A DNA stretch of 64,000 bases. Source: Pelagibacteraceae bacterium (GTDB lineage: Bacteria > Pseudomonadota > Alphaproteobacteria > Pelagibacterales > Pelagibacteraceae). The position numbers and the translations under genes were made by a program. The DNA is taken from NCBI GenBank assembly GCA_008638225.1, contig VTPP01000002.1, positions 1 to 64,000 of the forward strand, given 5' to 3'. Shown in pieces: positions 1-64,000 of this stretch (the stretch's first letter is position 1; the number at the start of each line of letters is the position of its first letter). Below the pieces are notes generated by a model. It saw nothing but the letters and a program-made list of their open reading frames with translations. It was not told the DNA's origin and ran no database searches.

Positions 1-52
1 CGAATCGTTGCCAACGATTAGGTCGTGGGTTCAATTCCCTTCACCCGCTCCA
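1..52 (+). tRNA. tRNA-Gly (anticodon GCC), 3' part only
   Basis: This is the anticodon arm, variable loop, T arm and acceptor 3' strand of a tRNA cut by the window edge. The anticodon stem pairs 3-7 with 15-19 around the loop TTGCCAA, giving anticodon GCC at 10-12. The T loop TTCAATT is at 30-36. The 3' strand CACCCGC is followed by discriminator T49 and an encoded CCA (50-52). GCC and a T discriminator both fit bacterial tRNA-Gly. One T-stem pair (26/40) looks like a T-T mismatch. The 5' half lies outside the window. Confidence 0.93.
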
Positions 53-61
53 AAGCACAAA

Positions 62-403
62 ATGACAAATTTACACAAAAAAAAATGTATTGCTTGTAGC
101 GGAGACATGCCTTCTTTAAAAGAAGAAGAAATTCAAAAGTTAAACTCCGAATTAAATCAATGGATTGTAGTAAAAAATCAGGACGGAATTAAAACACTTA
201 CAAAATATTTAAAATTTAAAAATTTTGAAGAGAGCCTTAATTTTATAAACAAATTATCTGCTATTGCAGAGGAAGAAGGACATCATCCAGATCTTTCGTT
301 TGGGTGGGGTTATGCAAACGTCACAATCTTTACTCACGCAGTTAAGGGTTTAACTGAAAGTGATTTTATACTTGCTGCTAAAATAGATCAGATTAGTGTT
401 TGA
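62..403 (+). CDS. phhB: 4a-hydroxytetrahydrobiopterin dehydratase (pterin carbinolamine dehydratase)
   Basis: This 113-residue protein matches the PCD/DCoH family, which dehydrates 4a-hydroxytetrahydropterin to recycle the cofactor of aromatic amino acid hydroxylases; in bacteria lacking the hydroxylase the role is less clear. The family signature is present as EEGHHPDLSFGWGYANV, then a further His (THAVKG) and the closing TESDFILAAKID. I chose the ATG at 62 because the same frame continues upstream only into the tRNA. An N-terminal CxxC (KCIACSG) precedes the domain, as in many bacterial homologues. It begins 9 bases after the tRNA, and its 3' end overlaps the convergent purH by 11 bases. 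Confidence 0.9.
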   Translation: MTNLHKKKCIACSGDMPSLKEEEIQKLNSELNQWIVVKNQDGIKTLTKYLKFKNFEESLNFINKLSAIAEEEGHHPDLSFGWGYANVTIFTHAVKGLTESDFILAAKIDQISV

Positions 404-1955
404 AATTTCTTATTCCAGTAAATATCATTGAGATTCCAGCCTTATCAGCAGCATCAATAACTTCCTGATCTCTTACAGAACCTCCAGGTTGAATTATTGA
501 CTTTGCTCCTAGTTTTATTAATTTTTCTAAACCATCTGCAAAAGGAAAAAAGGCATCAGATGCAGCTCCACAATTATCCAGCTGTTCAGAAAAAAATTTT
601 CTAGCATGATCACAAGCAATTTCACTCGAACCCACGCGACTAGTTTGACCTGCCCCAATACCCAAGGTTTTGTTATCCTTGGCAATTACAATTGCATTGG
701 ATTTAACATGCTTGCATATAAGATTAGCAAACAGTAAATTTTCTATTTCTTTTTCTGTAGGTTTTTTTTTCGTTACTATTTGTAAATTATTTTTGGTAAT
801 TTTCTTTGAATTCTCATCTTGTGCTAAAAATGTTTTTTGCAAAAAAGTTAGATGTTGAATATTGTTTTTTTGTGGGTACTTGTATTTTAATACTCTTAAA
901 TTTTTCTTTTGAGATAAAATCTGCAAAGCTGCTTTATCAATTTCTGGTACCAATATTACTTCATAAAATGTTTTTATGAGTTCTTCAGCCACATCTTGTC
1001 CTATTTCATAATTGAAGGCTACTACCCCACCAAAAGCACTCACAGGATCGCCGCTAAGGGCCTTTAAATAGGCGTTTTTCTTATCAGGGTCTATTGCACA
1101 GCCACAAGGATTGTTATGCTTAATAATAGCGCAAATTTGGTCTTTTTGGTCAAAATCAGTTACTAAATTATAGGCACTAAAACTATCTAGATAATTATTA
1201 TGGCTAAGCTCTTTTCCTTGAAGCTGCTCTAGTTCTGAAAATCCAGGTTGGGCATTTGGTATTTTGTATGCAGAGCTTTCTTGATGAGGATTTTCGCCAT
1301 AACGTAACTTTGAAATAAGCTTTCCGCCAATCGTTTTTTTCTCTGAGAATTTTTCTCCATTAACTTCACTCATCCAATTAGAAATCATAGCATCGTAATA
1401 GGCAGTTTCATTAAATGCCTGGTTTGCCATTTTTGTTCTAAAATTAAGATCTGTTGAGCCAGAATTATTATTCATCATCTCTATAAACTCTTTGTAGTAT
1501 TTAGTTGAAGGAAGAACGGTAACGTGTTTAAAATTTTTTGCCGATGAGCGAAGCATAGAAGGTCCACCGATATCAATATTTTCTATAAGAACTTCATGGC
1601 TTGATTTTGGATCCAACATCTTTTCTTCAAACGGATATAGATTAACCACGAGTAAATTAATCTCTCGGATATTATTTTTTTCCATTGCAACCGCATGATT
1701 TTTTTTATCAATATCTCCTAATAAGCCACCATGGATTTTGGGATGAAGTGTCTTAACTCGTCCATCCATAATTTCAGGAAAACTAGTGTAACTTGATATT
1801 TCAGTACACTCATAACCTTTATCTTTAATAAATTGATAAGTGCCACCAGTACTTATAATTTCAACATTAAAACGTTTTAGAGTTTGCAATAAATCATCGA
1901 GGTTCGTTTTGTCGGAAACAGAAATAAGCGCTCTAGATATTTTTTTTAATGCCAT
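393..1955 (-). CDS. purH: Bifunctional AICAR transformylase / IMP cyclohydrolase
   Basis: PurH carries out the last two steps of de novo IMP synthesis: formylation of AICAR with 10-formyl-THF, then cyclisation of FAICAR. The 520-residue length is normal. The N-terminal MGS-like cyclohydrolase domain (about 1-190) includes ALISVSDKTN, TGGTYQFI and GRVKTLHPKIHGGLL. The transformylase domain follows with KLRYGENPHQ, IIKHNNPCG and SGDPVSAFGG, and ends with SIIQPGGSVRDQEVI. The ATG at 1955 is preferred over an in-frame TTG two codons upstream. It lies 21 bases downstream of the heparinase-like gene on the same strand, in the common alphaproteobacterial order rpe, heparinase-like, purH. Confidence 0.97.
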   Translation of the reverse strand: MALKKISRALISVSDKTNLDDLLQTLKRFNVEIISTGGTYQFIKDKGYECTEISSYTSFPEIMDGRVKTLHPKIHGGLLGDIDKKNHAVAMEKNNIREINLLVVNLYPFEEKMLDPKSSHEVLIENIDIGGPSMLRSSAKNFKHVTVLPSTKYYKEFIEMMNNNSGSTDLNFRTKMANQAFNETAYYDAMISNWMSEVNGEKFSEKKTIGGKLISKLRYGENPHQESSAYKIPNAQPGFSELEQLQGKELSHNNYLDSFSAYNLVTDFDQKDQICAIIKHNNPCGCAIDPDKKNAYLKALSGDPVSAFGGVVAFNYEIGQDVAEELIKTFYEVILVPEIDKAALQILSQKKNLRVLKYKYPQKNNIQHLTFLQKTFLAQDENSKKITKNNLQIVTKKKPTEKEIENLLFANLICKHVKSNAIVIAKDNKTLGIGAGQTSRVGSSEIACDHARKFFSEQLDNCGAASDAFFPFADGLEKLIKLGAKSIIQPGGSVRDQEVIDAADKAGISMIFTGIRNFKH

Positions 1956-1976
1956 TACCAAGTTAGTTATAAAGAA

Positions 1977-3620
1977 TTAATTGGTTTTTTCTATAGACCA
2001 CACAATTTTGTTTATTTCTTGTTTTAAAGTTCCCTCGACCACAATGCAGTTAGTTTCTTGGACTTTTGTATGTTCTGCAAAGTATAAACTATTTTCTATT
2101 TTAACATCTTGATCAGGGCAGCAAAACTTCCAACCTTGATTTTTAACACTAATAAGAATATCCCCGCCATGGGTTGGTATTAATTTCGCATCCGGCAATA
2201 CATGAAAACGAATTGCAAAATTTAAAAACGCATAATCATTTTTTTCTACAGTAAGCGTGTCTTCCCCGTGAACTAGATTTTCTTCACCATTCATAACAAG
2301 AGCTCTTTGATGTAATGTTGAATATTTTGTAGCATAACCATTGTGTTTCGCAGTTAAACTTGCTGTAATTTTATTATTTGTAAATTCCTTGTTAGTAATC
2401 ATAGCTTTTTGTAGCAATGTATTGCCGTAATATTTTCTCAGCACAGGATTTTTTTGAAAAATACATGAAGAAGTATCGTTGATTACAAGACAGCTATGAG
2501 CGGCTGTAGATTGGGCAATGTATGATAATTCCTTTGAAAAATTTTTAGCAGAACCAGTATTTGTTATGATTTTAATACCATTATACAAAAGTTCAAAAGA
2601 CAAACAGCCAGCCTGATAATTTTGCGCATAAGAATTTGATGGAGGATTATTAGCATCCATTAGTAATTCTAATTTTTTTATTTTACCAAATAAGAAGTCA
2701 GTATCATTAGCGTCAGAGTCAAATTTATATCCCTTAATTTTTAAAAAGTTTAAAAATTGTGAGCAGTCATAATGTTTAGATCCATTGAATAATGGGATAG
2801 TATTATTAGAATACAATAACGAACAAAAACACTTTCCTACTATTTCAATATGATCTTCAAGTGTTTCTGGAATTGCATTTTGTGATACTTTAAGACTTTC
2901 TTTGACTAGAATTAGATGATGTAAAAGCCAAAATTGGTCTTCAATATTTTTGCTTCGTACGAAACCTCTTTTATCTAAAATTTCCTTAGTTTGATCGCTC
3001 AGCTTTTTTAAAGATGTCTCGAGAAGTTTTTTATATCCCTCAAAAGATGTGCTTACCAAAATTAGTGAAAAAATGGCTAAAATCCTATCTATTTTGCTTT
3101 GAATCAGGGATAAATTTTTAGATAAATGAACGGCTTGCTTTAAAATAATATTATTAATTTTTGATCTAAAAATTAAATCTTCATTACGAATAGTACCAGG
3201 GCCATTTGTAATCCAAAAAATAAGTCTATTAGAAATAATAGAGGGGTCCCAGACTGAGGATTTATAATTAGAAAAACTAGTTAACCATTCCTCAATTATA
3301 ACTTTTACAAACTCTTTATCTTTTTTAATATCAATATACGGTAGCCAAGAAAATTTATGCAGATCATCTATTCTATCTGGGTGTAAGTTGTTAATTTTCC
3401 AAAGATTCTTTTTAAATTTTTGAGCTAGTAAATAATTTTTATTATCTTTGTCTTTAAGTTCACCTAAAATATAAATATTATGTATATCGTATATTCTCGA
3501 TACAGGTTCAATCGTTAATGATTTATTATAATATTTAGAATTAAAATAAATAGATCTCAATTGTTCTTTAACATATCGCCACAATGCAGTTAGCCACAAT
3601 CTTATAAAACCAACTTTCAT
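1977..3620 (-). CDS. Heparinase II/III family protein
   Basis: This 547-residue protein resembles the heparinase II/III-like proteins encoded beside purH in many alphaproteobacteria. The N-terminal half is alpha-helical (toroid-like) with YFNSKYYNKSL near the start. The C-terminal part carries the beta-sheet heparinase II/III segment (AAHSCLVINDTSSCIF, then GYATKYSTLHQRAL and FHVLPDAKLI). I see no signal peptide. Substrate is unknown: the family name comes from polysaccharide lyases, but the conserved alphaproteobacterial members have no settled role and may act on a cell-envelope or extracellular polyuronate. It is followed by purH, and rpe ends 8 bases before it, so the three are probably co-transcribed. 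Confidence 0.82.
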   Translation of the reverse strand: MKVGFIRLWLTALWRYVKEQLRSIYFNSKYYNKSLTIEPVSRIYDIHNIYILGELKDKDNKNYLLAQKFKKNLWKINNLHPDRIDDLHKFSWLPYIDIKKDKEFVKVIIEEWLTSFSNYKSSVWDPSIISNRLIFWITNGPGTIRNEDLIFRSKINNIILKQAVHLSKNLSLIQSKIDRILAIFSLILVSTSFEGYKKLLETSLKKLSDQTKEILDKRGFVRSKNIEDQFWLLHHLILVKESLKVSQNAIPETLEDHIEIVGKCFCSLLYSNNTIPLFNGSKHYDCSQFLNFLKIKGYKFDSDANDTDFLFGKIKKLELLMDANNPPSNSYAQNYQAGCLSFELLYNGIKIITNTGSAKNFSKELSYIAQSTAAHSCLVINDTSSCIFQKNPVLRKYYGNTLLQKAMITNKEFTNNKITASLTAKHNGYATKYSTLHQRALVMNGEENLVHGEDTLTVEKNDYAFLNFAIRFHVLPDAKLIPTHGGDILISVKNQGWKFCCPDQDVKIENSLYFAEHTKVQETNCIVVEGTLKQEINKIVWSIEKTN

Positions 3621-3628
3621 TTATCGAA

Positions 3629-4288
3629 TTAACAATTTCTTAATTTTTCAATATTGCCTTTGAGACTTTGCTTGCTATCAAACAAGGTTGTGCCAGAAAC
3701 TAAAATATCCACGCCAGCTTTTTTTGCAAGTGCCGCTGTTTCAAAATTAATTCCTCCATCAATTTCAATGTCGATATTTAGCTTTTCTTCATCTATTTTT
3801 TTTCTCAATTCTTTCACTTTTGTTAATACTTCAGGCATAAATGCTTGACCGCCAAATCCAGGTTGAACACTCATAATTAATATTAAATCTATGAATGGAA
3901 GAGCTGGTAGCAGTGCTTCAATTTTAGTTTTTGGATTAAGCGAAACACCAGCCTTCTTTCCTAAAGATTTAATTAACTGAACGCTTTGAATTAGATTATC
4001 CGTTGCTTCGGGGTGAATGGTAATAATGTCGGCACCTGCATCAGAAAAATCTTTAATATATCTTTCAACAGGAGCTATCATTAAGTGCACATCAAAAGGT
4101 ATTTTAGAGTATTTTCTTATTTTTTTTATAACAGGAGGCCCAAAAGTAATGTTGGGAACAAAGTGACCATCCATGACATCTACGTGAACCATATCAGCGC
4201 CTGATTGATTTAATTCCTCTAGTACTTCAGCTAAACGGCTGAAATCGGAAGAGAGAATAGAAGGTGCAATTTTAATAGATCTTGTCAT
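3629..4288 (-). CDS. rpe: Ribulose-phosphate 3-epimerase
   Basis: Rpe interconverts D-ribulose 5-phosphate and D-xylulose 5-phosphate in the pentose phosphate pathway. The 219-residue TIM barrel carries the family landmarks: IAPSILSSDFSRL at the start, VHVDVMDGHFVPNITFGP with a metal-binding His and catalytic Asp, FDVHLMI, MSVQPGFGGQ, and EIDGGIN near the C terminus with the second catalytic Asp. It sits directly upstream of the heparinase-like gene (8-base gap). A 76-base gap separates it from the preceding membrane protein gene on the same strand. Confidence 0.97.
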   Translation of the reverse strand: MTRSIKIAPSILSSDFSRLAEVLEELNQSGADMVHVDVMDGHFVPNITFGPPVIKKIRKYSKIPFDVHLMIAPVERYIKDFSDAGADIITIHPEATDNLIQSVQLIKSLGKKAGVSLNPKTKIEALLPALPFIDLILIMSVQPGFGGQAFMPEVLTKVKELRKKIDEEKLNIDIEIDGGINFETAALAKKAGVDILVSGTTLFDSKQSLKGNIEKLRNC

Positions 4289-4364
4289 TTATTTGGTCAA
4301 TTACTTATAATCCTAATAAAGAAAAAGACAAAAATAATTCGCGAAAATGGAGTCTGTGTATTAT

Positions 4365-4712
4365 TTATTTTGTTTTAGAAAAAAGCTGAATGAGCGACTG
4401 GGTAATTTCACTTTCTAATGGAAATGAAAGCATTCCCATGACTGAGTATCCTAGAGCGTAAGGCATAAAGTAGAATCGAAACATATAAAAGAACCAGGCT
4501 ACGTAAAGAGGAACTAGGGGTCCAATCAAAAAACTTGGAGTGATTATTTTAAAAAATGAAATGATAGGATTAGTAAATTTAACAAATACTTTCATAAAGA
4601 AAAATTCTGAATCTTCTTTCTGAAAGATGTTCATTGCGGACCTGCCAATCAGCGTCCACATTATAATCCCCAAAATGTAATCTAAATAAAGTATATAGGC
4701 CGGAATTGGCAT
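4365..4712 (-). CDS. Conserved membrane protein, YggT-like
   Basis: This 115-residue protein has three hydrophobic stretches (about 5-25, 43-62 and 68-92). Its layout, with IIMWTLIGR in the first helix and NPIISFFKIITP between helices, recalls the YggT family, in which a WxxI-type helix is followed by an EPLLxPIRR-like loop. A similar short protein is conserved in alphaproteobacteria, but I know of no established function. A G+C-rich hairpin lies in the 5' region just upstream of the ATG, separating it from the symporter genes on the same strand. It is distinct from the clear YggT protein at 14167-14457. Confidence 0.6.
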   Translation of the reverse strand: MPIPAYILYLDYILGIIMWTLIGRSAMNIFQKEDSEFFFMKVFVKFTNPIISFFKIITPSFLIGPLVPLYVAWFFYMFRFYFMPYALGYSVMGMLSFPLESEITQSLIQLFSKTK

Positions 4713-4724
4713 GGAAGAATTTTT

Positions 4725-4750
4725 AAGGGGCGGTTTTTAAACCGCCCCTA
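4725..4750 (-). terminator. G+C-rich hairpin between symporter and YggT-like genes
   Basis: GGGGCGGTTT (4727-4736) pairs with AAACCGCCCC (4739-4748), a ten-pair stem that stands out in this A+T-rich sequence. It lies 13 bases after the symporter stop codon (minus direction). The following bases on the minus strand are TTAAAAATTC, only a weak U-tract, so it may be a leaky terminator or an mRNA 3'-end stabiliser rather than a full stop. It also forms the 5' untranslated region of the downstream YggT-like gene. Confidence 0.6.
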
Positions 4751-4761
4751 AATATAACTAA

Positions 4762-6597
4762 TTATCTATGACTGATAACTGTTTTACCGCTTGGTATACG
4801 GATATCATCAACCATTTTTTGAGTAGCAGCATCAGGCTCTTTAGTAGCTAAGCTTACAACAACCATTGCAACTAAGCTTACTGTAGCACCGATGATACCA
4901 AATCGTAGATGGTCGATTCCCAACCAAGGAGTCTTAGCCATAAATGCAGGTCCTACGTATATCAAATACCAAGTTCCTGAAATTAAACCAGCTAACATTC
5001 CTGCGATAGCACCTTCTTTTGTAGCTCTCTTCCACCATACACCTAAAACAAGTGGGAAGAATAACCCAGACATTGCAAAATCGAATGCCCAAGCAACAGC
5101 GCCAAGAATTGAGGTTAATCTCATGGCAGCAATGTATGCTGCAGCCACTCCGATTACTATTAGTAGCAAACGAGCAACTAATAACCTTTTTCTAACGTCC
5201 GCTTTTGGGTCAACCATTTTGTAGTAAACGTCGTGTGATAACGCATTTGCCATTGCAAGAATTAATCCATCTGCAGTTGACATAGCAGCCGCCATACCTC
5301 CAGCAGCAACCAATCCTGAAACTACATATGGTAATCCAGCAACTTCTGGCGTAGCTAACACAACTACGTCACCTCGCATGAACCACTCATTCAACTGAAG
5401 AATACCGTCTTTGTTGAAGTCAGCAATAAATGCTTGCTTCACGGAAATCCAGTTTTTCACCCATTCAATAGCCATAACCTGATCAATTGGTTTTCCAATG
5501 ATCGAAGTTTTTAAATTAGGATCCATCAATTGAATTTTTGATAGAGTCGCTAACATAGGTGCTGAGAAGTACAGCAAGAAGATAAAGAACAATGACCAAG
5601 CCACTGATCTTCTAGCTGAAGTTACGTTTGGAGTTGTGAAATATCTCATTAGGATGTGTGGTAAAGAAGCTGTTCCTACCATCATACAAATCGCTAATGA
5701 AATAAACTTCCACGCAGCCATTGCGCCTTCAGGTGCAGCAGCATGAGGGACGTTTATATAAGCTAGTCCTGCCGGAACCCCTGCAGCCTTAATTGCTTCT
5801 GCACTGTTTTTCACTAGTCCGTATTGTGCTTCTAACTCCACAATTCTAGCAACTTCGTGCCCCAAAGTAAAATGAGGGAAAAGTCCAAAATCACCTCTCC
5901 ACGAAATCCAAAAAATTGGAAGTAGATAAGCGATAATTAGAACGATATACTGAGCCACTTGTGTCCAAGTAACCGCTCTCATTCCTCCTAGCATTGAACA
6001 TAGCAATATACTTATTAGACCTACCCATACTCCTGTACCGAAAGGAATACCAAGAGCTCTAGAAGCAATTGTACCAGTTGCGTTAATCTGTGCTGTCACG
6101 TAAGTAAATGACGCTAACACCAAAACTAGCACTGCGCAGAAACGAGCAAAGTTTCCACCGTATCTAGTTCCGATGAAATCGGGAACCGTGTAACAACCAA
6201 ACTTTCGAAGGTATGGAGCAAGTAGTGTTGATACTAAAACGTATCCACCAGTCCATCCTACTAGAAACGCCATGTAAGTATATCCACCGTAGTAAATACC
6301 ACCAGCCATTGCAACGAACGAAGCACCAGACATCCAGTCTGCTGCAGTCGCCATTCCATTGAACACTGTCGGAACTTCTCTACCTGAAACGTAATACTCA
6401 CTCACGTTCATTGTTCTCGATAAAACACCAATTAGCGCATAAATCGCAATTGTGAATGTCAAAAACAATATTCCAATCATTTTTGCGGACACACCATTTT
6501 TCTCGGCGACCATCATTGCTAAGAAAAATAATAAAAATCCTCCGGTATATAAACCGTAAATTTTTGGAAGGTTATCGACAAATTTGCCTTTAAACAT
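4762..6597 (-). CDS. Sodium:solute symporter large subunit (VC_2705 type, acetate/monocarboxylate-like)
   Basis: This 611-residue integral membrane protein belongs to the SSS (ActP-like) family. SSS hallmarks are SEYYVSGREVP, TAADWMSGASFVAMAGGIYYGGY, GTRYGGNFARF and AAMSTADGLILAMANALSHD. It pairs with the DUF4212 small subunit immediately upstream (3-base gap), the arrangement of the two-component VC_2705-type symporters. Na+-driven uptake of acetate or another short carboxylate is inferred from the family and from acs 1.3 kb away; the substrate cannot be read from sequence. Residues 393-404 form a canonical EF-hand-like loop (D-x-N-x-D-G-x-L-x-x-x-E) in a hydrophilic segment. Codon use looks more G+C-rich than neighbouring genes, which may mark high expression. 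Confidence 0.9.
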   Translation of the reverse strand: MFKGKFVDNLPKIYGLYTGGFLLFFLAMMVAEKNGVSAKMIGILFLTFTIAIYALIGVLSRTMNVSEYYVSGREVPTVFNGMATAADWMSGASFVAMAGGIYYGGYTYMAFLVGWTGGYVLVSTLLAPYLRKFGCYTVPDFIGTRYGGNFARFCAVLVLVLASFTYVTAQINATGTIASRALGIPFGTGVWVGLISILLCSMLGGMRAVTWTQVAQYIVLIIAYLLPIFWISWRGDFGLFPHFTLGHEVARIVELEAQYGLVKNSAEAIKAAGVPAGLAYINVPHAAAPEGAMAAWKFISLAICMMVGTASLPHILMRYFTTPNVTSARRSVAWSLFFIFLLYFSAPMLATLSKIQLMDPNLKTSIIGKPIDQVMAIEWVKNWISVKQAFIADFNKDGILQLNEWFMRGDVVVLATPEVAGLPYVVSGLVAAGGMAAAMSTADGLILAMANALSHDVYYKMVDPKADVRKRLLVARLLLIVIGVAAAYIAAMRLTSILGAVAWAFDFAMSGLFFPLVLGVWWKRATKEGAIAGMLAGLISGTWYLIYVGPAFMAKTPWLGIDHLRFGIIGATVSLVAMVVVSLATKEPDAATQKMVDDIRIPSGKTVISHR

Positions 6598-6600
6598 AAT

Positions 6601-6876
6601 TTAATCCTCCGTCCTTTCAGCATCGCTTACGCCATGCTTCATATCTATCTCTTGTTGCTTGCCAGAAGACCAAAAAATTAGAATCACGAATGCTGCAAGC
6701 GAACCTTGTGCACACATGTAATAACTTAGCGGATATCCTAACAAAGGAACTTTGACAGAGTTTAATTGATAGCCAAACATAAAGATGACGATTGAAAAGA
6801 AAAACCAAAGAGCCAATGTAATTCTCATTAGTCCCTTGGTGTCATTCCAATGCGCCTCGTGTTTAGAAGTAGCCAT
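6601..6876 (-). CDS. DUF4212 sodium:solute symporter small subunit
   Basis: This 91-residue protein has two membrane helices (about 20-40 and 50-70) with the family-typical WNDTKGLMRITLALWFFFSIVIF and GYPLSYYMCAQGSLAAFVILIFW. DUF4212 proteins are encoded directly ahead of VC_2705-type sodium:solute symporters and are taken to be their accessory subunit. The start is supported by AGGGAG about 8 bases upstream of the ATG. It is the first gene of the two-gene operon, so its promoter should lie in the 164 bases between it and the divergent gene at 7041. Confidence 0.9.
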   Translation of the reverse strand: MATSKHEAHWNDTKGLMRITLALWFFFSIVIFMFGYQLNSVKVPLLGYPLSYYMCAQGSLAAFVILIFWSSGKQQEIDMKHGVSDAERTED

Positions 6877-7040
6877 TGATTTTCTCCCTTGTTTAATTTT
6901 AAGTTACAATGAACCTACTTAAGTTTTTAGTTAAGTCAAAGCCAAATATTGATGTTTTTTTGGATTTATGCTTAAAAAAAATAGTCATTTTCGCTTTAAA
7001 AGTGCAAAAATATTGGCATTTGTTATAGAGATATTTGAAA

Positions 7041-7703
7041 ATGATTAAAAAATTAAAAGAAATCGATTTAAAAGTAGTTTTAGAGGAAATGAGGCATTTT
7101 TTTCAGATATTTGTCTTAAATCCATTCATTTATTTACTAAAAGGGGAAAATAGAATTACAAATATCGATATTCTTCAGGATTATATTCAAAGAAAATCTG
7201 CTTTTATTACCCAGGAAACGTTATTTGGTTATTTAAAAACAAGAATAGGAACCAACTACGTCAAAATGTATGAGAATAATGATTTTGTGGTTTCGATCAA
7301 TATTGCAAAATGGAACATATACCTGATCGCAATTCAAGACATGCTCTTTTTTACCTTTTCTTATCTCTATGCAAAAAATAGATACCAAAATACTGAAGAT
7401 GCAAAAATCCTTTTTCAAAAAATTTTAGATAAAGAGCTACACGAAAAAGATCATCCATTACCTGGTGACATTTATCAAAAAAGACTTAAACAGTTTGAGG
7501 AACGTATCCAAAATATCTCTTGGATGACTTATTATAAAGAGGATCCTTTTAAAACAAGTTCTGAGTCCCTTCATTATTGGGCTCCGGTTGCAGACGAGTT
7601 AAAAAATTTAGACAAAGAAATTGTAATTAATTCTATGCAATTAAAATGGCAAAATATTATAAAAGAGTTCATTAAAATAAATGACATTAATATAGTTGCA
7701 TAA
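7041..7703 (+). CDS. Conserved hypothetical protein, all-alpha, unrecognised function
   Basis: This 220-residue protein has no signal peptide or clear membrane helix. It reads like a soluble, mostly helical, aromatic-rich protein with landmarks [50 protein letters not shown] and [19 protein letters not shown] believe similar proteins (sometimes annotated as esterases without a visible catalytic triad) occur in other alphaproteobacteria, but I cannot name a family with confidence. The ATG at 7041 is preferred to a TTG two codons earlier. Its stop overlaps the start of the SDHAF4-like gene by one base, implying co-translation. It is divergent from the symporter operon. Confidence 0.75.
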
Positions 7704-7879
7704 TGAAATCAGTATTTGAAAAAAATTCGGCAAAAGCTTTGGAAGAGGCGGAACAGAGAAAAAAGTTACAAGTAAAAAATAAAACCAATAAACCAGTTAA
7801 AGAAATCGGGGGTCCAGATGGACCAGAGCCAACCAGGTTTGGTGACTGGGAAAAAAAAGGAATAGTCTCTGATTTCTAG
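7703..7879 (+). CDS. SDHAF4-like protein (DUF1674), succinate dehydrogenase assembly factor
   Basis: This 58-residue gene has a charged, Lys/Glu-rich N-terminal half and the conserved C-terminal signature [20 protein letters not shown], which defines DUF1674/SDHAF4. In mitochondria SDHAF4 binds the flavinylated SdhA subunit and promotes its assembly with SdhB; bacterial homologues are presumed to do the same. Its ATG overlaps the preceding stop codon (TAATG), and its stop lies one base from the end of the convergent acs gene. The sdhCDAB operon is about 41 kb away in this window, so the factor is not encoded with its target. Confidence 0.9.
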
Positions 7880-7880
7880 G

Positions 7881-9827
7881 TTATTTATTTAATCTATTAT
7901 CAATCAAGCTTTGAACTACGGTTGGGTCTGCCAAAGTAGAAGTATCTCCTAAATTACTATAATCGTTTTCTGCAATTTTTCTTAAAATTCTTCTCATAAT
8001 TTTTCCAGATCTTGTTTTAGGAAGTCCAGGAGTAAAATGAATTAAGTCTGGTGTTGCAAGTGGTCCAATTTCTTTTCTCACCCATTGAATCAATTCTTTT
8101 TTTAATTCATCATTTCCTTGCTGGCCGGCGTTGAGAGTAACGTAGCAATATAAACCATTACCTTTGATTTCGTGAGGGTATCCAACAATTGCAGCCTCAG
8201 CTACTTTTGGATGTGCAACAAATGCGCTTTCTATTTCAGCAGTTCCCAAGTTATGACCAGAGACAATTACCACATCATCGACACGGCCAGTAATCCAATA
8301 ATAACCATCCGCATCACGTCTGCAACCATCACCAGTAAAATATTTTCCATCATATGCTGAAAAATAAGTGTCTATAAATCTTTGATGGTCTCCGTATATA
8401 GTTCTCATTTGTCCAGGCCAAGACTGACTCATACATAAAGTTCCAGAACATTCGCCTTTGAGCTCATTTCCTTTATCATCGACGATTACAGGTTTAATCC
8501 CATAGAACGGTTTTGTTGCAGAGCCTGGTTTTAAATCAATTGCCCCTGGCTGTGGTGAAATTAATATTCCACCAGTTTCTGTTTGCCACCATGTATCTAC
8601 AATTGGACAACGGGAATCTCCGACTACTTTATGGTACCAAAGCCAGGCTTCTGGATTAATTGGCTCACCTACAGAGCCAAGAAGTTTTAAAGATTTTCGA
8701 TTATATTTTGTGACGAAATTATCTCCCTCGCGCATAAGAGCTCTTAGAGCAGTAGGAGCTGTGTAAAAAATGTTAACTTGATGTTTGTCACAAACTTGCC
8801 AAAAGCGACCAGCATCAGGATAATTGGGTACTCCTTCAAATACTAAAGTTGTAGCTCCATTTGCAAGTGGACCATAGACGATATAACTGTGTCCGGTTAT
8901 CCAACCGACATCTGCCGTACACCAATAAATATCACCAGCCTTGTAATTAAAAATATATTCATGAGTCATCGATGCATAAACTAAATATCCTCCAGTTGTA
9001 TGCAAAACTCCTTTAGGCTTTCCAGTGGAACCAGAAGTGTACAATATAAATAAAGGATCTTCAGCATTCATTTCTTCAGGTTGGCAAGTTGTGGATTCAT
9101 TATTTGTTAAATCATGATACCAAACATCGATTTTGTTATTCCAAGCAATGGCACCACCTGTATGCTTAAAAACAATATTTTTTTTAACGTTTGGACATTT
9201 TTTTAAAGCTTCGTCTGCATTCTTTTTTAAAGGAATTATTTTTTTACCGCGAATACCTTCATCAGCGGTAATGACAAATTCAGATTTGCAATCAATAATT
9301 CTTCCCGCCAAAGACTCAGGGGAAAAACCGCCAAATACCACAGAATGAATAGCTCCAATTCTAGCACAGGCAAGCATAGAGTAAACAGCCGCAGGAATCA
9401 TGGGCATATAAATAGTAACCCTATCTCCTTTTTTAATTCCTATTTTTTTTAATCCATTTGCTAGTTTGCAAACTTCATCACTTAATTCTTGATAACTTAT
9501 TTTTTTAGAAACAGAAGGATCGTCACCTTCAAAAATAATAGCAGTGTGATTTGCTTTTTTTGCTAAATGCCGATCAATACAGTTGTAAGATGCATTAAGC
9601 GTTCCGTCATAAAACCATTTAATTTCTGTTTTTCTTTTGCTGTACGTTACATCTTTAATTTTTGTGTAGGGTTTAATCCAATCAATACGCTTTCCTTCTT
9701 TTGCCCAAAAAGCATCATTGTCGTTTATAGATTCATTGTATTTTTCTTCGTAACCTTTTTTGTTCACAAGTCCGATTTTTGACCATTCATCGGTAACATT
9801 AAAAATTTTGTTGTGATTTTCTGACAT
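7881..9827 (-). CDS. acs: Acetyl-CoA synthetase (AMP-forming)
   Basis: Acs activates acetate with ATP and CoA to acetyl-CoA. The 648-residue length is typical. Family motifs are [19 protein letters not shown] (P-loop-like A3), [22 protein letters not shown] (acetate pocket Trp region), [23 protein letters not shown] and [16 protein letters not shown] with the conserved catalytic, acetylatable lysine. A strong GGGGGAGA element precedes the ATG by about 9 bases on the minus strand. With the symporter at 4762-6876 it forms a likely acetate-use pair, although the two are separate transcripts with two plus-strand genes between them. Confidence 0.97.
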
Positions 9828-9847
9828 GTATTATCTCCCCCGATTTT

Positions 9848-10261
9848 TTATAGTTTACCCATCTTACAAATTATTTTCCAGCTTTTTGGATCAATTGGCA
9901 TTACGGATAATCTACTCTGGGTAATTAGAGATAAATGGCATAATTGCTCAGTTTTTTTAATGCTTTCTAGACTTACAGGCTGATTAAGTTTTTGTTTAAA
10001 TTTGACCTGTACAGCTACAAATCTTTTTTTTTCATCCGTACTATCTAGAAAAGCTGTTTTGATTACTTCAATTATACCAACAATTTCTTTTCCTATATTT
10101 GAATGGTAAAAAAAACACAAATCTCCTTTAGCCATTTTTTTTAAGTTATTAGCTGCTTGATAATTTCGCACCCCATCCCAAGCTGTACCTGCAGCACCAG
10201 CTTTTTTTTGTTGATCAATCGACCAAACATCTGGTTCTGATTTCATTAACCAATAATTCAT
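9848..10261 (-). CDS. EVE domain-containing protein
   Basis: This 137-residue protein is a single EVE domain, the fold related to PUA/YTH that binds modified bases in nucleic acids. Signature segments are MNYWLMKSEPDVWSID at the start, WDGVRNYQAANNLKKMAKGD and FFYHSNIGKEIVGIIEV. Bacterial stand-alone EVE proteins are widespread and their ligand is mostly unproven. The ATG overlaps the stop of tsaD by 4 bases, a pairing often seen in alphaproteobacteria, so translation is probably coupled. No other domain is attached. Confidence 0.9.
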   Translation of the reverse strand: MNYWLMKSEPDVWSIDQQKKAGAAGTAWDGVRNYQAANNLKKMAKGDLCFFYHSNIGKEIVGIIEVIKTAFLDSTDEKKRFVAVQVKFKQKLNQPVSLESIKKTEQLCHLSLITQSRLSVMPIDPKSWKIICKMGKL

Positions 10262-11337
10262 GAATGATTTACTCCAGCTCCTTTTAAAAAAGGTGCTTTA
10301 GGATCTAGTGGCCACCTTGGTTTTGCGGTAAATGTTACCTCATCAATTAATCTCTTTTTATAACGTTCTATTCCAGCCCAAGCAATCATCGCAGCATTAT
10401 CAGTACAAAGTTCAGCTGGAGGAAAAATATATTTAAAGTTCATATCTGCACACACTTGCTGCAAATTTTTTCTAATCGTTTTATTTGATGCAACACCACC
10501 CGCAATAACGAAATAATTTTCTTTGTTTTTTTTATTATTTTGCAAAAACATTTCCATAGCTTTTTTACATTTAACTTTTAGAATCTCGTTAATAGTATGT
10601 TGAAAAGAAGCCGCCATATTATATTTGTCTTGTTTATTTTTAATTTTTTTAGAGGCATGCAAAACAGCAGTCTTTAATCCAGCAAAAGAAAGGTTGCAGC
10701 CGCTCGTATGTAAGATGGGTTTTGGTAAAACGAACCCAAATTTATCCCCATTTTCCGCGTATTTTTCAATTTGAGGTCCTCCTGGAAACTCTATTCCGAG
10801 TATTTTTGCCGTTTTGTCAAAAGCTTCCCCAAGAGCATCATCAATAGTTGTTCCAAGTCTTTTGTATTTATTAACTCCCCTAACCTCTAAGAACTGACTA
10901 TGACCTCCAGAAATTAATAAAAGTAAATAAGGAAATGTTATTTTTTCAACAAGACGAGGACTAAGCGCATGGCCTTCTAAGTGATTAATTGCAAGAAAAG
11001 GTTTTTTTAAAAAAGTGGCAATTGTTTTTCCAGCACTCATTCCAACCATTAAACAAACTAGCAACCCTGGACCGGAAGTCACAGCAACACCCGTAATCGC
11101 CTTAAGCGATACTTTGCTTTTTTCGATAGCTTTTTTTATGATGACGTCAATTTTTTCAACATGGGATCTTGCAGCCAATTCCGGAACCACTCCACCAAAA
11201 GGTTTGTGCTCCTCAACCTGACTAGAAACAATATTAGACAAAATATGAACCCTACCAGCCTTATCTTCTTTGACGATGGATGCAGCAGTTTCATCGCAAC
11301 TGGTCTCAATACCTAAAAAAATCAACTCTTTTTTCAT
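10258..11337 (-). CDS. tsaD: tRNA N6-adenosine threonylcarbamoyltransferase
   Basis: TsaD transfers the threonylcarbamoyl group from threonylcarbamoyl-AMP to A37 of ANN-decoding tRNAs, working with TsaB and TsaE. The 359-residue protein has the ASKHA-fold start LGIETSCDETAAS, VVPELAARSHVE, the metal-binding HxEGH motif as HLEGH (His119 and His123), LLISGGHSQ, GGVASNKTIR and the C-terminal CTDNAAMIAWAG with the metal-binding Asp. The EVE gene follows with a 4-base overlap. Just upstream a small perfect hairpin presents the ribosome-binding site in its loop. It is divergent from hemC with a 68-base gap. Confidence 0.97.
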   Translation of the reverse strand: MKKELIFLGIETSCDETAASIVKEDKAGRVHILSNIVSSQVEEHKPFGGVVPELAARSHVEKIDVIIKKAIEKSKVSLKAITGVAVTSGPGLLVCLMVGMSAGKTIATFLKKPFLAINHLEGHALSPRLVEKITFPYLLLLISGGHSQFLEVRGVNKYKRLGTTIDDALGEAFDKTAKILGIEFPGGPQIEKYAENGDKFGFVLPKPILHTSGCNLSFAGLKTAVLHASKKIKNKQDKYNMAASFQHTINEILKVKCKKAMEMFLQNNKKNKENYFVIAGGVASNKTIRKNLQQVCADMNFKYIFPPAELCTDNAAMIAWAGIERYKKRLIDEVTFTAKPRWPLDPKAPFLKGAGVNHS

Positions 11338-11342
11338 TTTAT

Positions 11343-11357
11343 GCGACCTCCCGTCGC
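11343..11357 (-). promoter_or_regulatory. Hairpin displaying the tsaD Shine-Dalgarno in its loop
   Basis: On the minus strand GCGAC, loop GGGAG, GTCGC forms a perfect five-pair stem whose whole five-base loop is the best Shine-Dalgarno match for tsaD, ending 10 bases before the ATG. The inverted repeat and the spacing are read directly from the sequence. Whether the stem helps or hinders ribosome loading is not known. Confidence 0.5.
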
Positions 11358-11405
11358 TTAATATTTAATACTAATATAATGGAAAATAATATTTAAACAC
11401 AAAAA

Positions 11406-12371
11406 ATGACATTAAAAGAAAAACTAATAATAGGAAGTAGAGGCAGCAGGCTTTCTCTAGCCCAAGCCGAACATTTCAAAGACGAGTTACTTCTTGCAAA
11501 TCCACAGCTGAGATCCGAGCAGATTGAGATTAAAGTAATAAAAACATCAGGCGATAAATTTAAAACTGAAAATTTAGCAACCATGGGAGGTAAGGGTCTT
11601 TTTGTCAAAGAGATTGAGCAAGAATTAATTAATATGAATATTGATTTTGCCGTTCATTCATTAAAAGACGTCCCCACTTTTGGTCCCCACACTTTAATTC
11701 TTGCTGCTTTTTTAAAAAGAAAAGATGAGAGAGATGCTTTTATTTCTCCAATAGCAAAATCTTTTGAACAATTAAAACCAGGTTCCACAGTTGGTACTTC
11801 TTCAGTAAGAAGAATTGCCCAATTAAAAAAGTTAAGAAATGATTTAAATATTATTAGCATGAGAGGAAATATTGATACAAGAATCGAAAAAGTTAAAGAA
11901 GGAATTTATGACTCTATTGTTCTTGCTTATGCAGGATTAAAACGACTTGGTTTTCATAACTACGTTTCTGAAATATTTGAAAAAGATAAAATGTTACCAG
12001 CTGCAGGGCAAGGAGTGGTTACTATACAATGTAGAGCAAATGATTTTGAAATAATTAAACTCTTAGATTCTGTGAATGATAAAGAAACAGAAATTATTGT
12101 TAATGCAGAAAGAAGTTTTTTGCATCGAGTAAATGGAGCTTGTGATACCCCGGTTGCTGTTAATGCCATTTTAAATGATGATGGTGAGATTTTTGTGCGT
12201 GCAGAATTACTATCATTGGATGGAAAAAAAGTATTTACCGCACACAAAACTGGTATTTCAGAAAACGCAGCAATAATAGGACTGGATGTTGCTGAAGAAA
12301 TTTTAGACAAAGCCGGTCATGATTTTATAGTCTCGGAGACTAAACTTGCACATACTATTCACAAGACCTGA
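11406..12371 (+). CDS. hemC: Hydroxymethylbilane synthase (porphobilinogen deaminase)
   Basis: HemC joins four porphobilinogen molecules into hydroxymethylbilane for heme synthesis. The 321-residue protein has IGSRGSRLSLAQAEHF, IKTSGDKF, GGKGLFVKEIEQELI, FAVHSLKDVP, GTSSVRRIAQL, MRGNIDTRIEKV and PAAGQGVVTIQ. The dipyrromethane cofactor Cys is in HRVNGACDTPVAV. A TATAAT element lies 26 bases upstream (11375-11380) within the short intergenic region shared with tsaD, but no good -35 accompanies it. The 3' end overlaps hemD by 26 bases. Confidence 0.97.
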   Translation: MTLKEKLIIGSRGSRLSLAQAEHFKDELLLANPQLRSEQIEIKVIKTSGDKFKTENLATMGGKGLFVKEIEQELINMNIDFAVHSLKDVPTFGPHTLILAAFLKRKDERDAFISPIAKSFEQLKPGSTVGTSSVRRIAQLKKLRNDLNIISMRGNIDTRIEKVKEGIYDSIVLAYAGLKRLGFHNYVSEIFEKDKMLPAAGQGVVTIQCRANDFEIIKLLDSVNDKETEIIVNAERSFLHRVNGACDTPVAVNAILNDDGEIFVRAELLSLDGKKVFTAHKTGISENAAIIGLDVAEEILDKAGHDFIVSETKLAHTIHKT

Positions 12372-13035
12372 GCTAGACTCAGTTTATCTTGCTAAGAAAT
12401 TTATCCAATTGGGTCATCAGGCAAGTATTTTTCCTGTGCTCAACATCGTAAAAAAAAATATTATCAATATTAATTTTTCAAATTATCATTCTGTTGTATT
12501 CACCAGCTCCAATGCTGTTTTGTGTCTAGATCAAGAGGGAAGTTCGAGTGTTAGATGTTATTGTGTAGGTCCTGCAACGGCAGAGCAAGCTAGAAAAAAA
12601 GGATTTGCAGATATTGTAGTAGCAGGCGGCAATTATCAGCAGTTAAAAGAAACAATTTTAAATCTTTCTGACAAAACAGACGGAAAATTTTTGTATTTGA
12701 GAGGACAGTATATTTCTAATGATTTGGAAAAAGACTTAACAAACGAGGGATATCAGGTTGATAGTTTTGTAAATTATACAACATTTCCCAATCCTGATTT
12801 TGACCAACAAACGCTTCAAATTTTTAAAGACCAGAATATTGATTTAATTTTTATATACTCAACAAGATCAGCAGAACATCTTTTGAAATTAATTTTCAAC
12901 AATCATTTAGAGTCAAAGTGCAATTTAATTCAGTTACGATGTATTAGTGAAAATGTTTTTGAACCTCTAAAAAAAGTTAAATGGAAAAACATCAAAATGT
13001 TTTCTCCTGGAAATGAGGAGTTAAGTCTTGATTAG
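12346..13035 (+). CDS. hemD: Uroporphyrinogen-III synthase
   Basis: HemD cyclises hydroxymethylbilane to uroporphyrinogen III. The family is poorly conserved, but the 229-residue length, the start MHILFTRPELDS, VVFTSSNAVLCL, YCVGPATAEQARKKGF, FLYLRGQYISNDLEKDL and IFIYSTRSAEHLL in order, and the position right after hemC make the call firm. The start is a TTG inside the hemC 3' end (26-base overlap); the TxP-containing first strand supports it because starting at any later ATG would remove this strand. It likely forms one transcript with hemC. Confidence 0.9.
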   Translation: MHILFTRPELDSVYLAKKFIQLGHQASIFPVLNIVKKNIININFSNYHSVVFTSSNAVLCLDQEGSSSVRCYCVGPATAEQARKKGFADIVVAGGNYQQLKETILNLSDKTDGKFLYLRGQYISNDLEKDLTNEGYQVDSFVNYTTFPNPDFDQQTLQIFKDQNIDLIFIYSTRSAEHLLKLIFNNHLESKCNLIQLRCISENVFEPLKKVKWKNIKMFSPGNEELSLD

Positions 13036-13069
13036 ATATCGCTAGAGGTATAGTTTTGTAGCTGGAAGA

Positions 13070-14167
13070 ATGGATACGATAAAAAACTTTTCTAATTTAT
13101 TTTTAGATGTCTGGAGCAGGGGGGCTGCAGGAATGAATTTGAATGAAGTTTTTTTTGCTATTATTATTTTTTTATTGTTTCTTCTATTTAGAGGAATTTT
13201 TGCAAAAATTATTATTAGAAAATTAGAAAAATTTGTATCTAAAACAACCAATCAATTCGATATAAAATTAGTTGAGTCTTTAAAAGGACCAGTTAAGTTT
13301 TTCCCTTTAGTAATTGGATTTTTTATTGCCAGTAATTATTTAGATTTCGAAGGTAAGTCTTTGTTGTTTATAGAAAATCTAAATCGTTCTTTAATGACCA
13401 TTATGATTTTCTGGTTTATCCACCAGATTATAGAGCCTATTTCATTTCTTATTAAAAAAGTTGAAGATCTTTTATCTAAAGATCTTTTGCATTGGATTTT
13501 ACGAGCCTTTAAAATTATTATTATTATTTTAGGATCAGCTTCTGTATTGGAAATATGGGGAGTTAAAGTCGTCTCGATAATTGCTGGTCTAGGTTTATTC
13601 GGTGTGGCAGTTGCTTTAGGAGCTCAAGATTTGTTTAAAAATTTGATTTCTGGGGTTTTAGTATTGGTAGAGAAAAGATTTAAAATTGGAGACTCAATTT
13701 CTGTAGAGGGCGTTGTTGAAGGCACGGTTGAAAAAATTGGCTTTCGATCCACGGTTATTAGAAAGTTTGATAAGTCTTTAGCTATTATCCCAAATTTTCA
13801 ATTTGCAGAAAAAGCCGTCATTAATAATACGGAAAGCACTAATCGCAGAATTAATTGGATTTTGGGATTAGAATATAGAAGCACTTCTGAACAATTAATT
13901 AAATGTAGAGATGGAATTCAAAAATACGTTGAAAGTAGTTCTGATTTTTATATATCGGCCGACACCCCGGTGAGTATAAAGTTATTTCAATTTTCATCCA
14001 GCTCGATTGATATGCGAATAAGATGTTTTACAAAAACTAACGATTACTATGAGTGGAACAATGTAAAAGATCGTTTAATTATTGCTATTAAAGAAATAGT
14101 AGAAAAAAATGGAGCTTCTTTTGCTTTTCCATCCCAATCTTTGTATGTAGAGAAACTTGAAAAATAA
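13070..14167 (+). CDS. MscS-family mechanosensitive ion channel
   Basis: This 365-residue protein has several N-terminal membrane helices (about 22-45, 77-92, 105-125 and 147-165) and the MscS pore/beta core AGLGLFGVAVALGAQDLFKNLISGVLVLVEKRFKIGDSI, reached at about residues 170-210. EGVVEGTVEKIGFRSTVIRKFD and IPNFQFAEKAVINNT complete the signature. It would act as an osmotic safety valve in the inner membrane. GGAAG sits 5 bases before the ATG. Its stop overlaps the yggT start (TAATG), giving a tight mscS-yggT-folD string. Confidence 0.93.
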   Translation: MDTIKNFSNLFLDVWSRGAAGMNLNEVFFAIIIFLLFLLFRGIFAKIIIRKLEKFVSKTTNQFDIKLVESLKGPVKFFPLVIGFFIASNYLDFEGKSLLFIENLNRSLMTIMIFWFIHQIIEPISFLIKKVEDLLSKDLLHWILRAFKIIIIILGSASVLEIWGVKVVSIIAGLGLFGVAVALGAQDLFKNLISGVLVLVEKRFKIGDSISVEGVVEGTVEKIGFRSTVIRKFDKSLAIIPNFQFAEKAVINNTESTNRRINWILGLEYRSTSEQLIKCRDGIQKYVESSSDFYISADTPVSIKLFQFSSSSIDMRIRCFTKTNDYYEWNNVKDRLIIAIKEIVEKNGASFAFPSQSLYVEKLEK

Positions 14168-14457
14168 TGAAATCTCTTTTTATTTTAATAGATAACTTAT
14201 TTCAAATTTACTTGTGGGTAGTAATTATCAATGCAGTGGTTAATTGGCTTGTTGTATTTAACGTAATTAATACTTCAAATAGTTTCGTCCGTAGTCTCAT
14301 TGAAATTTCTTATACGTTAACCGAGCCTCCCTTGCGCATAATAAGAAAAGTACTTCCTGTTATTGGAAGCATTGATTTTTCCCCTGTGGTTTTAATTTTG
14401 GGTTTGCTTTTTCTTAGAAATATTATTTTTGAATTTTTTGCCCCTCATTTATTTTAA
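14167..14457 (+). CDS. YggT family membrane protein
   Basis: This 96-residue protein has the YggT pattern: an N-terminal helix with YLWVVIINAVVNWLV, then FNVINTSNSFVRSLIEISYTLTEPPLRIIRKVLP, then FSPVVLILGLLFLRNIIF. YggT proteins are small integral membrane proteins without a settled biochemical role; links to osmotic stress and to cell division have been suggested in various bacteria. It overlaps both neighbours by one base. Placement next to an MscS channel fits an envelope or osmotic role, but that is only association. Confidence 0.9.
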   Translation: MKSLFILIDNLFQIYLWVVIINAVVNWLVVFNVINTSNSFVRSLIEISYTLTEPPLRIIRKVLPVIGSIDFSPVVLILGLLFLRNIIFEFFAPHLF

Positions 14458-15314
14458 TGATTATTGATGGAAAAAAAATTGCTAAGGATTTGAGGGAAAG
14501 ACTTAAAAAAGATGTTAGTCAAATACCATCAACCCAAACCCAACCAGGATTAACAGTTATTTTAATCGGCGATGATACAGCAAGCCAAATTTATGTTAAA
14601 AACAAAGAAAAATTTGCCAATGAAATTGGCATTCGTTCTGAAGTTATAAGATTTAATAGTACAATTACAGAACAAGAATTAATTAAACAAATTCACATAC
14701 TCAATAATAACAAAGCTGTTCACGGAATTTTAGTACAACTACCACTGCCAAAACATATTAATTCAAAAAAAATTATTAGTGAAATTAATCCAGATAAAGA
14801 TGTAGATGGCTTTCATCCATATAATGTCGGTAATCTTTCTTCTGGGAATGATGCATTGGTCCCGTGCACTCCTTATGGCTGCTACTTATTGTTAAAAAAT
14901 GTAATTGCTAACTTAAGTGGTTTACATGCAGTTATCATAGGCAGATCTAATATTAACGGAAAACCAATGGCTCAATTATTATTAAAAGAAGATTGCACTG
15001 TTACCATAGCCCATTCCAAAACAAAAAATTTAAAAGAACTTTGTCTAACTGCAGACATTTTAGTTGCTTCAGCTGGACAAGCGCAAATGGTCAAAGAGGA
15101 TTGGGTAAGCAAAGATTGCGTTGTAATTGATGTTGGTATTAATCGTATAGAGGAAAATGGGAATAAAAAAATTGTAGGCGATGTCGATTTTGAAAATATA
15201 AAAAACAAAGTTAAGGCAATAACTCCAGTTCCAGGAGGAGTTGGTCCTATGACCATTAGTTGTTTACTCAACAATACCTATAAAGCGTATAAAAAATTAA
15301 TACAAGTTAGCTAA
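14457..15314 (+). CDS. folD: Methylene-THF dehydrogenase / methenyl-THF cyclohydrolase
   Basis: FolD interconverts 5,10-methylene-THF, 5,10-methenyl-THF and 10-formyl-THF using NADP. The 285-residue protein has SQIYVKNKEKFANEIGI with the catalytic lysine, HGILVQLPLPKHI, DVDGFHPYNVG, PCTPYGC, VIIGRSNINGKPMAQLL (dinucleotide-binding loop) and TPVPGGVGPMTI. It is the last gene of the string that begins with the channel gene, and three stem-loops follow its stop codon directly. Confidence 0.97.
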   Translation: MIIDGKKIAKDLRERLKKDVSQIPSTQTQPGLTVILIGDDTASQIYVKNKEKFANEIGIRSEVIRFNSTITEQELIKQIHILNNNKAVHGILVQLPLPKHINSKKIISEINPDKDVDGFHPYNVGNLSSGNDALVPCTPYGCYLLLKNVIANLSGLHAVIIGRSNINGKPMAQLLLKEDCTVTIAHSKTKNLKELCLTADILVASAGQAQMVKEDWVSKDCVVIDVGINRIEENGNKKIVGDVDFENIKNKVKAITPVPGGVGPMTISCLLNNTYKAYKKLIQVS

Positions 15315-15315
15315 T

Positions 15316-15378
15316 GTTCGGGAACGGCTCTTCGGTACAAAGTACCAGAAGAGCCCCCTTAAGTATGACCTTTCGGTC
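15316..15378 (+). ncRNA. Structured RNA region downstream of folD (candidate 3'-UTR element or sRNA)
   Basis: Directly after the folD stop the sequence holds three inverted repeats in 63 bases: GTTC/GAAC (15316-15325); a long stem in which GGCTCTTCGGTAC (15326-15338) pairs with GTACC and GAAGAGCC (15342-15355) around loop AAA with one bulged A; and GACC TTTC GGTC (15367-15378). They are followed immediately by an intrinsic terminator. This is much more structure than a single terminator needs in an A+T-rich genome. I do not recognise a known RNA family. Confidence 0.55.
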
Positions 15379-15408
15379 GAATTCATTTAGAAAAATGAAT
15401 TCTTTTTT
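15379..15408 (+). terminator. Intrinsic terminator after folD
   Basis: GAATTCATTT (15379-15388) pairs perfectly with AAATGAATTC (15393-15402) around the loop AGAA, followed by six T residues (15403-15408). This is a classic Rho-independent terminator for the plus strand and abuts the preceding small hairpin without spacing. Confidence 0.85.
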
Positions 15409-15766
15409 GTACTACTTTTAAAGGTATGTTTTACTTACCCTTCAAGTTTCAGGTGGTGACATTTATAGTCCTCCTCCACTTAATATTTTCTGCTTGTTGA
15501 TTAAAAAAAGCAAATACCGATTAAGGCAAGTGAATTTATTTAAATTTTAATAAAATCAATTATTTATTGTAATTTTTAAAAATAAAAAAAATTGTTTATA
15601 TTAAAAAAGTCGCTTAATTTGCTCCTTATTTTTTTAATAGTAGAATAAAAAAATTTTTTGCTTTGTTTTCAGTAAGTTAAATTTCTTTATTACAACTTTA
15701 AAAAAGTTTAATATTTTGTAACTTTTTTTTAAAAAAATAAATTTTCCTTAATTTATAGATTTTATT
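15409..15766. other. Intergenic region between folD terminator and argG; no gene recognised
   Basis: The first part (to about 15480) keeps some structure, for example GGTA/TACC at 15423-15439, and contains CCTCCTCC at 15470-15477. Read on the minus strand this is GGAGGAGG, placed 7 bases before an ATG that opens a six-codon frame (MSPPET, 15442-15462). The rest (15500-15766) is extremely A+T-rich with long homopolymer runs, and I see no coding frame, RNA or clear promoter in it. It is the 3' flank of argG, which ends at 15767 on the minus strand. Confidence 0.5.
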
Positions 15767-16954
15767 TTACTTACGAAGAAGCTTGCAGTGTTTTTGAATA
15801 AAGCTTTCTACATTCCTTTTATTAAATGTCTTATTTTCCTCAAAAGAAACTTTTTTCATAGAGTAAGCTTTGCTTTTCGATACTCTGGAACAAATTGTTA
15901 TATTACCTTTATAAAGGGCTAGTTTAATGGATCCATTGACTAGATTACGTTTAGCATCAATTAATTTTTGTAATTTATATCTCTCATTTGAAAACCAATA
16001 TCCATTATAAATTAACTCTGCATATCGAGACATAATTAAATCTTTTTTATGCATTGTATCTTTATCTAAAGTGATGGACTCAATTGCCCTGTGTGCAAAT
16101 GTTAACACGGTGCCACCTGGAGTTTCATAGACACCTCTGGATTTAATTCCTATAAATCTGTTTTCTACAAGATCCACTCTTCCGATTCCGTTAGCTCCCG
16201 CAATCTCATTTAATTTTCTTAATAATTTAGCAGCAGATAGTTTCTTATTATTTAAAGAAACAGGATCTCCATTTTTATATCCGATAGTAATGTATGTAAC
16301 TTTGTTAGGAGCTTTTTCTGGTGAAACGGTTCTTTGAAAAATAAATTCAGGAGCTGGTTTGCTTGGATCTTCTAATACCTTACCTTCAGTTGATGTATGA
16401 TAAAGATTATCATCTACTGAAAACGGAGGAGCTCCTTTTTTGTCCTGTGGTACTGGAATATTGTTTTTTTTAGCATATTTTATTAAATCACTTCTAGAAG
16501 TAAAATCCCAATCTCTCCACGGAGCTATAATTTTTATTTTTGGATCAAAATAATAGTAGCCCAGTTCAAAACGAACTTGATCGTTTCCTTTTCCCGTAGA
16601 CCCATGTGAAACAGCTCTGGCCTTAAATTTTTTTGCAATTTCAATTTGTCTTTTTGCAATAAGCGGTCTGGCAATAGAAGTACCTAGTAAATATATCCCT
16701 TCATATAAGGCGTTTCCTCTTATCATTGGAAAAACATAATCTTTAACGAAGGTCTCTTGAAGGTCTTCTATGATAACGTTTTTCACACCAAGTCTTTTTG
16801 CATTCCTTAGGATTTTTTTTCTATCTATTTCCTGTCCTAAATCTGCCGTGTAACAAATGATTTCAGAACCATATTTTTCTTGAAGCCATCGAAGAATTAC
16901 AGAAGTATCTAGGCCCCCAGAGTACGCTAAAACAATTTTGTCTATTTTTTGCAT
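15767..16954 (-). CDS. argG: Argininosuccinate synthase
   Basis: ArgG condenses citrulline and aspartate with ATP to argininosuccinate in arginine synthesis. The 395-residue protein begins with the PP-loop LAYSGGLDTSVILRWL (residues 9-24) and has YEGIYLLGTSIARPLIAK, SHGSTGKGNDQVRFELGYY, PAPEFIFQRTVSPEKAP, GRVDLVENRFIGIKSRGVYETPGG and YNGYWFSNER. Its start overlaps the 3' end of the IalB-like gene by 13 bases, so the two are probably on one transcript. Confidence 0.97.
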   Translation of the reverse strand: MQKIDKIVLAYSGGLDTSVILRWLQEKYGSEIICYTADLGQEIDRKKILRNAKRLGVKNVIIEDLQETFVKDYVFPMIRGNALYEGIYLLGTSIARPLIAKRQIEIAKKFKARAVSHGSTGKGNDQVRFELGYYYFDPKIKIIAPWRDWDFTSRSDLIKYAKKNNIPVPQDKKGAPPFSVDDNLYHTSTEGKVLEDPSKPAPEFIFQRTVSPEKAPNKVTYITIGYKNGDPVSLNNKKLSAAKLLRKLNEIAGANGIGRVDLVENRFIGIKSRGVYETPGGTVLTFAHRAIESITLDKDTMHKKDLIMSRYAELIYNGYWFSNERYKLQKLIDAKRNLVNGSIKLALYKGNITICSRVSKSKAYSMKKVSFEENKTFNKRNVESFIQKHCKLLRK

Positions 16955-17451
16955 TTATTTTTTGCAGAGTTATATGCATCGGTAAATCCAAGCAAGGAAT
17001 AAGAATCGGTAGTTTTGTTACCTCTCGCTGACATACCCACGACTTTCGCGTTGTTTTTATTTTTCATTAAATTTACAATTTTAATTTCCTGATCCTTACT
17101 TGTTAGCCAGGCAAAATTATCAGAAGATTCAAAGCCAAAGTTGTCCTCATTAACTGCAACATTTACTTTTTCACCTTTTTTGTAGGGATATCCGCTAGTA
17201 ACGCTTACTTCGTCTTGAATGTTTTCTTTTGTTCTAAAGGTCACAAATATTCTAGCTTCTGCACGATTTAAGTTTCCAGGTTCTTTTTTTACGGGCATGG
17301 ATACTGCAAAACAAACTAGATTTTCTCCATCTTGCGTGAAATGAGTTTCCCAGTTTTTAAATTTATCTAAAATCTTTATATTAGCCTGAGTTGTGTTGCT
17401 AAATGCAAAAAGTAAAAAAAATATAAGAAAACTGTTTTTAATTAAGTGCAT
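16942..17451 (-). CDS. Invasion-associated locus B (IalB)-like periplasmic protein
   Basis: This 169-residue protein has an N-terminal signal peptide (hydrophobic 6-20, likely cleavage after TQA at about residue 23). The mature part follows the IalB-family pattern: F-x-x-W near the start, ENLVCFAVSMPVKKEPGNLNRAEARIFVTFR, VSVTSGYPYKKGEKVNV, AWLTSKDQEIKIVNLMK, and VVGMSARGNKTTDSYSLLGFTDAYNSAKNKC. Such proteins are common in non-pathogenic alphaproteobacteria, so the invasion label should not be read as function. It lies just upstream of argG. Confidence 0.82.
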   Translation of the reverse strand: MHLIKNSFLIFFLLFAFSNTTQANIKILDKFKNWETHFTQDGENLVCFAVSMPVKKEPGNLNRAEARIFVTFRTKENIQDEVSVTSGYPYKKGEKVNVAVNEDNFGFESSDNFAWLTSKDQEIKIVNLMKNKNNAKVVGMSARGNKTTDSYSLLGFTDAYNSAKNKCKK

Positions 17452-17582
17452 AGATTTTATTTTATTAACTATATTTTATTTATTTTTCAAAATATATAAA
17501 ACTTAGCTCATAGTTATTTTCTATATTAATAAAATTAATAAGGATTTTGGTGCATAATTTAATGTATAAAATTTATTTGTAT

Positions 17583-17628
17583 ATTTGGCTCGCAAAGGTC
17601 TTGAAATTGCCAAATTTAATAGTCATAT
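17583..17628 (+). promoter_or_regulatory. Hairpin with CTTGAAA upstream of the Bax inhibitor gene (ybhL-like leader or heat-shock promoter)
   Basis: ATTTGGC (17583-17589) and GCCAAAT (17609-17615) form a seven-pair stem with a 19-base loop. CTTGAAA lies at 17600-17606 inside the loop, and TCATAT follows at 17623-17628 after 16 bases. Two readings are possible. One is an RpoH-type promoter, since alphaproteobacterial heat-shock -35 boxes resemble CTTGAA. The other is the ybhL RNA motif, a hairpin described upstream of the same gene family in Rhizobiales. I cannot decide between them by eye. Confidence 0.45.
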
Positions 17629-17672
17629 AGTCTTAAATTAATTGATATAATTAATGATAAAAAAGGAGAAAT

Positions 17673-18428
17673 ATGAATTTAAACGAAAGAATTAATGCGA
17701 TTAGGTCTTCGACAGTTAGGTCAGAAGCTATTCATGAAGGTTTAAGAACGTATATGCTGTCCGTTTATAATTTTATGGGATCAGGAGTTCTTTTAACTGG
17801 TCTTGTTGCTTTAATGATTTTTAAATTTGCAGTTGTTACAGACTTGGCAGGAAATATTACTGGTCTTACTGCTTTCGGTAACTCAATCTATAATTCATCT
17901 TTAATGTGGGTAGTTGCTTTAGCTCCATTAGGAATAGTTATGTATATGAGTTTTGGAATAAACAATATGAGCGCATCAAGAGCTCAAACTGTTTTTTGGA
18001 TTTTTGCCGCATTAATGGGTGCCTCACTTTCATCCATTTTTGTGGTGTATACAGGGACTAGTATATCAAGAGTATTTTTTATTACGGCTGGAACTTTTGG
18101 TGCAATGAGCATTTATGGTTACACAACTAAAAAAGATTTAACATCTATAGGATCTTTTTTAATAATGGGATTGATAGGTATTATTATTGCTTCAATCGTT
18201 AATATATTTTTAAAATCTTCCGCAATGCATTTTGTTATCTCTGTATTGGGTGTTTTAATTTTTGTGGGTCTTACTGCTTACGACACACAAAAAATAAAAA
18301 ATATGTACTTAGAGTCTGATGGCAATGAAGTTATGAGCAAAAAAGCAATTATGGGTGCTTTAACGTTGTATTTAGACTTTATCAATTTATTTATCATGCT
18401 TCTAAGACTTTTTGGTCAAAGAAGATAA
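17673..18428 (+). CDS. Bax inhibitor-1/YccA family membrane protein
   Basis: This 251-residue protein has about seven hydrophobic segments between residues 27 and 248 and the family pattern: RSEAIHEGLRTYMLSVYNFMGSGVLLTGLVAL, APLGIVMYMSFGINNMSASRAQTVFWIFAALMGASLSSIFVVYTG, FFITAGTFGAMSIYGYTTKKDL, GLTAYDTQKIKNMY and ALTLYLDFINLFIMLLRLFG with the characteristic C-terminal Asp. Relatives YbhL and YccA sit in the inner membrane, and YccA modulates the FtsH protease. The AAAGGAG ribosome-binding site is strong. It has a structured upstream region and its own terminator, so it is probably monocistronic. Confidence 0.93.
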   Translation: MNLNERINAIRSSTVRSEAIHEGLRTYMLSVYNFMGSGVLLTGLVALMIFKFAVVTDLAGNITGLTAFGNSIYNSSLMWVVALAPLGIVMYMSFGINNMSASRAQTVFWIFAALMGASLSSIFVVYTGTSISRVFFITAGTFGAMSIYGYTTKKDLTSIGSFLIMGLIGIIIASIVNIFLKSSAMHFVISVLGVLIFVGLTAYDTQKIKNMYLESDGNEVMSKKAIMGALTLYLDFINLFIMLLRLFGQRR

Positions 18429-18454
18429 TAACAAAAATATTTTACAATTTAATT

Positions 18455-18488
18455 AAGGCTTCTAAATTAATTTTTAGAAGCCTTTTTT
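18455..18488 (+). terminator. Intrinsic terminator after the Bax inhibitor gene
   Basis: AAGGCTTCTAAA (18455-18466) pairs with TTTAGAAGCCTT around a short A/T loop, followed by a T-rich tail. The stop codon of the convergent DUF2256 gene lies at the very end of this element (18487-18489). The stem could serve both directions, but the U-tract is clear only on the plus strand. Confidence 0.85.
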
Positions 18489-18621
18489 ATCTTAAGCCCG
18501 AGCACTTTTTAGAACAGTACCGCACTTCATCCCAGCATCGTTTCCATTTTTTTCTCCAGGTGAATGATAGACCACAATGCTTACAAAGTTTTGTCGGTAA
18601 ATTTTTTTTACTAACCTTCAC
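18487..18621 (-). CDS. DUF2256 family small zinc-ribbon-like protein
   Basis: This 44-residue protein reads [30 protein letters not shown], matching DUF2256, a tiny family with a CxxC and a YCSxxC pair that probably bind one zinc ion. Function is unknown. I chose a GTG start because its first four bases (GTGA) overlap the TGA of the preceding DUF2794 gene, a standard translational-coupling overlap, and no ATG is available in frame. Its stop lies within the terminator of the convergent gene. Confidence 0.88.
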
Positions 18622-18956
18622 TTTATAAGTTTTAGCTTTCTTTTATTGATAGTCTCTAAGATATTTTTAAGATCTGAGGATTTCTTTATAATAGTATTAG
18701 AGTGGTCTTGTAGAACAAATTTTTCATTTTTGTTTTTTACATTTAAATTTTTTATGATTTGATAAAGAGGATTTTCAGTAGCTTTTCTATAAATATTAAA
18801 ACCAACCACATTTTTATTGATAAAAATGGCATAATCTTTCCACTCACCCATAGAAACCATAAAACCATACAGATTTAAAATTTCACCCAGCTCTTTTTTA
18901 TTAAAAAAATTTTCTTGCTCGTATTTGTGATTATGAATTACTTGATATTGAAACAT
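18618..18956 (-). CDS. DUF2794 domain-containing protein
   Basis: This 112-residue protein fits the alphaproteobacterial DUF2794 family: [54 protein letters not shown], then a short, basic C-terminal part. The protein is small, soluble and of unknown function. The ATG overlaps the stop of yciB (TAATG on the minus strand), and the stop overlaps the start of the DUF2256 gene (GTGA), so yciB, DUF2794 and DUF2256 form a three-gene translationally coupled unit. Confidence 0.85.
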
Positions 18957-19501
18957 TAATTTTCAATCTTATGTTTATTAATAATAGATATTTGAAAAAT
19001 AGTAAAAATAAATGTAATTGGTAATATTCCAAATACCTTGAATTTGACCCACAATTCTTCAGTTTGTGTTCTCCATATTAATTCATTTAGTATTGCTAAA
19101 AAAATAAAAAAATAAACCCATCGGTTTGTTAAAATATTCCATCCTTCTTCTGTAAGTTTTAAACTTTCTCCTAAAATTTTTTTTAAGAATGATGTTTTTA
19201 AAATTAATTGTCCATATAACAAAACCAAAGCAAACAAGAGATTAATGATAGTCGGTTTCATGTAGAAAAAAGTTTTATCTTGGAAGTAAATTGTTAGACC
19301 GCCAAATCCACCAACTAACACTGCGCCAATCAAGGGCATTAAAGGTATTTTTTTTTCAGATATATATATTACTACCACGGAAACAGCTGTAGCTAGGATT
19401 AATGGAATAATCGCCTCTTCCATGCCATATTTTTTATAGAAAATAAAAAAAATTAGTAATGGCCCAAAATCCGTAATAAATTTAATAAGTGATTTGTTCA
19501 T
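18956..19501 (-). CDS. yciB: Inner membrane-spanning protein YciB (septation protein A)
   Basis: This protein of about 181 residues has five or six hydrophobic helices and the YciB/IspA pattern: LIKFITDFGPLLIFFIFY at the N terminus, AVLVGGFGGLTIYFQDKTFFYMKPTIINLLFA, KILGESLKLTEEGWNILTNRWVYFFIFLAILNELIWR, and FKVFGILPITFIFTIFQ. YciB proteins influence septation and envelope synthesis in enteric bacteria and Shigella. The ATG at 19501 shares two bases with the ATG of the divergent DUF3108 gene in the tetramer CATG; an in-frame TTG 12 codons upstream would lie inside that gene and is less likely. Confidence 0.92.
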   Translation of the reverse strand: MNKSLIKFITDFGPLLIFFIFYKKYGMEEAIIPLILATAVSVVVIYISEKKIPLMPLIGAVLVGGFGGLTIYFQDKTFFYMKPTIINLLFALVLLYGQLILKTSFLKKILGESLKLTEEGWNILTNRWVYFFIFLAILNELIWRTQTEELWVKFKVFGILPITFIFTIFQISIINKHKIEN

Positions 19502-20222
19502 GAAAATTTTTTTTATTGTTATTTTTATCTTATGCAACTTTGCAACGCAAACCGTTTCTGCAAGGGAATATCAATACGATGTATATGGTTTAAATATAAG
19601 ATTTATGGAAATTAAATTTTCAAATATTGCAAACGAAACATTAACCACGGATATTCAAAGCAAAAGTTTATTAAGTTATTTTTATGATTTTAAAGGATCT
19701 GGAATTGTTGAACAAAAAAACAGCGAAGCAATATATAAATTTTCATATCAAAAAAAAGAAAAGAAGAGAACCACAACAGTAGTTTTTAAAAATCAAGCTG
19801 TTATTAATAATTTTTCAAATCCACCAAGAAAAGAAAAAAAAAACATAGTGCCAATAACTAAAGATGATTTAACAAATATTGTAGACCCATTGACCGCTGT
19901 CCAGCAACTAATTTTTGACCAAAATAAAAAATTAAATTGTAACAAGCAAAAGAAAGTTTTTGATGGTACTAATATTTTTTATTTAAAATTATCACAGATA
20001 GATGTGGACTCTTATATTATTGATTCTTCTAAATTAATTTATCAAAGACCAATGCAAAAGTGCAAATTAACTTATCAAACAATTTCAGGTCATGAACTTG
20101 AAGATGAGACAAAACTAAATAAAATGTATGTGGATATTTTTTATGGAGAGAAAAATAAAATGTTTTATCCATATTTTTTATCTACAAAATCAAAAATTAC
20201 CCTTGAAATGTTTTTAAAATAA
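19500..20222 (+). CDS. DUF3108 domain-containing secreted protein
   Basis: This 240-residue protein has a clear signal peptide (MKIFFIVIFILCNFATQTVSA, cleavage near residue 21). The mature chain begins REYQYDVYGLNIRFMEIKFS, then LLSYFYDFKGSGIVE and IVDPLTAVQQLIF, which match DUF3108, an alphaproteobacterial periplasmic or outer-membrane-associated beta-rich family of unknown function. The start codon overlaps that of divergent yciB by two bases, so any promoter lies within yciB coding sequence. It is followed 29 bases later by hspQ. Confidence 0.82.
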   Translation: MKIFFIVIFILCNFATQTVSAREYQYDVYGLNIRFMEIKFSNIANETLTTDIQSKSLLSYFYDFKGSGIVEQKNSEAIYKFSYQKKEKKRTTTVVFKNQAVINNFSNPPRKEKKNIVPITKDDLTNIVDPLTAVQQLIFDQNKKLNCNKQKKVFDGTNIFYLKLSQIDVDSYIIDSSKLIYQRPMQKCKLTYQTISGHELEDETKLNKMYVDIFYGEKNKMFYPYFLSTKSKITLEMFLK

Positions 20223-20251
20223 ATAATTTAATGCTTGATTAATTTTAGATC

Positions 20252-20605
20252 ATGACTATCTTAAATTTAACAATGCAACCTAAACAACTAAAAAAAGCAA
20301 AGTTTTCAATAGGAGAAGTTGTCAGACATCGTTTGTTTGAATTTAGAGGAGTTATTTACGATGTGGATTTCCAATTTAATAATTCTGAAGAATGGTACCA
20401 GTCTATACCCAAAGAAGCCCGTCCAAGAAAAGATCAGCCCTTTTATCACTTGTTAGCTGAGAATGATGAAATAACATATGAAGCATATGTGTCGGAACAG
20501 AATTTGGTATTAGACGATAGAAATGATCCAGTTGCGCATCCTTTAGTTAATGAGATTTTCAAAGGAAAAACAAAAGAAGGCTTATATCGAAGGTTAACTA
20601 ACTAA
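20252..20605 (+). CDS. hspQ: Heat shock protein HspQ
   Basis: HspQ (YccV) is a small heat-shock-induced protein that in E. coli acts as a specificity enhancer of the Lon protease and was earlier described as a hemimethylated-DNA-binding protein. The 117-residue protein has AKFSIGEVVRHRLFEFRGVIYDVD, PFYHLLAENDEITYEAYVSEQNL and HPLVNEIF, all typical. An internal ATG (20273) would give a protein closer to the E. coli length, and either start is possible. CTTGATT lies about 20 bases upstream, too close to be a -35. Confidence 0.9.
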   Translation: MTILNLTMQPKQLKKAKFSIGEVVRHRLFEFRGVIYDVDFQFNNSEEWYQSIPKEARPRKDQPFYHLLAENDEITYEAYVSEQNLVLDDRNDPVAHPLVNEIFKGKTKEGLYRRLTN

Positions 20606-20680
20606 CCAATTTAGTTGTTGCCTCAAATACAACAAGATTAGCTCAATTTACGGACAGATTATCTTTATATTAAATAAATA

Positions 20681-20740
20681 TTGTCTGACTTGGATTGATT
20701 GTCCCAAGATCTCCCTAAACCAAGTCAGACAAACTTTGTC
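20681..20740 (+). promoter_or_regulatory. Thirteen-pair inverted repeat with competing partners upstream of ccmC
   Basis: TTGTCTGACTTGG (20681-20693) is perfectly complementary to CCAAGTCAGACAA (20720-20732). The loop contains a second TTGTC (20699-20703) and a second CCAAG (20704-20708), and a third TTGTC follows at 20736-20740. CTTGG can therefore pair with either CCAAG, and GACAA with the upstream or downstream TTGTC. The stem ends 47 bases before the preferred ccmC ATG. There is no U-tract directly after the stem, so a simple terminator is unlikely. Confidence 0.55.
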
Positions 20741-20779
20741 ACATTTCTTCTCAATTTTTTTCTATATAACTTTGTTTTT

Positions 20780-21493
20780 ATGCTTGATTTATTTCAATTA
20801 AAAAAAATTTTTCAGCTAGGGGACAGTTTTTTTTATTGGTTAAAAATTTTATTTATGTCCATAATTATTTTTGGACTTATCTTATCATTGTTTGTATCTC
20901 CTAAAGATTATTTGCAGGGTGATACAGTTCGCATTATGTATGTGCACGTACCAGCTTCATGGCTTTCCTTAATTATTTTTTCAGCCATGGGAATCTCGTC
21001 TATTATTGCATTAATTTTTAAAATTAGAGTTTTTACTATTTACGCAAAAAGTTTAGCTCCAATTGGGTTTACTTTTTCTTTAATTTCTATTTTTACCGGA
21101 TCTTTGTGGGGACAACCTACCTGGGGAACATTTTGGACATGGGATGCCAGGTTAACATCCATGCTAGTTTTAGTTTTTTTTTACATTTTTTATATTTTGA
21201 GCTGGAAGTTGAACAAAAATTTTTTTAGTGCCGAAAAGTACTCATCTATTATAGCAATTCTAGGACTAGCTAATATTCCAATTATAAAATTTTCAGTAGA
21301 ATGGTGGAATACTTTACACCAGCCAGCAAGCATCAAATTAACAGAAGCGCCAGCTATTCATAGCTCAATGCTTATGCCTTTGTTTATTATGTTTATCGGT
21401 TTTTCATTATTTTCCTTATTTGTTTTTTTTATTCGTTACAAAACAGAAATTTTAAAATTAAAACAAAACAAAATAAAAAATATATTAAAGTAG
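20780..21493 (+). CDS. ccmC: Heme exporter/handling protein CcmC
   Basis: CcmC presents heme to the periplasmic chaperone CcmE in system I cytochrome c maturation. The 237-residue protein has six membrane helices, the tryptophan-rich WGTFWTWD (115-122) and the two heme-ligand histidines in YVHVP (His56) and PAIHSSM. I chose the ATG at 20780 because this gives the normal family N terminus; the upstream in-frame extension runs through the inverted repeat at 20681-20740 and is probably untranslated. It heads the run ccmC-E-F-G-H. No ccmA or ccmB is adjacent. Confidence 0.95.
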   Translation: MLDLFQLKKIFQLGDSFFYWLKILFMSIIIFGLILSLFVSPKDYLQGDTVRIMYVHVPASWLSLIIFSAMGISSIIALIFKIRVFTIYAKSLAPIGFTFSLISIFTGSLWGQPTWGTFWTWDARLTSMLVLVFFYIFYILSWKLNKNFFSAEKYSSIIAILGLANIPIIKFSVEWWNTLHQPASIKLTEAPAIHSSMLMPLFIMFIGFSLFSLFVFFIRYKTEILKLKQNKIKNILK

Positions 21494-21503
21494 TAATTGC
21501 AAA

Positions 21504-21953
21504 ATGAGCCCAGCAACAAAAAAAAGATTAAGCTATTTTTTGATTTCAACAATTGTTTTATTAGTTGTGGGAAAATTTGTTTATAATTCTTTACAAGGAA
21601 ATACAGTATATTTTTTTTCTCCAACAGATCTTTCTAATTTAAGTGAGAAGCCAAATGGATTAATAAGAGTGGGCGGTTTAGTAAAAAAAAATTCTATTAA
21701 GGAAAAACAAAAAAATGCCAGTTACACCTTTACTATTACAGATTTAAAAAACGATACTTATGTAGAATATGAGGGCTTGCTGCCAAACCTGTTTCAAGAA
21801 GGAAAAGGAGCAGTAATTGAAGGAGTATTAAAGGATAAAAAATTTTTATTGGCGCAGAAAATTTTAGCGAAACATGACGAAAATTATATGCCACCTGAAG
21901 TGGCTGAAGCTTTGAAAAAAAGCGGTAATTGGAATAAAAATTATGACCAGTAA
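21504..21953 (+). CDS. ccmE: Cytochrome c-type biogenesis heme chaperone CcmE
   Basis: CcmE is a membrane-anchored periplasmic protein that carries heme covalently on a histidine. The 149-residue protein has an N-terminal anchor (about 9-27), the beta-barrel core (LIRVGGLVKKNSI) and the heme-binding HDENY with His124 and Tyr128, followed by MPPEVAEALKK. It begins 10 bases after ccmC, so the small ccmD gene usual at this point is absent. The 3' end overlaps ccmF by 11 bases. Confidence 0.96.
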   Translation: MSPATKKRLSYFLISTIVLLVVGKFVYNSLQGNTVYFFSPTDLSNLSEKPNGLIRVGGLVKKNSIKEKQKNASYTFTITDLKNDTYVEYEGLLPNLFQEGKGAVIEGVLKDKKFLLAQKILAKHDENYMPPEVAEALKKSGNWNKNYDQ

Positions 21954-23838
21954 TATTGGTTTCGTAAGTATAGTTATTTCCTGCATTCTAAGTTTATTTA
22001 TTATTATTTTATTTTTTAAACATGTTCTGTTCGGCGGTCCTTTGCATTCAAAATTTTTTGCATTGTATAAGGCGAGCTTTTTTTTAATTGCAGCATCTTT
22101 TGTTTTGCTAGTCATTTCATTTATCATTTCTGATTTTTCTATAGTCGCAGTCTATGAAAATTCACATACGGACAAGCCATTCTTTTATAAATTTGCAGGG
22201 ACCTGGGGAAATCATGAAGGCAGTATGCTTTTATTTATATTAATTATTTCTTTATACGGATATTTATTCTTATTATTTAGTAAGCAACTCAATTTTCCTC
22301 TAAGGTTCACTACTATTTTTTTTCAAACTTCGCTTCAATTTGCTTTTCTTTTATTTTTAATTTTTACCTCCAATCCTTTTGAGAAAATTTTTCCTATTCC
22401 AAATCAGGGATTAGGATTAAATCCAATTTTGCAAGACCCATTACTTGTTCTTCATCCACCATTTTTATATTTGGGGTATGTTGGTTTTTCTTTAGTGTTT
22501 AGTTTGCTTTTAGGCGGGCTGATTTGTAATTATTATAATCAAAGCTGGGCAGCCATAGCAAAACGATGGATTTTTTTGCCATGGACATTTTTAACTTTTG
22601 GAATTGGTTTAGGATCTTTTTGGGCTTACTACGAATTAGGTTGGGGCGGTTATTGGTTTTGGGACCCAGTTGAGAATGCATCTTTAATGCCCTGGATTGC
22701 CTCCACGGCGTTAATTCATTCAGTACTTGTTATGGACAAAACTAAAAAACTTTATAACTGGACAGCTATTTTAACTATCTTAACTTTTGTACTAAGTTTA
22801 TTTGGAACTTTTTTAGTTCGATCAGGAATATTAAATTCGGTTCATGCTTTTGCTAACGATCCAGAAAGAGGACTTTATATATTGTTTATTATTTCTCTCA
22901 TTACTTTTTCTGCTTTAGTAATTTATATTTTAAAGTCACCAAAACAAACGGAAGGGGAAAGTGGTTTTGTTTTATTCAGCCGAGAATTTTCAATAGCTGC
23001 TAATAATTATTTGTTAATTTTTGCTTTAACCGTAGTTACTATTGGAACTACCTACCCCATATTATTATCTGTGTTTACAGGCGAGAGCATTTCAGTAGGA
23101 CCTCAATATTACAATACGATTTTAGCTCCTTTTGTTTTTATATTCTTAATTGTAATGGCAATTGGCCCTTATATGAAATGGAGTAAAAACTCTTTTGCAG
23201 TTTCTAAAAACAAATTAATTGCTTTTCTTATATCTTCTTTGATTGTGACAATATTGGCTAGTCTTTTGCTAAAAAACCAAAATTTTATTTTTATATTAGG
23301 TGTTTTGTGTTCGCTGTATTTAATTATTTCTGTTTTATATGAATTTGCTTACTTTAAAAATATTAAGTTAAAGCAATTTAATTTTCCTAGAGTTTTCTCT
23401 CATGCTGGATTTGGTTTTTTAATACTAGCAATCACATTACACTATTTTTTTTCTAAAGAATTTACAGCCAAAATTCCCTTGGGAGAATCTGTAACTTACA
23501 AAGAATTTGTAATTAAGTTTTCTAATTATTTTTCTAAAGAAGATAAAAATTATCAGGAACTAACCGGCGAATATGAAATTCAAAAAAATGGAGAAAAAAT
23601 TGTTTTAAAGCCTAGTATTAGAAGATATAGCCAACCTCAACAATTTACTTCAGAAACAAGTATACGAGGTGAATGGCTTAGCGATATGTATATTGCCATG
23701 GATTATACAAGCGATACATCAGACGGTATTGGTATACGATTTTATCACAATTACAGTATCAGGCTTATTTGGTTATCTTATATTTTAATTGCCATTGGTG
23801 GTCTTCTAAGTTTTATGCGAAGGAAAAATGAACAGTAA
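21943..23838 (+). CDS. ccmF: Cytochrome c heme lyase subunit CcmF
   Basis: CcmF attaches heme to apocytochrome c with CcmH in the inner membrane. The 631-residue protein has many membrane helices, the heme-handling WGGYWFWDPVENA (234-246), HPPFLYLGYVGFS, FAGTWGNHEGSMLLF and LFGTFLVRSGILNSVHAFANDPERG, all standard. A large periplasmic loop lies near the C terminus before the last helix (YSIRLIWLSYILIAIGGLLS). It overlaps both ccmE and ccmG by 11 bases. Confidence 0.97.
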   Translation: MTSNIGFVSIVISCILSLFIIILFFKHVLFGGPLHSKFFALYKASFFLIAASFVLLVISFIISDFSIVAVYENSHTDKPFFYKFAGTWGNHEGSMLLFILIISLYGYLFLLFSKQLNFPLRFTTIFFQTSLQFAFLLFLIFTSNPFEKIFPIPNQGLGLNPILQDPLLVLHPPFLYLGYVGFSLVFSLLLGGLICNYYNQSWAAIAKRWIFLPWTFLTFGIGLGSFWAYYELGWGGYWFWDPVENASLMPWIASTALIHSVLVMDKTKKLYNWTAILTILTFVLSLFGTFLVRSGILNSVHAFANDPERGLYILFIISLITFSALVIYILKSPKQTEGESGFVLFSREFSIAANNYLLIFALTVVTIGTTYPILLSVFTGESISVGPQYYNTILAPFVFIFLIVMAIGPYMKWSKNSFAVSKNKLIAFLISSLIVTILASLLLKNQNFIFILGVLCSLYLIISVLYEFAYFKNIKLKQFNFPRVFSHAGFGFLILAITLHYFFSKEFTAKIPLGESVTYKEFVIKFSNYFSKEDKNYQELTGEYEIQKNGEKIVLKPSIRRYSQPQQFTSETSIRGEWLSDMYIAMDYTSDTSDGIGIRFYHNYSIRLIWLSYILIAIGGLLSFMRRKNEQ

Positions 23839-24349
23839 GATAAAATTTGCAGGTATATTTTTTTTATTTATCTCTTTTTTTATAGTTTTTTATTATGCGT
23901 TAAAATCAGATACAAAAAATAATACACAAATAATGGTTGGTACTAGGTTACCAAATATTCAATTATCATCTCTTTTTAATCCAATACAAAAAATAAGTTT
24001 ACCAAGTAGCGAAAAAGAAAATTTTTATTTAATTAATATCTGGTCTTCTTGGTGTGTTCCGTGTCGAGATGAACACCCTTTTTTAGTTAAACTAAAAAAT
24101 GAACATCAAATTAAAATTTTTGGTATTAATTATAAAGATAAAACAAGCAATGCATTAGACTTTCTTACAAAATTAGGAAATCCATTCTATTATGTTGGTG
24201 TTGATTCTGATGGCAGCAAATCTATTGAAATTGGTGGCTATGGGGTACCGGAAACTTATGTAATAAATGCAGAAGGTATAATTGTTTTTAAACATGTCGG
24301 TCCGATTAATTCAACAACTTTTGAAAAAATAGTAGCCACTATCAAATGA
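23828..24349 (+). CDS. ccmG: Thiol:disulfide interchange protein CcmG/DsbE
   Basis: CcmG reduces the apocytochrome c or CcmH disulfide during heme attachment. The 173-residue thioredoxin-fold protein has an N-terminal membrane anchor (about 7-25), the active site SWCVPCRDE (Cys76, Cys79), IFGINYKDKT and GVPETYVINAEGIIVFKHVG, where the cis-proline loop GVPE and the downstream segment fit DsbE. It overlaps ccmF by 11 bases and ccmH by 4. Confidence 0.95.
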   Translation: MNSKIKFAGIFFLFISFFIVFYYALKSDTKNNTQIMVGTRLPNIQLSSLFNPIQKISLPSSEKENFYLINIWSSWCVPCRDEHPFLVKLKNEHQIKIFGINYKDKTSNALDFLTKLGNPFYYVGVDSDGSKSIEIGGYGVPETYVINAEGIIVFKHVGPINSTTFEKIVATIK

Positions 24350-24720
24350 AAAATTTTTTATTTTTATTAATTGTTTTTTTACTTAACCAGCAAAATTCTT
24401 TTGCCCTATTTTCTCAAGATCGTGAAATTAAGATTTATAAAAATATTAGATGCTTAGCTTGTCAGGGCCAATCATTAAACGATTCTAATTCTGATTTCGC
24501 TAACGACTTAAAAAAAGTTATTAAAGAAAAATTAAATAATAATGAAACAGACCAAGAAATTTATACTTATCTCACGGCCAGATATGGGGACTGGATCTTA
24601 TTTGATCCCCCAGTAAAAAAATCAACTTTACTATTATGGTTTTTTCCAGTTTTTATTTTAGTCATTGGAATTTTTATTCTATATAAAAGGACAGTTTTTG
24701 AAAAATCAAAGTTGTCATAA
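24346..24720 (+). CDS. ccmH: Cytochrome c-type biogenesis protein CcmH
   Basis: CcmH supplies the RCxxC thiol pair that resolves apocytochrome c disulfides next to CcmF. The 124-residue protein has a signal sequence (1-20), IRCLACQGQSLNDSNSDFANDLK with Cys36 and Cys39, YLTARYGDWILFDPP, and one membrane helix (about 99-117). It is the short form, lacking the fused CcmI/TPR domain found in enterics, and no separate ccmI follows. The NUDIX gene starts inside its 3' end. Confidence 0.95.
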   Translation: MKNFLFLLIVFLLNQQNSFALFSQDREIKIYKNIRCLACQGQSLNDSNSDFANDLKKVIKEKLNNNETDQEIYTYLTARYGDWILFDPPVKKSTLLLWFFPVFILVIGIFILYKRTVFEKSKLS

Positions 24721-25213
24721 TTTTGAGTTACAATCTATTATTGGTGATGAACACCAAAGATTGGTGTGTTTAAATTGTGGTGAAATAAATTATAAAAATC
24801 CAAAAATAGTAACTGGATCATTAATTTTACATAAAAATAAATTTTTACTATGCAAAAGAGCTATTGAACCAAGCAAAGGTTTGTGGACGATCCCTGCTGG
24901 GTATTTAGAAGAAAATGAAACAGTTGAAACTGGTGCGTTACGAGAAGCTTATGAGGAAGCAAAAGCAAAAATTACCATTGATCATTTATTTTCTATATTC
25001 TCCTTAAAAAAAATTAATCAAATTCAAATTATTTATCTTGCGCATTTAAATGATGATCATTTCGCTCCAGGTATTGAAAGTCTAGATGTGAAATTGTTTG
25101 AATATAAAAATTTACCATGGAATGAGATGGCTTTTCCCAGTGTAAAGTGGATCTTTGAGCTTTATAAATCCTATAAAAATGGAGATAATTTGCCTTTTTC
25201 TAGAGAAGACTAA
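24698..25213 (+). CDS. NUDIX hydrolase with N-terminal zinc-ribbon-like segment
   Basis: This protein of about 171 residues has a CLNCGEINYKNPKIVTGSLILHKNKFLLCKRA start typical of NUDIX proteins with a small zinc ribbon; the first half of the ribbon seems degraded (one Cys, then His). The Nudix box is GYLEENETVETGALREAYEEA, with the REx2EE core intact and Ala where Gly is usual. Substrate is unknown, perhaps ADP-ribose or another dinucleotide. I prefer the TTG at 24698, with AAAGGAC upstream, to the ATG at 24665; either way it overlaps ccmH. Confidence 0.88.
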   Translation: MKNQSCHNFELQSIIGDEHQRLVCLNCGEINYKNPKIVTGSLILHKNKFLLCKRAIEPSKGLWTIPAGYLEENETVETGALREAYEEAKAKITIDHLFSIFSLKKINQIQIIYLAHLNDDHFAPGIESLDVKLFEYKNLPWNEMAFPSVKWIFELYKSYKNGDNLPFSRED

Positions 25214-25259
25214 TTCTCTATATTTTTTTTCTTATATTTATTATAAATACATTAAAAAT

Positions 25260-25745
25260 ATGAAAACAATTGCATCAATAACCGCTGCTGTAATATTTGC
25301 TACATCTTCTGGTCTTCACGCTGGAGATTTTAATGCAGCTATTGGAAACTTTGATTATAGCGACAAAGGTAAAAGCTCGGCAATGCTTGAGTTAACCTAC
25401 GGATTTACCGAAAAGAATGTAGATACAAAAATTGGAACTATTCAACCAATTGCGGGAGCATTCTTTACTGCGGACTCTGCTGGAATGGCATATGTTGGAG
25501 CAAAAATAGATTACAAATTGGGCATGTTTACTATCACTCCAAGTTTTACTCCAGGTCTTTATAATCAGGGAGATGGAAAAGATTTGGGACACGCAGTTGA
25601 GTTTAAATCTCAAATTAACATTGGTCTAAATCTTGGAACAAGTTCACTCTTATCTGCTGGATATAGTCATGTATCGAATGCTAGCTTAGGGGACAAAAAT
25701 CCTGGTGCAAATAGTTATACTTTTAATTTTTCTAAACAGTTTTAA
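25260..25745 (+). CDS. PagL-like acyloxyacyl hydrolase / lipid A 3-O-deacylase family protein
   Basis: This 161-residue protein has a signal peptide (cleavage after LHA at residue 21) and a small beta-barrel-like mature part. The C-terminal YSHVSNASLGDKNPGANSYTFNFSKQF matches the PagL family, with the catalytic His-x-Ser pair as His137 and Ser139, the conserved NPG, and a terminal aromatic residue as in outer-membrane proteins. The expected acidic member of the triad is not obvious, so activity on lipid A is uncertain. The ATG at 25260 is chosen because it gives the signal peptide. It stands alone between the ccm cluster and lldD. Confidence 0.75.
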   Translation: MKTIASITAAVIFATSSGLHAGDFNAAIGNFDYSDKGKSSAMLELTYGFTEKNVDTKIGTIQPIAGAFFTADSAGMAYVGAKIDYKLGMFTITPSFTPGLYNQGDGKDLGHAVEFKSQINIGLNLGTSSLLSAGYSHVSNASLGDKNPGANSYTFNFSKQF

Positions 25746-25751
25746 ATTTAA

Positions 25752-26900
25752 ATGAGACTCAGCGACTGCCACAATGTCGATGATTTTCGCAAGCTTGCAA
25801 AAAAAAAGTTACCTTCTCCAATATTTCACTATATTGACGGAGGCGCAGATGATGAGACTACTTTAAGAAGAAACACAGATTCTTTCGATAAATGCGATTT
25901 AGTTCCAAGTGTTTTAACTGATGTAAGTAATGTCGATACATCGACTACAGTACTTGGACAAAAAATAGATTTTCCTCTTTTTCTATCACCGACGGCTATG
26001 CACCAAATGTATCATCACGAAGGAGAGCAAGCGACAGCTAGAGCAGCTGAAAAGTTTGGAACATTTTTTAGTTTATCAACAATGGGCACCAAAAGCATTG
26101 AAGAAGTTGCTAATATTTCTGGGGGCCCAAAGATGTTCCAATTATATATTCATAAAGATCAAGGTCTCACAGATAATTTAATTGAAAGATGTCAACGGTC
26201 TGGATTTAAAGCAATGTGTTTGACTGTGGACACAATTGTAGCTGGTAATCGAGAAAAAGATCATAGAACGGGTTTTACAACTCCACCAAAACTAACATTG
26301 GCTAGTCTGTTAAGTTTTGCGCTGCACCCACAATGGAGTTTAAAATATTTAATGGGTCCTAAATTTAGATTAGCAAATGTTGAACACCTTTCTGAAAATC
26401 AAACAAGCATAGAGAACTCAGTTATGTCATATATTAATTCTCAATTTGATAGAACAATGAATTGGAAGCACGCCGAATATGCAGCTAAAAAATGGAACGG
26501 ACCTTTTGCGTTAAAGGGCGTAATGTCAGTAGCAGATGCAAAAAGAGCGATTGATATTGGAGCAACCGCAATTATGGTTTCTAACCACGGTGGAAGACAA
26601 TTAGATGGATCAAGAGCTCCATTTGATCAATTACAAACATTAGTAGATGCAGTTGGTGGCAAAATAGAAATTATTCTTGATGGCGGAATTAGAAGAGGAA
26701 CACATGTGCTTAAAGCTTTGGCTTTAGGCGCAACGGCGTGTTCAATGGGAAAAGCATACTTATACGGATTGAGTGCTGGTGGACAACCCGGGGTGGAGAG
26801 AGTTTTACAAAAAATGAAAGATGAAATTACAAGAGGCATGACTTTAATGGGTGCAAGAAAAGTTCAAGAATTGACTAAAGATAAAATCGCCTATCGTTAA
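25752..26900 (+). CDS. lldD: FMN-dependent alpha-hydroxy acid dehydrogenase (L-lactate dehydrogenase-like)
   Basis: This 382-residue protein belongs to the flavocytochrome b2/glycolate oxidase/LldD family and oxidises an L-2-hydroxy acid to the 2-oxo acid. Motifs include FHYIDGGADDETTLRRNTDSF, FPLFLSPTAMHQMYHHEGEQATARAAEKF, LTVDTIVAGNREKD and the catalytic SNHGGRQLDGSRAPFD, followed by the FMN-phosphate region DGGIRRGTHVLKALALGA. Lactate is the best guess; glycolate or another hydroxyacid is possible given the glcDEF genes nearby. It abuts the aminotransferase gene with a TAATG overlap. Confidence 0.9.
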   Translation: MRLSDCHNVDDFRKLAKKKLPSPIFHYIDGGADDETTLRRNTDSFDKCDLVPSVLTDVSNVDTSTTVLGQKIDFPLFLSPTAMHQMYHHEGEQATARAAEKFGTFFSLSTMGTKSIEEVANISGGPKMFQLYIHKDQGLTDNLIERCQRSGFKAMCLTVDTIVAGNREKDHRTGFTTPPKLTLASLLSFALHPQWSLKYLMGPKFRLANVEHLSENQTSIENSVMSYINSQFDRTMNWKHAEYAAKKWNGPFALKGVMSVADAKRAIDIGATAIMVSNHGGRQLDGSRAPFDQLQTLVDAVGGKIEIILDGGIRRGTHVLKALALGATACSMGKAYLYGLSAGGQPGVERVLQKMKDEITRGMTLMGARKVQELTKDKIAYR

Positions 26901-28060
26901 TGAAGATAGCAGAAAATTTATCTAGATTAGGAACGGAATCTGCTTTCGTTGTGCTTGCAAAAGCAAAAAAATTAGAGGCAGAGGGCAAAGAAATAATAAA
27001 TCTTGGGATTGGACAACCAGACTTTAGAACTCCTCAACATATTGTAGATGCAGGAAAAAAAGCATTAGAAGATGGGCATCATGGTTATACAGCCGCCAAT
27101 GGAACGCTTGAACTTCGAGGAAGTGTATCTTCATATATTAAGCGCATGTACAGAGCGAGTGTTGATCCTTCAAGAATATTAATTACTCCTGGAGGAAAGC
27201 CAACAATATATTTTGCTGTCATGCTTTTTGGTGAGCCAGGTGCAGAAATTATTTATCCAGAACCTGGTTTTCCTATCTATGAGTCTATGATTAATTATTC
27301 TGGTGCAAAGGCAGTACCAATGTATTTGTCAGATAAAAATAATTTTTCATTTAATTGTAAAGAGGTTCTTTCATTAATTAATAAAAAAACCAGGCTATTA
27401 ATTTTAAATAACCCTCAAAATCCTACTGGAGGATTAATACCAAAAGAGCAAATAGATCAACTTGTGGAGGGATTAAAACAATATCCGCATGTAGCGATTT
27501 TAAGCGATGAAATTTATAGTAGGCAAATTTATGACAATAAAAAAATGCCCTCGTTTTTTTATTACCCAGAATTATATGATCGACTTATAGTTTTGGATGG
27601 TTGGAGCAAAACGTATGCAATGACCGGATGGAGATTGGGTTGGAGTGTTTGGCCTCAACAATTTATTGAATTAGTGACGAGAATGGCCATCAACAGTTAT
27701 TCTTGTGTATCCGCAGCCAATCAAGTTGCTGCAATGGCTGCACTGGATGGACCACATGATTTTTTGGATGATATGATGGAGAAATTTAACAAAAGAAGAA
27801 AATTAATTGTAGAAGGTTTAAATTCTATAAAGGGAATTACTTGCAATAATCCTGGAGGAGCTTTTTATGTTTTTCCAAATGTAAGCGGAACTGGTTTGAG
27901 CGGATCTCAATTTGCTGATAAGTGTTTATACGAAGCTGGAGTTGCAATTGTTCCAGGAACTAGTTTTGGAAAATCTGCTAGTGATTTTGTTCGATTTAGT
28001 TTTGCAAATTCTTATGAAAATATAGAAAAAGCATTAGAAAAAATAAAAAAAATTCTTTAG
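26900..28060 (+). CDS. Class I/II PLP-dependent aminotransferase
   Basis: This 386-residue fold-type I aminotransferase has INLGIGQPDFRTP, GHHGYTAANGTLELR, NNPQNPTGG, LSDEIYSRQIY and the PLP-lysine region WSKTYAMTGWRLGW, then VRFSFANSYENIEKALEKI. It resembles aspartate-type aminotransferases; substrate cannot be fixed. Between a hydroxyacid dehydrogenase and glycolate oxidase genes it might aminate glyoxylate to glycine or pyruvate to alanine. It overlaps lldD by one base, and 62 bases separate it from glcD. Confidence 0.9.
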   Translation: MKIAENLSRLGTESAFVVLAKAKKLEAEGKEIINLGIGQPDFRTPQHIVDAGKKALEDGHHGYTAANGTLELRGSVSSYIKRMYRASVDPSRILITPGGKPTIYFAVMLFGEPGAEIIYPEPGFPIYESMINYSGAKAVPMYLSDKNNFSFNCKEVLSLINKKTRLLILNNPQNPTGGLIPKEQIDQLVEGLKQYPHVAILSDEIYSRQIYDNKKMPSFFYYPELYDRLIVLDGWSKTYAMTGWRLGWSVWPQQFIELVTRMAINSYSCVSAANQVAAMAALDGPHDFLDDMMEKFNKRRKLIVEGLNSIKGITCNNPGGAFYVFPNVSGTGLSGSQFADKCLYEAGVAIVPGTSFGKSASDFVRFSFANSYENIEKALEKIKKIL

Positions 28061-28122
28061 TTTTTACAAATAAATTACATAATTAGCTGTAAATAGTGTG
28101 AAATTTATTATAGTTTTGGATT

Positions 28123-29610
28123 ATGTCTTTAATTATGCCAGAGCCCGACCAGTTAACGTTAGATAACTCTGAGTCTATTATAGCTGACTTAAGAAAAATT
28201 TCTAAGAATGTGTTGTCAGAAGAAGAAGAAAAAGCAGTCTATGAAACAGATGGATTGAGTGTACATCGCCAAAGACCAATCGCAGTTGTTCTGCCAGAGA
28301 CAACAAAAGAGGTGAGCGAAGTTTTAAAATATTGTTATCGAAATAATATAAAGGTTGTTCCAAGGGGTGCTGGTACAGGTTTGTCCGGAGGAGCGCTACC
28401 TTTAAAAGATTCGGTATTAGTTAGTTTAGGAAAATTTAATAAAATTTTAGACGTAGATTTTGATAATAGATGCGTAATTACTCAACCAGGTGTTACTAAC
28501 TTATCAATTACTGGTGCTGTTCAGCACGAAGGCTTTTATTATGCTCCAGACCCGTCCAGTCAAATAGCTTGTTCTATTGGTGGAAATATTTCTACTAATG
28601 CTGGCGGAGTCCATTCATTAAAATATGGGGTCACTACAAATAATGTTCTCGGTATTGAGATGGTATTAATAGATGGAACAATTATTCGGTTAGGAGGAAA
28701 AAATTTAGATCCAGAGGGCTATGACTTACTAGGTATTATGACTGGCTCGGAAGGTTTGCTGGCTGTGATTACAGAAATAACAGTCAGAATTTTAAAAAAA
28801 CCTCAATCCGTTAGAGCAGTATTGATCGGATTTAATACTAATGATGATGCAGGAAATTGTGTGGCTGAGATTATTAGTTCAGGAATTATTCCTGCCGGAA
28901 TGGAAATTATGGATAAGCCATTAATTATCGCGACAGATAATTTTGCAAAAGCAGGTTATCCCAGAGATGTTGAAATATTATTAATTGTAGAATTAGATGG
29001 AACTGAATCGGAAGTAGATACTTTAATTAATAGAGTTTTGGAAATAGCAAAAAAAAATAAAGCTTCTTATAATAGAGCAAGCGAAAGTGATGAAGAAAGA
29101 CTTCGTTTTTGGAAGGGAAGAAAAGCAGCATTCACCGCATTAGGTGTAATTTCTCCAGACTACATATGTATGGATGGATCTATTCCAAGGAAAAAATTGG
29201 GGAATGTATTAAATGAAATTGCAAGTTTATCTAAAAAATATGGATTATCGGTCGCAAATTGTTTTCATGCTGGAGATGGCAATTTACATCCCTTAATTAT
29301 GTTTGATTCTAACAATGCAAAAGAACTTAAAAAAGCCGAGGCATTTGGTGCAGATATTTTGAAATATTGCGTTAAGGTTGGAGGAGTTCTTACTGGAGAG
29401 CACGGTGTTGGAATTGAAAAAAGAGATCTAATGTGCGAAATGTTTAACAATGACGATATTCAACAACAACTTAGCCTCAAAAAAGCTTTCGACGAGAAAA
29501 GTCTTTTAAATCCTGGAAAAGTTTTTCCAGTTTTGCATAGATGTGCCGAAGAAGGTAGGGTTCATATTCATAAAGGAAAAACAAGACATCCAGACCTTCC
29601 AAGGTTTTAA
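28123..29610 (+). CDS. glcD: Glycolate oxidase subunit GlcD
   Basis: GlcD is the FAD subunit of the membrane-associated GlcDEF complex that oxidises glycolate to glyoxylate. The 495-residue protein has the PCMH FAD-binding fold (VVPRGAGTGLSGGALP, QPGVTNLSITGAVQHEGFYYAPDPSSQIACSIGGNISTNAGG, GVTTNNVLGIEMVLIDG) and the C-terminal FAD-linked oxidase domain with CFHAGDGNLHPLIMF and GEHGVGIEKR. It begins the coupled trio glcD-glcE-glcF (TAATG overlaps). Confidence 0.96.
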   Translation: MSLIMPEPDQLTLDNSESIIADLRKISKNVLSEEEEKAVYETDGLSVHRQRPIAVVLPETTKEVSEVLKYCYRNNIKVVPRGAGTGLSGGALPLKDSVLVSLGKFNKILDVDFDNRCVITQPGVTNLSITGAVQHEGFYYAPDPSSQIACSIGGNISTNAGGVHSLKYGVTTNNVLGIEMVLIDGTIIRLGGKNLDPEGYDLLGIMTGSEGLLAVITEITVRILKKPQSVRAVLIGFNTNDDAGNCVAEIISSGIIPAGMEIMDKPLIIATDNFAKAGYPRDVEILLIVELDGTESEVDTLINRVLEIAKKNKASYNRASESDEERLRFWKGRKAAFTALGVISPDYICMDGSIPRKKLGNVLNEIASLSKKYGLSVANCFHAGDGNLHPLIMFDSNNAKELKKAEAFGADILKYCVKVGGVLTGEHGVGIEKRDLMCEMFNNDDIQQQLSLKKAFDEKSLLNPGKVFPVLHRCAEEGRVHIHKGKTRHPDLPRF

Positions 29611-30842
29611 TGTCTGGAACTTATACACCAAATAACCAAGAAGAAATTTCTCAGTTTATTTATGACTCGTATCAAGCAAATAAACCTATCGAAATTGTAA
29701 CGTTTAATTCTAAGCCAATCGGTAGAAGTATACAGTGCTCACAAACATTAGATTTGAGAAAAAATAGTGGAGTTATAGAATATGCTCCCGAGGAGCTTTT
29801 CATTAAAGTAAAAGCCGGAACCCCACTAATTGACATTCTAGAAATTTTAAAATCAAAAAAACAAAGTTTAGGATTTGAGCCTGTAGATTTAGGTTATTTA
29901 TATAATGGAAAATCAAATTATGGATCGATTGGCGGTGTTACATCTTGTAATTTGTCAGGACCAAGAAGATTTAAGTCAGGAGCGTTACGAGATCATTTGC
30001 TTGGATTTACAGCGGTGAATGGAAAAGGAGAATGTATTAAATCTGGAGGAACGGTCGTTAAAAATGTAACGGGTTATGATTTAAGTAAATTATTAGCAGG
30101 GTCGTATGGCACACTATCTGTTTTGACAGAATTAGTTTTTAAAGTAGTTCCAGAACCAGAGTATGCAGAGACTTTTGTTTTGTATGATCTTAATCCAAAA
30201 AAAGCTATGGAAGCTTTTTCCGTAGCAATGAAAACATCTCTAGAAGTTTCCGGAGCATGCTTTTATTCTAAAAAAAATACAGAATTTCTAAGATTAAACG
30301 ATATAGATAGCTCTAAATCTGTTACTGCATTTAGAATAGAGGGACCTAAAAAATCCGTTCAAGAAAGAATTGTAAGTTTAACCAAAATTTTTAAAGAGAT
30401 AAAAGAAAAAACAGTTTTAGAATTATATCAATCAAATTTATTTTGGAAAATAACAGCAAATCTAGAATGCTTTAGTAATTCACAAAACCTAGTTGCAAAA
30501 ATATCCTTACCACCAACAGAAACTGCTGGATTTATTAGCCAATTTTGTGAGGATGATATAATGGATATTAATAACAAATATTTTGTAGATTGGGCTGGTG
30601 GTTTAGTTTTTTTAGAAATTAATGATAAAGATCCTTCCTATTTAATTTTAGAAAAAATTAAAAAATTTTGTAAGGAAAAAGGATCTCATATTACAATTAT
30701 CAAGGCCAATGACAATCTAAGGAGAACGGGGTTTTTTGTATCAACTTCAGATGAAAATATAAAAATTTTAGCAGCTAAAATTAAACAAAGTTTTGATCCA
30801 AAGAGTATTTTGAATCCAGGAAAAATATACGCAGGTATTTAA
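29610..30842 (+). CDS. glcE: Glycolate oxidase subunit GlcE
   Basis: GlcE is the second, shorter FAD-binding subunit of glycolate oxidase. The 410-residue protein has SKPIGRSIQCSQTLDLRKNSGVIEYAPEELFIKVKAGTPL, GSIGGVTSCNLSGPRRFKSGALRDHLLG, GGTVVKNVTGYDLSKLLAGSYGTLSVLTEL and the C-terminal SFDPKSILNPGKIYAGI, all family-typical. It is flanked by one-base overlaps with glcD and glcF, consistent with fixed stoichiometry. Confidence 0.95.
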   Translation: MSGTYTPNNQEEISQFIYDSYQANKPIEIVTFNSKPIGRSIQCSQTLDLRKNSGVIEYAPEELFIKVKAGTPLIDILEILKSKKQSLGFEPVDLGYLYNGKSNYGSIGGVTSCNLSGPRRFKSGALRDHLLGFTAVNGKGECIKSGGTVVKNVTGYDLSKLLAGSYGTLSVLTELVFKVVPEPEYAETFVLYDLNPKKAMEAFSVAMKTSLEVSGACFYSKKNTEFLRLNDIDSSKSVTAFRIEGPKKSVQERIVSLTKIFKEIKEKTVLELYQSNLFWKITANLECFSNSQNLVAKISLPPTETAGFISQFCEDDIMDINNKYFVDWAGGLVFLEINDKDPSYLILEKIKKFCKEKGSHITIIKANDNLRRTGFFVSTSDENIKILAAKIKQSFDPKSILNPGKIYAGI

Positions 30843-32134
30843 TGCAAACTAATTTTACAAAAAAACAATTACAAGATCCTGAAATAAAAAATACGGAAGG
30901 TATTTTAAGAAAATGTGTGCACTGCGGAATGTGCAATGCCACATGCCCAACTTTTCAAGTATTGGGAGACGAGTTGGACGGTCCTCGAGGAAGAATTTAT
31001 CTAATCAAAGATATGATTGAAAATCAGAAGGTTCCAACCAAAAAAGTAGTTAAACACATTGATAGATGCCTGTCTTGTTATGCTTGTATGACCACTTGTC
31101 CTTCAGGTGTAAATTATATGCATATTATAGACCACGGTAGAAATTATATTGAAAAAAATTATAAAAGAAATTTTTTTGATAGAGCAATAAGAAATATGCT
31201 TTCTTACATTTTACCAAGAGCCAATGTTTTTTTATTTTTGGGTTGGATGACAAGGCTTGTCAAACCATTATCTTTTTTAATGCCAGAAAAAATAAAAAAC
31301 ATGATTCACTTGATGCCAAGTAGTTTTCCAAAACAAAATTTAAAAAATAAAAAAGTATACAAACCTAAAAATAAAGTTGTTGCTCGTGTTATATTGTTAA
31401 CTGGTTGTGTTCAAAAAGTAATTTCACCACAAATTAATGAATCGACAATACATATTTTAAATAGACATGGAGTAGAAGTCTATGTTGCTAAAGAAGTGGG
31501 TTGCTGTGGATCTTTAAATCATCATCTTGGAAAAGAAGAGTTGGCAAAAGCCTCTTTTATAAAAAATATTAACGCTTGGTATGACATTTGTTCAAAAAAA
31601 CCAATAGATGCAATCCTAGTTAATACCTCTGGATGCGGAACAACGCTTAAAGACTATGGTTTTATTTTTGAACATCATCCAGATAAAGAACTAAGTAAAA
31701 AAGCAAAAATAATTTCAGATATGTCTAAAGATATAACCGAATATTTGGGAAAAAATATTAAGTTAAATTTCACAAATACATCTACCGTACATAAAATAGC
31801 TTATCATTCTGCATGTTCTATGCAGCATGGTCAAAAAGTTCACCAACAACCGATTAATTTACTTAAACAAAGTGGACATAAAATTTTAGAAATACCAGAT
31901 GGACATCTTTGTTGTGGATCTGCTGGTACTTATAATTTATTACAGGGGGAAATGGCAAAAGAACTCTTGCACAGAAAAATAGAAAATATCAACAAAGTAA
32001 AGCCAGATTTTATAGCAGCAGGAAATATTGGCTGTATAACGCAAATTGCATCTGGGACATCCGTCCCCATTGTTCATACGATTGAGTTGTTAGATTGGTT
32101 TACAGGTGGTAGCAAACCAAGAGAAATTAATTAA
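30842..32134 (+). CDS. glcF: Glycolate oxidase iron-sulfur subunit GlcF
   Basis: GlcF passes electrons from the flavin subunits to the quinone pool. The 430-residue protein has two 4Fe-4S motifs, CVHCGMCNATCPTF (Cys25, 28, 31 and 35) and CLSCYACMTTCPSGVNY, and two CCG-type cysteine-rich domains with GCCGSLNHH and LCCGSAGTYNLLQ. Length and order are normal. The reductase gene follows after only 2 bases, so glcDEF and the reductase are likely one operon. Confidence 0.95.
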   Translation: MQTNFTKKQLQDPEIKNTEGILRKCVHCGMCNATCPTFQVLGDELDGPRGRIYLIKDMIENQKVPTKKVVKHIDRCLSCYACMTTCPSGVNYMHIIDHGRNYIEKNYKRNFFDRAIRNMLSYILPRANVFLFLGWMTRLVKPLSFLMPEKIKNMIHLMPSSFPKQNLKNKKVYKPKNKVVARVILLTGCVQKVISPQINESTIHILNRHGVEVYVAKEVGCCGSLNHHLGKEELAKASFIKNINAWYDICSKKPIDAILVNTSGCGTTLKDYGFIFEHHPDKELSKKAKIISDMSKDITEYLGKNIKLNFTNTSTVHKIAYHSACSMQHGQKVHQQPINLLKQSGHKILEIPDGHLCCGSAGTYNLLQGEMAKELLHRKIENINKVKPDFIAAGNIGCITQIASGTSVPIVHTIELLDWFTGGSKPREIN

Positions 32135-32136
32135 TT

Positions 32137-33090
32137 ATGAAAAAAATATTAGTTACAAGAAATTTATTAGAAGAAAATGAAAAAAGACTTCTTAAACTCT
32201 TTGATGCTAAATTAAATAAAGAAGATGTGGTTTTGACCACAGATCAATTAATCGAATTATCCAAAGACTGTGATGGCATTCTTTGTGTTGGAGGTAATAA
32301 ATTTGATAAAGAAATTATTGGTAAACTATCCCCGAGCGTAAAAATTATTGCTAATTATGCAGTTGGATATAATAATGTAGACACAAATTCTGCAAAGGCT
32401 AGAGGAATTGCAGTAACCAATACTCCCGAAGTACTAACAGATTCTACTGCAGATATTTCAATCCTTCTTTTGTTAGGAGCATCAAGAAGAGCGTACGAAG
32501 GAAGAAAAGCAGCAGAACAGCAAAACTGGACTTGGTCAACCAATCTTTTACTTGGAAAACAAATGTCTAATCGAAAATTAGGAATACTAGGTATGGGAAG
32601 AATAGGAAGGGCAGTTGCGCAAAGGGCAAAAGGATTTGGAATGGAAATTCACTATCATAATCGAAGTAAACTATCTCCAGATTTAGAACATGGAGCAATT
32701 TATCATTCAGATATAAAATCTCTTTTTGCTCAAAGTGAATTTTTATCAATTAATTGTCCTGCAACACCAGATACAATTAATCTATTAAATGAAGAGACAA
32801 TAAAATATTTACCAGACGGAGCTGTGGTAGCAAATGCTGCTAGAGGTGATGTGATTAATGATGATGCAATGATTAAAGCGATGAAAAGTGGAAAGATTTT
32901 TGCTTTAGGGTTGGATGTATATAATGGAGAGCCTAAAATAAATGAGGAGTATTTAAAATTACATAATCTCTTTTTATTACCCCATCTTGGCAGTGCTACT
33001 AAAGTGACTAGAATAGGCATGGGTGACAGAGCTATTGATAATCTTGAAGATTTTTTTTCCAATAAGAGGCCAAAGGATCAAGTAAATTAA
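32137..33090 (+). CDS. Glyoxylate/hydroxypyruvate reductase (D-2-hydroxyacid dehydrogenase)
   Basis: This 317-residue protein is an NAD(P)-dependent D-2-hydroxyacid dehydrogenase. The Rossmann motif is LGILGMGRIGRAVAQRAKGFGM. The catalytic residues are the Arg in NAARGDVI, the Glu of NGEPKI and the His of LPHLGSAT. The closest description is glyoxylate reductase (GRHPR/GyaR type), reducing glyoxylate to glycolate or hydroxypyruvate to glycerate. Its position right after glcDEF supports a glyoxylate role, although the direction opposes GlcDEF, so hydroxypyruvate reduction may be the real task. Confidence 0.9.
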   Translation: MKKILVTRNLLEENEKRLLKLFDAKLNKEDVVLTTDQLIELSKDCDGILCVGGNKFDKEIIGKLSPSVKIIANYAVGYNNVDTNSAKARGIAVTNTPEVLTDSTADISILLLLGASRRAYEGRKAAEQQNWTWSTNLLLGKQMSNRKLGILGMGRIGRAVAQRAKGFGMEIHYHNRSKLSPDLEHGAIYHSDIKSLFAQSEFLSINCPATPDTINLLNEETIKYLPDGAVVANAARGDVINDDAMIKAMKSGKIFALGLDVYNGEPKINEEYLKLHNLFLLPHLGSATKVTRIGMGDRAIDNLEDFFSNKRPKDQVN

Positions 33091-33241
33091 TATACAATTT
33101 AAAGTTGTATCACCAGTATAAAAAAACAGATAACAAGTAAATTATTTTTATAATTTTCAAATAATTTAGAAGACTCTAACCTCTTTTTTTGATTATATTC
33201 GAGCAGTTTATTATAATTAACTAACATGGGAGAAAATAAAC

Positions 33242-34396
33242 ATGTCTAAAAAAAATGTTACGTCTCAATCAAGACGTAAATTCTTTAAAGCAGCAGCGGT
33301 AACGGGAGCAGCAGCAGTAGCTACTGTAGCGATGCCTAACGTTGGTGCTTGGTCAGCGGCACATGCAAAAACTGTGACGTTGAAAATGCAAGCAGCGTGG
33401 CCATCAGGAAACGATCCGTTCTTTATCATGGCTACTGATTATGTAACTAGAGTAAACTCTATGTCGGGTGGTAGTTTAAAGATTGAATTATTACCAGTCG
33501 GAGCGATTTTAAAAACTTCTGAAATTGCAGACGGCGTGAGCAAAGGAGTAGTAGATGCTTCTCACTCAGTGTCAGCATATTGGTATGGTAAAAATCCGGC
33601 CGCTTCTTTATTCGGAACAGGTCCTTCATACGGATTCTCATCTCAGGAATTAATGGGATGGATCGAGTACGGCGGAGGAAGAGCTTTGTACGAAAAGACT
33701 CTTAAAGCTATTGGTCTTAACGTAACAGGTTACTTCTGCATGCCTATGCCTGCACAGCCTTTTGGTTGGTTCAAAAAGAACGTCAAAACGGTTGCGGATA
33801 TTAAAGGTATGAAATACAGAACCGTTGGACTTGCTACAAACGTTCTTCAAGCAATGGGAATGGTTGTTAGACAATTACCAGGTGGTGAAATTCAGCCAGC
33901 TATGAAAACTGGTTTGATTGATGCTGCTGAGTTCAACAATCCTTCATCTGATAAAAATTTTGGTATGCAAGACGTTTCTAAGCATTATCACTTAGGAAGC
34001 TTTCACCAATCTCAAGAGATGTTTGAGTTACAATTCAATACAGCTAAACTGAAAAGTCTAGCGCCAGAGCATCAAGCAATTATTAAATATGCTGCGGAAG
34101 CTGCAAATACAGATAATTACTTTAAAGCTTTAGTGATGTACTCAGATGACCTTGGAAAATTAATGAATGAGTCCAAAGTCAATGTGTATCAAACTTCTGA
34201 CGCTATCTTAAGTGCTCAACTAGAAGCTTGGGATACAGTCATGAAAGACTTTAGAAAAGATGCACTATTTGATGAGATTATTGTTTCTCAGCAAAAATAT
34301 GCGAAAAAAGTGATGAAATATTTATTTATGAACCAGCCTAATTATAGACTGGCTTATACTAAAGCTTTCGGAGCTCCTGAAACAGTAAAATTATAA
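33242..34396 (+). CDS. TRAP transporter substrate-binding protein (DctP family, TakP/FcbT1-like)
   Basis: This 384-residue periplasmic binding protein carries a twin-arginine signal (SRRKFF at 10-15, cleavage after AHA near residue 42). The mature part has MQAAWPSGNDPFFIMATDYVTRVNSMSGGSLKIELLPVGAI, the ligand-carboxylate Arg in KGMKYRTVGLATNVLQAMG, and AAEFNNPSSDKNFG in place of the usual E-W-x-G-P-x-x-D. These place it with 2-oxoacid (TakP) and mannitol/chloroaromatic type binders; the actual ligand is unknown. GGGAG precedes the ATG. It is followed by a strong hairpin before the membrane subunits. Confidence 0.92.
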   Translation: MSKKNVTSQSRRKFFKAAAVTGAAAVATVAMPNVGAWSAAHAKTVTLKMQAAWPSGNDPFFIMATDYVTRVNSMSGGSLKIELLPVGAILKTSEIADGVSKGVVDASHSVSAYWYGKNPAASLFGTGPSYGFSSQELMGWIEYGGGRALYEKTLKAIGLNVTGYFCMPMPAQPFGWFKKNVKTVADIKGMKYRTVGLATNVLQAMGMVVRQLPGGEIQPAMKTGLIDAAEFNNPSSDKNFGMQDVSKHYHLGSFHQSQEMFELQFNTAKLKSLAPEHQAIIKYAAEAANTDNYFKALVMYSDDLGKLMNESKVNVYQTSDAILSAQLEAWDTVMKDFRKDALFDEIIVSQQKYAKKVMKYLFMNQPNYRLAYTKAFGAPETVKL

Positions 34397-34410
34397 TCTA
34401 TATAAATTTA

Positions 34411-34443
34411 AAGGGGGATGAAAATTCATCCCCCTTTTTTTTT
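34411..34443 (+). terminator. Terminator/attenuator between TRAP binding protein and membrane subunits
   Basis: AAGGGGGATGAA (34411-34422) pairs with TTCATCCCCCTT (34425-34436), followed by a run of Ts to 34443. It is a textbook intrinsic terminator, 14 bases after the binding-protein stop and 35 bases before the next gene. As the three TRAP genes belong together, it most likely lets only a fraction of transcripts continue. Confidence 0.9.
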
Positions 34444-34478
34444 GCAGATTAAAAAAAATTAGATTATAGATCATCACT

Positions 34479-35087
34479 GTGGAATTTTTAAAAAAATACA
34501 TACATTTTTCAGATTCACTTAGCATTTGGGTTGGCAAAGGTTTTGCTTGGTCGATTGTTATTTTATGTTTTTCTACCATTTATGAAGTAACCATGGCCTA
34601 TATATTTAATTCGCCTACGTTATGGGCATTTGACTTTAGTATGCAAATGTATGGAGCACTTTTTCTTATGGCTGGAGCTTATGCTCTGTCAAATGCAGCC
34701 CATGTAAGAGGAGATGTTATGTATCGGCTCTTTCCTATTAAAGTTCAAGCTTCAATTGATATCGTTTTATATTTTTTATTTTTTTTCCCAGGAATTTGTG
34801 CGCTAGCATTTGCAGGTATTGAATACGCTGGCAAAGCTTGGATGCAAGGAGAAACAAGCTGGAGTAGTCCAGCCCAAATTCAAATATATATGATCAAAAC
34901 TTTAATACCTGTGTCTGGTTTCTTACTAATCATTGCAGGAATTAGTGAAGTATTTAGAGCCATCATTGCTCTTCAAACTGGGAAATGGCCAGATCGGATG
35001 GTTGCAGCTGAAGAGACAGAGAAAATTTTAATGAAAAAAAATTCTGAAGGAATTTTAGTCGAAGACACAAGAAAGAGAGGCAAATAA
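34479..35087 (+). CDS. TRAP transporter small permease (DctQ family)
   Basis: This 202-residue protein has four membrane helices (about 20-42, 60-78, 92-115 and 135-160). The pattern is WVGKGFAWSIVILCFSTIYEVTMAYIFNSPTLWAFDFSMQMYGALFLMAGAYALSNAAHVRGDV, typical of the FcbT2-like DctQ subunits that pair with large DctM subunits. The start is GTG at 34479. A charged C-terminal tail follows the last helix. It overlaps dctM by one base (TAATG). Confidence 0.92.
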   Translation: MEFLKKYIHFSDSLSIWVGKGFAWSIVILCFSTIYEVTMAYIFNSPTLWAFDFSMQMYGALFLMAGAYALSNAAHVRGDVMYRLFPIKVQASIDIVLYFLFFFPGICALAFAGIEYAGKAWMQGETSWSSPAQIQIYMIKTLIPVSGFLLIIAGISEVFRAIIALQTGKWPDRMVAAEETEKILMKKNSEGILVEDTRKRGK

Positions 35088-36448
35088 TGTTTGGATGGAC
35101 AGACCCACAAGTTGCCATCTTCATGATGGGTATCTTTTTAATTTTGGTTTTATTGGGCTTTCCTATTGCTTTCACTTTGTTAGCTATGGGTGTGGGTTTT
35201 GGTTATTACGCTTACTACGACTCAACCAAATTAGTAAGTATGTTTGATAATAGAATTTTTGATCTTGTAGTCCAAAATACATATTCAGTAATGGACAACA
35301 ATGTCTTAACAGCAGTCCCTCTATTTTTGTTTATGGGTTATTTAGTTGAGAGAGCCGGAATTGTTACAAAGTTATTTTTTGCAATTCGTTTAGCATCGCA
35401 CAAACTACCAGCATCAATGGCAGTTGCAGCACTAATAACGTGTGTTATTTTTTCAACAGCCACTGGAATTGTTGGAGCAGTAGTAACATTAATGGGACTG
35501 TTAGCTTGGCCAGCTATGATTAAAGCTGGATATGATAAAAAATTTGCATCAGGAATTATTTGTGCTGGAGGCTGTCTTGGAATTTTAATACCACCAAGTA
35601 TCATGTTAATTGTTTATGCGGTGATAGCGCAATTATCTCCGTTAAGATTATTTGCCGCTGCTATGTTTCCTGGTTTGTTATTGGCTAGTCTTTATATAAT
35701 TTATGCAGTTGGCCTTGCAATAATAAAGCCGGAAGTTGCTCCAAAACCTAGAGCAGAAGATATACCGCCGGTTGGAGAAATTTTAAAAGAAGTATTTTAT
35801 TCCTTTATTCCTTTATTTGTTCTTATCATGCTAGTCTTGGGAACTATTCTAGGTGGGTTTGCTACCCCTGCTGAAGCCGCTGGTGTGGGTGCCTTTGGAG
35901 CTCTCGTTATGGCTTATTTTTATAAAACTTTAAAATGGAATTCTTTTAAAGAATCAGTTTTTTTAACAGCCAAAACTTCTGCCATGATTATGTGGTTGTT
36001 TATTGGTTCTTGGACTTTTGCCTCTGTATTTTCATTATTAGGTGGACATCATGTTTTCGAGGAATTTTTTTTAGGATTAAATCTTGAGCCTTGGCAGTTC
36101 TTAGTCATTACGCAAATTATTATTTTTTTATTGGGCTGGCCTTTAGAGTGGACAGAAATTTTAATTATTTTTGTTCCTATATTCTTACCTTTGTTAGAAA
36201 AATTTGGAATAAATCCTTACTTTTTTGCAATGTTAATTGCATTAAATTTACAAACATCTTTTTTAACTCCACCGATGGCCATGTCGGCATATTACTTAAA
36301 GGGAGTTCAGTCTAAAAATGTCGAACTAATGGATATTTTCAGAGGTATTATGCCTTTTTTAGCAATTGTAATAATAGCTATGATCATAATGTACAATTTC
36401 CCAGGTCTAGCATTATGGTTGCCTGAAAAATTGTTTGGTCCAGCATAA
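35087..36448 (+). CDS. TRAP transporter large permease (DctM family)
   Basis: This 453-residue transport subunit has about 12 to 14 membrane helices and the DctM landmarks MGIFLILVLLGFPIAFTLLAMG, VPLFLFMGYLVERAGI, FSTATGIVGAVVTLMGLLAWPAMIKAGYDKKFASGIICAGGCLGILIPPSIMLIVYA, FATPAEAAGVGAFGAL and TSFLTPPMAMSAYYLKGV. It uses a Na+ gradient to import the ligand delivered by the binding protein. The amidase gene starts 6 bases later. Confidence 0.95.
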   Translation: MFGWTDPQVAIFMMGIFLILVLLGFPIAFTLLAMGVGFGYYAYYDSTKLVSMFDNRIFDLVVQNTYSVMDNNVLTAVPLFLFMGYLVERAGIVTKLFFAIRLASHKLPASMAVAALITCVIFSTATGIVGAVVTLMGLLAWPAMIKAGYDKKFASGIICAGGCLGILIPPSIMLIVYAVIAQLSPLRLFAAAMFPGLLLASLYIIYAVGLAIIKPEVAPKPRAEDIPPVGEILKEVFYSFIPLFVLIMLVLGTILGGFATPAEAAGVGAFGALVMAYFYKTLKWNSFKESVFLTAKTSAMIMWLFIGSWTFASVFSLLGGHHVFEEFFLGLNLEPWQFLVITQIIIFLLGWPLEWTEILIIFVPIFLPLLEKFGINPYFFAMLIALNLQTSFLTPPMAMSAYYLKGVQSKNVELMDIFRGIMPFLAIVIIAMIIMYNFPGLALWLPEKLFGPA

Positions 36449-36454
36449 AGATAA

Positions 36455-37792
36455 ATGTCTGAACTTTGTTTTTTAAGTGCAGTTGAGTTAAGTAAACTTA
36501 TCCACGAAGGAAAAATATCATCAGAAGAATTAGTTAAAAGCTATATAAAAAGAATAGAAGAAATAGATAAAAATATTAATGCCTGGGCATATTTCGATAA
36601 AGAAGCACTATTAGCAGCAGCCCGAGAATCTGATGATTACAGAATAAGTGGAAAATCAATTGGTCCTCTGCATGGAGTTCCCATTGGTATTAAAGATATT
36701 TTTGGAACAGATTCAATGCCAACGCAATGTGGTACAATTCTTAGAGAAGGCGTTAGATCTAAAGATGATTGTGAAGTAGTCAACTTATTAAAAAATTCTG
36801 GAGCACTTGTAATGGGAAAGACAGTGACAACAGAGTTTGCTTATTTTGATCCTGGAAAAACTACTAATCCTCACGATTTTTCCAGAACACCAGGAGGTTC
36901 TTCAAGTGGTTCAGCAGCGGTAGTTGCATCTTTTATGGCACCCGTAGCTATAGGATCTCAAACTAATGGATCAGTAATTAGACCAGCTTCTTACTGCGGA
37001 GTGATTGGCTACAAACCAACTTATGGCCTGATTAGTAGACACGGAGTAATGAAGCAATCCCATCTTCTTGATCATGTTGGAATATTTTCTAGAAGCATCG
37101 AGGACCTCGCCTTAATTGCTAGGGAAATAATTAAAAAAGACTTACAAGATAAATCTACAGTTGCATATTCAGTAAATAATATAATGGAAATTCTAAAATC
37201 AAAGCCTCCCTTTGATCCAAAATTTGTATTTTTCAAAACGTCTAAATGGAAAAACTTAGATAAGGAATCGATAAAAAGTTTTGAAAGTTTTATAAAAAAA
37301 TTAGAAGGAAACATAAAAGTAATTGATGCACCAGCTCATTTCGATAAAATTTTTGAGTATCATCAAATTATTCATGAAACTGATATGGCGTATAGTTTTT
37401 CTGATTTTTATGAAAAAAGAAAAACAAAATTAGGAAAAAAATTAGTAGAAGCTATTGAACGAGGCCAAAAATATAAGGCAAGAGATTACACAGAAGCTTG
37501 TGAAAATAGAGATTATTTTTATCAACAATTTCAGGAGGTTTTTCATGAGTACCATGCTGTATTATCTCCAGCAGCAACAGGCGTTGCACCTAAAGGTTTA
37601 GAATATACTGGAAGTCCAGAATTTTCTACAATCTGGACATATTTGGGAATGCCATCTATTTCATTGCCATTACTTCAGGGATCTAATAATCTACCCTTAG
37701 GAGTTCAAATTATTGGAGAAAAGTTTGATGATCCAAGATTAATGAGAACTGCGAGTTGGTTAATTAAAAATTTTAAAAAGGGGAAAAAATGA
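36455..37792 (+). CDS. Amidase (amidase signature family)
   Basis: This 445-residue protein has the Ser-cisSer-Lys signature: the Lys in GPLHGVPIGIKDIFGTD and the serine-rich GGSSSGSAAVVASFMAPVAIGSQTNGSVIRPASYCGVIGYKPTYG. Homologues include GatA, AtzF-type and other amidases; no GatB or GatC partner is adjacent and the C-terminal part is shorter and divergent, so it is not GatA. It follows the TRAP permease by 6 bases, which raises the possibility that the imported compound, or a product of it, is an amide. Confidence 0.88.
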   Translation: MSELCFLSAVELSKLIHEGKISSEELVKSYIKRIEEIDKNINAWAYFDKEALLAAARESDDYRISGKSIGPLHGVPIGIKDIFGTDSMPTQCGTILREGVRSKDDCEVVNLLKNSGALVMGKTVTTEFAYFDPGKTTNPHDFSRTPGGSSSGSAAVVASFMAPVAIGSQTNGSVIRPASYCGVIGYKPTYGLISRHGVMKQSHLLDHVGIFSRSIEDLALIAREIIKKDLQDKSTVAYSVNNIMEILKSKPPFDPKFVFFKTSKWKNLDKESIKSFESFIKKLEGNIKVIDAPAHFDKIFEYHQIIHETDMAYSFSDFYEKRKTKLGKKLVEAIERGQKYKARDYTEACENRDYFYQQFQEVFHEYHAVLSPAATGVAPKGLEYTGSPEFSTIWTYLGMPSISLPLLQGSNNLPLGVQIIGEKFDDPRLMRTASWLIKNFKKGKK

Positions 37793-37992
37793 TTAATAAA
37801 ATAAATTCAGTTATAGGTACTCTTGCTGCAATCATTTTTTTTAGTGGAATCACATATACATTAAATAAATCAAATATGATTACTTTTTTAGACGTTCTTC
37901 CTGTTTATATAATCATGTTCGCTACTTTTTGTATGATGGGCGTTGAGGTGTACCAATGTCTTACAGAGGATACCGAAAAAAAGAAAAAATAG
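37789..37992 (+). CDS. Small two-helix membrane protein, unrecognised
   Basis: This 67-residue protein has two predicted membrane helices (about 9-25 and 35-55), joined by a short loop, and a lysine-rich C terminus (TEKKKK). Its ATG overlaps the amidase stop by 4 bases (ATGA), which supports real translation. I do not recognise a family. It could be a small accessory membrane protein of the TRAP/amidase operon. Confidence 0.6.
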   Translation: MINKINSVIGTLAAIIFFSGITYTLNKSNMITFLDVLPVYIIMFATFCMMGVEVYQCLTEDTEKKKK

Positions 37993-38004
37993 TTCTTTAA
38001 GACT

Positions 38005-38904
38005 TTGACTAATTCATCAGAGAAGTTCTTTCATTTTTTATTGTTATTTATTCAGCCTGTCTTTATGACGAGTAATATCGCCATAGCAAAAGGCGCTTTT
38101 GGTAACATTCCACCAGTATCACTAGCTTTTTGGAGATGGTTTTTTGTATTTTTATTTATTCTCCCTTTTGTATTCGCAGAATTAAAAAAAAATAAAAAAT
38201 ATATAATTCCAGAATTACCTAGATTGGCCTTTTTGGGCTTAACAGGTTTTTCTGTGTGTGGTGCATTTCCTTATATTTCGGGTCTAACAACAACAGTGAC
38301 TAATATGAGCATCATTTATGCGTTAGCTCCAATTATTATAGTTCTTTTGTCTGCTATTTTTTTTAGTGAAAAATTAAAAATAGTCCAACTAGTAGGGATT
38401 TTAATAAGTTTTATGGGTGTGGCTTACGTCGTATTCAAAGGAGAACTTACTAATGTTATTAATTTAATTTTTACTTATGGAGATTTGTGGATGGTTGTTT
38501 CTGCAACTAGCTGGGCTTTGTTTTCAATATATTTGATTAATTGGAAAAGCCAATTTTCTATTTTTGCTAGATTTGCACTAATGAGCTGCATGGGAGCCAT
38601 TATTCTTTTTCCATTTTTTTTGATTGAAGAGGTCTATTTTTTACAAACAACCCTTAATCAAAATTTTATAATATTTGTTATGCTTGCTTCTATTTTTCCA
38701 GGAGTTTTAGCTTTTACTATGTACACAAAATTGCAACAGCTTATAGGGGCATCTCTTGCTGGCTTGACGGTATATCTAATGCCAATTTATGGGTCTATTT
38801 ATGGAATGATTTTGTTTGATGAAACCTTGAAATCATTTCATTTTTATGGAGCTGCCCTTGTTTTATTTGGTATTTTTTTGGCTAATAAAAAATACCGTCC
38901 ATGA
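38005..38904 (+). CDS. EamA/DMT-family transporter
   Basis: This 299-residue protein has ten membrane helices as two EamA repeats (about 8-140 and 150-297). Landmarks are FMTSNIAIAKGAFGNIPPVSLAFWRWFFVFLFILPF, NMSIIYALAPIIIVLLSAIFFSEKL and LAGLTVYLMPIYGSIYGMILFDETL. Members export metabolites such as amino acids, and the substrate here is unknown. The start is a TTG at 38005, needed to complete the first helix; a later ATG would truncate it. The 4-base overlap with the next gene suggests co-transcription. Confidence 0.88.
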   Translation: MTNSSEKFFHFLLLFIQPVFMTSNIAIAKGAFGNIPPVSLAFWRWFFVFLFILPFVFAELKKNKKYIIPELPRLAFLGLTGFSVCGAFPYISGLTTTVTNMSIIYALAPIIIVLLSAIFFSEKLKIVQLVGILISFMGVAYVVFKGELTNVINLIFTYGDLWMVVSATSWALFSIYLINWKSQFSIFARFALMSCMGAIILFPFFLIEEVYFLQTTLNQNFIIFVMLASIFPGVLAFTMYTKLQQLIGASLAGLTVYLMPIYGSIYGMILFDETLKSFHFYGAALVLFGIFLANKKYRP

Positions 38905-39701
38905 AAAAAATTTTTTATTATTTTTTCTCTTCTATATTCGTATCTTATGTAATTCTAGTTTTGTGTATGTTTATTTTTCAAAGAAGTTTGATGTATAGAC
39001 CAGATATTAATAACCATGATTTGACTCCAATTACATTTCAATTTGAAAAAATAAAAATACCATCTGGTGATCGTATTGAGCTCAATTCTTGGTTTTCTTT
39101 TAAAGATTCTAAAAAAAAAACTTTAGTTTTTTTTCATGGTAACGCAGGAAATCTCAGAAACCGTATTTATAAACTTAATGAGATTGATAAAATGAATGTA
39201 AATTTTTTACTAATTTCATGGAGGGGTTTTAGCAATAATCTTGGAAAACCAACTGAAGAAGGCTTGTACGAAGATGCCGCAAGTGCAATTAGATGGTTAG
39301 AAAAAAGAAATATAAAAAAATCAGATATTATTTTATATGGCGAATCTTTAGGTACAGGTGTTGCACTTGAACTAGCTAAAACAGATATTTATGCAGGTGT
39401 AATTTTAGAATCTCCCTATACCTCAATGGTTGATATGGCGGAAATATTATATCCCTATTTACCAGTTAGTATTTTATTAAAAGATCGATATGTGTCGATT
39501 GAAAAAATTAAAGAAAATAAATCTCCTATTTTAGTTATGCACGGAAAAATGGATACGCTTGTGCCTTTTTTTATGGGTAAGAAAATATATGAGGAGGCCA
39601 ATAATCCAAAATATTCTTATTTTCCAAACGGCAGTGGACATATGATGCGCTACGACCTTTATTTGGTAGATGCTTTACAAAAATTTATTAACTCTCTTTA
39701 G
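38901..39701 (+). CDS. Alpha/beta hydrolase, membrane-anchored (Bem46/ABHD13-like)
   Basis: This 266-residue protein has an N-terminal membrane anchor (about 5-27) followed by an alpha/beta hydrolase domain. It carries FFHGNAGNLRNR (oxyanion region), the nucleophile elbow LYGESLGTGVALELA, the catalytic Asp in MHGKMDTLVPFFMG and the His in NGSGHMMRYD. This arrangement fits the Bem46/YfhR-type serine hydrolases of unknown substrate. Its end overlaps the convergent ftsY by 4 bases. Confidence 0.88.
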   Translation: MKKIFYYFFSSIFVSYVILVLCMFIFQRSLMYRPDINNHDLTPITFQFEKIKIPSGDRIELNSWFSFKDSKKKTLVFFHGNAGNLRNRIYKLNEIDKMNVNFLLISWRGFSNNLGKPTEEGLYEDAASAIRWLEKRNIKKSDIILYGESLGTGVALELAKTDIYAGVILESPYTSMVDMAEILYPYLPVSILLKDRYVSIEKIKENKSPILVMHGKMDTLVPFFMGKKIYEEANNPKYSYFPNGSGHMMRYDLYLVDALQKFINSL

Positions 39702-40612
39702 AGATCTTTTATTAGGGCCTGGCTATATTCTTCCGCAATAAACTGATTAAGATCATGTTCTTTTTCACCAATACCAATTGCAACAATTGGTATTTTAAAA
39801 CGATCAGCAATAGCTACTAATATGCCGCCTTTGGCGGTACCATCTAATTTAGTCATAATAATCCCGGTGATAGAAGTGATTTTTTGAAATTCTTCTATCT
39901 GTGTAACAGCGTTTTGTCCCGTTGTTGCATCTAAAACAATCCATGTTTCTTGGGGAGCATTAGGATCAATTTTTTTTATTACTCTTATAATTTTTGCAAA
40001 CTCCTCCATTAAATTTTTTTTATTATGAAGTCTTCCTGCAGTATCAATAACACATATGTCTTTGCCATTATTTTTAGCGTATTCAACTGTTTTAAAGGCA
40101 ACAGAAGCTGGATCCGATCCAACTTCAGACTGGATCATGTCGGTATTGTTTCTATCGCACCATATTTTTAATTGATCAATAGCCGCGGCCCTAAAGGTAT
40201 CTGCCGCACCAATCACAACCTTTTTATTATTTTCTTTAAATAATTTGCATAACTTTCCAATAGTTGTTGTTTTTCCAGTTCCATTCACACCGCATATAAT
40301 GATTGTTTGGAGCATAGCTTCGCTGCTAATAATATTTTTTTCTAAAGGTTTTAAAATTTTAGATATTTCTTCAGAAAATATCTTATAAAAATTGTCTTTT
40401 TTTAGCTCCTCTTCAGAAAATTTTTTACTAGCCAGCAAGGATTTAAACTTTTGTGAAACATGTACACCAAAATCTGCTTGAATCATAAAATCTTCAATTT
40501 CATTTAACAAAACGTCATTAGGTTTTGTTTTGGTGAAAATATTAGAAATACCTTCTGATAAATTTCTCGAAGATTTAAACAAACCTTCTTTTAAATTATT
40601 AAAAAAACCCAT
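39698..40612 (-). CDS. ftsY: Signal recognition particle receptor FtsY
   Basis: FtsY is the SRP receptor GTPase that docks Ffh-ribosome complexes at the membrane. The 304-residue protein is a short NG-domain form: N domain about 1-95, then the P-loop GVNGTGKTTTIGKL (108-121), GAADTFRAAAIDQLKIW, VIDTAGRLHNKKNLMEEF, TKLDGTAKGGILVAIADRFKIPI and IGIGEKEHDLNQF. The acidic A domain of E. coli FtsY is missing, as usual in alphaproteobacteria. It follows dapF (4-base gap), and ffh is divergent just beyond. Confidence 0.97.
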   Translation of the reverse strand: MGFFNNLKEGLFKSSRNLSEGISNIFTKTKPNDVLLNEIEDFMIQADFGVHVSQKFKSLLASKKFSEEELKKDNFYKIFSEEISKILKPLEKNIISSEAMLQTIIICGVNGTGKTTTIGKLCKLFKENNKKVVIGAADTFRAAAIDQLKIWCDRNNTDMIQSEVGSDPASVAFKTVEYAKNNGKDICVIDTAGRLHNKKNLMEEFAKIIRVIKKIDPNAPQETWIVLDATTGQNAVTQIEEFQKITSITGIIMTKLDGTAKGGILVAIADRFKIPIVAIGIGEKEHDLNQFIAEEYSQALIKDL

Positions 40613-40616
40613 TTAT

Positions 40617-41429
40617 TTAAATATCAATGTTTATTAATTTAATGTCCGATACGGGACCCGTCATGTATATGTGATTATTAGTTTTCCAATCAATGAGCAA
40701 TCGACCATTGTCAAAATGAATATTTATTACTCTGTTCGTTAATCCTTTTTTATATGCAGCAACCAATGTTGCACAGGCAGCTGTGCCACAAGCTTTTGTT
40801 AAGCCGGCTCCTCTTTCCCATACTTTTATTTTTATATTTTCTTTATCGATTATACTTGCAAAAGTCACATTACATCGTTCCGGGAAATAGCTATGATGTT
40901 CAATAATAGGACCTATTATTTTTAATTTATTTATCTCAATTTCTTGAAAAAAAATTATATGAGGGTTTCCGACGCTTAGCGAATAACCATTAAATGTTCC
41001 ATGTTCTTTCAGATTTAAAGTGATATTGGAAGAATCTATATTTGTAACAAGAGGAATTTTATTCCACTCAAACATTGGCTCACCCATATCAATCGTAATA
41101 TTTTTATCTCCATTATGAAAGGACTCTAAAATACCACTTTTAGTGTTAAGGGAAACTGTCTTTGATTTTTGCTCTTCCATCAATAAATAGGCCACACATC
41201 TACTTCCGTTTCCGCAAGCAGCAGATTCACCTCCATCTGAATTATAAAATAAAATATTGGGTACAGAATTGTTACCAGGCTCTATATAAATTAACTGATC
41301 AAACCCAATATTATTTCTGTCAGCTAGTTTTTTAATTTGGGTCGAAGTTAGAACCACAGGGTTTTGTCTTTGATCGATGATTAAAAAATCATTTCCTAAA
41401 CCATCCATTTTATAACCTTTAATATTCAT
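40617..41429 (-). CDS. dapF: Diaminopimelate epimerase
   Basis: DapF converts LL-diaminopimelate to the meso form for lysine and peptidoglycan. The 270-residue protein has KMDGLGNDFLIID at the start, the catalytic cysteines in AACGNGSRC (Cys72) and TKACGTAAC (Cys214), and SVGNPHIIFF. The methylthiotransferase gene often found between dapF and ftsY in alphaproteobacteria is absent here. The start lies 169 bases from that of divergent ffh. Confidence 0.96.
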   Translation of the reverse strand: MNIKGYKMDGLGNDFLIIDQRQNPVVLTSTQIKKLADRNNIGFDQLIYIEPGNNSVPNILFYNSDGGESAACGNGSRCVAYLLMEEQKSKTVSLNTKSGILESFHNGDKNITIDMGEPMFEWNKIPLVTNIDSSNITLNLKEHGTFNGYSLSVGNPHIIFFQEIEINKLKIIGPIIEHHSYFPERCNVTFASIIDKENIKIKVWERGAGLTKACGTAACATLVAAYKKGLTNRVINIHFDNGRLLIDWKTNNHIYMTGPVSDIKLINIDI

Positions 41430-41488
41430 AGCTTTTACTATTACCCCAGTTTCCTTGACTTTTAAATTGTTACTATATAGCCTCAGGG

Positions 41489-41590
41489 CACTTCCACAAT
41501 TTATTACAATTTTGTGGTGTCCTCTTTAGAGGAGATCAACACTAGTCAGCGAGAATTCGCCCACTAGTGCGATTGTTGTTGGAAGAAGGA
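41489..41590 (+). promoter_or_regulatory. Structured leader of ffh with possible RBS-sequestering helix
   Basis: Within the 169 bases before ffh there are three hairpins: CCACAA/TTGTGG (41494-41499 with 41512-41517), CCTC/GAGG (41521-41524 with 41529-41532) and a two-level stem CACTAGT/ACTAGTG (41540-41546 with 41563-41569) enclosing GCGA/TCGC. CTTCC (41491-41495) is also complementary to GGAAG (41581-41585), the start of the GGAAGAAGG ribosome-binding site. The first hairpin and the RBS helix share bases and are mutually exclusive. No known riboswitch class was recognised. Confidence 0.5.
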
Positions 41591-41598
41591 AAAAAAAT

Positions 41599-42960
41599 AT
41601 GTTTGAAAGTTTAACAGATAAAATTGAAAGTGCTTTCTCTTTTTTTAATCGGATTACCCGATTAGATGAAAAACAAGCCGATGAAGGATTAAGAAAAATT
41701 AGACAAGCTTTACTAGAGTCGGATGTATCACTTTCTGTCGCAAAAGACTTTATTAATAATGTTAAACCAAAAATTATTGGTCAGGAAGTTTTAAAATCAG
41801 TCACTCCAGGACAGATGATAGTCAAAATAGTTTTTGACGAATTAGTGAATATATTAGGAAGTGAACAAAAAGAAATTAATTTAAATGCAGTACCACCTGT
41901 AAAAATTTTAATTGTAGGTTTGCAAGGATCAGGAAAAACTACAACTACTGCAAAACTAGCAAAATATTTAGAGAAACATTATTCAAAAAAAAGCATGTTA
42001 GTCAGTTTAGATGTTTATAGGCCCGCCGCTCAAAAACAATTAGAAATTCTGGGAGAAAAAAATGCAATTAAGACACTTCCTATTATGGAAGGCCAATTTC
42101 CTCTAGAAATTTCAAAAAGAGCAATAAATGCGGCATCCTTATCTGGAGAAGACATTATTATTTTTGATACTGCCGGACGAACTCAAATTGATCAGCAAAT
42201 GATGATGGAATTAAAACAATTAGAAAATGATATTAAGCCTACAGAAATTATATTGGTTGCCGATTCTTTGACAGGACAGGATGCAGTCAATATTGCCACT
42301 GAATTTAAAAAAACAGTTTCCTTAAGTTCAATCATACTTACCCGTATAGATGGAGATGGTAAGGGTGGTGCTGCATTAAGTATGAAAGCAGTTACAGGTT
42401 GCCCAATAAAGTTTTTGGGGATGGGCGAAGGCATCAATGAGCTAGAAGTATTTCACCCAGATCGAATTGCAAATAGAATACTTGGAATGGGAGATGTGGT
42501 CTCTCTCGTGGAAAAAGTCTCTGAAGGTCTGGAGCAAGAAAAAATTGATGAATTAGAAGAAAATTTTAAAAAAGGAAGCTTTACTTTTAATGATTATTTA
42601 AAGCAAATTAGACAAATGAAAAAAGTAGGGGGCATGAGCGGAGTGCTAAGTATGCTTCCAGGTGTATCTAAAATAAAAAAACAGATTGATGAATCTAATT
42701 TAGACGAAAGCATACTTGCAAAACAGGAGGCAATTATTTTGTCTATGACTGGAAAAGAAAGAGACAATCCGAAAGTGATTGATGGGTCGAGAAAAAAAAG
42801 AATTGCGAATGGATCGGGAACGGACATCTCAATGGTAAACAAGCTTCTAAAGCAACATAAAATGATGACAACGATGATGAAAAGAATGTCAAATGGCGGT
42901 AGAGGCGCTCTAGATGGAATGGATCAGATTCCTCCAGAGTTTTTAAACAACTTAAAATGA
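41599..42960 (+). CDS. ffh: Signal recognition particle protein Ffh
   Basis: Ffh binds signal peptides of nascent membrane proteins and the 4.5S RNA. The 453-residue protein has N, G and M domains: [16 protein letters not shown] (106-121), [39 protein letters not shown] and, in the M domain, [20 protein letters not shown] and [30 protein letters not shown] with the methionine-rich groove and RNA-binding SGS-like motif. A strong RBS ends about 9 bases before the ATG. rpsP follows 10 bases after the stop. Confidence 0.97.
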
Positions 42961-42970
42961 AAGGAAGCAA

Positions 42971-43417
42971 ATGTTAAAAATAAGAATGTCTAGAGGGGGA
43001 GCTAAAAAAAGACCCTTCTATAAAATAGTAGTAGCAGATTCTCGAAGGCCAAGAGATGGAAAATTTATTGAGAAAGTTGGATTTTTTAATCCTCTATTAC
43101 CTAAAGATAAGACTGAAAGATTAAGTCTTGATATTGAAAGAATTAAGTATTGGCTAGGTCAGGGAGCTCAACCTTCAGAGAGAATTGCAAGATTTTTAGG
43201 AGAGGCAAAACTTATTCCTATGCCAAAACAAAGAAACAACCCAATTAAGGCGTTACCAAAAAAGAAAGCCCAGGAAAAACTAAAAAAAGCTGAAGATGCT
43301 AAAAAAACAGCGGAAGCAGCAGCAGCTCAACCTGCGCCAGCAGAGGTAGCACCAGCAGAAACTGCACCAGTAGCCGAATCTGCTCCAGTGGAGGAAATTA
43401 AAGAGGAGAACCAATAA
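42971..43417 (+). CDS. rpsP: 30S ribosomal protein S16 with low-complexity tail
   Basis: S16 is a small-subunit assembly protein. Residues 1 to about 85 are canonical ([43 protein letters not shown], then [21 protein letters not shown]). The 148-residue length is larger than usual because of a C-terminal tail: a Lys/Ala-rich stretch (about 95-115), then an Ala/Pro/Glu-rich stretch to the end. Such tails are seen in several alphaproteobacteria. trmD follows after 6 bases; rimM, usually between them, is absent. Confidence 0.97.
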
Positions 43418-43423
43418 ATCTTA

Positions 43424-44113
43424 ATGTGGTCAGCAAAAATATTTACACTGTACCCAGAGTTCTTTCCTGGTTTGCTTGATATGGGAATTTATAAGAGAGC
43501 CAGAGAAAAAAATATTTGGAAACTAGATATTGTAAATATAAGAGATTATGCTTTAGATAAGCATGGGTCAGTTGATGACAAACCTTTTGGTGGTGGAAGA
43601 GGAATGTTAATGCGTGCAGATGTTACTGATAATTGTTTAATAAATAATCAAAATACTAATCCTACTATTTATCTTTCTCCTAAAGGCAAAACTTTAAACC
43701 AAGATATGGTAAAAAATTTTTCTTTGCAAAATGGGTTAAATATTTTGTGTGGTCATTTCGAAGGAGTTGATCAAAGAGTAATAGAAAAAAACAATATTGA
43801 AGAAATAAGCATAGGTGATTATGTTTTATCAGGAGGTGAGACAGCGGCAACAGTTTTGTTAGATAGTGTTCTAAGACTTTTACCTGGCGTTTTAGGAGCA
43901 GAAGGATCTCTTCAAGAAGAAAGTTTTAACGATAATCTATTAGAATATCCTCAGTATACTCAGCCAAGAGAATGGGAGGGGAAAAAAGTTCCAGACGTTC
44001 TATTATCGGGAAACCATGCGGAAATAAAGCACTGGCGTTTAGAACAGTCCAGGAGTATAACACAGCGCCTAAGACCAGATATGTGGCAAAAGTATAATAA
44101 AAACAAAAATTAG
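43424..44113 (+). CDS. trmD: tRNA (guanine-N1)-methyltransferase TrmD
   Basis: TrmD methylates G37 of tRNAs with a G at position 36, using SAM, and prevents +1 frameshifting. The 229-residue trefoil-knot protein has [63 protein letters not shown] and [26 protein letters not shown]. It lies between rpsP and rplS with gaps of 6 and 1 bases. Confidence 0.97.
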
Positions 44114-44114
44114 A

Positions 44115-44579
44115 ATGAATTTAGTCATGAAAAATATTGAAGATATTAATAAAGATCAGATTAAAAAATTAACTGAAAATAAAAAAATCGTTAACTTTAA
44201 TCCAGGTGATACGGTTAAAGTAAATGTAAGAATTATTGAAGGTAAAAAACAAAGAATTCAGGCATACGAAGGTGTTTGTATTGCAAAAAAAAACCGAGGA
44301 ATTAATTCTGCATTTACAGTACGAAAAATTTCATTTGGTGAAGGTGTTGAGAGAGTATTTCAACTATACAGTCCAAACGTAGATTCTGTTGAACTGATCA
44401 GATCAGGAAAAGTTAGAAGAGCAAAACTTTATTATTTAAGAGACAGAAAAGGTAAATCAGCTAGAATTAACGAAAAGATTAAAAAGAAAATTGGTCTTGA
44501 TGTTGCAGCTAAAAAAGCTATGACTAAGAAAAAAGGGGCCCCAGAATCAGCGGCTGTTAGTGAAGACACGAGCAATTAA
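44115..44579 (+). CDS. rplS: 50S ribosomal protein L19
   Basis: L19 sits at the interface of the ribosomal subunits. The 154-residue protein has [91 protein letters not shown], all typical. It has a modest extra C-terminal tail ([19 protein letters not shown]). A second in-frame ATG at 44127 could also be the start. leuC follows after 13 bases in the usual alphaproteobacterial order. Confidence 0.97.
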
Positions 44580-44592
44580 TAAGTAAGTTGTA

Positions 44593-45993
44593 ATGTCGAA
44601 AACTCTTTACGATAAAATATTTGATAATCATTTAATTGATAAGCAAGAAGATGGTACTTGCCTTCTTTTTATTGATAGACATCTTGTTCATGAAGTAACA
44701 AGTCCTCAAGCATTTGAAGGACTTCGCATGAGTGGAAGAAAAGTTAAATTTCCAGAGTTTACTCTTGCTGTTGCAGATCATAACGTTCCTACCACAGACA
44801 GAAGTAAACCAATTGAAAATAAAGATTCTGCATTACAATACGAAACGTTAGAGAAAAACTGTAAAGATTTTAATATTAATTTTTTTGGTTTGCACGATAT
44901 TAGGCAGGGAATTGTTCATGTGATTGGACCAGAACAAGGGCTGACTCAACCAGGCATGACGATTGTGTGTGGTGATAGCCATACAGCAACCCATGGTGCT
45001 TTTGGTGCTTTAGCTTTTGGAATTGGAACATCTGAAGTTGAACATGTTTTAGCTACTCAAACTTTAATACAAAGAAAAGCTAAAAATATGAAAATTGAAG
45101 TTCAAGGAAAACTTCCATTAGGAGTTACAGCAAAAGATATCATTCTTACTATTATTGGAAAAATAGGTACAGCTGGAGGTACTGGCTATGTAATAGAGTA
45201 TAGCGGAGAAGTAATCAAAAATTTGTCCATGGAAGAAAGAATGACTATATGCAATATGAGCATTGAAGCAGGAGCGAGAGCAGGACTTATCCAACCAGAT
45301 GAAAAAACAATAGAATTTATTAAAGATAAGCCATTAGCACCTAAAGGAGAAAATTGGGAAAAGGCTAAAAATTTTTGGTTAAGTTTGCATTCAGATACAG
45401 ATGCAAAATATGACGAAACAATAATTTTAAAAGCAGAAGACATAATCCCCTCTGTTACTTGGGGCACAAGTCCAGAGGACGTCTTGCCCATTACCGGAAG
45501 TGTTCCGCATCCGGACACCTTTTCTGATCCTGATAAAAAAAATGCAGTGATTAGATCGCTCGAATATATGGGATTAGAAGCAAATAAAAAATTAGATTCC
45601 ATTGTAATAGATAAAGTTTTTATAGGGTCTTGTACTAACGGAAGAATACAAGATTTAAGAGCAGCAGCAGCTATCTTAAAGGGAAGAAAAATTGCTGCAA
45701 ATGTTACTGGTTTTGTAGTCCCAGGATCTGGGTTAATAAAAAAGCAAGCGGAAGAAGAGGGTCTAGATAAAATTTTTATAGCTTCAGGATTAGAATGGAG
45801 AGAACCAGGTTGTTCAATGTGTCTAGGAATGAATCCAGATCAGCTAAAGCCAGGAGAAAGATGTGCGTCTACATCAAATAGAAACTTTGAAGGAAGACAA
45901 GGAAGAGGTGGAAGAACACACCTATTGAGTCCGGCCATGGCTGCGGCTGCGGGAATTGAGGGAAAATTAACTGATGTTAGAAAATTTTTATAA
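44593..45993 (+). CDS. leuC: 3-isopropylmalate dehydratase large subunit
   Basis: LeuC with LeuD isomerises 2-isopropylmalate to 3-isopropylmalate in leucine synthesis. The 466-residue aconitase-fold protein has [69 protein letters not shown] and [11 protein letters not shown], containing the three 4Fe-4S cysteines, then [18 protein letters not shown]. Its stop overlaps the leuD ATG by one base. Confidence 0.97.
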
Positions 45994-46595
45994 TGGAAAA
46001 ATTTAATACACTCAAAAGTATTCCTGCTTATCTGCCAATCGTAAATGTAGATACAGACATGATAATACCAAAGCAGTTTCTAAAAACGATTAAAAGAACT
46101 GGTTTAGGCAAAAGTTTATTTTTTGAAATGAGATATGATGATGCTGGAAATCCGGTACAAAGTTTTATTCTCAACCAAGAGCCATTTAATAAGTCAAAAA
46201 TTTTAATAGCAGAAAAAAATTTTGGATGTGGATCTTCAAGAGAGCACGCTCCGTGGGCTTTATTAGATTTTGGTTTTAAAGTTGTAATTGCCCCTAGTTT
46301 CGCTGATATATTTTTTAATAATTGTTCAAAAAATGGAATCTTAGCAATCGTCTTACCTGAAGAGAAAATAAAAGAACTTGCTGAATTTTCTAAAAATAAA
46401 AAAGAAATAGAAGTAAATTTAGAGGAACAAAAAATTACTAAAGGCGATAATCAGCCAATAGAATTTAACGTTGATGCTTTTCAAAAAGACTGTTTAATAC
46501 ATGGCCTAGATGATATTGGCATTACATTAAAAAAATCTGAAAATATTACGAAGTTTATTTCTAATCAAAAAACAAGAACTCCCTGGCTTTTTTAA
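45993..46595 (+). CDS. leuD: 3-isopropylmalate dehydratase small subunit
   Basis: This 200-residue swivel-domain subunit has [73 protein letters not shown] and [16 protein letters not shown], all diagnostic of LeuD. It overlaps leuC and leuB by one base each, making a coupled leuCDB unit. Confidence 0.97.
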
Positions 46596-47707
46596 TGACA
46601 AAAAAAAATATTTTGTTGTTAGCAGGAGATGGTATTGGCCCAGAAATAATGCTAGAGGCCAAAAAAATCATTGATTGGTTTAATAAAAATAAAAAATTAG
46701 ACATAGATTATTCGGAAGAATTAGTCGGTGGAGCCTCATATGATGAAAACGAAACTCCATTAACAGATCAGGTCTTATACAAAGCTATGGATAGCGACGC
46801 AGTACTTCTAGGAGCTGTTGGCGGACCTAAGTGGGATACGGTGGATTTTTCAAAAAAGCCAGAACGAGCATTGTTACGATTAAGAAAAGAAATGAGATTA
46901 TTTGCAAACTTAAGACCAGCTATATGTTTCGAAGAATTGGTAAGTGCATCATCTTTAAAACCAGAGGTTATATCTGGATTAGATATTCTGATTGTTAGAG
47001 AATTAACAGGTGGAATTTATTTTGGGGAACCACGTGGAATTGAACCAATAGAAAATGGAGAAAGAAGGGGTGTGAATACACATGTTTATACATCTAAAGA
47101 GATTAGAAGAGTTGCTAAAGTAGCTTTTGATTTAGCTTTGAAGAGAAATAAAAAAGTAACATCAGCAGACAAGTCGAATGTAATGGAGGCTGGATTATTA
47201 TGGAAAGAAGAGGTGCAATCTCTCTATGATGAGCATGCAATGTACAAAAGTATTTCATTAAACCACATGCTAGCTGACAACTGCGCAATGCAACTTGTTC
47301 GAAATCCAAAACAATTTGACGTAATAGTTACAGATAATTTATTTGGAGATATGTTATCGGATGAAGCTGCTATGTTAACAGGCTCTCTTGGAATGTTACC
47401 CTCAGCTTCCTTAAGTGAAAAAGATAAACACGGTCGGACAAGATCAATGTATGAGCCATGTCACGGATCTGCGCCCGATATAGCTGGAAAAGGAATTGCA
47501 AATCCTATTGCTATGATTTTAAGTTTTGCTATGGCTCTAAAATATTCCTTAAACTTCGACCAAGAAGCAGAGCTATTAGAATTAGCGATTAAACTAGTTT
47601 TAAAAGATGGATTAAGAACAGCAGATATTATGGAAAAAGGCAAACAGAAGGTGTCCACAACCCAAATGGGAGATGCGATAATAGCGAAACTAGATACAAA
47701 GAAATGA
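46595..47707 (+). CDS. leuB: 3-isopropylmalate dehydrogenase
   Basis: LeuB oxidatively decarboxylates 3-isopropylmalate with NAD. The 370-residue protein has [108 protein letters not shown] and [21 protein letters not shown], all expected. It overlaps leuD by one base and asd by 4. Confidence 0.97.
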
Positions 47708-48714
47708 AATATAATATAGCAATTGCCGGAGCGACAGGAAACGTTGGACGAAAAATAATAGAAGTTTTGGAAAGAAGAAACTTTCCTTTAGATAATCTTT
47801 ATTTATTAGCTTCAAAAAAAAGTGCGGGAAAAAAAATTGTATTTAAAGAAAAAAAACTAATCATAGAGGAATTAGAAAGTTTTGATTTTTCAAAAGCAAC
47901 CATCACGTTTTTTTGTTGTGGGTCTGCAGTCACCAAAACGCTTGCTGAAAAAGCTGCAAAATACAGTATTATAATTGACAATTCTAGTTTGTACCGAATG
48001 GATCCAGATATTCCATTAGTAGTTCCCGAAGTAAATTGGCAAGATCTTAAAGATTACAAAAAGAAAAATATCATAGCAAACCCTAATTGCTCTACTATGC
48101 AACTAGTTGTAGCTCTAAAGCCATTGCATGATTTATTTAATATAAAAAGAATTGTTGCTTCCACTTACCAATCAGTTTCTGGAGCTGGTAAAGAGCCCAT
48201 GGATGAATTGATTGAGCAAACAAAACAATTTTTAAATAAAGAAACAATTCACCCGAAAAAATTTACTAAGCAAATTGCTTTCAATGTTATCCCTCATATC
48301 GATGTTTTTGCTGACGATGGATATACAAAAGAAGAACTAAAAATGGTAAATGAAACAAAAAAAATATTAGATAACAAAATAAAATTAACTGCTACTTGTG
48401 TCAGAGTTCCGGTGCTTGTGTCTCATAGTGAGTCCGTTAATATTCAATTTGAAAAATCATTTTCACTAGATCAGATTTATAAAGCACTTTCAGCTGCGAG
48501 CGGTTGCAAGGTAATAGATGAGAGAAAAGACGGTGGATATATAACTCCTTTTGAAGCTCAAGATAAATTTGAAACCTATATTTCGAGAATAAGAATAGAT
48601 AATACAGAAAAAAATTGTTTGAATCTTTGGATTGTTTCTGACAATTTGTTAAAAGGTGCAGCATTAAATGCGGTGCAAATTGCCGAGACATTAATAAATA
48701 AAAATCTTATTTAA
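47704..48714 (+). CDS. asd: Aspartate-semialdehyde dehydrogenase
   Basis: Asd reduces aspartyl phosphate to aspartate semialdehyde, the branch point to lysine, threonine and methionine. The 336-residue protein has the Rossmann start [44 protein letters not shown], the catalytic Cys in [37 protein letters not shown], and [14 protein letters not shown] with the catalytic His region. It overlaps leuB by 4 bases and is 4 bases ahead of sdhC, which is probably read from the same or an internal promoter. Confidence 0.96.
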
Positions 48715-48718
48715 CATA

Positions 48719-49099
48719 ATGAGTGATTTAGAAAAAAACAGACCCCTATCCCCGCATTTGCAAGTGTACAAGTGGCAACTGTCCTCACTTTTGTCTATTA
48801 CTCACAGATTAACCTCTATTATAAATATAGCTGCGATTTCTTTGATTTGTTTTTGGATTATATCTTTGTACTTAGGAGAAAATTATTACAAATATTTTCA
48901 AATATTTTCATCAAGTATGGTAGGAAAATTTATATTGATCGGCTTCACTTGGTCTTTTTGTTATCACTTGTTGAATGGATTGAGGCATTTGTCATGGGAT
49001 TTTGGATACGGTTATGAAATAAAAATAGCTAATTATTCTGGAGTACTAGTTGTGGTAGTTTCTTTCTTTTTAACAACAGCATTATGGTTTTTTATATGA
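48719..49099 (+). CDS. sdhC: Succinate dehydrogenase cytochrome b556 subunit
   Basis: SdhC anchors the complex, binds heme b and forms part of the quinone site. The 126-residue protein has the signature RPLSPHLQVYKWQLSSLLSITHRLTSIINI with the quinone-site Ser and Arg, and three helices. The heme-ligand His is in CYHLLNGLRHLSWDFGYGYE. The stop overlaps the sdhD start by 4 bases (ATGA). Confidence 0.95.
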   Translation: MSDLEKNRPLSPHLQVYKWQLSSLLSITHRLTSIINIAAISLICFWIISLYLGENYYKYFQIFSSSMVGKFILIGFTWSFCYHLLNGLRHLSWDFGYGYEIKIANYSGVLVVVVSFFLTTALWFFI

Positions 49100-49431
49100 T
49101 GAATATTGCAGTCACAAAATGGATTATGCAAAGGGCTACAGCGATAACACTTGTTCCTTTGCTTGTATGGTTTTTGTCAATTTTTATTGATTTAATTCAA
49201 AAAGATTATCAAACAACATTAGTCTTTTTTGAAAACGATATTAATTTTTTTCTTTCGATTATTTTTTTAATTGTTGTTTTTTTACATATGAAAATTGGTA
49301 CAAGTGAAATATTTGAGGATTATATACAAAATAGACAGTACAAAATTGTCGCTAATTTAATCATTTCTTTATTTGCGATTATTTTGCCTCTATTAACTAT
49401 TGTGTCTTTAGTATTAATTAAATTTTATTAA
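49096..49431 (+). CDS. sdhD: Succinate dehydrogenase membrane anchor subunit SdhD
   Basis: SdhD completes the membrane anchor. The protein of about 111 residues has three helices (about 12-32, 46-64 and 83-108), WIMQRATAITLVPLLVW at the N terminus, and VVFLHMKIGTSEIFEDYI with the His that ligates heme and the Asp-Tyr of the quinone site. I chose the ATG at 49096 because it gives an ATGA overlap with sdhC; starts at 49084 or 49099 are also in frame. sdhA follows after 3 bases. Confidence 0.93.
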   Translation: MMNIAVTKWIMQRATAITLVPLLVWFLSIFIDLIQKDYQTTLVFFENDINFFLSIIFLIVVFLHMKIGTSEIFEDYIQNRQYKIVANLIISLFAIILPLLTIVSLVLIKFY

Positions 49432-49434
49432 ATA

Positions 49435-51216
49435 ATGGAAAAATACAAAATTATTGATCATGAATATGATGCTATCGTAGTCGGAGCAGGAGGTTCTGGC
49501 TTGCGAGCTGCAGTTGGATTGTCAGAGGCAGGATTGAAGACAGCCTGTATATCAAAAGTATTTCCAACCAGAAGTCACACAGCTGCAGCACAAGGTGGAA
49601 TATCAGCAGCACTTGGAAATATGGGCGAAGATGATTGGCGTTGGCATATGTATGACACTGTTAAAGGAGCTGATTGGTTAGGCGATCAAGATGCAATTGA
49701 ATTTTTATGTAAAGAAGCACCGCAAGCAGTAGTAGAGTTAGAAAAGTATGGAGTGCCATTTAGCAGAACAGAAGACGGTAAAATTTATCAAAGACCATTT
49801 GGTGGAATGACTAAAAATTATGGCAATGGTGTTGTTCAAAGAACTTGTGCAGCAGCAGACAGAACTGGTCACGCAATTCTACATACTCTGTATGGACAGG
49901 CTTTAAAAAAAGATACAGAATTTTTTATTGAATATTTTGCTTTAGATCTATTAATGCACAATGGAAAATGTCATGGAATTTTAGCATGGTGCTTGGAAGA
50001 TGGCAGCATACATAGGTTTAGAGCTAACATGACTATTCTTGCAACTGGCGGATATGGAAGAGCATATTTCTCAGCAACCTCAGCACACACTTGCACAGGA
50101 GATGGAGGCGGAATGGTATTAAGAGCGGGATTGCCATTACAAGATATGGAATTTGTGCAATTTCATCCTACAGGAATATACGGAGCTGGTTGTTTAATTA
50201 CAGAAGGCAGTAGAGGAGAAGGCGGATTTTTAGTTAATTCAGAAGGCGAGCGATTTATGGAAAGATACGCTCCATCAGCTAAAGATTTAGCTTCAAGAGA
50301 TGTTGTTTCAAGATCTATGACTATCGAGATTAATGAAGGTAGGGGTGTTGGAAAAAATAAAGATCATATTTTTCTGCATTTAAATCACTTAGATCCAAAA
50401 ATTTTACATGAGAGACTTCCTGGAATTTCAGAATCTGCAAAAGTTTTTGCTGGCGTGGATGTCACCAAGGAACCAATTCCAGTGCTACCTACGGTACATT
50501 ACAATATGGGTGGTATTCCTACAAATTATCACGGAGAGGTTTTAACAAAGGACCAAGATGGATCTGAAGTGGTAGTTGAGGGTTTAATGTCTGTAGGAGA
50601 AGCGGCTTGCGTATCAGTTCATGGGGCAAATAGACTTGGATCTAATTCTTTAATTGACTTAGTAGTTTTTGGAAAAGCAGCAGCAGTAAGAGCAGCTCAA
50701 ATAGTAAAACCAAATTCAAAACATGAAAAAATACCAGAGACAGAAACGCAAAAATCTCTAGATCGTTTTGACAAAATGCGAAATGCTAACGGTGGAACAC
50801 CTACTTCCGTTCTGAGAGACAAAATGCAAAGAACGATGCAAAGCAAATGCGCAGTTTTTAGAACAGATAAAACACTTAAAGAGGGTTTACATGAAATTCA
50901 ACAGCCATGGGAAGGTATGAGTGATATAAAAGTTAAAGATAAATCTTTGATATTTAATACAGATTTGGTTGAGGCTTTGGAGTTTGATAATTTAATTAGG
51001 CAATCCATGGTCACAGTATCGTCTGCTGAAAATAGAAAAGAAAGTAGAGGCGCGCATTCAAGAGAAGATCATAAAGACAGAAATGACCAAGAATGGATGA
51101 AACACACCTTGGCTTGGCATACCAATGGTAAAGTAAATATTGAATATAGAGACGTTCACTCTTTTACATTAACCAATGATGTGCAATACTTTCCTCCAAA
51201 AGTACGGGTTTATTAA
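49435..51216 (+). CDS. sdhA: Succinate dehydrogenase flavoprotein subunit
   Basis: SdhA oxidises succinate to fumarate on covalently bound FAD. The 593-residue protein has [22 protein letters not shown], the FAD-linking His48 in [94 protein letters not shown] and [15 protein letters not shown]. The matching SDHAF4-type assembly factor is encoded at 7703-7879. Confidence 0.98.
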
Positions 51217-51221
51217 TTATT

Positions 51222-52007
51222 ATGGTTCAATTTGCTTTACCTCAAAATTCAAAAGTTGAAAAAGGAAATTATTTTTCCTCCAAAAATGATTCAAAGAATA
51301 TAAAAAAAATAAATATTTACCGTTGGGATCCAGAGAACAATAAAAATCCAAGACTAGATACATACGAGGTAGACATGGAAAATTGTGGCCCAATGGTTTT
51401 AGATGTTTTAATTAAAATTAAAAATGAAATTGATTCAACACTGACATTTAGAAGATCTTGCCGTGAAGGAATTTGTGGAAGTTGTGCTATGAATATTGAT
51501 GGATCAAATACCTTAGCTTGTACAAAGTCAGCAAAGGAAGTAGCAGGTGAAATAAACATTTATCCATTACCACACATGCCAGTTATCAAAGATTTGGTTC
51601 CAGATCTGAAGCAATTATATAAGCAGTACCAATCAATAGAGCCCTGGATGCAGTCAAAGACAACCGGAGATAATGGAATTGAAAAATTACAAACAGTAGA
51701 AGATAGATCTAAATTAGATGGTTTATATGAATGTATCTTATGTGCATGTTGTTCTACTTCCTGCCCTAGTTATTGGTGGAATGGTGATAAGTATCTTGGA
51801 CCTGCTGTGTTACTCCAGGCTTATAGATGGATTATTGATAGTAGAGATGATGAGAGAAAAAAAAGACTAAAAAAAGTTGCAGATGAGCTTAAATTATTTA
51901 GATGTCATACCATTATGAATTGCACCAATGCTTGTCCAAAAGGATTAAATCCTGCAAAAGCAATTGGTTCAATAAAAAAAATGTTGGTTACTTCTGATAA
52001 TAGTTAA
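51222..52007 (+). CDS. sdhB: Succinate dehydrogenase iron-sulfur subunit
   Basis: SdhB relays electrons from FAD to quinone. The 261-residue protein has the 2Fe-2S ligands in [22 protein letters not shown], the 4Fe-4S ligands in [16 protein letters not shown], and the 3Fe-4S set completed by [37 protein letters not shown] marks the N terminus. It is the last gene of sdhCDAB; a 74-base gap with a promoter-like sequence follows. Confidence 0.98.
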
Positions 52008-52042
52008 ATATTAGTAAAAAATAAGAATTTCTCCTTATAAAA

Positions 52043-52069
52043 TTGACAGCCTAAACACCAATCTATAAT
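52043..52069 (+). promoter_or_regulatory. Near-consensus sigma-70-type promoter for mmsA
   Basis: TTGACA (52043-52048) and TATAAT (52064-52069) are both exact consensus hexamers, separated by 15 bases, shorter than the ideal 17. Transcription would start near 52076, only about 6 bases before the mmsA ATG at 52082, implying a leaderless or near-leaderless message. No other such pair was noticed in the window. Confidence 0.55.
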
Positions 52070-52081
52070 TTCAAAGTTCTT

Positions 52082-53575
52082 ATGAAAAATATTCATCATT
52101 TTGTTAATGGAAAAATATTTGAAGGTGAGTCCAAAAAAACTTCCGATGTTTACAATCCAGCAACAGGAGAAGTGAGCGCCAAAGTAACTTTAGCTACAAA
52201 AAAAGACGTAGATGCTGTAGTTGATATTGCGCAACAAGCATTTCATTCATGGTCAAACACACCACCTTTGCAAAGAGCTAGAGTTTTATTTAAGTTTAAA
52301 GAGTTAATTGAAAAAAATTCTGATGAATTAACTAAAATTATAGTTTCTGAACACGGAAAAGTTTATGATGATGCTAAAGGATCATTAACCAGAGGTCTGG
52401 AAGTTGTAGAATTTGCTTGTGGTATTCCTCATCTATTAAAAGGAGAATTTACAGAAAATGTTGGCCGAGATGTAGATAGTTGGTCTATAAGACAATCTTT
52501 AGGAGTTTGCGCTGGTATAACTCCATTTAATTTTCCAGCAATGGTTCCAATGTGGATGTTTCCAATCGCTATTGCTTGTGGAAATACTTTTATTCTAAAG
52601 CCTTCTGAAAAAGATCCTTCATGCCCACTTATGCTGGCCCAATTATTAAAAGAAGCAGGCCTTCCAGATGGAGTATTTAATGTTGTAAATGGTGATAAAG
52701 AAGCGGTTGATGCACTATTAGTAAATAAAAAAGTAAGTGCTATTAGTTTTGTAGGGTCAACCCTAATAGCAAAATATATTTATGAAAATGCTGCAAAAAA
52801 CGAAAAGAGAGTTCAGGCTCTGGGAGGAGCAAAAAATCATTGCGTAGTAATGCCAGATGCTGACTTAGATGGAGCAGTTAACGGATTGATGGGAGCAGCC
52901 TATGGATCAGCAGGTGAACGTTGCATGGCTCAATCCGTAGCAGTTGCGGTGGGTGGTATTGGTGATGAATTAGTTAAAAGACTTAGCGAAAAAGTAGAAG
53001 CATTAAAAGTTGGACCAGGAATGGATAAAGAGTCAGAAATGGGTCCGCTTATTACTAAAGATCATTTAGATAAAGTAAAAGGTTATGTAGACATTGGTGT
53101 CGAAGAGGGAGCAAATCTGGTTGTAGATGGAAGAAAATTAAAATTACAAGGATATGAAAAAGGTTTTTATATCGGCGGATGTTTATTTGATCATGTAACA
53201 AGTCAAATGAGAATTTATAAAGAAGAAATATTTGGACCAGTCTTATCTGTAGTAAGAGTGAAAGATTTTGATACTGCTGTAAAATTAATTAACGATCATG
53301 AGTATGGAAATGGAGTAAGTCTTTTTACTAGAGACGGTGACTCAGCAAGAACATTTGTCAATAAAATTCAAGTTGGAATGGTGGGAATTAATATTCCAAT
53401 ACCAGTGCCCATGGCTTTCCATAGTTTCGGAGGATGGAAAAGGTCTTTATTTGGTGATCAGCATATGCATGGCATGGAAGGAGTTAGGTTTTATACAAAA
53501 TTAAAAACCGTAACCTCTCGTTGGCCAAATGGTATAAAAAGTAATGCTGAGTTTATTATGCCAACAATGAAATAA
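52082..53575 (+). CDS. mmsA: Methylmalonate-semialdehyde dehydrogenase (CoA-acylating)
   Basis: MmsA converts methylmalonate or malonate semialdehyde to propionyl-CoA or acetyl-CoA, linking valine, beta-alanine or inositol breakdown to central metabolism. The 497-residue aldehyde dehydrogenase has GVCAGITPFNFPAMVPMWMFPIAIACGNTFILKPSEKDPS, ISFVGSTLIAKYIYE, LGGAKNHCVVMPDAD and the catalytic Cys281 in GSAGERCMAQSVAV. The Arg residues and GAKNH pattern favour MmsA over other ALDHs. It stands between sdhB and mdh with gaps on both sides. Confidence 0.95.
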   Translation: MKNIHHFVNGKIFEGESKKTSDVYNPATGEVSAKVTLATKKDVDAVVDIAQQAFHSWSNTPPLQRARVLFKFKELIEKNSDELTKIIVSEHGKVYDDAKGSLTRGLEVVEFACGIPHLLKGEFTENVGRDVDSWSIRQSLGVCAGITPFNFPAMVPMWMFPIAIACGNTFILKPSEKDPSCPLMLAQLLKEAGLPDGVFNVVNGDKEAVDALLVNKKVSAISFVGSTLIAKYIYENAAKNEKRVQALGGAKNHCVVMPDADLDGAVNGLMGAAYGSAGERCMAQSVAVAVGGIGDELVKRLSEKVEALKVGPGMDKESEMGPLITKDHLDKVKGYVDIGVEEGANLVVDGRKLKLQGYEKGFYIGGCLFDHVTSQMRIYKEEIFGPVLSVVRVKDFDTAVKLINDHEYGNGVSLFTRDGDSARTFVNKIQVGMVGINIPIPVPMAFHSFGGWKRSLFGDQHMHGMEGVRFYTKLKTVTSRWPNGIKSNAEFIMPTMK

Positions 53576-53651
53576 TTATTTCAACAAAATCTAAAAAAAA
53601 AAGAATATTAGCTTGATTGAAATAGTATAATCAATTATTCCTTTGTTCTTC

Positions 53652-54611
53652 ATGAAGAAAAAAATATCTTTAATTGGTGCAGGACAAATAGGTGGAACAT
53701 TAGCTCATTTAATTGCAACCAAAGAATTGGCAGATGTTGTTTTGTTTGACGTTGCTGAAGGAATGGCAAAAGGAAAAGCTTTAGATATAGCTCAGTCTTT
53801 AGCAGTCGATGGATCAAGTACTAATCTTGTTGGTACAAATAACTATGAAGATACAAAAAATTCAGATGTTATTATTATAACAGCCGGTGTTCCAAGAAAA
53901 CCAGGAATGACACGAGATGATCTTTTGGGAATTAATCTAAAAATTATAAAACAAGTTGCTGAAGGAATAAAAAATACTTCACCTAATGCTTTTGTAATAT
54001 GCATAACAAATCCATTAGATGTTATAGTTATGGCACTGCAAAAATATTCAGGACTACCAAAAAATAAAGTAATTGGTATGGCCGGAGTATTAGATACTTC
54101 AAGATTTAAAAGATTTTTGTCTCAAGAATTAAAGGTTTCCATAAAAGAAATAGATTCATTTGTTTTAGGAGGTCACGGCGATACCATGGTTCCTATGCCA
54201 AATAGAACTTTTGTAGGAAAAGAAAAATTATCAGATATTGTTAAAAGTGGGAAGCTTTCTCAAGAAAAGTTAAATGAAATTGTAGACCGAACAAGAAATG
54301 GCGGAGCAGAAATAGTAAAATATTTAGAAAAAGGCTCAGCTTTTTATGCTCCGGCAGCAGCTGGGGTGCAAATGGCAGAAGCGTATTTACATGATCAGAA
54401 AAAAACACTTCCTTGTGCTGCATTTCTAGATGGAGAATATGGAATTAAAGATTTATATGTTGGCGTTCCAGTTGTCATTGGCTCAAAAGGTATAGAAAAA
54501 GTTATTGAACTAGAACTAGATAACGAAGAAAAAAAATATTTTGATATATCGATCGCTGCTGTTCAAAGTTTATTTGAAGCGGCAAAAAAAATAGATCCAA
54601 GTTTAGCTTAG
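53652..54611 (+). CDS. mdh: Malate dehydrogenase (NAD)
   Basis: Mdh oxidises malate to oxaloacetate. The 319-residue protein is of the LDH-like MDH type with [100 protein letters not shown] and [12 protein letters not shown] with the catalytic His. The ATG at 53652 is preferred to a TTG three codons earlier. A TATAAT (53626-53631) lies just upstream without a good -35. sucC starts one base after its stop. Confidence 0.97.
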
Positions 54612-55772
54612 ATGAATATTCACGAGCATCAAGCCAAAGACATTTTAAAAAAATTTGGAGCTCCTGTGCCAATCGGGGTGCCCATTTTTGCACTTAATGA
54701 AATAGATGAAAAAGTAAAAATTATTAAAACAAATAAAATTGTTTTAAAAGCACAAATTCATGCTGGTGGAAGAGGAAAAGCTGGAGGTGTAAAAGTCGTT
54801 GATAACATTGAAAAATTAAAGGTAGAAGCAAAAATATTATTAGGAAAAGTATTAATTACTCATCAAACTGGCCCGCAAGGACGAGAAGTCAAGAGGCTTT
54901 ATATCGAAGAAGCCTCAGAAATATCAAAAGAGTTTTACCTTTCATGTCTAGTTGATAGAGCAAGTTCTAAAATCGCATTTATTTCTAGTGCAGAAGGAGG
55001 AATGGACATTGAAGAAGTAGCAAATAAAACTCCTGAAAAAATTATAACTACCAGAATTAGTCTTGGTAAAGGACTTTCTAAGGATGATGTTGCGCAAATT
55101 TTAAAACCTTACAAACTTCCAGAACAATCCATAGAACAGGCCGAAAAACTTATAGAATCTGTGTTTCAAGCATTGGTTAATACAGACGCTAATCTTATTG
55201 AAGTTAATCCATTGATTTTAACCAAAGAAAATCAAGTGTTATGCTTGGATGCAAAAATTAATTTTGATGATAACGCATTATATCGCCATCCAGATATAGT
55301 CAGTTTAAGAGATTTAAACGAAGAAGATCCTGCTGAAATAGAGGCAAGTAAATATGATTTAGCTTACATAAAACTTGATGGTGCCATTGGTTGCATGGTG
55401 AACGGAGCAGGCTTAGCAATGGCAACTATGGATATTATTAAACTGTATGGCTCTGAGCCAGCAAATTTTTTAGACGTTGGTGGTGGAGCTACAAAAGAAA
55501 AAGTTTCAGCAGCTTTTAAAATAATTTTATCAGATAAGAATGTTAAAGGAATTTTAATTAATATTTTCGGTGGGATTATGCGATGTGATGTTATTGCAGA
55601 AGGAGTTATTGCAGCCGCAAAAGAAACAAATTTAACAGTACCTTTAGTAGTTAGATTGGCAGGGACTAAATTTGAAGAAGGAAAAAAAATACTGGCACAA
55701 TCAGGTTTAAAAATTATTCCAGCAGATGATCTTTCAGATGCCGCAAAAAAAATAGTTGAGGCTATCAAATAA
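54612..55772 (+). CDS. sucC: Succinyl-CoA synthetase beta subunit
   Basis: SucC with SucD makes succinate and ATP or GTP from succinyl-CoA. The 386-residue ATP-grasp protein has [94 protein letters not shown] and [23 protein letters not shown], then [15 protein letters not shown]. It directly follows mdh, and sucD begins 3 bases later. Confidence 0.98.
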
Positions 55773-55775
55773 TTT

Positions 55776-56651
55776 ATGTCAGTTTTGGTTAATAAAAATA
55801 CAAAAGTTATTTGCCAAGGTTTCACAGGAAAACACGGGACATTTCATTCTGAGCAGGCCATTGCTTACGGAACAAACTTAGTTGGAGGAGTTACACCTGG
55901 AAAAGGTGGCCAGACTCATCTTGGAAAACCTATTTTTAATTCAGTTGAAGAAGCAGTTAAGTCTACCGAAGCAGATGCTACTATGATTTATGTGCCCGCA
56001 AAGTTTGCGGCAGCAGCTATTATAGAAGCTATTGATTGTAGAATTCCCTTGGTTGTTTGTATTACCGAAGGGATACCAATTTTAGACATGATTAGAGTTA
56101 AGGAAAAATTAAATCTATCTAAATCAAGACTGATAGGACCAAACTGTCCTGGAATCATTACTCCAGGCGAGTGCAAAATAGGTATTATGCCAGGACACAT
56201 CCATCAAAAAGGTTCTGTTGGAATTGTTTCTCGCTCTGGAACGCTAACTTACGAAGCAGTGGCACAAACATCTGCGATTGGACTTGGCCAATCAACTTGT
56301 ATCGGTATTGGAGGTGACCCAGTAAATGGAACAAATTTTATAGATTGTTTAGAGCTATTTTTAAAAGATGACAAAACAGAATCTATAATTATGATAGGAG
56401 AAATTGGTGGTACGGCAGAAGAGGAGGCCGCTCAGTTTATTAAAGATTCTAAAACTAAAAAACCTATTGTAGGTTTTATTGCCGGATTAACAGCACCACC
56501 AGGAAGAAGAATGGGGCACGCAGGTGCAATCATTGCAGGTGGAAAAGGTGGAGCACAGGATAAAATAGAAAAAATGAAATCTTGCGGAATTACAGTTACA
56601 GACTCACCAGCAGAAATTGGAAAAACATTAAAGACTAAACTTCAAGGTTGA
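55776..56651 (+). CDS. sucD: Succinyl-CoA synthetase alpha subunit
   Basis: This 291-residue protein has the CoA-binding start [113 protein letters not shown] and, with the phosphorylated His, [22 protein letters not shown]. It belongs to the mdh-sucCDAB-lpd string with a 19-base gap to sucA. Confidence 0.98.
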
Positions 56652-56670
56652 GATATATCTAGACAGAAAA

Positions 56671-59610
56671 ATGTCATCGTCCAAAAATAAAATATTCGAA
56701 ACTACTTCGTTTTTATCAGGTACTAACTCATCATATATTGATGAGCTGTATGATAAGTTTGTAAAAGATCCAAATTCTATACAAGAGAGTTGGAGAGAAT
56801 TTTTTTTAGGACTAGCAGAAAATAAAGAATTAATTAAAAAAAATACCCAAGGCGCTTCCTGGTCTCCAGAGCAGGTAAAAAATATCCAGAATAATAATTT
56901 AGATCGTTATGAAAATTTATTGCCTAAAATTAATGTTTTAGAAATTCAAGAAAAAATTATTAAATCAAATTCAAAAGAAATAGCAGATAACTTAAATATA
57001 GAAACGGCAACAAAAGATTCTGTTAGAGCAATTATGATGATTCGAGCTTACAGAATTCGAGGTCACTTAATTGCAGATTTAGATCCTCTAGGATTGACTT
57101 CTAATGCAGAACATCCAGAATTAAATCCAGAAACATACGGATTCACAAAACAAGATAGAGAAAGAAAGATTTTTTTGGATGATGTTCTTGGTCTTAAATA
57201 TGCAACTATTAATGAAATTTTGGAAATTTTACTAAAAACATATTGTTCAAAAGTAGGTGTTGAATTCATGCACATGACAGACCCTGATGAAAAAAGTTGG
57301 ATTCAAAATAGAATAGAAGGAAAAGACAAGGAAATTTCTTTCACACAAGACGGAAAAAAAGCAATATTAAATAGAGTTTTGGAAGCAGAAGGTTTTGAAA
57401 AATATTTACATGCTAAATTTGTTGGTACAAAAAGATTTGGGCTTGATGGCTGCGAATCCCTAGTTCCGGCTATGGAACAAATTATTAAAGTTGGAAGCTC
57501 ATCAGGAGCTGTTGAGGTAAAAATAGGAATGCCTCACAGAGGACGACTAAATGTACTAACTAATGTTATTCAAAAACCTTTAAAAAAAATATTTAAAGAG
57601 TTCGCTGGAGAACCAGGACCTGCAATGGGTGGAGTATCGGGTGATGTTAAATATCATTTGGGAGCATCTGCAAACAGAGAATTTGATGGCAATAAAGTTC
57701 ACGTAAGCTTAACAGCAAATCCCTCACATTTAGAAGCTGTAAATCCGGTTGTTCTTGGACAAACTAGGGCAAAGCAATTTTTTCATAAAGATAAAACAAG
57801 AGAAAAAGTTATACCGATATTATTGCATGGGGATGCGGCTTTTGCAGGACAGGGAATAGTTGCAGAATGTTTTGCAATGTCAGGTGTGCCAGGACATAAT
57901 ATAGGCGGTACAATACATATTATTGTAAATAATCAAATTGGTTTTACTACAACTCCTTTCTTTGCAAGATCATCTCCTTATCCATCTGAGGTGGCAAAAA
58001 TGGTTCAAGCACCAATTTTTCATGTTAACGGAGACGATGTTGAAGCCGTAGTTTATGTGGCTAAAGTTGCAACAGAATATAGACAGAAATTTAAAAGAGA
58101 CGTCGTAATTGATATATTTTGCTATCGAAGATTTGGTCACAATGAAGGAGATGAGCCTTCATTTACACAACCAATTATGTATAAGAAAATAAAAAATCAT
58201 CCCTCGATATTAACTATGTATTCTAATCAATTAGTTAAGGAAGGATTGTTTACAAAAGAACAAATAGAAAAACAAAAATCCGACTATAAGAAAAAATTAG
58301 ATGTAGAATTTGAGTCTTCTAAAAATTATTTATCAAATGAACAAGATTGGTTTACTGGAATCTGGTCAAAATTTACAACAGAGTTTGGTTCTGATCGAAG
58401 AGGAATTACGGGAGTTGATCTTAAAATTATTAAAAATCTTGGAAAGAAGTTATGCTATATCCCAGAAAGTTTTGATGCCCACCCAACTATCAGAAGAATA
58501 CTTGAAACTAAGCAAAAAATGTTTGAAACTGGAAAGGGATTTGATTGGGCAACAGCAGAAAGCCTTGCATTTGCAACCTTATTAGAAGAAGGTTACCCGG
58601 TTCGGTTGGTTGGACAAGATTCTGTCAGAGGCACTTTTAGCCAAAGACATGCTGGGCTGACAGATCAAACTACGGGTGAAAAATATTTTCCATTAAATAA
58701 CCTAAGTAAGAAACAAGCTAAGGCAGAAATAATTGATAGTTTGTTATCTGAAATGGGCGTTTTGGGATTTGAATATGGATATTCTTTAGTAGAACCTGAC
58801 ACTTTAGTAATGTGGGAAGCTCAATTTGGTGATTTTGCTAATGGAGCACAAGTTATTTTTGATCAATTTATTAGCTCTGGAGAAAAAAAATGGACAAGAG
58901 CAAGTGGGTTGGTAATGTTATTGCCACATGGCTATGAGGGTCAAGGCCCAGAGCATTCTTCTGCAAGAATTGAAAGATACCTACAAGCGTGTGCACAAGA
59001 AAATTTACAAGTAGTAAACTGTACAACGCCAGCAAATTATTTCCACGCTTTGCGAAGACAAATTCACAGACAATTTAGAAAACCATTAATTATTTTTACA
59101 CCAAAGTCTTTATTGAGACATAAAAAATGTGTTTCTGAATTAGAAGACTTTTCAAGAGAAAATACTTTTCACAGAGTATTGCGTGATCATGCAGAATACC
59201 CAGAATATAAGCTAATTAAATTAGCTGCAGATAAGGATATCAAGAGAGTTATTTTATGTTCTGGAAAAGTATATTTCGATCTTTTGGAAAAAAGAGAGCA
59301 AATTAAAGACAACAGAATTCAACTTATTAGAATAGAACAGCTATATCCTTTTCCGGCAAAAGCTTTGGCAAAACATATTAAAAGATTTGTTAATGCGAGC
59401 GAATATATATGGTGTCAAGAAGAGCCACAAAATATGGGATGCTGGAATAGTGTCGAACGATATATCAATTGGACTTTAAATTTTATAAAAGCAAAAACTA
59501 AGACTGTTCAATATATAGGCAGAGGCCCTTCGGCATCAACTGCTACAGGCTATTTGAAAAAACATGTTGCTCAGCAAGAGGAAATTGTTACAAAAGCATT
59601 AACTATATAA
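56671..59610 (+). CDS. sucA: 2-oxoglutarate dehydrogenase E1 component
   Basis: SucA is the thiamine-diphosphate decarboxylase of the oxoglutarate dehydrogenase complex. The 979-residue protein has the N-terminal YIDELYDKFVKDPNSIQESWREFF, IRAYRIRGHLIADLDPLG, MPHRGRLNVLTNV, HLGASANREFDGNKVHVSLTANPSHLEAVNPVVLGQTRAKQ, HGDAAFAGQGIVAECFAMS and VDIFCYRRFGHNEGDEPSFTQP, and the C-terminal WCQEEPQNMGCWNSVERYI. It abuts sucB with no gap. Confidence 0.98.
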   Translation: MSSSKNKIFETTSFLSGTNSSYIDELYDKFVKDPNSIQESWREFFLGLAENKELIKKNTQGASWSPEQVKNIQNNNLDRYENLLPKINVLEIQEKIIKSNSKEIADNLNIETATKDSVRAIMMIRAYRIRGHLIADLDPLGLTSNAEHPELNPETYGFTKQDRERKIFLDDVLGLKYATINEILEILLKTYCSKVGVEFMHMTDPDEKSWIQNRIEGKDKEISFTQDGKKAILNRVLEAEGFEKYLHAKFVGTKRFGLDGCESLVPAMEQIIKVGSSSGAVEVKIGMPHRGRLNVLTNVIQKPLKKIFKEFAGEPGPAMGGVSGDVKYHLGASANREFDGNKVHVSLTANPSHLEAVNPVVLGQTRAKQFFHKDKTREKVIPILLHGDAAFAGQGIVAECFAMSGVPGHNIGGTIHIIVNNQIGFTTTPFFARSSPYPSEVAKMVQAPIFHVNGDDVEAVVYVAKVATEYRQKFKRDVVIDIFCYRRFGHNEGDEPSFTQPIMYKKIKNHPSILTMYSNQLVKEGLFTKEQIEKQKSDYKKKLDVEFESSKNYLSNEQDWFTGIWSKFTTEFGSDRRGITGVDLKIIKNLGKKLCYIPESFDAHPTIRRILETKQKMFETGKGFDWATAESLAFATLLEEGYPVRLVGQDSVRGTFSQRHAGLTDQTTGEKYFPLNNLSKKQAKAEIIDSLLSEMGVLGFEYGYSLVEPDTLVMWEAQFGDFANGAQVIFDQFISSGEKKWTRASGLVMLLPHGYEGQGPEHSSARIERYLQACAQENLQVVNCTTPANYFHALRRQIHRQFRKPLIIFTPKSLLRHKKCVSELEDFSRENTFHRVLRDHAEYPEYKLIKLAADKDIKRVILCSGKVYFDLLEKREQIKDNRIQLIRIEQLYPFPAKALAKHIKRFVNASEYIWCQEEPQNMGCWNSVERYINWTLNFIKAKTKTVQYIGRGPSASTATGYLKKHVAQQEEIVTKALTI

Positions 59611-60798
59611 ATGGCTGATAAAATCATTGTTCCAACTTTAGGCGAATCTATCAAGGAAGCGACGGTAGCTAAGTGGTTAAAAAAATTGGGAGATTCTGTT
59701 GGTGCAGATGAGGCTATTGTTTCTTTAGAAACAGATAAAGTAAGCGTTGATGTAACGTCTCCAAAATCAGGAGTTTTAAAAGAAATTTTAGCTGAAGAAG
59801 GATCCACAGTTCAGGTTGGAGGATTGCTTGGATCAGTAGAAGTGGGAGCTTCCGTAGTTCCAATCAAAAAAGAAGAAAAAAAAATTTCAGAAATTAAACA
59901 AGATGCAAAACCTGCTTCTAAAATAGAAACAATTAATAAGAAGAATGAACTTTCTCCAGCAGTAAAACGCATAGTGGAAGAAAAACATATCGATCCAGCT
60001 ACTGTTACCGGCACTGGAAGAGATGGAAGAATTTTAAAAGGTGACCTAGTTGGTCTTATGGGTTTTAGTCCTTCACCCAATAAAAGAAAAATTGAAGTAG
60101 GAGAAGAAGAAAGAGTCAAAATGACTCGACTTAGATCTACAATTGCAAAAAGATTAAAAGATGCACAAAACAATGCTGCAATTTTAACTACTTTCAATGA
60201 AATCGATATGTCGATGATTATTCAAATAAGAAAAGATAACAAAGACGAATTTGAGAAAAGATATGGGGTAAAACTTGGATTTATGTCTTTTTTTGTGAAG
60301 GCGTGTGTAAATGCATTGCAGACATACCCAGCAGTAAATGCAGAGATTCAGGGTGAGGATATCGTATATAAAAATTATTATAATATGGGTGTTGCAGTCG
60401 GCACTGATAAAGGTTTGGTAGTACCTGTTTTGAGAAATGCTGACGAACTTTCTTTTTCTGAGATTGAAAAAGAAATTATAGACTTGGGAGCAAAAGCAAA
60501 AAATAACCAACTTTCCATTGATGAATTGCAAGGCGGGACTTTCACTATTACAAATGGCGGAATATACGGCTCGATGCTTTCAACACCAATTATTAATCCT
60601 CCTCAATCAGGAGTATTAGGTATGCATAACATTGTTCAAAGAGCAGTAGTTATTGATGGAAAAATTGAAATAAGACCAATTATGTATCTTGCTTTATCTT
60701 ATGATCATAGAATTATAGACGGAAAAGAAGCAGTTTCTTTTTTAGTTAGAGTAAAAGAGATATTAGAAGACCCTAGAAGATTATTTTTAAGTTTATAA
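59611..60798 (+). CDS. sucB: Dihydrolipoyllysine succinyltransferase (E2 of 2-oxoglutarate dehydrogenase)
   Basis: This 395-residue protein has one lipoyl domain (lipoylated Lys43 in [11 protein letters not shown]), a subunit-binding domain at about 110-145 ([33 protein letters not shown]) and the catalytic acyltransferase domain ([31 protein letters not shown] to [29 protein letters not shown]), with the catalytic His-Asp in HRIIDG. It lies between sucA (no gap) and lpd (7-base gap). Confidence 0.98.
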
Positions 60799-60805
60799 AT
60801 TTATT

Positions 60806-62203
60806 ATGGAAGAGTTTGATGTACTAGTTATTGGAGGCGGGCCGGGAGGTTATGTTTGTGCGATTAGAGCAGCACAACTAGGAAATAAAACTGCATGCAT
60901 AGAATCTAGAGGCACTCTTGGTGGAACTTGTTTAAATGTCGGGTGTATTCCGTCCAAGTCATTACTTCATGCCTCAGAAATGTACAGTAAAGCAAAAAAT
61001 GAATTTAAAGATATAGGTATCAACACTGGAGATCTTTCGCTGGATTTAACAAAAATGATGGGTCACAAGGATAAATCTGTAGATGGTTTAACCAAAGGAA
61101 TAGAATTTTTATTCAAAAAAAATAAAGTTACTTATGTAAAAGGTCATGGAAGCTTTAAAGATAAAAACACAATATTAGTAAAAGACTCCTCTGGCTCTAC
61201 ACAAGAAATTAGAGCAAAAAATATTGTTATAGCGACTGGGTCTTCGGTTGCTTCATTGCCAAATATTAATATAGATGAAGAAACGATTGTTTCGTCAACT
61301 GGAGCTCTTGCACTAAAAAAAGTACCAAAAAAATTAATAGTAATTGGTGGTGGCTATATAGGCTTAGAAATGGGATCTGTATGGTTACGACTTGGTTCTG
61401 AAGTAGAAGTGATTGAATACATGGATCATATTACACCTGGAATGGATAAAGAAATTAGCGATACTTTTTTAAAAATTTTAAAAAAACAAGGAATGAAATT
61501 TCATTTATCAACTAAGGTGATTGACGTAAAAAAAACATCAAATGGAACAATGGTCACAGCCGAAAGTAATGGACAAACACTTGAAATAGTAAGTGACATC
61601 GTTTTAATGTCAGTAGGAAGAAAACCAAACACGGATGGTCTTAATTTGGAAACAGCAGGAGTTAATAAAGATTCAAAAGGACGAATTTCTACAGATAAAA
61701 AGTTTAAAACAAATATAGAAAATATATATGCTATCGGAGACGTCATAGAAGGTCCGATGCTTGCACATAAAGCAGAAGACGAAGGAATGGCAGTTGCAGA
61801 AATAATTTCAGGAAAATATGGACATGTAAATTACGATACAATACCTGGAGTAGTTTATACATCACCCGAAGTTGCAGTTGTGGGAAAAACCGAAGAAGAA
61901 TTAAAAAAAATAGGTATTGAGTACAATATTGGAAAATTTCCATTCGTAGCAAATTCAAGAGCAAAAATTAATAACGATTCAGATGGTTTTATAAAAATTT
62001 TAGTGGATAAGAATACCGATAAAATTCTAGGTGTTCACATGATTGGCCCAGACGTAGGAACTATGATAGCTGAGGTTGTGTTAGCTATGGAATTTGGAGG
62101 AAGCGCAGAAGATATAGCCAGAACTTGTCATGCCCATCCTACATTGTCCGAAGCAGTTCGAGAAGCTGCTTTAGCAGTCGATAAAAGAGCTATCCACTTT
62201 TAA
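60806..62203 (+). CDS. lpd: Dihydrolipoyl dehydrogenase
   Basis: Lpd (E3) reoxidises dihydrolipoamide in 2-oxoacid dehydrogenase complexes and the glycine cleavage system. The 465-residue protein has LVIGGGPGGYVCAIRAAQLG, the redox pair in GGTCLNVGCIPSKSLLHASE (Cys42, Cys47), VIGGGYIGLEMGSVWLRLGSEVEVIE, NIYAIGDVIEGPMLAHKAEDEG and the C-terminal CHAHPTLSEAVREAAL with the catalytic His-Glu. Its stop overlaps the end of the convergent transaldolase-like gene by 4 bases. Confidence 0.98.
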   Translation: MEEFDVLVIGGGPGGYVCAIRAAQLGNKTACIESRGTLGGTCLNVGCIPSKSLLHASEMYSKAKNEFKDIGINTGDLSLDLTKMMGHKDKSVDGLTKGIEFLFKKNKVTYVKGHGSFKDKNTILVKDSSGSTQEIRAKNIVIATGSSVASLPNINIDEETIVSSTGALALKKVPKKLIVIGGGYIGLEMGSVWLRLGSEVEVIEYMDHITPGMDKEISDTFLKILKKQGMKFHLSTKVIDVKKTSNGTMVTAESNGQTLEIVSDIVLMSVGRKPNTDGLNLETAGVNKDSKGRISTDKKFKTNIENIYAIGDVIEGPMLAHKAEDEGMAVAEIISGKYGHVNYDTIPGVVYTSPEVAVVGKTEEELKKIGIEYNIGKFPFVANSRAKINNDSDGFIKILVDKNTDKILGVHMIGPDVGTMIAEVVLAMEFGGSAEDIARTCHAHPTLSEAVREAALAVDKRAIHF

Positions 62204-62853
62204 TTTATTTGTTTTCCACTTTTTTTCCAATCGGATAAAAAAATTTCAAGTCCTTTGTCTGTAAGCTCATGCTTATAAAGTTCGTGAAAAATTTTCGGTG
62301 GAATAGTTGCAATATCTGCGCCAATTTTTAAAACTTCTTGTATATGAGCAACGGTCCGAATAGAAGCTGCCAAAATTTTAGTTTTAAAATTAAAGTTATC
62401 GTAAACGGTTCTAATGTCTTTTATTAATAATAGACCATTTTCACCAATATCATCCAATCTTCCAATAAAGGGAGAAATGAATGTTGCACCAGCTTTAGCC
62501 GCCAATAATGCTTGAGATACAGAAAAACAAAGAGTTACATTCACCATAAATTTTTTTTTCGTTAGGTAGTTGCATGCAATTAAACCATCTAAAGTTAGGG
62601 GAATTTTAATTACGATATTTTTTGCAATTTTTTGAAGTATTTTTGCTTCATCAATCATTCCATCCGCTTTAATGGAGGTAACTTCTGCACTAATCGGACC
62701 TTTAACTTCATTTGCGATAGATTTTAAAATTTTTTTAAAACTTCCTTGCTGTTTTGCTAGCAATGAGGGATTAGTTGTGATGCCATCAATTAAGCCGGTT
62801 TTGTTTAGTGGCTTTATTTCATTAATATCGGAAGAGTCTAAAAATATTTTCAT
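62200..62853 (-). CDS. Transaldolase / fructose-6-phosphate aldolase-like protein
   Basis: This 217-residue protein is of the short TalC/FSA type: MKIFLDSSDINEIKPLNKTGLIDGITTNPSLLAK, ISAEVTSIKADGMIDEAKIL, the Schiff-base lysine in NIVIKIPLTLDGL (Lys83), VTLCFSVSQALLAAKAGATFISPFIGRLDDIG and ILAASIRTVAHIQEVLKIGADIATIPP. Its likely reaction is transaldolase in the pentose phosphate pathway, which in organisms with rpe and no long transaldolase is performed by this form; fructose-6-phosphate aldolase activity is the alternative. It is divergent from priA with a 44-base gap. Confidence 0.92.
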   Translation of the reverse strand: MKIFLDSSDINEIKPLNKTGLIDGITTNPSLLAKQQGSFKKILKSIANEVKGPISAEVTSIKADGMIDEAKILQKIAKNIVIKIPLTLDGLIACNYLTKKKFMVNVTLCFSVSQALLAAKAGATFISPFIGRLDDIGENGLLLIKDIRTVYDNFNFKTKILAASIRTVAHIQEVLKIGADIATIPPKIFHELYKHELTDKGLEIFLSDWKKSGKQIN

Positions 62854-62897
62854 AATGGTATAACTTATTATCTAAAAATATATAAATCAATTTTTAT

Positions 62898-64000
62898 ATG
62901 AATATAAATGTTTTGTTGCCAATAAAGTTTGACCATCCATTTACATATTCATCAGATCCATCAACAAAACTAGAAAAAGGAGATTATGTTCTAGTACCAT
63001 TTCGAAACAAAGAAATTTTAGGCATAGTATGGGAAATGGGGGTAAGTAGTCCCAAAAATATAAAAATAAAAAAAATTATTAGCAAAATAAATTTTCCAAA
63101 ACTATCTGAAAATAATATTAATTTTATTGAAAAGTTTTCATTATATAATTTATCCAGTCTAGGAATGACCCTAAAACTTTTTATGTATGAAAAAGGTTTG
63201 TCATCTTTAAATAAAATAAATAATAAAAATAATTTTAGCGAGTACAAAATTACCAAATTTAAAAAAAATAATTTAAATAATTCACAAAAAAAAGCACTTA
63301 ATGAAATTTGTAAAAATTTAAAATTTTCAAGATATTCTACCACTTTAGTGCATGGAGTAACCGGATCTGGTAAAACATTAGTTTATTTTGATGTTATTAA
63401 AAAAGCACTGAAAGAAAATTTTCAAGTTTTAGTTTTATTGCCCGAAATAGCACTTACGAAACAAATAGCGCAAAGATTTAAAGATTATTTTGGATGTGAA
63501 ATATCTTTATGGCATTCGAGCATAGGAGAGAGAAGAAAAAAAATAATTTGGAAAGGAGTTTCTGAAAATAAAATAAAGTTAGTATTAGGAGCCCGTTCTG
63601 CAATTTTTTTACCATTTCAAAATCTAAAACTTATTGTGATCGATGAAGAGCACGACTCTTCTTACAAGCAGGATGAGGGGGTGATTTATAACGCCAGAGA
63701 TATGTCAATTTTGAAGGGGTCAATTGATAAATTTCCAGTCCTACTTATTTCTGCAACACCATCTCTTGAAAGTTATTTTAATAGTAAAAATAAAAAATAT
63801 TTCTACGTTAGTTTGCAAGAAAGATATAAAAATATCTCTCTACCAAAAATTGAAATTATTGATTTAGTTAAATTTCCCGCAGATAAGGGAAAGTTTATTT
63901 CAAACAATTTAATTTTAAAGTTAAAAAAATTAATCAATGAAAAAAAACAAGTTCTATTTTTTTTGAATAGACGGGGACACTCAACATACGTAATGTGTTA
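62898..64000 (+). CDS. priA: Primosomal helicase PriA (N-terminal part, runs off the window)
   Basis: PriA restarts stalled replication forks. The first 367 residues or so are present, beginning MNINVLLPIKFDHPFTYSS, the 3'-DNA-binding domain start. The helicase domain has the Walker A motif GVTGSGKT (153-160), LPEIALTKQIAQRF, WHSSIGERRKK, GARSAIFLPF and the DEEH box (249-252) within VIDEEHDSSYKQDEG. The frame stays open to the window end, so the zinc-binding and C-terminal regions are outside. The gene is very A/T-rich and lysine/asparagine-rich in the linker (about 95-140). Confidence 0.95.
   Translation, partial: MNINVLLPIKFDHPFTYSSDPSTKLEKGDYVLVPFRNKEILGIVWEMGVSSPKNIKIKKIISKINFPKLSENNINFIEKFSLYNLSSLGMTLKLFMYEKGLSSLNKINNKNNFSEYKITKFKKNNLNNSQKKALNEICKNLKFSRYSTTLVHGVTGSGKTLVYFDVIKKALKENFQVLVLLPEIALTKQIAQRFKDYFGCEISLWHSSIGERRKKIIWKGVSENKIKLVLGARSAIFLPFQNLKLIVIDEEHDSSYKQDEGVIYNARDMSILKGSIDKFPVLLISATPSLESYFNSKNKKYFYVSLQERYKNISLPKIEIIDLVKFPADKGKFISNNLILKLKKLINEKKQVLFFLNRRGHSTYVMC

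Follow-up and report, generated by a model that had tools for sequence, protein, structure and literature searches.

A three-hairpin form of the ffh motif in SAR11 and its retention before rpsP in alphaproteobacteria in which Ffh was not detected: a possible leader of the whole operon

The region preceding the ffh gene of SAR11 bacteria raises a question that its gene context alone seems to answer too easily: What does the structured RNA found there do, and is it Ffh that it serves? We have addressed this question with a stretch of 64,000 nucleotides of a Pelagibacteraceae bacterium (contig VTPP01000002.1, positions 1 to 64,000 of the forward strand), which is called here the window. In the window, the gap between dapF on the minus strand and ffh on the plus strand spans positions 41430-41598, that is 169 nt. 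Then follow, all on the plus strand, ffh (41599-42960, an ORF of 453 amino acids matching named SAR11 Ffh loci), rpsP for ribosomal protein S16, the second gene of the operon (42971-43417, an ORF that is also the syntenic gene in relatives), trmD (43424-44113) and rplS for ribosomal protein L19 (44115-44579), the latter two being ORFs with syntenic tblastn matches. The spacing between rpsP and trmD is only 6 nt (43417-43424), leaving no rimM between them; many other alphaproteobacteria have a rimM-sized gap at this place. At the edge of the window, positions 1-49 form the 3' part of a truncated tRNA gene (Rfam, 29.9 bits), and ARAGORN listed no tRNA in the window.

A previous reading of the window, made from the sequence only, had noted three clean hairpins in the 169-nt gap, one of them with a two-level stem, and these hairpins are indeed present, exceed chance expectation and covary. 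As a whole, the leader stretch of 181 nt folds better than dinucleotide shuffles of itself (z -3.24, with 2 of 200 shuffles as good). Along the plus strand, hairpin 1 occupies 41494-41517, its arms CCACAA and TTGTGG lying at 41494-41499 and 41512-41517; hairpin 2 (TCCTC-TTTA-GAGGA) occupies 41520-41533; hairpin 3, in which CACTAGT and ACTAGTG surround GCGA and TCGC with an internal loop of CA opposite CC, lies at 41540-41569. In an alignment of 68 distinct SAR11 leaders, 99.4% of the cells of the three stems taken together hold standard pairs, and nine pairs, in 91 cells, have changed on both sides, a result that none of 500 shuffles equalled. Taken singly, the stems show 98.1% paired cells and covariation for hairpin 1, 100% for hairpin 2, all five pairs of which have changed on both sides, and 100% for hairpin 3. 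When the partner columns are slid by 1-3 positions, pairing falls to 39-49%. A further test, which compares duplexes of own arms with duplexes of swapped arms at the level of genera and does not depend on alignment columns, gives z values of -3.8, -5.6 and -3.7 for hairpins 1, 2 and 3, respectively. The shuffle controls leave shared ancestry in; the control with slid partners and the test at the level of genera agree with them in direction. The stems are conserved among SAR11 leaders, while the loops and much of the stem sequence vary.

The core of this structure is already known, being a catalogued element, the ffh motif. Searches with Infernal identify positions 41525-41577 on the plus strand, comprising hairpin 3 and the 3' half of hairpin 2, as Rfam RF01793 "ffh" (57 bits, E 3.4e-8, covering the full model from 1 to 52), well beyond the gathering cut-off of 35 bits. 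The motif was described from SAR11 as a single bulged hairpin preceding ffh, with more than 600 metagenomic representatives and a widespread distribution in Alphaproteobacteria; its function was reported as unknown, and a regulation of ffh was held possible (Meyer et al. 2009, PMC2704228). Our leader shares with it the gene context, the two-level hairpin with conserved C's in the internal loop and the SAR11 group, while adding to the published single hairpin two covarying hairpins upstream, a promoter-like sequence of constant spacing and, downstream, TTGG/TTTGG, besides heading rpsP in a family that has no ffh, as discussed below. From the covariation just presented, hairpins 1 and 2 are parts of the same element, which is then a three-hairpin leader larger than the Rfam model. 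Mimicry of the motif at other sites was considered and set aside: in four genomes searched at E up to 10, there was no second good match to RF01793, with just two weak ones of 18-20 bits. The leader matched no other Rfam family, known riboswitch families included, and the RNA partner of the ffh product, SRP RNA (4.5S RNA, RF00169), gave no match at the leader locus; the SRP RNA of the window genome lies elsewhere (G000:C14:14984-15081).

Of the 118 genomes in the family of the window, 101 carry RF01793, as do 112 of the 387 genomes of its class. Outside SAR11, and setting aside the family f40 presented below, ffh lies directly 3' of the motif in 54 of the 54 loci examined, followed by rpsP in 53. 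The one exception (G308:C222, L229) has the motif and ffh, with no rpsP within 7 kb 3' of ffh.

Which sequences accompany the hairpins? Upstream, a putative -35 box, TTGACT (41455-41460), keeps a constant spacing to hairpin 1 in practically all SAR11 leaders and recurs in the family f40; it is followed after a spacer of 17 nt by a putative -10 box, TAGCCT (41478-41483), which has its counterpart in a TAGTTT-like hexamer in relatives and in CTATAT in f40. A generic promoter scan gave this TTGACT promoter no score. Transcription would start from these boxes at about 41489-41491, at the foot of hairpin 1. Downstream, a TTGG element (41579-41582, plus strand) occupies positions 10-13 after hairpin 3, that is, after a gap of 9 nt; 33 of the 36 non-SAR11 leaders have TTGG or TTTG within a distance of 26 nt, as against 24% of shuffled tails, and in fixed register with hairpin 3, while TTGG or CTGG is present in 49 of the 68 SAR11 leaders. 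The distance from this element to the start codon is variable; in the window, ffh starts 29 nt downstream of hairpin 3. Within the internal loop of hairpin 3, the columns of C do not vary among SAR11 leaders, and CA/CC is the commonest combination, present in 35 of 62 loci of the class and f40, a few of which are mislocated. The second position of this loop (41547-41548 and 41561-41562 in the window) is A/C, G/T, C/G, T/A or A/A depending on the lineage, with the C's nearly invariant across the class. We do not claim a covarying pair here: several lineages show the series A.C, G.U, C-G and U-A, but in f40 the A faces A, C or G. A pseudoknot between the loop C's and TTGG, judged by eye, was likewise set aside, being unsupported where the C's change.

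These features bear on two rival explanations. The leader could be a constitutive 5' structure, its terminal and downstream hairpins protecting the mRNA of the operon or aiding ribosome loading without a ligand; hairpin 1 at the predicted start site fits this, as do stems that are conserved while their loops and much of their sequence vary, and so does the retention of the leader after the loss of ffh. However, the unpaired letters conserved throughout the class, namely, the loop C's of hairpin 3 and TTGG/TTTGG, exceed what a generic hairpin would need, and we consider this explanation rather unlikely. Alternatively, termination or processing after hairpin 3 could release a small RNA acting in trans. 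The leader has its own promoter-like sequence, many relatives carry a T-rich stretch 3' of hairpin 3, and the RNA itself is seen, both among the small RNAs expressed in Bartonella, where RNA-seq detected the ffh leader (PMC7717549), and in marine metatranscriptomes (PMC2704228). Yet no intrinsic terminator was scored at hairpin 3 or elsewhere in the window, the T content after hairpin 3 is variable, and in the loci examined the element always heads this one operon; a small RNA, too, seems an unlikely principal function, and slightly more so.

A different proposal came from the sequence-only reading, according to which CTTCC may pair either within hairpin 1 or with GGAAG downstream, hiding in the latter case the ribosome-binding site of ffh in the manner of a translational switch. 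Both sequences are there, CTTCC at 41491-41495 and GGAAG at 41581-41585 on the plus strand, but GGAAG is not the ribosome-binding site: the likely Shine-Dalgarno core is AAGGA (41586-41590), immediately downstream of it and 8 nt before the ATG, and in the predicted ensemble with the long-range helix this core is 95-99% unpaired. Only 10 of the 68 SAR11 ffh leaders have a Shine-Dalgarno-like tetramer near the start. Moreover, GGAAG lies partly within the conserved TTGG element, since the latter occupies 41579-41582. When related leaders are inspected for compensatory changes, as that reading had suggested, the three stems covary as reported above, but the CTTCC/GGAAG helix does not across SAR11: 71.8% of its cells are paired, double changes are fewer than in shuffles and 500 of 500 shuffles are as good, a column count that is weakened by a one-base shift in the genera g3 and g13. 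The genus-level duplex test gives z -1.9 (p about 0.05). The helix is strong only in g1, g3, g9, g10 and g13, with compensating changes in g3 (TATTCC/GGAATA) and g13 (AAATTCC/GGAATTT), whereas g2, g4, g5 and most of g7 form it weakly or not at all; furthermore, it coexists with hairpin 1 in several genera, including g3 and g10, where the two pairings should be alternatives if they formed a switch.

It is true that in the window itself the prediction favours the long-range form over the three hairpins (-34.0 versus -30.2 kcal/mol), and that g3 and g13 carry compensating changes. However, in L015, a member of the same genus whose Ffh is 99.8% identical, the predicted fold lacks the helix. A translational riboswitch is recognized by an alternative pairing, conserved among relatives, in which the ribosome-binding site is covered; here we find no family-wide covariation and an open AAGGA, and on these two grounds the conserved switch was rejected, as a mechanism of very low probability. 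What stands of the proposal is a conserved, structured leader before ffh; what falls is the mutually exclusive pairing that would hide the ribosome-binding site. The CTTCC/GGAAG helix, restricted to some clades, is at most a lineage-specific extra that does not cover the Shine-Dalgarno sequence. A metabolite riboswitch is also unsupported, the leader matching no known riboswitch family.

If the leader is not a switch of this kind, could it be the site at which Ffh regulates its own synthesis? The evidence that bears most directly upon this possibility comes from f40, a family of 18 AT-rich alphaproteobacterial genomes in three genera (G341, G469, G156 and others; L168-L181, L196-L198). Fourteen of these 18 genomes carry the motif, each of them with rpsP as the first gene 3' of the leader; the order is dapF on the opposite strand, leader, rpsP, trmD, rplS and leuC, that is, the order found in the family of the window minus ffh. 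None of the 18 genomes has an SRP54-type GTPase domain of Ffh or FtsY over the cut-off, nor an Ffh M domain, the controls being positive in 14 of 14 cases for each; nor was SRP RNA found in any of the 18, with the same search positive in seven of seven other alphaproteobacteria, including the window genome. One weak match to PF00448 (G501, 20.5 bits over 41 residues) was discarded, the ORF reading by eye as nucleotidyltransferase- or APS-kinase-like rather than as an SRP GTPase. SecY is present in 14 of the 18 genomes and in six of the six most complete. Family f40 thus appears to live without the whole signal recognition particle (Ffh, FtsY and SRP RNA) while having SecY, and our literature search returned no report on point for the loss of SRP in such a lineage. 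In the window, ftsY (39698-40612) adjoins dapF; f40 retains dapF, and ftsY was found nowhere in its genomes.

In the f40 leader, hairpins 1 and 3 are 99% paired, with 16 cells changed on both sides and none of 500 shuffles as good. The leader has therefore been retained with covarying stems where neither Ffh nor SRP RNA was found, so selection on its structure persists, and therefore its general function cannot need Ffh. This contradicts, as a general function, the speculation of the previous reading that Ffh could keep its own amount in balance with 4.5S RNA by binding to its leader; the effect of such binding would be a repression of translation. A leader serving that balance should be confined to genomes that have both Ffh and SRP RNA, and f40 has kept it. 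The motif does precede ffh in all 54 of the non-SAR11 loci considered above and in SAR11, and Meyer et al. (PMC2704228) did contemplate ffh regulation, even if the same authors noted that the motif is unlike the SRP RNA site to which Ffh binds (PMC2704228). We have consequently rejected Ffh autoregulation as the general function, and find it quite improbable as an explanation of the element, while Ffh may still use the leader in other lineages, where autoregulation could hold as a lineage-specific addition. The position in f40 has to be read with care, too: once ffh is deleted the leader comes to lie beside rpsP by default, and its retention is a sign of continued selection, not of the identity of the product that is sensed.

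Which function would be common to all these lineages? We favour the view that this element, a member of RF01793, forms the 5' untranslated region of the ffh-rpsP-trmD-rplS operon and acts in cis, most likely through an autogenous mechanism involving S16 or L19; we give this view, drawn from comparison of sequences, roughly even credence. Transcription would begin at the base of hairpin 1. The leader would act in cis upon the whole operon, regulating or stabilising it by a route that involves neither Ffh nor SRP RNA. One of the proteins encoded by the genes retained downstream, with S16 as the first candidate and L19 as the second, would bind the leader, and its binding would lower expression of the operon, as in autogenous leaders of the ribosomal-protein type. 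This reading is favoured because rpsP-trmD-rplS remains downstream of the leader in almost every lineage examined, and because ribosomal-protein operons are well known for structured leaders, a type to which a structured 5' leader of an operon encoding S16 and L19 conforms. It is favoured also because an S16 r-leader candidate precedes rpsP in Flavobacteria (PMC7247131), and the regulation of the trmD operon of Escherichia coli is reported as unknown (PMC10931766). The flavobacterial candidate resembles ours in being a structured leader directly before rpsP, as in f40, with a proposed sensing of S16, but it belongs to a different phylum, and the likeness is one of gene position. It is likewise from gene position that S16 or L19 is possibly the ligand. 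All that is said here of the leader is comparative, and most of these observations would also agree with a 5' structure that only stabilises and has no ligand, or with a small RNA derived from the leader.

Should the S16/L19 reading hold, the ffh motif would be misnamed. It would then head the ffh-rpsP-(rimM)-trmD-rplS operon of alphaproteobacteria as a ribosomal-protein leader with three hairpins and TTGG, sensing S16 (or L19) and persisting in one lineage after the loss of SRP; we put this forward only tentatively, judging it somewhat more likely to be wrong than right. What is new here, on the evidence of aligned leaders, is the covariation of hairpins 1 and 2 across SAR11, the putative promoter at fixed distance and the TTGG/TTTGG element, and the three hairpins together with TTGG provide a fuller model than the current Rfam entry. 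The survival of the RNA and of its selected base pairs without Ffh, FtsY and SRP RNA constitutes a new constraint, which we have not found in the literature searched. In those genomes the RNA heads a ribosomal-protein operon. Its survival there shifts the search for a ligand from Ffh to S16 or L19, or else to a ligand-free role, and it is probably the operon as a whole, not Ffh, that the leader serves.
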